NCBI GenBank assembly: GCA_009377635.1
Contig: WHTR01000009.1
Span: 5,645-37,914 of the forward strand
Direction: 5' to 3'
DNA length: 32,270 nucleotides
Source of the DNA: Chloroflexota bacterium
GTDB lineage: Bacteria; Chloroflexota; UBA6077; SHYK01
Shown: piece after piece, positions 1 through 32,270 of the stretch
Layout: every line of letters starts with the position of its first letter
Position numbering within the stretch: position 1 is the stretch's first letter
Notes under the pieces: model-generated
The model's database searches: none
What the model saw: only the letters and a program-made list of their open reading frames with translations
What the model was told of the DNA's origin: nothing
Made by a program: the position numbers and the translations under genes

Positions 1-51
1 GTGCCCGGACTGCTTGCACGCACGGGTCTGAAGTTGGAGGATTGCAGGTGA
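1..51 (+). CDS. C-terminal end of an upstream gene, cut by the window edge
   Basis: Frame 1 is open from the window edge to a TGA at 49-51 and gives a 16-residue tail ending LEDCR. Its stop overlaps the GTG start of the next gene in a GTGA tetranucleotide, the usual arrangement for translationally coupled genes. That overlap is the only support for it being a real gene end. The tail is too short to name a family. Confidence 0.4.
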   Translation: MPGLLARTGLKLEDCR

Positions 52-404
52 TCACGCTGACCGATACGGCCACACGCGAGTTACAGCGGCTGTTGGCCGA
101 TCAGGAGGATACGAACGTTACGCTGCGCGTGTTCGTGTCGCCGGGCGGTTGCTCCGGAATGAGCTACGGAATGGCGTTCGACGACGAGCAGCAGGAAGGC
201 GACCAGGTCATCGAGCACGACGGGGTCCGTGTGCGCGTCGACGAGATGAGCGCCATGTACCTCGGCGGATCCGAGATCGACTTCGTCAACCAGCTGATGG
301 GGGGTGGGTTCACGATCCACAACCCCAAAGCCGTTCGCAGCTGCGCGTGCGGACACTCATTCGACACGGGGGAAGACAGCGCCACTGCCAGGACGTGCAG
401 CTAG
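48..404 (+). CDS. IscA/HesB-family iron-sulfur cluster assembly protein
   Basis: This is an A-type Fe-S carrier or scaffold that would pass clusters to apo-proteins in the cytoplasm. The family signature is visible: a first Cys in GGCSGMSYGM near residue 35 and the C-terminal pair in SCACGHSF near residue 100, which together make the three-Cys cluster site. About 118 residues is normal for IscA/ErpA/SufA. A TTG at 42 is in frame, but it sits one base after GGAGG (36-40). The GTG at 48 has 7-nt spacing and overlaps the upstream stop, so I prefer 48. The short tail after the Cys pair is poorly conserved. Whether it is IscA, ErpA or SufA cannot be decided. Fe-S-dependent KorAB lies downstream. 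Confidence 0.9.
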   Translation: MITLTDTATRELQRLLADQEDTNVTLRVFVSPGGCSGMSYGMAFDDEQQEGDQVIEHDGVRVRVDEMSAMYLGGSEIDFVNQLMGGGFTIHNPKAVRSCACGHSFDTGEDSATARTCS

Positions 405-628
405 CGCTGCACGGTCCCGGCGACGGCGAAGGGCCGCCGATACCGTGCCATTGAACCCTCCAGTGGCCGGTTGCCTCTTGACCACGACAACTGAGTTGCG
501 CCTCTGCATCTCCCTACGCAAGCGTCCGGCGGCCTAGTGCGCCGTCAGGACGAGAACCACCACGCCCTTTGTCACGGACCGCTCGCACGTGTCAGGCGTG
601 CTCTGACGGGGGGAAACTGCGGAACGCA

Positions 629-637
629 TGCTACAAT
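629..637 (+). promoter_or_regulatory. Extended -10 promoter for korAB
   Basis: TGCTACAAT matches an extended -10 element (TGn followed by TACAAT at 632-637). No good -35 lies at the usual distance, as expected for extended -10 promoters. Transcription would begin near 643-645 and leave a leader of about 140 nt before the korA start. The rest of the 405-785 gap contains no credible gene. Confidence 0.45.
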
Positions 638-644
638 CTGCTAC

Positions 645-739
645 GGAAAATGCACCGATGCAGAGTTTTCCAAGCCCCGATAGGTCGGGGCGCCACCGGT
701 GCGTGAAATGAAGAACTCGTCAGAGCAGGAGAATTCTCC
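645..739 (+). promoter_or_regulatory. Structured 5' leader of korAB with alternative pairings
   Basis: The leader can form several helices. GGAAAA (645-650) pairs with TTTTCC (666-671), with TGCA at 651-654 and 659-662 extending the stem. CCCCGA (675-680) pairs with TCGGGG (685-690) across a TAGG loop. GGAGAATTCTCC (728-739) is a perfect palindrome. GCACCG (652-657) is also complementary to CGGTGC (697-702), so a long-range helix competes with the first hairpin. I do not recognise a known riboswitch class. A cis-acting RNA control element is an inference from pairing alone. Confidence 0.4.
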
Positions 740-785
740 AGCAGCGGCTTAGCGCGTAACCCGACCCATACCGAAGGAGTGGCCC

Positions 786-2558
786 GTGTCGTCGTCAGTA
801 GTGGTCAACAACCTCACGTTCAAGATGGGCGGTGAGGCAGGGCAGGGTGTGGAATCGAGTGGCGCTGGATTCTCCAAAGCGCTTGCCCGCGCTGGACTTC
901 ATGTGTACGGCCTGCAGGACTACATGTCGCGCATCCGCGGCGGACACAACTTCTTCCAGATCAGGGCCAGCGACCGTAATGTCCAGGCAACCGAGTCCGC
1001 CGTGCACCTGCTGCTGCCTCTCGACACGCTGACCGTGGAGGAGCACCTCCAGGAGGTTGTGCCCGGCGGCGCGGTGATCATGGACACGCCACTGAAGATC
1101 GACGACGCACGACTGCTCGACCGGGGAGTGAGTCCGGTTCGCGTCCCGCTGACGGAGATTGCTCAGCGCGAGGGTGGCAACAAGCTCATGATGAACACTG
1201 CCTCAGTCGCTGTTGCCGCCGGGATGACTGATATGCCCTTCGAGTTCATCGAGCAGATCATCCGAGAGAACTTTGGCGGGCGCAAGGGCCAGATGATCGC
1301 CGACGCCAACATCGCCGTCGCGCGGGCAGCGTACGACGAGGGCGCCCGCGAGTTCGGGCCCGACTTCGGCTGGAAGATCAAGCCTCTGCAAGCGAAGCCA
1401 CGCATGCTCATCCACGGGAATCAGGCGATCGCGTTCGGCGCCGCTGCAGCCGGCTGCCGCTGGATCTCGATGTACCCGATGACGCCGGCCACGTCGATCA
1501 CCGAGTGGTTGGCAGCACACCACAAGAAGCTGGGCATCGTCACGAAAGAGTGCGAGGACGAGATCTCGGCGATCCTCATGGCGATCGGCGCGGCGCACAC
1601 CGGCGTCCGGGCCATGACGGCCACGTCGGGCGGCGGATTCTCCCTGATGGTCGAGGCCGTGGGCCTCGCCGGAATGACCGAGACGCCTCTCGTGATCGTC
1701 GACGCTCAGCGGGCCGGACCATCCACGGGCCTGCCGACCCGCCATGAGCAGTCAGACCTCCAGTTTGCCCTGCACTGCTCGCAGGGGGAATTCCCCCGCA
1801 TCGTGCTGACGCCGGGGACCATCGAGGAGTGCTTCAACGCGGGGTGGCGAGCGTTCAACCTTGCCGAGAAGTACCAGTGTCCGGTGTTCATCCTCACGGA
1901 CATGAACCAGTCAACCGCGATCCGCGCGATAGACCCCGATGCATTCGACCTCGGCTCGGTGCAGATCGAGCGCGGGGAGCTGCTAACGGACGAGGAGCTC
2001 GACGCACTCACCGAGCCGTATCTGCGCCACAAGGTCACGTCGTCCGGCATCTCGCCGCGCGCTGTGCCAGGTCACCCGAACGCAATCATCCTGACGACCA
2101 GCGACGAGCACTACGAGAACGGCCAGGCAGTCGAGGAAGCGCCCGCGCGCATCGCGCAGATGGAGAAGCGCATGCGGAAGCTCCAGCTCGCGGCGAGCGA
2201 CATTCGTCCGCCCCTCCCCGAGGGGCCCGAGGATGCCGACCTGACCCTTGTCGGATGGGGGAGCACGTACGGACCCATCCATGAGGCGCGACAGCTTCTC
2301 GAGGCGGACGGCATTCGCGTCAACCATGTGCACTACCACGAGGTGTGGCCGTTCCCGACCGCTGCAACGGAGGCACTGCTCGGGGGCGCCCGACGGGTGG
2401 TTGACATCGAGAACAACTACACGGGCCAGCTCGCCCTCGTGATTCGCATGATGACCGGGATCAACATTCCCAACAAGATTCTGAAGTACGACGGCCGGCC
2501 TTTCACGGGCGACGAGATCGTCCGGAAGGTCCAGGAAGGAGTACTGGCACGTGTCTGA
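786..2558 (+). CDS. korA: 2-oxoacid:ferredoxin oxidoreductase, fused gamma-alpha subunit
   Basis: With the beta subunit this enzyme oxidatively decarboxylates a 2-oxoacid to an acyl-CoA and passes the electrons to ferredoxin. The first ~190 residues are the gamma domain (GGEAGQGVESSG, then SRIRGGHNFFQIR). Residues ~205-460 are the alpha pyrimidine-binding domain with YPMTPATSITEWL, a conserved Glu in ECEDEISA, and ATSGGGFSLM. The tail is the transketolase-C-like domain. At 590 aa it matches the fused form common in Chloroflexota, Actinobacteria and others. The GTG start at 786 has GGAG at 776-779 with 6-nt spacing. It overlaps korB by 8 nt. 2-Oxoglutarate is the likeliest substrate by family resemblance, but pyruvate or another 2-oxoacid is not excluded. 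Confidence 0.9.
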   Translation: MSSSVVVNNLTFKMGGEAGQGVESSGAGFSKALARAGLHVYGLQDYMSRIRGGHNFFQIRASDRNVQATESAVHLLLPLDTLTVEEHLQEVVPGGAVIMDTPLKIDDARLLDRGVSPVRVPLTEIAQREGGNKLMMNTASVAVAAGMTDMPFEFIEQIIRENFGGRKGQMIADANIAVARAAYDEGAREFGPDFGWKIKPLQAKPRMLIHGNQAIAFGAAAAGCRWISMYPMTPATSITEWLAAHHKKLGIVTKECEDEISAILMAIGAAHTGVRAMTATSGGGFSLMVEAVGLAGMTETPLVIVDAQRAGPSTGLPTRHEQSDLQFALHCSQGEFPRIVLTPGTIEECFNAGWRAFNLAEKYQCPVFILTDMNQSTAIRAIDPDAFDLGSVQIERGELLTDEELDALTEPYLRHKVTSSGISPRAVPGHPNAIILTTSDEHYENGQAVEEAPARIAQMEKRMRKLQLAASDIRPPLPEGPEDADLTLVGWGSTYGPIHEARQLLEADGIRVNHVHYHEVWPFPTAATEALLGGARRVVDIENNYTGQLALVIRMMTGINIPNKILKYDGRPFTGDEIVRKVQEGVLARV

Positions 2559-3420
2559 CATGAAGCTCTTCACCAGCGACGAGAAGCCCACCTGGTGCCC
2601 GGCCTGCGGAGACTTCGGGATTCTGGCCTCCCTGAAGCAGGCCTTCGCGGGGCTCGATCTGTCCCCCCACGATGTATTGCTGGTATCGGGGATCGGGTGC
2701 GGGAGCAAGATGCCCTACTACATGCGAGCGAACGGGTACGACGCTCTTCACGGCCGAGCCGTGCCCGTAGCGACGGGGGCGCGGCTCGGCAATCACGACC
2801 TGAGGATCGTAGTGATCAGCGGTGACGGCGACGGGTACGGGATCGGCGGCAACCATTTCATGCATGTGATTCGGCGGAACCCCGACCTCACCCACGTCGT
2901 CCAGAACAACCAGGTCTACGGTCTGACCAAGGGCCAGTACTCACCAACCAGCGACAAGGGGTACATCAGCGGTACCTCGCCCGACGGGGCGATCGAGATG
3001 CAGATCAACCCCATTGCCCTGGCCATGGCCAGCGGGGCAACCTTCGTCAGCCGGGGATTCGCCGGCGATCCCAAGCACCTGACGCAGCTCCTCATGAAGG
3101 CAGTCCGACACCGGGGCTACGCGCTCGTCGACGTGCTGCAACCGTGCGTAACCTACAACAAGGTCAATACCTACGACTGGTATCGCGGACGGGTCTACAA
3201 GATCGACGACGAGTCCGGCTACGACCCGAGCGACTACGACGCAGCCTGGGGTCGAGCCAAGGAGTGGGAGGAGCGGATCCCCATTGGCGTGATCTATCAG
3301 GAGGAGGGTCGGCCGACCTACGAGGAGCAGGTCCCGGAGCTGCAAGCCGGCCCGCTCTTCAGGCAGCCGGTCGAGCGCCCACGCGAGCTGCTCGAGTCCA
3401 TCAAGCGCGAGTTCATCTAG
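2551..3420 (+). CDS. korB: 2-oxoacid:ferredoxin oxidoreductase, beta subunit (TPP-binding)
   Basis: This is the catalytic beta subunit that binds thiamine diphosphate and, in this family, a [4Fe-4S] cluster. Visible signatures are WCPACGDFGIL near residue 14, a Cys in SGIGCGSKMPYY, and the TPP/Mg motif that starts GDGDGYGIGGNHF and ends NNQVYGLTKGQ. Length 289 aa is normal. The GTG start at 2551 follows AGGAAGGAG (2533-2541) and overlaps the korA stop, so the two are one translationally coupled operon. No dedicated ferredoxin or delta subunit follows. Its TAG stop shares the palindromic CTAG at 3417-3420 with the convergent moeA stop, leaving no room for a terminator between them. Confidence 0.9.
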   Translation: MSDMKLFTSDEKPTWCPACGDFGILASLKQAFAGLDLSPHDVLLVSGIGCGSKMPYYMRANGYDALHGRAVPVATGARLGNHDLRIVVISGDGDGYGIGGNHFMHVIRRNPDLTHVVQNNQVYGLTKGQYSPTSDKGYISGTSPDGAIEMQINPIALAMASGATFVSRGFAGDPKHLTQLLMKAVRHRGYALVDVLQPCVTYNKVNTYDWYRGRVYKIDDESGYDPSDYDAAWGRAKEWEERIPIGVIYQEEGRPTYEEQVPELQAGPLFRQPVERPRELLESIKREFI

Positions 3421-4625
3421 AGCACGGGACCAGTCAGGATCGCGGGAAGCCGCTGACCGGCCACGACGGTCCCCGACCCGGGCTGGATGATGACCATTCC
3501 GTTGTGGCCAACCATGGACATCAGCCGGCTGGAGAGCTGGAGGCCGGTGCTCCTGGCCACCAATCGCCCATCCACCCAGCGAACCATCACGCGGTGGTAC
3601 TCAAGGCGGTCACCGGCGAGCCGGAAGTCGTGCTCCAACTCAACCTCGACGCGTGGCCGCTCCGACTGCGCATCGCCCTGCATAATCCGAAGGGCAGGAC
3701 GGACGAAGACCTCGAACGTAACGAGGGAGGAGACCGGATTGCCGGGCAGTCCGAATGCCACGCGCTCGCCGATCTCTGCGAAGGTGAGAGGCATCCCCGG
3801 CCGGAAGGCGATGCGCCCGAAGTGGACCTTGCCCAGCTCTTCGAGAGCCGGCTTGATGTAGTCCCGATCGCCGACGGAGACACCACCGGACGTCAGCAGC
3901 ACGTCGGCCGACTCGATTCCCTGGCGCACCAGACGCGACTGCAGGACACGGTCATCGCGCGCGTGTCCGACCGAGACGGCGATCCCACCCGCTTCGCGCA
4001 CAGCAGACATCAGTGCATAGCGGTTGCTGTCGCGGACGGCCCCTGGCGGCACCGGCTCCCACGGCTCAACGATCTCGTCACCGGTGGACAGGACGGCTAC
4101 GACCGGCCGCCGATAGCAGGAAACCTCGGTGAAGCCGAGGGTCATCAGCAGGCCGATGTCCGCTGGTCCGAGCGCCGTGCCCCGCCGCAGAACCACGTCG
4201 CCTCGCGCCACATCGACACCGATAGGACGGATGTTCTCTCCCGACCGGACGCCCCGCTCCACGACCATGCGCCCGTCCTGCACTGCGGTGTGCTCGATCA
4301 TTACGACCGCGTCAGCCCCGTCCGGAACGGGTGCACCGGTCATGATGCGCGCCACCGTGCCGGGCTGGATGGAAGACTGACCTACCGCTCCCGCCGTGAT
4401 CTCGTGGACGACCTGGCGCGTGGGAGACGTATCGACCGCGATGACGGCGAAGCCGTCGACGGTGGAGGCACGGAAGGGAGGAACATCTTCTGGGGAGACG
4501 ACGTCTTCAGCCAGCAGCCGCCCGTCAGCATCGGTAGTTGCAACCGGCTCAGCGGGAAGCGGCCGAACGACGGATTTGACGATGGCCAGCGCCTCGTCAG
4601 CGGAGATCATGTCATAGCGGCTCAT
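3417..4625 (-). CDS. moeA: Molybdopterin molybdenumtransferase MoeA
   Basis: MoeA inserts molybdate into adenylylated molybdopterin, the last common step of Mo-cofactor synthesis. The family pattern is clear: an N-terminal MISADEALAIV segment, PPFRASTVDGFAV, the GAPVPDGADAVVMIE segment, then the MoCF-binding domain with LSTGDEIVEP, LLTSGGVSVGDRDYI and FGLPGNPVSSLVTFE, and a C-terminal beta domain. It is 402 aa from ATG 4625, which lies behind an AGAGGG. A longer frame reaches 4778, but the extension is low-complexity Arg/Ser and runs into hemQ, so I reject it. It starts 16 nt after hemQ ends, so the two are probably co-transcribed. Another Mo-cofactor-type gene is at 13406. Confidence 0.92.
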   Translation of the reverse strand: MSRYDMISADEALAIVKSVVRPLPAEPVATTDADGRLLAEDVVSPEDVPPFRASTVDGFAVIAVDTSPTRQVVHEITAGAVGQSSIQPGTVARIMTGAPVPDGADAVVMIEHTAVQDGRMVVERGVRSGENIRPIGVDVARGDVVLRRGTALGPADIGLLMTLGFTEVSCYRRPVVAVLSTGDEIVEPWEPVPPGAVRDSNRYALMSAVREAGGIAVSVGHARDDRVLQSRLVRQGIESADVLLTSGGVSVGDRDYIKPALEELGKVHFGRIAFRPGMPLTFAEIGERVAFGLPGNPVSSLVTFEVFVRPALRIMQGDAQSERPRVEVELEHDFRLAGDRLEYHRVMVRWVDGRLVARSTGLQLSSRLMSMVGHNGMVIIQPGSGTVVAGQRLPAILTGPVL

Positions 4626-4641
4626 CGGCGAAACCCTCTGC

Positions 4642-5379
4642 TCAGACCGGTACGCGCGCGCGTTCTTCTCGGCACAACGAATCCAGGATCTCGCGGATCG
4701 GGGTGAGGACGCACGTGAAGATGGGCGTGTCCCGCAGAGTGAACGAGCTCGCCTCCGTCTCACGAAGCTCCTGGACAAGGTCGAGGAAGTCGCCCGGAAA
4801 GTCCGTCTCGAAGGCGAGGACGAACTCCTGATCGTCGAGGCCGAAAGAATAGGTTGTGTTGATCTTCACGGTCGGATACTTGTGGCCCATCGCTATGTGG
4901 GCGTTCATCATGCGCTGGCGCTCCGGGTAGGGCAGCGTGTACCAGGCCCGCGTTTTCACGAACGGATACACAAAGAGGTATCGGGCGTTTCCGGGGGCGA
5001 CGAGGAGGCGCGTCCCTTCCTGGTCCGGATGGGTATGCTCCGATACGTACGTCGAGTGTTTCGTCATCGAGAGGTACGAGTAGGCCGTCTCCAGGTAGGC
5101 GCCTAAGTCGGATGAACAAATGTCCGACGCGAGATCCTGGAAGTCGTTAAGCTGCTCGCTCACCTGCCAGATCATGAAGTCGCAGTCGCCGCGCGTGCCC
5201 AGCGTCGAGTACGTCCGGAGCAAGATGCGCTGCGCCCAGCGGTCGATCTGCTCCTTGAACTCCTCTCGCGCGTCTGAGCGCGCTTGCGCCGGGAGGCGCC
5301 GCCAGGCAGGGTCGACCCGATAGAAGGCGAATCGCACGTACTGGCGTCGCTCACGTGTCCTGGGCGTCGGCTGGCTCAC
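4642..5379 (-). CDS. hemQ: HemQ-like coproheme decarboxylase (chlorite dismutase family)
   Basis: HemQ performs the last step of the coproporphyrin-dependent haem pathway, converting Fe-coproporphyrin III to protohaem. At 245 aa the length fits the family. Recognisable blocks are RYLFVYPFVKTRAWYTLP (the Tyr of YPF is the expected redox Tyr), PERQRMMNAHIAMGHKYP with a His in the position of the proximal haem ligand, and the strongly conserved SFGLDDQEFVLAFE. The distal Arg of true chlorite dismutases is not evident, so HemQ is the better call. The GTG start at 5379 is preceded by GGGAG. The string CSSDL inside the protein resembles adapter read-through, but its DNA (TGTTCATCCGACTT) is not adapter sequence. 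It is divergent from the gamma-CA gene. Confidence 0.85.
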   Translation of the reverse strand: MSQPTPRTRERRQYVRFAFYRVDPAWRRLPAQARSDAREEFKEQIDRWAQRILLRTYSTLGTRGDCDFMIWQVSEQLNDFQDLASDICSSDLGAYLETAYSYLSMTKHSTYVSEHTHPDQEGTRLLVAPGNARYLFVYPFVKTRAWYTLPYPERQRMMNAHIAMGHKYPTVKINTTYSFGLDDQEFVLAFETDFPGDFLDLVQELRETEASSFTLRDTPIFTCVLTPIREILDSLCREERARVPV

Positions 5380-5553
5380 GTCCTACTCCCTCGGGCCCAT
5401 CTCACACGTTCAGCTGCGCGCGCCGCCCAACGTATTGTGGACGGCACTGACCGGCCGCGGTATTGTACCATCGTCCCAGGCCCAAGCCGGTCCCGGTCGT
5501 TCTCGGACGCTGTTCGGGGCCGCGCGATGTGCACCTGCTTCAAAGGAGATCGG

Positions 5554-6087
5554 GTGATCGTCGAATGGAAGGGAAATCGCCCCCGCGTCGCCGAAGGCGC
5601 ATTTGTCGCGCCGAACGCCGTGCTCGTCGGCGACGTGACGATTGAGGATGGGGCGAGCATCTGGTACGGGGCCGTCCTTCGGGGCGACTTCGGGAGCATC
5701 CGCATCGGCCGCGGAGCGAATGTCCAGGACAACGTCGTCGTCCACACATCGGCGGAGCACTCCACCGTCGTCGGTGAGAGCAGCACGATCGGCCACGGCG
5801 CAGTCCTGGAGGCGTGCGTGGTTGAGCGAGGCGCCGTCGTGGGCATGAACGCCGTCGTCATGCAGGGAGCGACGGTCGGCGAGGAGGCGATGGTCGCAGC
5901 GGGCGCCATCGTGTCGGAGAACATGCGAATCCCGCCGCGCAACCTGGCTGCTGGAATCCCAGCCGTTCTCAAGAAGGAGCTCTCGGGGCGCTCGCTGGAG
6001 TGGGTCCGAATGGCCGCGCCAGACTACCAGCAGCTCGCAGCCTCGTACCTCGCGCAGCACCTCGGCGATCCGGCGGCCGAACCGTAG
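5554..6087 (+). CDS. Gamma-carbonic-anhydrase-like hexapeptide-repeat protein
   Basis: This is a left-handed beta-helix protein of the gamma-CA (CamH/YrdA/PaaY-like) family, normally a trimer with metal at subunit interfaces. It is 177 aa with hexapeptide repeats throughout. The Gln/Asp of NVQDNVVVH and its His, and the His of TIGHGAV, occupy the expected metal and active-site positions. The third metal-binding His, five residues after the second, is Glu (GHGAVLEAC). Carbonic anhydrase activity is therefore uncertain; metal binding by His/His/Glu is possible. Start GTG 5554 has AAAGGAG at 5542-5548 and 5-nt spacing. Reading further upstream gives a poor N-terminus. The gene is monocistronic, facing the convergent Nudix remnant. 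Confidence 0.85.
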   Translation: MIVEWKGNRPRVAEGAFVAPNAVLVGDVTIEDGASIWYGAVLRGDFGSIRIGRGANVQDNVVVHTSAEHSTVVGESSTIGHGAVLEACVVERGAVVGMNAVVMQGATVGEEAMVAAGAIVSENMRIPPRNLAAGIPAVLKKELSGRSLEWVRMAAPDYQQLAASYLAQHLGDPAAEP

Positions 6088-6178
6088 CTCCGTGGAACCG
6101 GGGCCGATGTGGACGCACGGTCTGGGTGCGACGACGCGCCGGACCAGCGCGGCCTCGTGGATCACCTCGGACGTCGTG

Positions 6179-6997
6179 CTACCAGACCCCCTCGAGCTCC
6201 CTCGGCAAGAAGGGAACGATTCGCCCGTTCACGTCGCTCGTCTGCGGCATCACAGAGATTACCCGCTTCGTTCGAGCGAAGGCGAACAGGTCCTCGAGGC
6301 TTTGATGGGGAGCAAGTCGACGCAGGTGATTGGCGGTCGCGAAGTGGAGCGAAAACGCGCGCTCCCGTGACTGCTCGAGCGCGCGCGCAGGCGCAATCCA
6401 CACGCCCTCTGCCATCTCGAACGGGCTCGGCGTGGCCTCCTCGCCCGTGGGCAATTCGGCGAGGAAGAAGCGCGTATCGAACCGTTGCGGGAGCGCCTCC
6501 GGCGTAATCCAATGGGAGTAGTACACGAGCCGATCGAGGCCGAGCGTCATCCTCATCTCGGCCATGAGTTCGGCGAACCCCCGGCCCTGCTCGACGTCGA
6601 GCCGTCGCTGCCGCAGGAGGCCCAGACGTTCGTCGGCAGGTGAGGAGCGGAGCGCCGGGTCGGAGGTAGATTCCAACCCGAGAAGCACTCCGGCCTCCTC
6701 GAACAGCTCCCTGGCGGCGGCGAAAAAGTACGCCAAACTCTCTTGCGGCGTCCCCGCCGGTCCGCTCGACGCGCGCGCCAGCTCAGCGTGCGCGCGTTCG
6801 GGGCCGAAGTCAGGGGAGAGGTCCGCGACGTCCGAGACTCGATCGTCGGACCGCAGAGTGCCGCCGGGGAAGACCTACAGGTCCGCGAGCACCGGACTCT
6901 GCGCGCTGCGCCGCAGGAGGTAGGTTTCCCAGCCCGAACTGCCGTCGGATCCGGGCCGAACGAGCACAACGGTCGAGGCAGGGCGGGCTTCGAGCAT
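6179..6997 (-). pseudogene. Nudix hydrolase (NUDT19-like) interrupted by an in-frame amber codon
   Basis: Read from ATG 6997, the frame gives a plausible 272-residue Nudix protein broken only by a TAG at 6875-6877. The stop lies in ADL*VFPGGTLRSDD, where relatives carry an aromatic residue before VFPGG, so a single TAC or TAT to TAG change explains it. Downstream the Nudix box continues as AAARELFEEAGVLLG, with the long insert between FPGG and REL typical of NUDT19-type proteins. The last start that avoids the stop, near 6736 (TTG), would lose FPGG and the first Gly of the box. I see no frameshift elsewhere. It lies 49 bp downstream of the sigma factor, same strand. Confidence 0.75.
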
Positions 6998-7046
6998 CAC
7001 GGGAGCAGCTACCCGCTACACATGCCACGGGTGTTCGCGACCGGCA

Positions 7047-8621
7047 TCACTGCAGGAATTCACGAAGCGGTGCGGCCAGGCTGGGATTGCGGAGCATCTT
7101 GAGCGCTTCCTCCTCGATCTGCCTGATCCGCTCGCGCGTCACGCTGAACTCACGCCCGACCTCCTCAAGCGTGCGCGCACGGCCGTCGGCCAATCCGAAG
7201 CGGAGCTCCAGGATTCGGGCCTCGCGGTCCGGGACCTGATGAAGCAGCCGCCGGACATGCTCCTTGAGCAGCTGGTAGACCGCCATGTCCACGGGCTGGA
7301 CTGCGTTCCTATCTTCGATGATATCGCTCAGCTGGCTATCCAGCTCGTCCCCAATCGGCATCTCCAGAGACATCGGCTGGCGCGTGACACCGCGGGCGTG
7401 GACGACGCGTGACGCAGCCCGGTCAACGTCGACGCGAAGCTCGGCCGGAAGCTCCTCCGGGCGGCGAAGCATCTGGGATTCGAGAATGCGCGCTCGCCGC
7501 GCCGGGTCAGGCCAGTCTTCCGGATCGATGTCGGGGCAGATCCGGGCGATGAGCGCTGCCTCGGTTTTGCCGTCGAGCAGTCCAATGGTCAACGCAATCT
7601 CCGCTGGGCTGGGCTCTCGGCCGAGGCGCTGCGTGAGATCGACGGACACATGCCCGAGCCGTCCCACCATCTCGACCATATGCACTGGCACCCGAATCGT
7701 ACGCGAGTGATCTGCGATAGAGCGGCCGACGGCCTGGCGGATCCACCACGTCGCATAGGTGCTGAACTTGAAGCCAAGTCGGTGGTCGAACTTTCCGACG
7801 GCGCGCATGAGGCCCAGGTTTCCCTCCTGGATCAGGTCCAGGAGGGACATCCCCCTGCCAACGTACTTCTTTGCAATGCTCACAACGAGACGCAGGTTCG
7901 CCTCGATGAGCTGCCGCTGAGCGGCGCCGGCTCGCCGCTCAACTGCGGCGAAATGCTCGGCGACCTCCTCCGCGCGCTCGCGGCACGCACCGAGGACTAC
8001 ATCCGGACCCGGCAGCGTCTCGATATCGGGCGTCGCCATGAGGCCGCACACGACATTCGGAAGCAGGCGCGTTGCGATTGAGAAGGCGGTGATTCTGGCC
8101 ACGGCGTCCGCGTCTCCGACCTCGAGCCGCTCCGCGACGGCGGAGACGGTCATCACATCGAGGCGGTAGTCGACCAGCTCGCGAAGGCCCGGATCCCGCA
8201 CCAGCGAGGCCACAGTCGTTCTGTCCAGTACTGCCAACGCCGCGACCGCCGACGTGACGTCGATATGCTCGAGTACCCGACGGTAGACGGACTCTGCCAC
8301 GGCAGCGTCGTCCGCAGTATCACCTGCCCTGGCGAGCTCAGTCCGCAGCTGCGTCAGCAGCACGGCCTCTTCGAGCCGACAAGCCAACCGTTTCTCGTCA
8401 GTGGCCGTGAGGAGCGGCACCTGATGGATCTCATTGAGGTACATGCGAACCGGATCGTCGATCGGCTCGCCGTCGTGTTCGAGATCCTCCGGACGGGATT
8501 CGGACGGTGCCGGGCGAGCTCGAGCCGAGTGATCGAGCCAGTGAGTACTGCTCTCCTCCCCGAAACCGCCCGGGAGGAACGGGTACGGATCTTCCAACGA
8601 GGATTGTTGCGTTTCCCGCAT
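7047..8621 (-). CDS. Sigma-70 family RNA polymerase sigma factor (SigA/RpoD-like)
   Basis: This primary-type sigma factor of ~524 aa has region 1.2 ([17 protein letters not shown]), region 2 ([38 protein letters not shown]), a region 3 and a region 4 helix-turn-helix ([20 protein letters not shown]). The -10 and -35 recognition helices look like those of housekeeping sigma factors. About 45 residues rich in charge and Pro are inserted between region 3.1 and the [14 protein letters not shown] linker. The segment between regions 1.2 and 2.1 is also long. ATG 8621 has GGGAGGG five bases upstream. A GTG at 8657 would add 12 residues without such a site. Whether it is the sole primary sigma or a group 2 paralogue cannot be decided. 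Confidence 0.9.
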
Positions 8622-8886
8622 CGGACCCTCCCGAGGCTCCCACGTTTCGAAGCGCACGCTGAGGGCACGACGAAGCGAGCGCGCGGCTGCGGACTCCCCT
8701 CGTCATACGTGCTGGTTGTTTGTAGGTGGACCCTTGTAACCTATCGACCGAGCTGAATGCAAGCGGAGACGATGACCGGGGGACCGAGGCGTCGCATCGC
8801 GTGTCATGTGCCAGCGTGCGTCGACACCGTCGCTCACGCCCCGACCCGGTCAGCCCGAACGTCGTGCCCGGCCGTGCGCAGTACGT

Positions 8887-9597
8887 TCATGTGCCCGCTA
8901 GGCGCTTGCGGACCCAGATCTGGTGCGCGACGTGCATGCTCACCGGGATGGCGTCTCCGCCGTTTCGCAGCACGATCAGCGAGTTGTACGGCTCCAGCTC
9001 GGCAACATCGAACTCACGACCCGGCAGCAAGGCTGAGCGCTGGAAGTAGGCGAGCAGCTCCCGGTCGTTCTCCGCCTCCTCGGAGATGCGTTCGACGACG
9101 AGATGGTCCCCGGGCGAGACGGTCTCCAGGCGAATAGCGTCCGACCGCTGGCTCACGCCGCTACCGGGAATAGGGCTGCCGTGGGGACAGGTCGTCGGAT
9201 GCCCCAGCACCGCGAGGATGCGCTCCTCCACTCTGGGGGAGATCGCGTGCTCGAACCGGTGCGCCTCCTCGTGGACGTCGGCCCAGTCCAGACCGAGGAT
9301 GTCGATGAGCAGCCGCTCGGCGAGGCGATGCCGCCGGACCATCGTCTCCGCCTCGCCATGGCCCGTCTGGGTGAGCAGAACCTCCCGGTGCTCGTTGATG
9401 CTGATGAGGTCGCGCCGTACCATTCGCTGGAGCGTGGCCGTCACGGTCGGCGGCGCCACCTGCATGGTCTCCGCGAGGCGAGCCGCGATCACCGGGCGCC
9501 CTTCACCGGACAGCGTGTAGATATTCAACAGGTAGTCTTCGATGGTCTTCGATGGCTGTTCGCGCGACTTGCGCTTGTCCTCGTCGAGCAATGACAT
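8887..9597 (-). CDS. DtxR/MntR-family metal-dependent transcriptional regulator
   Basis: This regulator would repress metal uptake genes when bound to Fe(II) or Mn(II). It has an N-terminal winged helix (EDYLLNIYTLSG, then VAPPTVTATLQRM), a metal-binding dimerisation domain (RRHRLAERLL, HEEAHRFEHAIS, CPHGSPIPG) and a C-terminal FeoA/SH3-like domain. The position that is Cys in DtxR and Glu in MntR is His here (EEAHRFEH), so the metal preference cannot be read by simple analogy. I chose ATG 9597 because relatives begin close to EDYL. ATG 9624 would add nine residues including two Cys. Neither has a strong ribosome site. It follows the hydrolase gene on the same strand. Confidence 0.88.
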   Translation of the reverse strand: MSLLDEDKRKSREQPSKTIEDYLLNIYTLSGEGRPVIAARLAETMQVAPPTVTATLQRMVRRDLISINEHREVLLTQTGHGEAETMVRRHRLAERLLIDILGLDWADVHEEAHRFEHAISPRVEERILAVLGHPTTCPHGSPIPGSGVSQRSDAIRLETVSPGDHLVVERISEEAENDRELLAYFQRSALLPGREFDVAELEPYNSLIVLRNGGDAIPVSMHVAHQIWVRKRLAGT

Positions 9598-9665
9598 GCA
9601 CCACGTTGCGCAGGGCGCCCCCATGCCGATGCACCGACGGTCCCCTGCGCTCCCTCCGATCTCTC

Positions 9666-10580
9666 TCAGTATAGTTTCCCGGGTTCGCGGTTACCAGCCA
9701 GTCCGTTCACGTGTTTCCCGAAGAACTCCAGAACGCGCGCCTCGTAGCCAGACCGCGCCTCGGCATAGGTGTAGCCGTGCCCGGCGCCGTCCACCAGCCA
9801 GAACTCGGCCTTCTCGTTGTTCGCCAGTGCCTGACGCACCCGCTCGAAGTGCGCCTGGGGAATCGTGCTGTCTCGCTCTCCATGAACGAGGAGGACCGGC
9901 ACAGGAGATGCCTGCACGGCGCGCATCGGGGACACGTCGTTGAGCGAGGCGCCGAAGACGAGCCGCGCCAACGCGTCCGTGTACAGAGTCAGCAGCCGAT
10001 TCGCCCCGGGAAGAAATGCGTAGTAGTCCATGGTCATCGATCCAATGTCCGAGAAGGGCGAGTCGGCGACAACGGCATCGATGTCATCTGTTCGCGTGAG
10101 CGCGAGCAACCCGACCGATGCACCCAGGGAGAAGCCCCAGACGCCGATGGACGCGGCACCACGCCCGCGAAGGTAGTCCACCGCCGCCACCACGTCCTGC
10201 CACTCCCTAAGACCGAGCGTCGTGAACGAGCCTGCGCTCCCCCCGAAGTACCGGAAGTCCAGCAGAAACAGGTCGTAGTGCTCCCGGAGGAACGGGGTGA
10301 CAAAGAGGATGTTTCCCTTGTCAAAGGGATACCCGTGGAGGACAATGACCGCCCGTCTACCGTCTACGCCCCCGGCCCGGGGGATGTACCAGCCCTTGAG
10401 CTTCAGACCGTCAGCGGTTCGGAGCGAGACATTCTCGTATGACCAGCCCAGGTCTGCTGGGGTCTGCGACGACACGTACCGAGGTGGTCGAACGGAGTAA
10501 AAGAATCCGAGGCCGGCGAGCAGTCCGAGACCGATGAATACGGTGAGGATGACCAGCACGAGGCGCGGGATCTGTTCCAC
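9666..10580 (-). CDS. Membrane-anchored alpha/beta hydrolase
   Basis: This 304-residue serine hydrolase starts with one hydrophobic segment (VLVILTVFIGLGLLAGLGF, residues ~8-27), probably an N-terminal membrane anchor or uncleaved signal. The fold follows: oxyanion HGYPFDKG, nucleophile elbow WGFSLGASVG, acid in LVHGERDSTIP and catalytic His in DGAGHGYTY. It resembles the ABHD13/YqkD-like group, whose substrates are mostly unknown. GTG 10580 has GGAG seven bases upstream. Reading to 10640 adds a basic stretch with no homologous look. DtxR lies downstream on the same strand, but nothing links the functions. Confidence 0.85.
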   Translation of the reverse strand: MEQIPRLVLVILTVFIGLGLLAGLGFFYSVRPPRYVSSQTPADLGWSYENVSLRTADGLKLKGWYIPRAGGVDGRRAVIVLHGYPFDKGNILFVTPFLREHYDLFLLDFRYFGGSAGSFTTLGLREWQDVVAAVDYLRGRGAASIGVWGFSLGASVGLLALTRTDDIDAVVADSPFSDIGSMTMDYYAFLPGANRLLTLYTDALARLVFGASLNDVSPMRAVQASPVPVLLVHGERDSTIPQAHFERVRQALANNEKAEFWLVDGAGHGYTYAEARSGYEARVLEFFGKHVNGLAGNREPGKLY

Positions 10581-10635
10581 CGATCGTCTCCGCCAACTCG
10601 ATTGGGCCAACCTAGAACCCCGGCCGCAAAGCCCC

Positions 10636-10862
10636 GTCATCCTGAGGAGCGCAGCGACGAAGGATCTCTCGTGACCGCCAACTTACGCTTAAGGGGAGTT
10701 CCTTCGCTTCGCTCAGGATGACAGAAGGCGTTTTCGGCCGCACCTCTAGTACACCATCGCGTAAGTTCGTAACCCCCCACCCCGCGATGCGAGCTGGCGC
10801 AGCATCGCGCCTCCCCCGCAAGGGGGGAGGGAGTTTTGTCGCCTCCCCCTCGATGGGGGAGG
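10636..10862. repeat. Intergenic palindromic repeat cluster
   Basis: The gap between the hydrolase and mutM holds inverted repeats and no gene. Two imperfect arms (10636-10667 and 10698-10722) face each other, one starting GTCATCCTGAG and the other ending CTCAGGATGAC. Three hairpins follow: GCGATGC (10784-10790) with GCATCGC (10802-10808), CCTCCCCC (10810-10817) with GGGGGAGG (10823-10830), and CCTCCCCC (10842-10849) with GGGGGAGG (10855-10862). The shapes are typical of dispersed extragenic palindromes. Their spread in the genome cannot be judged from one window. Confidence 0.7.
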
Positions 10863-10956
10863 GCTAGGGAGGGGGTGAAGCTCTGGCCGGCAGGAGGGGT
10901 CACGAATTTGAGCGACACGGTACTAGCAGCAGCGGGAGGAGCATCGCTCGACAGCC

Positions 10957-11778
10957 TCAAAGCACCTGGCACTCGGGGCAGATGGAGCTGCCTCGACCGG
11001 CGGCGCGAATGATCTGGATCACGGTCCCGCAGCGGTGGCAGGGCTGCCCCGCTCGATGGAAGATGCGCAGGTGCGCCCCGTTCCCGCCCGGCAGTCCGTA
11101 CAGGTCCTTGTAGTCACTGAACGTCGTCCCACGCCGCTCGATCGCCTCGTTGAGCACGTCGACGATCGCCCCGCGCAGCGCAGCGATCTCCTCGGCGCGC
11201 AGCGTGTGCGCGCGACGCGCCGGGTGGATCGCGGCCGCCCAGAGCGACTCGTCGACGTAGATGTTGCCCAGTCCGGCAACGAGATGCTGATTGAGGAGCA
11301 GGGCCTTCGTCAGCGCGGTTCGTCGGCCGAACTGCGCGACGAGGTAGTCGAAGCTGAAGTCCGGCTCCAACGGCTCTGGACCGAGTCGCCGGTGCAGCAC
11401 GCGGACGTCGTCGCTTGCCAGCACGCGCACCTCCCCGAAGCCCCGCGCGTCGCACAGCCGGAGCTGTCGACCGTCGTCGAGCGTGAGCGCGAGGTGGACG
11501 TGGGGGTCGAGTGGCTGGCCGGGGTCGCGCAGTAAAAAGTTCCCGGTCATACCTCGATGGATGAGGAGCGTGTCGTCCCCATCGAGGTGGAGGAGCAGGT
11601 ACTTCCCGCGGCGGCTGATGGACCGGAACGTGCCCCCCTCGGCGCGTTGACGCAGCTCCTCGGCGGTCTGAAGTCCCATCATCCGCGTCTGGGCGACGTC
11701 CGCGCACACCACGCGGCGCCCCACGACCTCGCGTTCGAGGTCGCGCCGCATCGTCTCGACTTCCGGTAGCTCCGCCAT
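10957..11778 (-). CDS. mutM: Formamidopyrimidine-DNA glycosylase (Fpg/MutM) with Ala at residue 2
   Basis: Fpg removes oxidised purines such as 8-oxoguanine and cuts the abasic site. At 273 aa the length is normal. The conserved Glu3 (MAELPEVETM), the Lys of RRGKYLLLHL, IHRGMTGNFLL, AGLGNIYVDE, and a C-terminal zinc finger with CHRCG and CPECQ plus the Arg of AAGRGSS are all present. The oddity is residue 2: the codon is GCG (Ala), where the family has Pro, whose N-terminal amine is the nucleophile after Met removal. Start ATG 11778 is fixed by the LPEVE motif; a GTG at 11790 would bury it. Activity with Ala1 is conceivable, since NEIL3 uses Val, but is unproven here. Confidence 0.88.
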   Translation of the reverse strand: MAELPEVETMRRDLEREVVGRRVVCADVAQTRMMGLQTAEELRQRAEGGTFRSISRRGKYLLLHLDGDDTLLIHRGMTGNFLLRDPGQPLDPHVHLALTLDDGRQLRLCDARGFGEVRVLASDDVRVLHRRLGPEPLEPDFSFDYLVAQFGRRTALTKALLLNQHLVAGLGNIYVDESLWAAAIHPARRAHTLRAEEIAALRGAIVDVLNEAIERRGTTFSDYKDLYGLPGGNGAHLRIFHRAGQPCHRCGTVIQIIRAAGRGSSICPECQVL

Positions 11779-11807
11779 CCCCAAGGCCACGGATATGTGT
11801 CCGTCGA

Positions 11808-11816
11808 ATTATGTCA
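11808..11816 (-). promoter_or_regulatory. Extended -10 promoter for mutM
   Basis: On the minus strand TGACATAAT is an extended -10 element. Transcription would start near 11801 and leave about 22 nt before ATG 11778. The -35 zone would fall inside the palindrome at 11820-11835, which could therefore act as an operator. Confidence 0.4.
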
Positions 11817-11819
11817 CAG

Positions 11820-11835
11820 CCGTGGGTACCCACGG
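11820..11835. promoter_or_regulatory. 16-bp perfect palindrome between mutM and ubiD
   Basis: CCGTGGGTACCCACGG is a perfect 16-bp palindrome. It sits 15 bp upstream of the likely ubiD -35 and over the likely -35 region of mutM. The position suits a shared operator. The binding protein is unknown. Confidence 0.4.
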
Positions 11836-11850
11836 ACGGGAAGAGTCCGC

Positions 11851-11880
11851 TTGACCGCTGAGGCAGGAACAGGCGATAGT
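11851..11880 (+). promoter_or_regulatory. Promoter for ubiD
   Basis: TTGACC at 11851-11856 and GATAGT at 11875-11880 are separated by 18 bp and resemble sigma-70 -35 and -10 boxes. The transcript would start about 45 nt before ATG 11932. Confidence 0.5.
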
Positions 11881-11931
11881 TGTGGCCAGGCGATCGGGGA
11901 GCGGGAAGCTCTTCGCCACAAGGAGGGAGTT

Positions 11932-13392
11932 ATGGCAGCATTCACCGACCTGAGGCGGTTCGTCGACCGCGTCGATGACCTCGGGGAACTCCGAACCGCA
12001 CGTGGAGCCCACTGGGACCTCGAGATCGGAGGCGTCACCGAGCTGGCACAGCATCGCATCAACGGACCGGCCGTTCTGTTCGATGACATCCCCGACTATC
12101 CCTCCGGGTACCGGGTGTTCGTCAACAGCCTGGGCTCATCGAGCCGCACCGCTCTCGTGCTCGGGCTGCCGACCGGTCTCAGCTTCCGGGAGCTGCTCCC
12201 TCTCTGGCGCGAGCGCTCGAAGCAAGTCAGTCCGATCCCGATGCGCTATGTCGAGGACGGCCCGGTGTTGGAGAACGTCTTCGAGGGCGACGGCATTGAC
12301 CTGTACAAGTTCCCCACTCCCCGATGGCACGAGCTGGACGGTGGCCGCTACCTGGGGACCGGCAGCTTCGACGTCACCATCGATCCCGACGAGCACTGGA
12401 TCAACCTCGGGTGCTACCGGGTCATGATCGAGGGGCGAGACCGCCTGGGCTTCTATATCTCGCCCGGCAAGCAGGGCCGAATCATGCGCGACAAGTACCT
12501 CGCCCGTGGCCAGGCAGTGCCGGTGGCCATGTCCTTCGGGCACGACCCGAGTCTCTTTCTGTCGGCGTCCGTGGAGGTTCCCGAAGGGGTGTGCGAGTAC
12601 GATTATGCCGGCGGCATCCGGGGGGAGCCCGTCAACGTGATCCGGGGACGGGTGACCGGCCTTCCCATTCCAGCCGACGCCGAGATCGTCGTCGAGGGGT
12701 TCGCGTATCCCGGGGAAACGAACGAGGAGGGCCCCTTCGGGGAATGGACCGGCTACTACGCCTCCGACCACCGCGCGGAGCCGGTCCTGCAGGTGAAGGC
12801 CCTCTACCACCGCGACAACCCCATCATCCTGGGCTCGCCGCCCGGCAAGCCTCCGACGGAGCTGACGTCGTACCGCGGCCTCATGCGGTCCGCCCTGGTG
12901 TGGGAGCAGATGGAGAAGGCCGGCGTCCCAGACGTCAAGGGCGTCTGGTGCCACGAGGCGGGCGGCGCGCGGCTCCTGGTGGCGGTGGCCATCACGCAGC
13001 GATACTCGGGGCACGCCAGGCAGGCTGGGCACGTTGCCGCGATGTGCCACGCCGGCGCCTACCTCGGCCGGTACGTCGTCGTGGTGGACGACGATATCGA
13101 GGTCACCGACCTGAACGACGTGGTCTGGGCGATGTGCACGCGGGCGGAGCCCGAGGAAAGCTTCGACCTGATTCGGCGGGCCTGGAGCGGGCCCCTGGAC
13201 CCGCGAATCCCGCCCGAGCGCAAGGGCCTCAACTCCCGCTTCGTGATCGACGCGACGCGGCCGTGGGAGTGGCGCGAAAAGTTCCCGCCCGTCGCGGAGA
13301 TGAGCCCCGAGCTGCGCACGCAGATCACGGAGAAGTGGGCGGAGCAGATCCTCGGGCCCCAGCAGCCCGGACGGGTGCCGGTCGGCGTCTAG
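11932..13392 (+). CDS. UbiD-family prenylated-FMN-dependent decarboxylase
   Basis: UbiD enzymes decarboxylate (or carboxylate) aromatic and alpha,beta-unsaturated acids using prenylated FMN made by UbiX. No ubiX is in the window. At 486 aa the length is typical. The catalytic Arg lies in NLGCYRVMIEGRDRLGF, and the two catalytic Glu residues lie in NEEGPFGEWTGYY. The C-terminal part with TARLxE-like and DPRIPPERK blocks also fits. Start ATG 11932 has AGGAGGGAG just upstream. The frame is open to 11797, but no good site lies there. Substrate is unknown; ubiquinone synthesis is unlikely given the position alone. The MocA-like gene follows after 13 bp and may share its transcript. Confidence 0.88.
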   Translation: MAAFTDLRRFVDRVDDLGELRTARGAHWDLEIGGVTELAQHRINGPAVLFDDIPDYPSGYRVFVNSLGSSSRTALVLGLPTGLSFRELLPLWRERSKQVSPIPMRYVEDGPVLENVFEGDGIDLYKFPTPRWHELDGGRYLGTGSFDVTIDPDEHWINLGCYRVMIEGRDRLGFYISPGKQGRIMRDKYLARGQAVPVAMSFGHDPSLFLSASVEVPEGVCEYDYAGGIRGEPVNVIRGRVTGLPIPADAEIVVEGFAYPGETNEEGPFGEWTGYYASDHRAEPVLQVKALYHRDNPIILGSPPGKPPTELTSYRGLMRSALVWEQMEKAGVPDVKGVWCHEAGGARLLVAVAITQRYSGHARQAGHVAAMCHAGAYLGRYVVVVDDDIEVTDLNDVVWAMCTRAEPEESFDLIRRAWSGPLDPRIPPERKGLNSRFVIDATRPWEWREKFPPVAEMSPELRTQITEKWAEQILGPQQPGRVPVGV

Positions 13393-13405
13393 CGCTCCGG
13401 ATACA

Positions 13406-14026
13406 ATGATCACGGCGGTCATACTGGCGAGCGGGTTCTCGCGGCGCATGGGCCGCTCGAAGCTCACGCTGCGGCTCGGGGACCGCACCCTGCTGGAGCG
13501 CGCCATCGACGCCGCCACGCACAGCTCCAGTATTGCTCGCTGCCTCGTTGTGCTGCGCCCGGAGGACGCCGAGCTGATCGAGGCGATCCGCCGGCGAGAA
13601 TCCGCCAGCGAGACACCTGAGCTGCTCCTCAACACGAAGGCCGCCGACGGACAAAGCGCAGGGGTGCGCCTGGCGGCGGAGCGGCTCATCGCGCGGGCGG
13701 ATTGTGAGGCCGCGATCTTCTCCGTCGTCGACCAGCCGTTCCTTGGGCAGCCTGTTTTCGAGGCGCTCGTCGCGGCCTGGCGCCAAGGCATGGGCGAGAT
13801 CGTGGTGTCGACGTACGCAGGCCAGCGGGGGAACCCGGTCCTCTTCGCGCGCCGCTTCTTCCCCGAGCTGCTGGAGCTCAGCGGCGACGTAGGTGGCCGC
13901 GACGTGATTCGGCGGCACCCCGAGGCCGTCTGCGAGGTCCCGATGCCGCCCGACGCAGGCGCCGACATCGACACCAGGGAGGATTACCTGCGCGCCCAGG
14001 CACGGGTCCAGACACCGAGTGAGTAG
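13406..14026 (+). CDS. MocA/MobA-like nucleotidyltransferase (molybdenum cofactor cytidylyltransferase type)
   Basis: This 206-residue NTP-transferase (GT-A fold) carries the nucleotide-binding signature LASGFSRRMGRSKLTLRLG at its N-terminus, then VVDQPFL (the metal-binding Asp) and GQRGNPVLFARRFFPEL. MocA-type proteins attach CMP to Mo-molybdopterin for the xanthine dehydrogenase family, and MobA attaches GMP. The sequence leans to MocA by the GQRGxPVLF block. Related enzymes in F420 and other pathways share the fold, so the substrate is uncertain. No strong ribosome site precedes ATG 13406; coupling with ubiD is likely. Confidence 0.8.
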   Translation: MITAVILASGFSRRMGRSKLTLRLGDRTLLERAIDAATHSSSIARCLVVLRPEDAELIEAIRRRESASETPELLLNTKAADGQSAGVRLAAERLIARADCEAAIFSVVDQPFLGQPVFEALVAAWRQGMGEIVVSTYAGQRGNPVLFARRFFPELLELSGDVGGRDVIRRHPEAVCEVPMPPDAGADIDTREDYLRAQARVQTPSE

Positions 14027-14048
14027 CGCTAAGGCCGAAGGCCGCTAC
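14023..14048 (+). terminator. Hairpin overlapping the MocA-like stop codon
   Basis: GTAGCG at 14023-14028, which contains the TAG stop, pairs with CGCTAC at 14043-14048, with a GGCC-GAA-GGC tip between them. No T-tract follows, so an intrinsic terminator of the usual type is doubtful. Confidence 0.3.
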
Positions 14049-14108
14049 GCAGGGGAAAGCCTCCACGGCCCGTCGGCGAAATGCGGGCTCTCCCGTGCAG
14101 CATGGCGA

Positions 14109-14277
14109 CTAGTGGGTCAGTTCCAATGAGCGTGGCCTTTTCGTCCAGTAGGGGAGGGGCTTGTCCCCTCCCGCCCGGCGAACGCGCAGAGAGCCGAGCG
14201 GCGGGGCACAAGGCCCCGCCCTACCGGACGTATGGAACCCGAAGCAATGGCAATATCCATGAGAACTCACCCGCTAG
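14109..14277 (+). mobile_element. MITE-like inverted-repeat element, copy A
   Basis: This 169-bp unit begins CTAGTGGGTCAGTTC and ends with the near reverse complement (reading inward from the right end, CTAGCGGGTGAGTTC). It contains two nested GC hairpins, one starting GGGAGGGGCTTG, and an inner pair of arms around GTAGGG and CCCTAC. It encodes nothing credible. Copy B at 15615-15781 has the same order and structure with most bases identical. The right end lies 4 bp past the stop of the metallo-beta-lactamase-fold gene. Transposition by a transposase acting in trans is inferred from the shape; no transposase is in the window. Confidence 0.65.
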
Positions 14278-14281
14278 CATC

Positions 14282-15307
14282 CTACAGGAACGTCGGGATG
14301 CGCGGCGGAGCAGGCGCCTCGGACCGCTGGAAGAGGAACGCCTGCGGCCCAACCATCTGGATGAAGCTCAGCGTCATGTCCAGGGCGAGGAAGAGGCGGT
14401 GGCGCGGGAACTCCGAGACGATCGCCGCACGGAGCTGGGCACGTCTGTCATCGGTCAGCGGCGCCTCCCCACCGTCGCAGTGCTCCAAGACTAGGCGGCG
14501 GAGCGTGTTCAGGTAGCGCTCCTGGGCATCGATGAGGCCCACATCGCCGGGGTTGCCGTGGCCGGGGACGATCACTCGAGGCTGCAGCTCGCGCACCAGC
14601 GTCCGGAGCTGATCGAGCTGAACCAGCCAATCCTCAGTGCTGGTCCCGTCAGCCGTGACGGGATGCATCTGGCTGAGTAGCAAGTCGGACACGTGGAGCA
14701 CGCGCTGCTCGGGGAACCAGGCGACGGTGAGATCGACCGACTCCCCTCCGGCGGTCGCTCCATCCCCGAACTCCATTAGCTGAACGCACGTGCCACCCAG
14801 CTCGATCTCGCGGAACCTCGAGTACGTGGTCCGGGGGACGACGTAGGTCTGAGGGAGATGCCCACCCCAGAGGCCGTTGAATAACATCAGGTACCAGAAA
14901 CCGTGGCCGTCGATGAGGCGCGCCGTCAAGTAGCTGGACACCAGCTCGGCGCCCTCGCGGCGAAACACCTCGTTCCCGAACATATGATCCGGGTGATGGT
15001 GGCTGTTGGACACGAAGCGTATGGGCTGGTCGGTTCGAGCACGAATATCTCGGACGACCTCCTCGGCATACTTGGGCAGTAACTGTGTATCGAGGACGAT
15101 GACGCCCGCTCGGGTGATGGCGTACAACGATGTGACGTTCAGCCCATACTCCGGCGCCCGGTACACGTAGACATCGCCACCGACATGGATGCTCTGGCCG
15201 CTGTCCTCGAGACTTCCGTAGTCGGGAATCCAGGGCATCACGGGCTGAGTAAACAACGGCGCAGCGTAGAACTGTCCTCGCGGCTGGATCGGGGTCTCGA
15301 TTGCCAT
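14282..15307 (-). CDS. MBL-fold metallohydrolase
   Basis: This 341-residue protein has a metallo-beta-lactamase core. The metal site is clear: SNSHHHPDHMFGN near residue 100 (HxHxDH), HVSDLLLSQ (metal Asp) and PGHGNPGDVG. A Val-Ile-Val-Leu-Asp strand (AGVIVLDTQ) precedes the first motif. The C-terminal ~70 residues are helical and unlike lactamases. The likely role is hydrolysis of a thioester, lactone or other ester; I cannot name it. Start ATG 15307 has GGGAGG six bases upstream. It stands alone and is flanked at both sides by MITE-like copies in direct orientation (14109-14277 and 15615-15781). Confidence 0.85.
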   Translation of the reverse strand: MAIETPIQPRGQFYAAPLFTQPVMPWIPDYGSLEDSGQSIHVGGDVYVYRAPEYGLNVTSLYAITRAGVIVLDTQLLPKYAEEVVRDIRARTDQPIRFVSNSHHHPDHMFGNEVFRREGAELVSSYLTARLIDGHGFWYLMLFNGLWGGHLPQTYVVPRTTYSRFREIELGGTCVQLMEFGDGATAGGESVDLTVAWFPEQRVLHVSDLLLSQMHPVTADGTSTEDWLVQLDQLRTLVRELQPRVIVPGHGNPGDVGLIDAQERYLNTLRRLVLEHCDGGEAPLTDDRRAQLRAAIVSEFPRHRLFLALDMTLSFIQMVGPQAFLFQRSEAPAPPRIPTFL

Positions 15308-15428
15308 GATGGTCCTCCCTCGTATGTGATTCCGCCGGATCGGCTGGATGGCCTCCACCCGCGCACGCCCGCGAACCGACTGATGTCTGCGTTTGTTCGG
15401 CTGTGGAAAGCGGGGGTGCTCTGTGGCG

Positions 15429-15540
15429 CCTCCTGCCACCGTCAGGATCAGCATAGGGGTCGCACGTGGACCAGCACGTCGGAAGGAATACGTAGCCGAC
15501 TACGCAATTCGCGGACCCGGCTACGTACGTCGCGTAGGGC
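15429..15540 (+). repeat. Second dispersed repeat family, copy 1
   Basis: About 110 bp aligns without gaps to the reverse complement of 18300-18412, with roughly four fifths of the bases identical by eye. Both copies start CCTCCTGCCACC, include TCAGCATAGGGG, CCGACTACGCAA and end near CCCGGCTACGTAC. In this copy ACGTAGCCG and CGGCTACGT form a 9-bp inverted pair. The rest of 15308-15614 shows no gene. Function is unknown. Confidence 0.65.
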
Positions 15541-15614
15541 GCGGGTTGTTGGATGCGTCTGCAGGGCTGCGTCCGTCGCCCGCGGTCAGCGTGAACTCGC
15601 CAGGGGAGAACCTG

Positions 15615-15781
15615 CTAGTGAGTCAGTTACTGCGAGCAGCGCCTTTTCGTCCGGTAGGGGAGGGGCTTGTCCCCTCCCGCCCTGAGACCGCGCACAGAGC
15701 CGAGCGGCGGGGGAAAGCCCCCGCCCTACCGGAACGACGAGACCGACGCAATGGTGATGCTCATGACAAGTGACCCATTAG
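15615..15781 (+). mobile_element. MITE-like inverted-repeat element, copy B
   Basis: This 167-bp unit has the same architecture as 14109-14277. The left end reads CTAGTGAGTCAGTT and the right end, read inward, CTAATGGGTCACTT. The central block with GGTAGGGGAGGGGCTTG is nearly identical between the copies. It is in the same orientation as copy A, so the pair brackets the MBL-fold gene and copy 1 of the second repeat as direct repeats. Confidence 0.65.
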
Positions 15782-15856
15782 GGTAAGGATGGACGGAACA
15801 CGCGCGCGTTTCTCCGATCGGACCGGATCGCGACACACTGGTACGGAAAGCGCCCC

Positions 15857-17605
15857 TCAGCCCTTCGGCCGCGCGTGGACCCAGGCGGCCAAGTGGGTGC
15901 GGGTATGGAAATCGAGCTTACCGAGGATCCGGTCGACGTGCGTCTCTACCGTCCGCACCGACACGACCAGCCGGTCAGCGATTTCGCGGTTGGTCAGACC
16001 ATCAGCGACGAGCTTCGCGATCTCGGATTCCCGCCGCGTGAGGCTCTCGACCCCGCCCACGAGCTGTCTAGCGACGCCAGAGCCTCCACCGTTCGTGTGC
16101 GCCGGGGCCGCTTCTCCGTCCGTGGCCAGCTCGTTGAGGACCTGCTCGGCGGACGTGGCGTCGGGCACCAGACCCAGCTTGCGAAACGCGGCCAGAGCGG
16201 CCTCGGCCTCAACGCCGGCCGAGGCCGGGTCGTTAGCACGCGCGAGCGCCCGCGCGAGCTCAAGACGGATCTGAGCCGTCAGCATGGGTCGATGCTGATG
16301 AATCAGCAGGGTCAGCGCAGTCTCCATCTCCTCGATGGCAGCCCACGGATCGCCATCATGCAGGGTGATTCGCCCCGCGCCGAGCCTGGCCATCGCTCGA
16401 ATCTCATTACTTTCGCAGCGCTCTTCAAGGGCGACGAGCCGCTCCGCAGCCCGGCCGGCCGACGCGGAGTCGCCCCGCCGGAGCTCGACCTCGACCAGCA
16501 GGGCAAGCACCGGCGCCAGGCGCATGCAGTTCTCTCCCAGCCCTCGGGTTGCGGAGCGCAGGAGCGCGGCGGCCTTTCCGTAATCACCCTCGACGAGACG
16601 GAGCCGCGCCACGGCAGGAACGGCTTCCAGCTCATGCTCGAAGCCCCCGAGGATCTCCGCCGCTTCTCCATACCGCCCTCGCAGGATGTACAGCTCTGCC
16701 AGCAGCATGGGGGCCCGGACCCGAGAGTACACCCAGGGCGCGGTGGACCGGATCGTGGCTTGCAGCCGGGCTTCCGCCATCTCCCAACGCCCCCGCAAGG
16801 CCTCGATGACGCCGTAGACGAGGCCGCAGTGTGCGCTGATGACTTCGCTTTCGTGCAGTCGATCCTGCTCGATCCGGCGCAACCAGTAATCCGCTCGGCC
16901 CAGGTCGCCGGTGCACTCGCAGGCGGTGAGCAACGCACAGGTGATCAAGCTCCGGGTCACACTGTCGTGAACCTCCCCGGCGGCGATGGCAACCATGACC
17001 TCATCGAGGAGTGCGAACCCCGCGTCTACATATCCCTGTCTGATGAGGCCCAGCCCCTTGTCGGCGAACGCCCGCAGCTCCAGCTCGTGGTCGCCGAACT
17101 CTCTCGCGATCGACTCGGCAATCGTCGCACGGTCGACGAGCTCGCGCGGGTCATCGACGTCGCACCCCACGCGGGCGAGAGCGAGATAGCCGCGCTCGAC
17201 GCATGGGCCGACCTGTTCGAGGAGCCGGACGGCTCTCCGCTCCCAGCCGCGCGACGTCGCGTGTTCCCCAACCGACTGAAGCACCCCCACGAGGAAGATC
17301 GCGGTCTGGACTGCCTCTCGACGGCTGCCCTCCTGCAGGAACGCCCGAAAGGCCAGCTCCATGACGCGACTGCTTTCCATCCACGCGGAGATGCTGTACA
17401 GGGAAAATGCCAGTCCCTCCAGAACCTCGCCCGACGGGGTCGGATCAGCGTCGGCAAGGGCCGTGATCAAACGGCTGGCCGTCGCGCGGTCGCCGGCAGC
17501 GGCGGCGGCCATCGTTTCGCTAATGCGCTCCCGGATGGCGTCGGAGACGTCGCTGGAGGAGGACAGGCCGCCGGGCGGCTGTGATGTCGCGCTGAGGTCA
17601 GTCAT
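15857..17605 (-). CDS. LuxR-family regulator with TPR-like helical repeats
   Basis: The 582-residue protein is mostly paired helices resembling tetratricopeptide repeats (for example RGRYGEAAEILGGFEHEL and RGDSASAGRAAERLVALE). The last ~65 residues are a LuxR/GerE helix-turn-helix (SLTRRESEIAKLVADGLTNR, then VSVRTVETHVDRILGKL). There is no Walker A or NB-ARC ATPase as in MalT-type LAL regulators, so it is a stand-alone TPR-HTH form. The signal is unknown. Start ATG 17605 has GAAGG seven bases upstream. It is divergent from the RpiB-like gene, and the 204-bp gap carries a 12-bp palindrome TCCGGTACCGGA at 17735-17746. Confidence 0.87.
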   Translation of the reverse strand: MTDLSATSQPPGGLSSSSDVSDAIRERISETMAAAAAGDRATASRLITALADADPTPSGEVLEGLAFSLYSISAWMESSRVMELAFRAFLQEGSRREAVQTAIFLVGVLQSVGEHATSRGWERRAVRLLEQVGPCVERGYLALARVGCDVDDPRELVDRATIAESIAREFGDHELELRAFADKGLGLIRQGYVDAGFALLDEVMVAIAAGEVHDSVTRSLITCALLTACECTGDLGRADYWLRRIEQDRLHESEVISAHCGLVYGVIEALRGRWEMAEARLQATIRSTAPWVYSRVRAPMLLAELYILRGRYGEAAEILGGFEHELEAVPAVARLRLVEGDYGKAAALLRSATRGLGENCMRLAPVLALLVEVELRRGDSASAGRAAERLVALEERCESNEIRAMARLGAGRITLHDGDPWAAIEEMETALTLLIHQHRPMLTAQIRLELARALARANDPASAGVEAEAALAAFRKLGLVPDATSAEQVLNELATDGEAAPAHTNGGGSGVARQLVGGVESLTRRESEIAKLVADGLTNREIADRLVVSVRTVETHVDRILGKLDFHTRTHLAAWVHARPKG

Positions 17606-17809
17606 CGGACAGCCTTCCCCGGGGCTTCACTGGTCCGGTCCAGGATATCACACGGATGGCCCCCGAGCGATTCGCGGACGGCTGAATTGCTCATGATGCC
17701 GGACGCCAGCAGACTAAAATACTCGGGTGCGCGATCCGGTACCGGAAGGATCACCAGTCCGTGCGCTCGAGCAATATCGTACTTGATGCCTACCGGCCGG
17801 GTGACGTGC

Positions 17810-18259
17810 ATGAAGATCGCCTTCGGATGCGACGACCCGAATGAGCTAACGCGGTTCGTCGCCGACGAGCTGCGGCGCCGCGGCCATGACGTCGATGTGT
17901 TCGCGCCGGAGCAGTGGCCGGAGGTGGCTCGCCGGGTCGCGGAGGCGGTCGCCGACGGTCCTGCCGATCAGGGCGTCCTCTTCTGCTGGACGGGAACCGG
18001 CACGGCAATGGCGGCGAACAAGACGCCCGGTGTCCGAGCCGCGCTCGTGTGGGAGCCGTGGATCGCGGAGGGTGCCCGCCGGTGGAACGACGCCAACGTG
18101 CTGGTGATGAGCTCCCAGCGCCTGACGCCCGAGACGGCGACGCAGATCCTCGACGCGTGGTTCGGCGTCGAGGCACCCGATCCAGGCGAGGCTGCGAACA
18201 TCGCCCGGCTCGCCGAGCTCGAGCGATTGTACCGGGCGAACACACCGCCCGAGCGCTGA
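17810..18259 (+). CDS. RpiB/LacAB-family sugar-phosphate isomerase-like protein
   Basis: This 149-residue protein has the RpiB fold signature: MKIAFGCDD at the start, LFCWTGTGTAMAANKTPGVRAA with the catalytic-type Cys, and ARRWNDANVLVMSSQRL. In ribose-5-phosphate isomerase B the first motif carries a His and the last reads RxHND. Here they are Asp and Trp. It therefore resembles the RpiB-like tetrose/pentose-phosphate isomerases of uncertain substrate more than RpiB itself. ATG 17810 begins at the conserved MKIAFG. The longer frame to 17687 has no family support. Confidence 0.75.
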   Translation: MKIAFGCDDPNELTRFVADELRRRGHDVDVFAPEQWPEVARRVAEAVADGPADQGVLFCWTGTGTAMAANKTPGVRAALVWEPWIAEGARRWNDANVLVMSSQRLTPETATQILDAWFGVEAPDPGEAANIARLAELERLYRANTPPER

Positions 18260-18299
18260 CCCGCCAGAACGTGGCCGCAACGTGTCATGCGGAGGCCGC

Positions 18300-18412
18300 T
18301 GACCCACGATATGTACGTAGCCGGGCGCGTGATTTGCGTAGTCGGATGAGTAATTCACCCGATGCGCTGGACCGCCTGCGCCCCCTATGCTGAGCCTGCC
18401 GGTGGCAGGAGG
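18300..18412 (-). repeat. Second dispersed repeat family, copy 2
   Basis: This is the inverted partner of 15429-15540. On the minus strand it starts CCTCCTGCCACCGGCAGG and runs to GGCTACGTAC. It begins about 40 bp after the RpiB-like stop. The surrounding 18260-18507 shows no gene. The two copies enclose the LuxR and RpiB-like genes. Confidence 0.65.
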
Positions 18413-18507
18413 AACCCCTGAGCCGGCGCCGCGCGTGGCGCACGCCGTCGCCACCTCCGCCTGTCACAGATTGTGGGCGACGACCGCGAGATGGCGGCCG
18501 TGGATGG

Positions 18508-18924
18508 ATGATAACGCATTCACGTCTCCGACCGGGGCTGGTGTCGGACCTCCTCCGAGTCAGGACTGCGCGCACGACCGAATCCAAGGATGTGGTCCTC
18601 GTGGCAACCGTACGTCGTACGGCATCTGCGGGGAGATCCCGGCCGGTCAGCCCGTGGCAACTTCCTGCACCCTGGATACGGCCCGAGCGCTTCGCACGGA
18701 CGATCCGAGAAGATGCTCCCGGCTACGTAGCGGCGCTCGCGTTCCTGGCGGCGTACGCCCTGCTGGTCGTTGATGCCGCGCCGATCCTCCAGGCGGCGCT
18801 GAACCTCACCGGTAGCGGACTGGCTGCCTGCTACCTCTGGCGAAAGCGAGCCCTGCCCAACGTGATCCTCAACGTGGCCTGAGCAGTTATCACCGTCGTC
18901 GGGTTACTCCCCCATCTGGGCTGA
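18508..18924 (+). pseudogene. Small CBU_0592-like membrane protein with premature TGA
   Basis: From about residue 70 the reading frame has two hydrophobic segments (YVAALAFLAAYALLVV and AALNLTGSGLAACYLW) followed by RKRALPNVILNVA and a TGA at 18880-18882. Small CBU_0592-type membrane proteins end with NVxWA and a third hydrophobic stretch. Reading past the TGA gives AVITVVGLL and then a stop at 18922-18924, so TGG to TGA is the likely lesion. The N-terminal part matches nothing, and the start (ATG 18508 or GTG 18601) is unresolved. Another 118 bp after it (18925-19042) holds nothing I recognise. Family membership is from memory of the pattern. Confidence 0.45.
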
Positions 18925-19042
18925 CGCGCTCACCGCCAATCAGGCACGCACCCCGGCCGTCGGCGACTGGTATTGCATCAGAACGATTGCGAATGAGCCG
19001 CGCGGCCTCAGGATTTACGGCCGCGTCGACTCCATTCGCGTG

Positions 19043-19537
<495 letters not shown>

Positions 19538-19653
19538 CCACTCCGAGTATACCCGCGGCGCAGGTTATTGGCCTCCCTGTGCGCTTTGTTCGGCGCCAAG
19601 ATTAGGCGTAGGCATATTGCTTTTGGGTATCAGCGTCTGTCCATGGCGGAGCG

Positions 19654-19876
19654 CTACCGCTCGTCGAGCGGGACGAACGCCCGGTCGCGCGGGCCGACGT
19701 AGACGGACTGCGGCCGGATCAGCCGGTTGTCGGCGTACTGCTCCAGCACGTGCGCGGTCCATCCGGCCGTCCGAGCTGCAGCCGATGATGCTGGGCGACG
19801 AGCGATGGCATGCGCGCGCTGATCCGCAGGGCACGACTGCGGTTTGCCTCGGGGGATGTGTCGTCCGCGTCGGGCT
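19654..19876 (-). pseudogene. Citrate synthase remnant with internal deletion
   Basis: Two pieces of citrate synthase are joined out of frame. The first (about 19765-19876) reads [20 protein letters not shown] then [11 protein letters not shown], a mid-protein segment. The second (19654 to about 19775) reads [20 protein letters not shown] then [19 protein letters not shown] and stops at TAG 19654-19656, which is the normal C-terminus with the GWTAHVLEQ active-site region. Some 150 residues between them, including the catalytic His/Asp region, are missing. Everything N-terminal of DADD is also missing, because the Lrp fragment begins there. It cannot encode an enzyme. Confidence 0.8.
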
Positions 19877-20177
19877 GCCGGTCGTCGCCTTCATCGCGGT
19901 CGGCCTCCCGTACGAGATGCGGCCACTGCGGAGGTTCGAAGCGCATATTGAGCACGTCGGCGAGGTGGTGGAGTGCTATCGGATAACCGGCGAGGATGCC
20001 TACCTGCTCAAGGTGGCCGTCGCGGATCTGGAAGCGCTCCGCGAGATCCTGGACGTCCTGAGCGAGTTCGGTCGGGCCAAGGCGTCCGTTGTGCTGTCGC
20101 ACCCGAAACGGGCGACGCCCCTGCGTCCCCGCCGCCACGCCGCCGGCCGTGCCGGCCCGAGGCAGGGCGCCGACTAG
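19872..20177 (+). pseudogene. Lrp/AsnC-family regulator, C-terminal fragment
   Basis: The frame reads [20 protein letters not shown], then HVGEVVECYRITGEDAYLLK and VAVADLEALREILDVL, ending in SVVLSHPKRATPL. This is the ligand-binding RAM domain of Lrp/AsnC regulators, including the EVVECYRITGEDAYLLKV hallmark. The DNA-binding half is absent: upstream sequence is the citrate synthase remnant on the other strand. It has no start codon of its own in context, so it is a relic. Confidence 0.7.
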
Positions 20178-20202
20178 ACGATTTCACACGCGAATCATTC
20201 AC

Positions 20203-20231
20203 TTTTCAAATGGCTCAGTTCGTGATACACT
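20203..20231 (+). promoter_or_regulatory. Promoter for the MFS transporter
   Basis: TTTTCA at 20203-20208 and TACACT at 20226-20231 are 17 bp apart, and TG at 20223-20224 makes an extended -10. The transcript would start about 30 nt before the TTG start at 20268. Confidence 0.5.
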
Positions 20232-20267
20232 CGGCGCACGGACGGACTGCCTTCCGGGGGGCGAGCG

Positions 20268-21524
20268 TTGGTTACCGACGTCCAAGAAGCATCGACTTTG
20301 GTCTCCGAGCGCGAGCTGGCGCGTCAGCGCCGGTGGGTGCTCGGCATCGTGAATTTTTCCCACATGTTCAACCACCTGAACTCCGGCATCGTGCCGATCC
20401 TCTTTACACCCATGATGGGCGCGCTCGGATTCGGCTTCGCCGAGCTCGGCCTCATGTCCGCCGCCCACAACGTCGTCTCGCAGGGCATGCAGGCGACCTA
20501 CGGTATCACCACGCAATTCGTCAAACGGGCCGTGCTCCTGGGTGCGGGAAATGCCCTGCTCGGCGTAACGACCATCGTGACGGGCGCTGTGACGGGGTTC
20601 AGCCAGCTGATCGTCCTGAGGGCGATCTCGGGGATGGGCTCCAGCCCGCAGCACCCGGTCGGCTCGACCATGCTGTCGAGCTGGTTCGAGGGCGCCCGCG
20701 GGCGGGCACTGGGCCTGCACAACACCGCGGGGAGCGTGGGAACCTTTCTCGCGCCACTGGTCGCTGGACTCTTGATCCTGTACTTCGACTGGCGCGTCGT
20801 GTTCGTCCTCATCGGCATCCCCAGCGTGGTGCTGGGCCTGTCGTACTTTCTGCTCCGGGACGTCGTACGGCCAGCGCCGGTTGCCGGCGGGCGGGCGCTA
20901 GCGCGAGCCGGCTGGGACGCGTACCTGGCCTGCCTCAAAAACCGGAACCTCATGCTCATCAGCCTGCTGATGATGGTGGGAGCGGCCGGACGGGGCATGG
21001 GGATCAACCAGACCTATCTCGTGCCCCATTTCGTCTATGATCTGGGCATCCCGATCGCGATCGCCGCGACTGTGCTCCTGACGATCGTGAACGTCGGCGG
21101 TCTCGTCGCACCGCTCACCTGGGGCTGGCTCTCGGACACGTTCCCGCGCAAGCTGGTGATGCAGGCCTCGCTCCTGCTGTCCGCCGCCACCACCGTATGG
21201 ATCGGCGAGGAGGCGGTGCTCGGCGTGACGCTCATCCTGAGCCTGGCGGCCTACGGCCTGGTCGTGCACTCCCGCCAGGCGATCACGCAGGCAATGGTCG
21301 GGGATTACGCGGGCAGGGGATTGGAGGATGCGGCCTTCAGCATCTACTTCACGGTCGGGTTCCTCAGCGCGCCGCTGTGGACGATCCTGATGGGCGCCAT
21401 CATGCAGTCCGCAGGGTTCGCCGTAGCGACGAAGGTGATCGCCGTCTCCTACCTGCTCGGCATCCTCATCTTGATCCCGTTGCGCATCGCCCCCCGTCCG
21501 CCCGCACCCACTGCCGCGGCGTAG
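20268..21524 (+). CDS. Major facilitator superfamily transporter
   Basis: This 418-residue integral membrane protein has about 12 hydrophobic segments, beginning VLGIVNFSHMFNHLNSG. A loop-2/3-type segment reads QFVKRAVLLGAGNALLG, and the second half repeats it with WGWLSDTFPRKLVMQASLLL, the MFS loop containing a D and basic residues. MFS proteins move small solutes by proton or solute gradient; the substrate is not predictable here. The start is TTG 20268, after a G-run at 20255-20261. No ATG or GTG is available before the first transmembrane segment. It is intact and lies between decayed genes, with its own promoter. Confidence 0.85.
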   Translation: MVTDVQEASTLVSERELARQRRWVLGIVNFSHMFNHLNSGIVPILFTPMMGALGFGFAELGLMSAAHNVVSQGMQATYGITTQFVKRAVLLGAGNALLGVTTIVTGAVTGFSQLIVLRAISGMGSSPQHPVGSTMLSSWFEGARGRALGLHNTAGSVGTFLAPLVAGLLILYFDWRVVFVLIGIPSVVLGLSYFLLRDVVRPAPVAGGRALARAGWDAYLACLKNRNLMLISLLMMVGAAGRGMGINQTYLVPHFVYDLGIPIAIAATVLLTIVNVGGLVAPLTWGWLSDTFPRKLVMQASLLLSAATTVWIGEEAVLGVTLILSLAAYGLVVHSRQAITQAMVGDYAGRGLEDAAFSIYFTVGFLSAPLWTILMGAIMQSAGFAVATKVIAVSYLLGILILIPLRIAPRPPAPTAAA

Positions 21525-21594
21525 CCGGCAACCACGCCTGGGAAGGTCACCTCGCCTCCCACTTCGGCTACTGCTTCAGCGGCGCAGGGTGCGG

Positions 21595-21942
21595 TCAGCG
21601 CAACGAACGAACTCGTAGACCTCGCACCTTGTCAAAGTCCCTACGGTTGCGCGTGGTGACGGCGAGCTTGTGCTCCAAGGCGGTAGAAGCTATCAAGGCG
21701 TCCGGCATCCGGATGCCAGTTTCTCTCCTGATCCGTCCGGCTCTTTCGGCCACCGCGCGGTCGACCGGATGCTCGCGAAACGGAGCGAGCAGCTGCCGGA
21801 CAGCCTCCGTGGCGGAGCTTCCCGCGAACAACTCCGCGCGGGTTACGACTGAAAAGTGCAGCTGGTGATTGCCGGGCTCCAGCGTCGCCGCACCGCGAAG
21901 ATGGTCGATGAAAATGTCGGTGTCGACGAGGATCTCAGCCAC
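21595..21942 (-). CDS. vapC: VapC-like PIN-domain toxin
   Basis: PIN-domain ribonucleases of the VapC type cleave RNA under stress and are neutralised by a partner antitoxin. This 115-residue protein has the acidic residues of the active site: Asp in ILVDTDIFIDH, Glu in TRAELFAG, Asp in IRMPDALIAS and Asp in NRRDFDKV. The GTG at 21942 overlaps the antitoxin stop by 8 nt, the standard vapBC arrangement, and gives the MAEILVDTD start usual for the family. An in-frame GTG at 21957 would add five residues and lacks a ribosome site. Confidence 0.88.
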   Translation of the reverse strand: MAEILVDTDIFIDHLRGAATLEPGNHQLHFSVVTRAELFAGSSATEAVRQLLAPFREHPVDRAVAERAGRIRRETGIRMPDALIASTALEHKLAVTTRNRRDFDKVRGLRVRSLR

Positions 21943-22156
21943 GGTCCCACTCGCCACGGGTAGGGTACGTGGCGTCAGGATCAGCTCCGAATGTTGGCGC
22001 CAGGGCTACTGAAGGGTCGGTGTACTCGCGGTCAAGATAGGCGTCGACAGCACGACGAACGACTTCAGCCAAGGTGACTCCCGTAGCGCGGCTGATCTCA
22101 TCGATGCGTCGGCGCTGCTCGATGGTCAGATACAGTTGTGTCCTGGTCGCTGACAT
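21935..22156 (-). CDS. VapB-like ribbon-helix-helix antitoxin
   Basis: The 73-residue protein has an N-terminal ribbon-helix-helix segment (TRTQLYLTIEQRRRIDEIS, then GVTLAEVVRRAVDAYLDRE) for DNA binding and a flexible acidic C-terminal tail (ATYPTRGEWDRG) that would wrap around the toxin. It precedes vapC and overlaps it by 8 nt, so one transcript should carry both and be autoregulated. TATAGT lies seven bases before ATG 22156, which would make the transcript almost leaderless. GTG 22165 is an alternative start without a better signal. Confidence 0.8.
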   Translation of the reverse strand: MSATRTQLYLTIEQRRRIDEISRATGVTLAEVVRRAVDAYLDREYTDPSVALAPTFGADPDATYPTRGEWDRG

Positions 22157-22174
22157 ACAGCACACTATACAGCA

Positions 22175-22519
22175 TCAGCGCGCCAGTCGGTCGGCTGCGA
22201 ACCCGCTCGCGTCGAACAGGATGCGGCCCATCTGGGCGATGTCGCGGTACCGATCAGGCGGGTCGGCGTCGAACTCCTCGGGGGTCGTGAGGAGCACGTC
22301 GACGTGTTCGAGGCTACCGGGGGGCATCCGCCGCGCGAGGTAGGTGGCGCGCTCGACGGGGTCGTTCGGCAGATCCTCAGAGATAACGAGGAGTTCGATC
22401 TTCTCGCCATCCCGCCCGCGGCCCTGCGCGGCTGCATCGAAGATAACTACGGAGACGAGCCGCAACCCGACTGCGACGTGGACGGCATCGACGAGGCTGG
22501 CAACGGCGGAGGGATCCAG
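22175..22519 (-). CDS. Degenerate nucleotidyltransferase-fold (MNT-like) protein
   Basis: The sequence follows the MNT/KNTase pattern: an N-terminal helix, VSVVIFDAAAQGRGRDGEKI then ELLVISEDLPNDPVERATYL, and HVDVLLTTPEEFDADPP. Relatives read FGSRARG and DSDIDLLV. Here the GS pair is DA and the two metal-binding Asp are replaced (GEKIEL), so catalysis looks lost. The best start by alignment is CTG 22519, six bases after AAGGA. The nearest standard start is TTG 22465. No HEPN partner is visible nearby. It lies 19 bp upstream of the VapB-like gene on the same strand. Confidence 0.55.
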   Translation of the reverse strand: MDPSAVASLVDAVHVAVGLRLVSVVIFDAAAQGRGRDGEKIELLVISEDLPNDPVERATYLARRMPPGSLEHVDVLLTTPEEFDADPPDRYRDIAQMGRILFDASGFAADRLAR

Positions 22520-22584
22520 CGTTCTTCCTTATCCCGTGTGTTCAGGGTGCCAGCCGGGAATGAGAGAAGGATCCGGTCGGCGGC

Positions 22585-23976
22585 TCACAGCTGCACGTTG
22601 ATGTGCTTGAGCTCCGTGAACTCCCAGAGCCCCTCGAGACCGTACTGGCGACCCACGCCGCTCTGCTTGTACCCGCCCATCTCACCGGCCGGATACAGCT
22701 TCCCAAAAGTGTTCACCCACACCATGCCGCTCTTGATCTTCTTGGCCATGCGGATCGCCTTGGAGATATCGTTGGTCCAGACGGCGCCGGCCAATCCGTA
22801 CACCGTCGAGTTCGCGATCTCGACCGCCTCGTCCTCGTCTTTGAAGGCCTGGACGGCGAGGACCGGACCGAATATCTCATCCTGCGCGATCTTCGCGGTC
22901 ACCGGTACGCGGTCGAACACGGTCGGCGCGATGAAGTACCCCTTCTCCAGCTCACCCTCAGTTAGACGGTGGCCGCCGGTCACCAGCTCGGCCTCGCGTT
23001 TGCCCACCTCGACGTAGTCGAGAACGCGGGTGAGCTGCCCCTCGTTAATGAGCGGCCCTGCCTGCACGCCCTCTTTCAGGCCGTGACCAACTCGCAGGCG
23101 GTTCGCCATCTCGGTCAGCCGCTGCACGAAGCGGTCGTGGACGGTCTCCTCGACGAGCAGGCGGGATCCCGCGATACACACCTGCCCCGCGTGGAACATG
23201 GAGGCAGCGTTCAGCGCGCCGCGCACCGCACGGTCGAAATCAGCGTCGGCGAAGACGACGTTCGGACTCTTGCCGCCAAGCTCGAGGCCCACCTTCTTTA
23301 GCGTATCGGCCGCCATCTTCATGATCTCTTTGCCGGTGCTTGTGTCGCCCGTGAAGCTCACCATATCCACGTCTGGATGCTTCACGAGCTCCGCGCCGAC
23401 AGTGCTTCCGGGCCCGACAACGAAGTTCACCATACCCTTCGGAAACTCGGGGATGGCGTCGATCATCTGGACGAACTCGGCCGTCGCCCCCGGCGTGGCG
23501 CTCGACGGCTTGATGACGACGGCGTTCCCGGCGGCCAGGGCGGGCGCCAGCGGCCGGGTTAGCAGGGAGAGGGCCATGTTCCACGGAACGATGATCGACA
23601 CGACCCCGACCGGCTCGCGCAGCAGGATGGCGAGCGAATCGGGCGCGAGCATCGTCGATCGTCCATACACGTTGCGCGCGAGACCCGCGTAGTACTCGAT
23701 CGCCTCGGCGCCGCGGAGCACCTCGGCCCGAGACACCGACAGCGGCTTGCCGCCCTCGCGGGTCAGCAGCGGGGCCAGCCAATCGATGCTCGAGCGCAGT
23801 GCGTGCGCGAGCTTGGAGAGCGCGGTCGCCCGCTGTCCGGGATTGTCGCCCCAGTCCGTCGCCTCCATGGCGGTTTTCGCGGCGCTGACAGCGTCCCGAG
23901 CGTCGTCGAGCGTCGAGTTCGGTGCTCGATACACGAGCTCGCCGTTGCCGGGATCGCGCACCTCCAGCATCGACAC
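22585..23976 (-). CDS. Aldehyde dehydrogenase, frameshifted near the N-terminus
   Basis: NAD(P)-dependent aldehyde dehydrogenases oxidise aldehydes to acids. The catalytic blocks are intact: FTGDTSTGKEIM, LELGGKSPNVVF (general base Glu), MFHAGQVCIAGSRLL (nucleophile Cys) and EIFGPVLAVQAF. The best start, however, is ATG 24049, behind GAGGAGG and 9 bp after the ligase stop. It encodes MAVTEAVKAYQNFIGGEWRQ and SARGG, then the frame changes near 23972-23980. Removing one G there gives a natural GGSMLEVRDPGNGEL. The listed 463-residue frame from GTG 23976 lacks that first ~24-residue strand, so the gene may be impaired or the base may be a sequencing error. Confidence 0.85.
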   Translation of the reverse strand: MSMLEVRDPGNGELVYRAPNSTLDDARDAVSAAKTAMEATDWGDNPGQRATALSKLAHALRSSIDWLAPLLTREGGKPLSVSRAEVLRGAEAIEYYAGLARNVYGRSTMLAPDSLAILLREPVGVVSIIVPWNMALSLLTRPLAPALAAGNAVVIKPSSATPGATAEFVQMIDAIPEFPKGMVNFVVGPGSTVGAELVKHPDVDMVSFTGDTSTGKEIMKMAADTLKKVGLELGGKSPNVVFADADFDRAVRGALNAASMFHAGQVCIAGSRLLVEETVHDRFVQRLTEMANRLRVGHGLKEGVQAGPLINEGQLTRVLDYVEVGKREAELVTGGHRLTEGELEKGYFIAPTVFDRVPVTAKIAQDEIFGPVLAVQAFKDEDEAVEIANSTVYGLAGAVWTNDISKAIRMAKKIKSGMVWVNTFGKLYPAGEMGGYKQSGVGRQYGLEGLWEFTELKHINVQL

Positions 23977-24058
23977 CGCCGCGGGCGCTCTGCCGCCACT
24001 CGCCGCCGATGAAGTTCTGGTAGGCCTTTACCGCCTCAGTGACTGCCATTGCGCCTCC

Positions 24059-25657
24059 TCACGCCTCAACCCGGAGCTTGTAGCGTTGGATCTTGCCGGT
24101 GGCGGTCTTCGGGATCTCACCCACGAACTCAATCCAGCGTGGATACTTGTAGTAGTCCGGAGCCAGGCACTGTTTGCAATGCTCCTGCAGGACGGCCGCC
24201 AGGCCCGGGACCTCGCCGGAGCCCGACCTGAGGACGACGTATGCCTTGGGCTTCATCAGTCCATCGGCATCCGTGCTCCCAACCACCGCGGCCTCGGCGA
24301 CGGCCTCATGCAGGAGGAGTACCCCCTCCACCTCGACCGGCGACACCCACTGGCCACTCGTCTTGAACATGTCGTCGCCGCGCCCCGCATAGTAATAATA
24401 CCCGTCGGCGTCGCGCCAGTACCGGTCGCCGGTCTTCAGCCATGGGCCGCGGAACGTCTCTCTCGAGCGATCGCGCTTTCTCCAATAGGAGGCTGCGAAG
24501 GACTCCGACTGCATGTACAGCTCGCCGGCCTCGCCGTCCGGGACCGGCTGCTCGTCCTCGTCGAGGACCTTGGCGCGGTAGCCGGGGAGCACCTGCCCGC
24601 TCGAGCCTGGCCGCGCTCGGCCCGGCAGGTTCTGAATATAGATGTAGCCGAACTCGGTCGACCCGATGCCGTCGAGAATCTCGATGCCGAACGTCTTGAG
24701 CCACCGCTCGTAGATCGCGGCGGGGAGGGCTTCGCCGGCGGAGATGCACAGCCGGACCGACGAGAGATCGAGGTCCAGATCTCCGGCCTCCACCTGCCGG
24801 AGCAGCAGGTTGTAGAGCGTGGGCACGGAGAAGAAGGTCGTCGGTCGGTACCGCTGGATCGTAGCCGCGACGATCTGCGGCCCCGAGGGCTCCGGCGACA
24901 GCACGGTGGCGATACCGGCGAGCAACGGTTGGTACAGGCCGTTTACAAGCCCATACGAGAAGGGCAGCTTGGATGCGGAGTAGTTGATGTCCGTGGCCGT
25001 CGGCTTCGACACGTGCGTCAGCCAGGTACCCGTGCAGGAGACCATGTCGCGGTGGAGATGCACGGTGCCCTTGGGCTGGCCCGTCGTGCCCGAGCTGTAG
25101 AGCCAGTAGGACGGTGCGTCCCTGTGCGTCGGCTCAGCCTCCAACGCGTCGGACGCCTCGGCGACGGCCGCATCGAATGCGTGGCGCGTGCCTCTGACAG
25201 ACGGGAGAGGATCGTCACCCGCCGCGTCCCCCACGACGAAGACCCGCTTCAGATGGCGCGCTTCCACGCGTGCCTGCGTGATGCGCGGCTCCAGCTCAGG
25301 ATCGACAATCACGGCGGCAGCGCCGGAATCGTTGATGTAGTACGCCATGTCCTCGACCGTGGACATGGTGTTGACGGGAACAGGCACGGCGCCGATCTTC
25401 ATGGTACCGACGTACGCCTCCACAAACTGCGGACGGTCGGCCATGAGCAGGATCACGCGGTCCTCTATTCCGATCCCGTGGTCGCGGAGGACGTTTCCCG
25501 ACCGGTTGACGCGCCGCTGCAGCCCGCGATACGTGATGGACTCATCGCCGTAGTGGATCGCGGTCCGGTCCCCTCTGCCCTCTGCCACGTGGCGGTCGAC
25601 GAGAACGGTCGCCATGTTGAACGTTTCCGGGATATCGAAGTCGATCGTCACGTCCAT
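24059..25657 (-). CDS. Benzoate-CoA-ligase-family acyl-CoA synthetase
   Basis: This 532-residue ANL-superfamily enzyme would activate a carboxylic acid, probably aromatic, to its CoA thioester using ATP. The motifs are complete: YSSGTTGQPKGTVHLH (P-loop), DGIGSTEFGYIY, the TGD of LKTGDRYWRDADG, the hinge-region GRGDDMFKTSGQWVSP, and the catalytic Lys in KTATGKIQRYKLR. The overall look is that of benzoate- and 4-hydroxybenzoate-CoA ligases. ATG 25657 has AAGGG upstream. It sits between the class II aldolase (33 bp) and aldehyde dehydrogenase (9 bp), an operon that suggests shared use in catabolising one substrate. Confidence 0.88.
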   Translation of the reverse strand: MDVTIDFDIPETFNMATVLVDRHVAEGRGDRTAIHYGDESITYRGLQRRVNRSGNVLRDHGIGIEDRVILLMADRPQFVEAYVGTMKIGAVPVPVNTMSTVEDMAYYINDSGAAAVIVDPELEPRITQARVEARHLKRVFVVGDAAGDDPLPSVRGTRHAFDAAVAEASDALEAEPTHRDAPSYWLYSSGTTGQPKGTVHLHRDMVSCTGTWLTHVSKPTATDINYSASKLPFSYGLVNGLYQPLLAGIATVLSPEPSGPQIVAATIQRYRPTTFFSVPTLYNLLLRQVEAGDLDLDLSSVRLCISAGEALPAAIYERWLKTFGIEILDGIGSTEFGYIYIQNLPGRARPGSSGQVLPGYRAKVLDEDEQPVPDGEAGELYMQSESFAASYWRKRDRSRETFRGPWLKTGDRYWRDADGYYYYAGRGDDMFKTSGQWVSPVEVEGVLLLHEAVAEAAVVGSTDADGLMKPKAYVVLRSGSGEVPGLAAVLQEHCKQCLAPDYYKYPRWIEFVGEIPKTATGKIQRYKLRVEA

Positions 25658-25690
25658 TGATGCCCTTCAGACAAGCCACGAGCACCAGCT

Positions 25691-26413
25691 CTAGGGAACG
25701 CCATCCCAGCGGCGCTCCTTGCGCGTGAGATACTGCCAGGCCCGCGCGATCGCCTCGGGATGATAGATGTGCTCGCGCTTGGCCAGCGCCTCCTCGTCTG
25801 ATGACGCCGGCACGTCTCGCCCCATGCCGATCGCGATCAGCTGGGCTTGGGCTGCCTTGACCAGTAGCATCGACGCGACCACCGCCTCTTCGATGCTCGA
25901 GGCCGCCAGGGCAATGCCATGGTTTTTCAGGAATAGCGCTCGATGGTCCCCCATCGCGCCCGCCACGGCCTCGCCCTGCGCCCGTGTCAGGATGAGATCC
26001 GTGGTCTCGGTATACACCGGAACGGACGGGGGGGAGAAGTAGCTACCTTCGTGCGTGATCGGCGTGATGGTCTGTCCGCTCGAGCCGAGGACGGTGGGAA
26101 GGGGTGGGTGGGTATGAACGACGGCTTGCACGTCGGACCGCCGACGCATGATCTCTGCATGGATGGGGAACTCATTGTGGCGCGGCCGTATGCCAGCGAT
26201 CACGTTCCCGTCGAAGTCCAGAAGGACGAGATCATCCGCGGTGATCTCTTCGAGGCCGACGCCGCTCGCCTTCATCCAGAATCGCCCTGGGTTGCCGGGG
26301 TCACGAACGGTCATGTGTCCCCAGATGACGTCGCCGTGGCCCTCCATGGCCAGAATCCGGCAGCCGGCAGCGAGCTTGGCGCGGAGATCAGCGTCCGATG
26401 CGTCGAAGGCCAT
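25691..26413 (-). CDS. Class II aldolase/adducin-family protein
   Basis: The 240-residue protein has the zinc-binding pattern of the family: HTHPPLPT (two His), the third His in LFLKNHGIAL, and the Glu/Asp-rich ITADDLVLLDFDGN. Family members include sugar-phosphate aldolases and dihydroxyphthalate-type decarboxylases. Because an aryl-CoA ligase and an aldehyde dehydrogenase follow in the same operon, an aromatic or hydroxy-acid aldolase/decarboxylase role is more likely than a sugar aldolase, but this is inference. ATG 26413 has GGGAGG five bases upstream. It is the first gene of the operon. Confidence 0.88.
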   Translation of the reverse strand: MAFDASDADLRAKLAAGCRILAMEGHGDVIWGHMTVRDPGNPGRFWMKASGVGLEEITADDLVLLDFDGNVIAGIRPRHNEFPIHAEIMRRRSDVQAVVHTHPPLPTVLGSSGQTITPITHEGSYFSPPSVPVYTETTDLILTRAQGEAVAGAMGDHRALFLKNHGIALAASSIEEAVVASMLLVKAAQAQLIAIGMGRDVPASSDEEALAKREHIYHPEAIARAWQYLTRKERRWDGVP

Positions 26414-26626
26414 GCAGACCTCCCGTTGGCGGGTTTCCGTGTCGGTTGGTGGTGACTGGGGTGCACAAAAAGATGCCAGAGGTTGGTGGGCAGCGAGCCT
26501 ATTCTACCGCAACTGCCAGTCGCGGTTCGGGTGGCATCCGGCGTCCTGAGGTTGGATTCTCCCCAACGACATGATCTCGACGGCCTTGTAGACACGGCTC
26601 AATAGTTGGCAACACCCCGCAATTGA

Positions 26627-26632
26627 TAGAAT
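26627..26632 (+). promoter_or_regulatory. Possible -10 box for the HTH protein
   Basis: TAGAAT at 26627-26632 is preceded by TTGGCA at 26606-26611, but the 15-bp spacer is short. The 26414-26661 gap between divergent genes otherwise shows no gene. Confidence 0.3.
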
Positions 26633-26661
26633 GTGCTAAGTATCACGGGCGGAGACACGAA

Positions 26662-26886
26662 ATGATGATTGGATCAAGCATCGAAATCCGACCGAATGCG
26701 GTCTACACCCTGTCGGAAGTCTGCCAGATTCTGCGTATCAGCGACGCAACCGCGCGTAGGTGGCTGAAGGCTGGCAAGCTCCGCGCGGCTCGCGTCGGTC
26801 GTGCGTACCGGGTGCTGGGTAGCCAGCTGCTGGATGCCCTCAACCAGCAGGGCCCACCGGAACGCGAAACGCGCCGCGCGTCCTGA
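26662..26886 (+). CDS. Excisionase-family HTH DNA-binding protein
   Basis: The 74-residue protein is essentially one winged-helix/MerR-like domain (VYTLSEVCQILRISDATARR, then WLKAGKLRAARVGRAYRV). It is of the HTH_17 type annotated as excisionase, which in chromosomes often serves as a small transcription factor and not a phage excisionase. No integrase or attachment site is nearby. ATG 26662 has GGAG (26651-26654) with 7-nt spacing. A longer frame to 26623 lacks this. It ends 368 bp before nrdJ. Confidence 0.75.
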   Translation: MMIGSSIEIRPNAVYTLSEVCQILRISDATARRWLKAGKLRAARVGRAYRVLGSQLLDALNQQGPPERETRRAS

Positions 26887-26945
26887 GACGGGACGGCGAA
26901 CCGATCCCCATCGCCGGGCCCTCCGCGAGGGCCATGTCGCCCGTC
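26887..26945. other. Three-way-junction-like nested palindrome
   Basis: Right after the HTH stop, GACGGG (26887-26892) pairs with CCCGTC (26940-26945). Inside are GGCGA (26895-26899) with TCGCC (26911-26915), and GGCCCTC (26917-26923) with GAGGGCC (26927-26933). It may stabilise or end the HTH transcript. No T-tract follows. The rest of 26946-27074 shows nothing I can identify. Confidence 0.45.
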
Positions 26946-27074
26946 CGCGACTGCGCCGGCGGCTCTCGCTCCCCACCGACGGCGACGACCGATGTCTGCT
27001 GGGCATCGCCGGCTCCCTCGCGTTCCCTCACAAACGCCTAACAGCCATTGACGGGGGCGCGGCATTTGCGTAGC

Positions 27075-27090
27075 ATCCAACATTTAGTAG
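27075..27090 (+). promoter_or_regulatory. NrdR box 1 (weaker)
   Basis: ATCCAACATTTAGTAG has the CWAnATnTWGT core of the 16-bp NrdR operator but weaker flanks (10 of 16 positions). It is separated from box 2 by exactly 16 bp, which puts the two on the same helical face. Confidence 0.6.
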
Positions 27091-27106
27091 TCCTTCGCAC
27101 TCGCAC

Positions 27107-27122
27107 ATACTAGATATTGTGT
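27107..27122 (+). promoter_or_regulatory. NrdR box 2 (strong)
   Basis: ATACTAGATATTGTGT matches 14 of 16 positions of the NrdR consensus (acaCWAtATaTWGtgt). NrdR represses ribonucleotide reductase genes when dATP is plentiful. The box lies 132 bp before the nrdJ ATG. Confidence 0.7.
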
Positions 27123-27254
27123 CTAGTTGCCAGAACGGGCTCAAGTGCGGGGCGAGGGGCGACAAGCTGCAGGCGTGAAACCCCTGGACAGCAGCGAACG
27201 TCTGTTCTACACTTGACCGGTGACCGTGAAAGACTGCCGTGGGAGGCGAAGCGG

Positions 27255-29750
27255 ATGACTGACATAAACCGAGGCGTCCAAACCGGGTTCCTCCGACCAC
27301 CAATGGATCTGCCGGAGCCGGCGCTGAGCCGCAATGCACAGACGGTGCTGGAGCGTCGCTACCTCCACCGACGGGATGGCAGCGAGCCGCTGGAGTCGCC
27401 CGGCGGGGCATTCTGGCGCGTTGCCGTAGAGATCGCGCGCGGGAGCGAGCCGTGGGAGACCAGCGAAGGGATCGAGCGACTTCGCCGCGAGTACTACCTG
27501 GCGATGGCCCGGCTCGAGTTCTTGCCCAACTCCCCGACGCTCATGAATGCCGGCAAGCGCAACGGTCTCCAGTACTCCGCCTGCTACGTACTCCCCGTTC
27601 CGGACTCCATGGACAGTATCTTCGAGACCAACAAACGCGCCGCACTGATTCACCAGAGCGGCGGCGGCACGGGCTTCGCGTTCTCGCGGCTGCGACCGGC
27701 CGGCGACCTCGTCGGCTCGACTGGCGGCGTGGCCAGCGGGCCGGTGAGCTTCCTCGAGGTCTACAACGCCTCGACGGAGTCGGTGAAGCAGGGGGGAACC
27801 CGACGCGGCGCGAATATGGGAATCCTCCGCGTGGACCACCCAGATATCATGAGGTTCATCCGCTGCAAGCGGGACCTCGACGAGCGAAACCAGATTGCGT
27901 ACAACGCAGTCGCGGACTCGCTCCCCCCCGGGAAGCGCAACGAGCTTCGGCAGGCGCTCTTGGAGTCGCAGATCAGCAACTTCAACATCTCGGTCGGCGC
28001 GACCAGCCGATTCATGGAGGCGTTGGAGCACGATCAGGAATTCGAGCTGATCAGTCCACGCACGGGGAACGTGGTCGGCCGTCTCCGTGCCCGGGACGTA
28101 TTCCGGGAGATGACGGAGTGCGCGTGGGAGACCGGCGACCCGGGCGTCGTGTTCATCGATCGGATCAACGCTGGCCCGGCGAACCCGGTGCCGGAGATGG
28201 GCCCGGTGGAGGCGACAAACCCCTGTGGGGAGCAGCCCTTGTACGCCAACGAGGCGTGCAACCTCGGGTCCATCAACCTGGCAATGTTCGTCAAGCCCTC
28301 GGGCATCGACGGCTCCTCCTCAGCGACCAACGGCCATCCAACTCCAGCTCACGAACGCATCGATTGGGAGCGACTGGAGCGGACCATCCGTCTGGCAGTC
28401 CGGTTTCTCGACGACGTGATCAACGTGAACCCGTACCCGGACGAGCACATCGACCGCTCCGTGAAGGCCAATCGGCGGATCGGGCTCGGCGTGATGGGCT
28501 GGGCCGACCTGCTGGTGCTGCTCGGGATTCCGTACGACAGCGAGGAAGCTCTGGCACTGGGCGCGCGTGTCATGCAGGTCATCAACGAGACCGGGCACGA
28601 CGAGTCAGCGCGTCTGGCCGAGGTGCGTGGGCCCTTCCCGATGTGGGGGAGAAGCATGTACCGAGACGGTCGACGGCTTCGCAACGCCACGGTCACGACC
28701 ATCGCACCCACGGGCACCATCTCGATCATCGCCGGCTGCTCGTCAGGGATCGAGCCGCTGTTCGCGCTCGTGTTCGACCGCCGCGGGTCGCTCGACGGCC
28801 AGCTCTCCCTCGAGGTCAACGCGATGTTCGGGGAGATCTCCCAACGCGAGGGATTCTGGTCCGACGAGCTGGCGCGTGAGGTGCACGAGCGGGGAACGGC
28901 CCGCGGCATCGCTGGCGTGCCGGACCGGTGGCAGCGCGTCTTCGGGACCGCGCACGATCTCGCCCCCGAATGGCACGTCCGCATGCAGGCCGCGTGGCAG
29001 ACGTACACCGACAACGCGGTCTCCAAGACGATCAATCTGCCCCATGACGCAACCGTGGACGACGTGGCCGCGGCCTACCGGCTTGCCTACGAGACTGGCT
29101 GCAACGGGATCACGGTGTACCGGGACGGATCGAAGTCCGGCGTGCTCCACGTCGGCGGGAGTTCCGAGCCGAAGGCTCCCGAGGCTGAGACGACGGCAGA
29201 CGAGTCGGAGCCCGGCGCGTCCATCGAACCGCGACCGCGCGGACTGCGCGGCGTCACCTACGAGATCGAGACGCCCCTTGGCTCGGCGTATGTCACCATC
29301 AATCACGACGAACGCGAAGAACCGCGGGAGGTGTTCGTCAACCAGGGCAAGGCCGGGAGCGACATCGCGCCGCTGTCCGAAGCCATCGGGAAGCTCAGCA
29401 CATTGATCCTGCGCGTGCCGTCCACCATGCCGCCGCGAGCCCGGGTGCGCGAGATCATCCGCAAACTGCGAGGCATCGGCGGCGCGACGAGCCTTGGGTT
29501 CGGGCCAGACCGGACGCGCTCGCTGCCGGACGCGCTCGCCAAGGTGCTCGAGGAGCACCTCACCTCGATGGAAGGGTCCGACGGAGATGCCACCCCTGTC
29601 GCGGAGATGGAGGCCACGGAAGTGCCCTACCCCGCGGGCAACGGTCAGGCACTCCGCCTCTCGGGCGCATTCTGCCCGGATTGCGGAACCGCGCTGGTCC
29701 ACGAAGAGGGCTGCGACAAATGCTTCTCGTGCGGCTACTCGCGCTGCTGA
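27255..29750 (+). CDS. nrdJ: Adenosylcobalamin-dependent (class II) ribonucleotide reductase
   Basis: NrdJ reduces ribonucleotides to deoxyribonucleotides with a radical made from adenosylcobalamin, independent of oxygen. The 831 residues show the barrel motifs: LEFLPNSPTLMNAG, the first redox Cys in LQYSACYVLPVPDSMD, ALIHQSGGGTGFAFSRLRP, the active-site NPCGEQPL, and TIAPTGTISIIAGCSSGIEP. A C-terminal TSCPD-type domain (GVTYEIETPLGSAYVTINHD) and a zinc ribbon (CPDCGTALVH, CDKCFSCGYSRC) follow. There is no obvious N-terminal ATP cone. ATG 27255 has GGGAGG with 8-nt spacing. Control by NrdR is supported by two boxes upstream. I see no cobalamin riboswitch in the leader. Confidence 0.95.
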   Translation: MTDINRGVQTGFLRPPMDLPEPALSRNAQTVLERRYLHRRDGSEPLESPGGAFWRVAVEIARGSEPWETSEGIERLRREYYLAMARLEFLPNSPTLMNAGKRNGLQYSACYVLPVPDSMDSIFETNKRAALIHQSGGGTGFAFSRLRPAGDLVGSTGGVASGPVSFLEVYNASTESVKQGGTRRGANMGILRVDHPDIMRFIRCKRDLDERNQIAYNAVADSLPPGKRNELRQALLESQISNFNISVGATSRFMEALEHDQEFELISPRTGNVVGRLRARDVFREMTECAWETGDPGVVFIDRINAGPANPVPEMGPVEATNPCGEQPLYANEACNLGSINLAMFVKPSGIDGSSSATNGHPTPAHERIDWERLERTIRLAVRFLDDVINVNPYPDEHIDRSVKANRRIGLGVMGWADLLVLLGIPYDSEEALALGARVMQVINETGHDESARLAEVRGPFPMWGRSMYRDGRRLRNATVTTIAPTGTISIIAGCSSGIEPLFALVFDRRGSLDGQLSLEVNAMFGEISQREGFWSDELAREVHERGTARGIAGVPDRWQRVFGTAHDLAPEWHVRMQAAWQTYTDNAVSKTINLPHDATVDDVAAAYRLAYETGCNGITVYRDGSKSGVLHVGGSSEPKAPEAETTADESEPGASIEPRPRGLRGVTYEIETPLGSAYVTINHDEREEPREVFVNQGKAGSDIAPLSEAIGKLSTLILRVPSTMPPRARVREIIRKLRGIGGATSLGFGPDRTRSLPDALAKVLEEHLTSMEGSDGDATPVAEMEATEVPYPAGNGQALRLSGAFCPDCGTALVHEEGCDKCFSCGYSRC

Positions 29751-29780
29751 CGCGCCCCCACGCCGCCGTCCGCGCTGCCG

Positions 29781-29786
29781 TAGAAT
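29781..29786 (+). promoter_or_regulatory. -10 box of the tRNA gene
   Basis: TAGAAT lies 10 bp before the tRNA 5' end and is the best -10 candidate. No convincing -35 is visible in the preceding GC-rich 20 bp. Confidence 0.4.
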
Positions 29787-29796
29787 GGAAGGCTGC

Positions 29797-29870
<74 letters not shown>

Positions 29871-29932
29871 CCTCTTGGTGCTGACGTGCGACACAACCCC
29901 ATCTCAGATCAGCCTATGAGCGGCGCAGCCAG

Positions 29933-30295
29933 GTGAGCACAGCGGGAAACGACGAGTTCGTGCGGGTTGCCAAGCTCGGCGACGTGCCGGCGGGAACCAT
30001 CGCCGAGGTCGAGATCGACGAGCAGGTGCTCGTCTTGGCAAACGTCGACGGCGGGCTGTACGCAATGAGCGCCTGGTGCACCCACCTGGGAACGTCGCTC
30101 ATGCTCGGCCGGCTCTCGGGCTGCACGCTCACATGCTACGCCCACCTCTGGCGATTTGACGTGCGGACCGGCGAGCCGATCTGGCCCCCTATGGCGCGAA
30201 TTGTCCCGGGTTATCGGCTCCGGACCCACCCGGTTCGGGTCGAGGGCGACGAGATCCTCGTCTCGCGTCGTCCCGGTCGGCCGTCTGTCTCGTGA
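29933..30295 (+). CDS. Rieske-type [2Fe-2S] ferredoxin
   Basis: The 120-residue protein is a stand-alone Rieske domain. The cluster ligands are CTHLG and CYAHLW, separated by about 16 residues as in oxygenase-type Rieske ferredoxins. These carry electrons to dioxygenases or other oxidases in the cytoplasm. No oxygenase or reductase is next to it, so its partner is unknown. The start is GTG 29933 with a weak ribosome site. A six-codon frame from ATG 29916 ends in a TGA that overlaps this GTG, which could couple translation, but it is too short to claim as a gene. It is convergent with the CysRS-like gene. Confidence 0.88.
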   Translation: MSTAGNDEFVRVAKLGDVPAGTIAEVEIDEQVLVLANVDGGLYAMSAWCTHLGTSLMLGRLSGCTLTCYAHLWRFDVRTGEPIWPPMARIVPGYRLRTHPVRVEGDEILVSRRPGRPSVS

Positions 30296-30308
30296 TTGAC
30301 CCAGACCG

Positions 30309-31490
30309 CTAGGCGCCGATTCGGAACCCGAGCAGCCCGAGCAGCTCGCGCAGCGCAGCACGGTCGCCGCCCATCTGATCGCGACGGACGACCTCCGATA
30401 GCTCGCTGATAGAGGCAACTGCCAGAGGCGTCGATAGATCATCGTCCAGCGCGGCCAGTGCGCCGTCGCGAAGCCGTCGTCCGTTTCCTGTCAGACTACC
30501 GTCGGTGGGCCCCTCGCACGCGGCCCGAATGCGCTCCCAGCGGCCTGCGGCTGCAGCGAGGTCCCACTCGAAATACTCGAACGGCTCGCGGTACGGGTAC
30601 CCGAGGAGGTAGTGGCGGACGGCGTCGGCGCCATGGATCGGGAGCAAGTCACGGACGAAGGCCAGGTTGCCCCTGGACTTGCTCATCTTCTCGCCATCCA
30701 TTGCGACGAGCCCCACGTGCGCCCAGTAGCGAACGAACGGCGAGCGGCCGGTGGCCGACTCGGACTGCGCGATCTCACAACAATGATGGGGGAAGATCAG
30801 GTCCGCGCCACCTCCGTGGATGTCGATCTGAGTTCCCAGGTGGCGCAAGGCCATGGTCGAGCACTCGATATGCCACCCGGGGCGCCCGGGACCCCATGGG
30901 CTCTCCCAGGTCGGCTCGCCGGGCCGCGCCGCCTGCCACAGGCGAAAGTCCAACGGCTCCTCCTTGCCCGGGTCGTCGGGGCTCTCCCCGATGTCCCGAA
31001 GCGCCTCCAGCATCCCCGCGCGGTCGAGCCGGGCCATCGCTCCAAAGCCCGGGAATCGGCTCGCCCGGAAGTACACGTTCCCGTCGTTGACGTACGCCAT
31101 CTGGCTTTCGATCAGGGTTCGGATGATCGGAAGCATGTGCGGCACGGCTTCGGTCGCCCGCACGTAGACGGCCGGACGGTGCACGTTGAGCTCCTCGAGG
31201 TCGACGAGGAAACTCCGGATGTGCTGCTCAGCTAGCGCCCGATAGTCCGTGCCGAGCTCCTTGGCCCTGGCGAGGAGTGGATCGTCCACATCCGTCACGT
31301 TCTGAACGTACCGCACGGTGAGCCCGAGAAACGTGAGGTACCGCTGAAGGACGTCGAATGCGACGTAGGTCCGCGCATGGCCGAGATGCGTGGTGTCGTA
31401 GGGGGTCACGCCGCAGACGTACATGGTCACCGAGTCGCCTCGGGGCTCGAACACCTCCTTGGCGCGGCTCATCGTATTGTACAGACGCAT
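30309..31490 (-). CDS. cysS: CysRS/MshC-like class I ligase (probable cysteinyl-tRNA synthetase)
   Basis: The 393-residue protein binds ATP and cysteine. It has zinc ligands in YVCGVTPYDTTHLGHA (a HIGH-type motif), WHIECSTMALRHLG and PHHCCEIAQSE, and the KMSKS loop GEKMSKSRGNLAFV. It is shorter than typical CysRS, and several blocks (PLDFRLWQAARPGEPTWESP, YVQNVTDVDDPLLARAKE) are much closer to MshC, the mycothiol ligase derived from CysRS. Others (DIHGGGADLIFPHH, EIAQSE) look CysRS-like. Charging tRNA-Cys is the default call, but the MshC alternative is real. ATG 31490 follows an AGGTG. GTG 31499 would add three residues. Confidence 0.8.
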   Translation of the reverse strand: MRLYNTMSRAKEVFEPRGDSVTMYVCGVTPYDTTHLGHARTYVAFDVLQRYLTFLGLTVRYVQNVTDVDDPLLARAKELGTDYRALAEQHIRSFLVDLEELNVHRPAVYVRATEAVPHMLPIIRTLIESQMAYVNDGNVYFRASRFPGFGAMARLDRAGMLEALRDIGESPDDPGKEEPLDFRLWQAARPGEPTWESPWGPGRPGWHIECSTMALRHLGTQIDIHGGGADLIFPHHCCEIAQSESATGRSPFVRYWAHVGLVAMDGEKMSKSRGNLAFVRDLLPIHGADAVRHYLLGYPYREPFEYFEWDLAAAAGRWERIRAACEGPTDGSLTGNGRRLRDGALAALDDDLSTPLAVASISELSEVVRRDQMGGDRAALRELLGLLGFRIGA

Positions 31491-31601
31491 GCCCGTCACC
31501 TACATGGAAATCCCTCCGCGATGATACCATCCGCATCACCCCACACCCGACGATCCGAGCTCGCGCGGGTGTGCCCCAAGTTTGTGCGCTCGTGGGGGAG
31601 A

Positions 31602-31786
31602 CGCCCTCACCCCCTAAGCCCTCTCCCAGAGGGAGAGGGGCAGCCGGATCGCCTCTTCCCGGCCCTCCCCCCGATGTGATGGCGGAGCTGTACGAGCTCC
31701 CAGAGGGAGAGGGGCAGACGGATCGCCTCTCCCTCTGGGAGAGGCCGGCCGAAGCACGCGAGAGCGGGCGAGGACGGGTGAGGGCG
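31602..31786. repeat. Nested palindromic repeat of about 185 bp
   Basis: The ends are an 11-bp perfect inverted pair, CGCCCTCACCC (31602-31612) and GGGTGAGGGCG (31776-31786). Inside, CTCCCAGAGGGAGAGG occurs twice (about 31623 and 31699). The second copy is followed by its reverse complement, CCTCTCCCTCTGGGAG, to make a 16-bp stem. It has no coding content. Together with the rest of 31491-31930 it forms the gap between cysS and the last gene. Confidence 0.7.
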
Positions 31787-31930
31787 TGGCCGGGGGCGCA
31801 GCGCACTAAGTCAGGGGACACCCAGCTCGCGCCGTCTCGTCGGGTCCCCAAGAAAGTCACCGGCGATGGTGGAACGACGCGGCGAGGGACGGCTATCCTT
31901 CCCCGGACACATCTTCACTGGGAGAAATCA

Positions 31931-32270
31931 ATGGCCGATCTCACAGCAGGCCACGTCGAGGTCCGGTCGGTTGCTGGCGGAGACCTCGAGGTCTATGAGG
32001 GGGGCGCGGGCCGACGCGTCGTCCTTCTCCACGGGTGCTACGGCTGGTGGGGGTGGGAGCCCCTTCACGAGCGCCTCGCCGAGCGCTTTGCGGTGTTTGC
32101 GCCCTCACACCCAGGATTCGGGCGCTCCAGTCAGGCACCGGGGGTTGAGACGGTCGACGACCTTGCCTACTACTACCTGGATCTGCTGGACGAGATGGGG
32201 TTCTCGCCGAGTCGGATCATCGGATTCGGGCTCGGCGGCTGGCTCGCGGCCGAGATCGCCGTCCGCTGTC
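31931..32270 (+). CDS. Alpha/beta hydrolase, N-terminal part (cut by the window end)
   Basis: The frame opens at ATG 31931, six bases after GGGAG, and is open to the window edge (113 residues). The fold is recognisable: LLHGCYGWWGWEPLHERLA (oxyanion loop), FAPSHPGFGRSS and IIGFGLGGWLAAEIAVR. The last is the nucleophile elbow, but Gly (GFGLGG) sits where Ser is expected. The remaining residues lie outside the window, so the acid and His cannot be checked. Confidence 0.8.
   Translation, partial: MADLTAGHVEVRSVAGGDLEVYEGGAGRRVVLLHGCYGWWGWEPLHERLAERFAVFAPSHPGFGRSSQAPGVETVDDLAYYYLDLLDEMGFSPSRIIGFGLGGWLAAEIAVRC

Follow-up and report, generated by a model that had tools for sequence, protein, structure and literature searches.

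The window, the whole stretch of 32,270 nucleotides of Chloroflexota DNA analysed here, carries on its minus strand (11778..10957) an intact mutM open reading frame of 273 codons followed by TGA, as read from the translated reverse complement, and there is no gene on the plus strand across 10957..11778. Its first codons, ATG GCG GAG CTA CCG GAA GTC GAG, encode MAELPEVE, and the 273-residue product reads MAELPEVETMRRDLEREVVG...CPECQVL*. In the Fpg/Nei enzymes the secondary amine of an N-terminal proline attacks C1', Glu3 donates a proton to O4', and departure of the base is followed by elimination; this proline is the hallmark of these enzymes and the basis for labelling them bifunctional glycosylase/lyases. 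A sequence-only reading had identified the product as an Fpg/MutM with alanine in place of the catalytic proline at residue 2, and the minus-strand codon is indeed GCG. The features of the gene are collected in Table 1.

Table 1. Features of the Ala2 mutM gene, in window coordinates
Feature	Position	Strand	Basis or remark
mutM/fpg, 273 aa, MAELPEVE...	10957..11778	-	Intact ORF; TGA at 10957-10959; NCBIfam and Pfam
Start codon ATG	11776..11778	-	Sequence reading
Codon 2, GCG = Ala; catalytic Pro (CCN) replaced	11773..11775	-	Same codon in G002; Pro in 45/45 other orthologue-type rows
Lys59 of RRGKYLL, AAG; catalytic Lys equivalent	11602..11604	-	Invariant in 53/53 aligned sequences
C4 zinc finger CHRC...CPEC with Arg262	10969..11040	-	PF06827; every Cys and the Arg kept

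Homology, domain content, fold and model scores all identify the protein as a MutM orthologue. It scores 269.8 bits against NCBIfam NF002211 (cut-off 212) and 267.7 bits against TIGR00577 (cut-off 203.3), both of which are general fpg equivalog models, and the Pfam domains PF01149, PF06831 and PF06827 (Fapy_DNA_glyco, H2TH and zf-FPG_IleRS) span its full length, all above their gathering scores. The AlphaFold2 model has a pLDDT of 95.2, and the PDB structure closest to it is MutM with 8-oxoG DNA (1r2y; TM 0.94, 1.5 Å). By sequence, the closest PDB entries are bacterial Fpg/MutM proteins (E about 1e-56); NEIL3 follows at about 1e-5 to 1e-6, and this comparison does not place the protein within NEIL3. 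The earlier claim that the other key motifs are kept holds in the alignment and extends beyond the residues it named: Glu3, Glu6, Lys59 (RRGKYLL), His74, Asn172, Arg262 and the four zinc cysteines are present, as are the void-filling Met77, Arg112 and Phe114, whose positions are those named in the matched MutM structures M77A, R112A and F114A.

Compared with the structurally characterised bacterial enzymes (Geobacillus MutM, 1r2y; L. lactis Fpg, 1tdz; E. coli Fpg, 1k82), the window protein has the same domains, fold, Glu3, lysine, zinc finger, void-filling Met/Arg/Phe and length, but its N-terminal catalytic residue is alanine whereas theirs is proline, so that the proline by which Fpg/MutM enzymes are recognised is absent. 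NEIL3, a vertebrate Fpg/Nei enzyme with Val2, is a natural member with a primary-amine N-terminus, as the window protein would be after removal of Met1. NEIL3 is distant from it in sequence, prefers single-stranded DNA and has extra C-terminal zinc fingers, whereas Ala2 is the only respect in which the Chloroflexota protein departs from a standard bacterial MutM. We file it as an Fpg/MutM homologue and variant rather than as a proven bifunctional enzyme of the Pro type, and we do not endorse the automatic label 'bifunctional glycosylase/AP lyase', which sequence does not justify for the Ala2 lineage. Natural, rare and conserved in two genera, it varies a family already known and does not represent a new system.

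Among 150 relatives, the best orthologue match comes from a genome of another genus in the same family (G002) and is 64-65% identical. Its mutM (L004 1486-2442 (-), G002:C142), found in an independent assembly, begins GTG GCG GAG CTG CCC GAA GTC GAG and likewise encodes MAELPEVE, a start that the first alignment missed because of an in-frame insert of about 43 codons. The inserted residues (about 43; NVAAARNGFPTFNSPWAVEGDAIDRPILAPNGACQGCPED...) lie in the loop after RRGKFLLLRL. A dispersed repeat was ruled out as the source, since the insert DNA is single-copy in G002 and absent from the source genome (G000); the insert could be a hint of relaxed constraint. The remaining two orthologues from the family (G003 and G004) begin MPELPEVE. 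In a maximum-likelihood tree of 53 sequences the G000 and G002 proteins form a clade (support 100/92), the sister of which is the Pro2 pair from G003 and G004, with support of 100/98 for all four. The position of this clade beside Pro2 sisters implies that Ala2 arose once, on the common branch, and the best reading of the sequences is that proline was replaced by alanine in an ancestor shared by two genera or more.

The family survey for MAELPEVE that the sequence-only reading had proposed was run at several levels. With the start motif RTG-NNN-[ELPE(V/I)E], which does not capture TTG starts or diverged ones like that of the PELPEID paralogue described below, the 29 genomes of the class gave 40 occurrences: 37 with Pro2, the two Ala2 mutM genes and one (L152) that is not Fpg. 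Of 400 Chloroflexota genomes, 332 contain the Pro2 start motif and eight contain the motif with a second codon starting with A, G or T, a count that passes over CNN codons other than those for proline; only the G000 and G002 genes among these eight are Fpg, the six other non-Pro matches, L152 included, being rejected as not Fpg. The canonical starts in 48 genomes from other groups, to which unrelated matches had led, all have proline except for one copy in the metagenome-assembled genome of Oscillochloris sp. RM1_1_4 (L046 2-730 (-)). This third Ala2 protein is Fpg-like, is cut off at a contig edge and sits on a long branch with a separate origin in the tree; the same genome has a Pro2 copy elsewhere. 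The position of L046 among the relatives of G000 in the tree is also what points to Chloroflexota as the phylum of G000. Ala2 is thus common to a clade of two genera and otherwise almost absent.

A collection-wide scan for MAELPEVE was discarded as an estimate of frequency: 115 of the 116 matches listed have no Fpg similarity and are mostly short frames, apparently antisense to other genes, and the targeted surveys above take its place. A viral scan for the motif gave one match, which is non-Fpg. In many proteobacterial and Bacteroidota genomes (loci L033-L148) a conserved antisense reading, LAELPEVE..TSP, lies opposite another gene, which is a caution for surveys based on the motif only.

The consequences of Ala2 can be weighed against published substitutions at the same residue. 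In M. smegmatis Nei2, the P2A mutant retains 5-hydroxyuracil glycosylase activity (32.5 vs 32.4% in the wild type) but loses AP lyase activity (3.3 vs 93.8%), and its trapping by borohydride falls from 73 to 6.1%; in vivo it still complements (PMC11323726). In human NEIL1 P2G the primary amine of Gly2 bonds covalently to C1', and the mutant has residual activity; for E. coli Fpg P2G and P2T, the same paper reports 10% of wild-type activity on Fapy-dG (PMC10164570). NEIL3, naturally Val2, needs removal of Met1 for activity (PMC11323726) and has a weak β-lyase activity (PMC6523847). The laboratory mutants have undergone the same or a similar loss of the secondary amine and predict a glycosylase without efficient lyase, but they are engineered Pro2 enzymes, partly from other subfamilies, whereas the Chloroflexota Ala2 is natural and maintained. 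The sequence-only reading had offered two interpretations, use of a primary amine or an altered lyase activity; both are plausible and they are not mutually exclusive, and the published mutants favour an altered lyase.

Taken together, the data on Nei2 P2A, NEIL1 P2G, Fpg P2G/P2T and NEIL3 lead to the expectation of a glycosylase with weak lyase, and we lean toward the view that Ala2 MutM is such an enzyme, with a weak AP lyase, and is a natural orthologue that has persisted since an ancestral loss of the secondary amine. Methionine aminopeptidase is expected to remove Met1 before a small second residue such as alanine. In the scheme that we infer for chemistry, substrate preference and hand-over to AP endonucleases, Met1 would be cleaved off and Ala2 would become the new N-terminus; damaged purines would be flipped out and excised with Glu3, Lys59 and Arg262 still in position; and the attack on C1' would come from the primary amine that Ala2 provides, or water would take its place. 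The Schiff base would form weakly and β/δ elimination would be slow. Glycosylase activity would then predominate, probably with Fapy lesions as better substrates than 8-oxoG, and abasic sites would be left to Nfo, Xth or Nth. A caveat against this explanation is that the Nei2 P2A data come from single-stranded DNA and do not concern Fpg on 8-oxoG; in addition, 8-oxoG excision and complementation are reportedly nearly lost in E. coli Fpg P2G/P2T, and Ala2 MutM could therefore be much weaker than proposed. More tentatively, the MutM lineage may have become fixed as a Pro-independent and essentially monofunctional 8-oxoG/Fapy glycosylase, with water or the alanine primary amine as nucleophile and with strand cleavage handed to AP endonucleases. 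With a natural and maintained Ala2 MutM, one can test directly whether the excision of 8-oxoG requires a secondary amine and how much weight the lyase step has in vivo.

The source genome encodes repair enzymes that can process the products of such a glycosylase. Nfo and Xth score above curated cut-offs in both G000 and G002. The HhH-GPD proteins of G000 come closest to MutY, Nth and a DR2438-type monofunctional glycosylase, without reaching the equivalog cut-off in any case, and the Nth-like query is a fragment. Both Ala2 genomes also have a second Fpg-like gene, with Pro2 (L002 964-1812 (-), G000:C222; L169 in G002). The L002 protein starts PELPEID and belongs to the same superfamily as the window MutM, but it forms a separate deep branch, and the paralogue is without equivalents of the void-filling Arg112 and Phe114 and without the zinc-finger arginine. 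Nfo and this paralogue occur together in two of the two Ala2 genomes, and neither was found in those of the Pro2 sisters G003 and G004, which are small (88% and 76% complete); the co-occurrence of Ala2 with Nfo and a second Fpg-like gene is a lead only.

Full bifunctionality, with the N-terminal alanine's primary amine standing in for proline at little cost, as valine does in NEIL3, is unlikely. The dependence of NEIL3 on Met1 removal (PMC11323726), the attack on C1' by the primary amine of NEIL1 P2G (PMC10164570) and the purifying selection on Ala2 mutM are consistent with full bifunctionality, but the AP-lyase product of Nei2 P2A is only a small fraction of that of the wild type (PMC11323726) and the β-lyase of NEIL3 is itself weak (PMC6523847). 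Moreover, no compensating change was found at other strictly conserved sites: of the sites strictly conserved across the 45 orthologue-type rows, only position 2 is altered in both Ala2 proteins.

A catalytically dead or decaying protein, with its role covered by the paralogue and by MutY/Nth-type enzymes, is less probable again, even though the presence of the Pro2 Fpg-like paralogue in both Ala2 genomes and the in-frame insert in the G002 gene could be taken in its favour. The Ala2 mutM gene is maintained under purifying selection: between the G000 and G002 genes dN/dS is 0.291/1.142 = 0.25, with dS near saturation, and two pairs of Pro2 genes give 0.13 and 0.19. The reading frames are intact in two genera that are about 64% identical, every other catalytic and zinc residue is kept, and the paralogue, in the absence of the Arg/Phe void-fillers and the zinc-finger arginine, is no evident substitute in the repair of 8-oxoG. 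The intact motifs, the dN/dS of about 0.25 and the confident MutM-like model together argue against decay.

A start of translation upstream of the ATG would mean that residue 2 is not N-terminal and that proline was free to drift, and this we consider improbable. In-frame candidates do exist: TTG at -2 codons and GTG at -4 (11788-11790) in G000, GTG at -3 in G002 and a start at -5 in the Oscillochloris case; there is no clear ribosome-binding site ahead of the G000 ATG. However, the upstream residues are not conserved, reading V-A-L-G in G000 and VRH in G002, whereas the first 14 residues from the methionine are identical in the two proteins, and upstream starts lie close by in the Pro2 sisters G003 and G004 as well, so that this feature does not track with Ala2. 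No in-frame upstream start in G000 gives an N-terminal proline. Because the upstream residues differ and everything from the methionine on is conserved, the encoded N-terminus is most likely Met-Ala.

A sequencing, assembly or binning error in which CCG was read as GCG, although it would take only a single-base difference in a metagenome-type assembly of 343 contigs and 84% completeness, is scarcely credible, because the same Ala2 is found in the independently assembled genome of another genus, in a protein that diverges by 36% elsewhere and forms a clade with that of G000.

Elsewhere in the window, the neighbouring gene for chlorite dismutase had been suspected of containing a sequencing-adapter remnant, which was not supported on checking. 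A 98-nt intergenic direct repeat (14109-14206 and 15615-15712; 87% identical) flanks a gene of the metallo-β-lactamase fold at 14282-15454, and a 37-nt direct repeat (31623-31659 and 31697-31733; 95% identical, 74 nt apart) lies in a GC-rich stretch near the window end.
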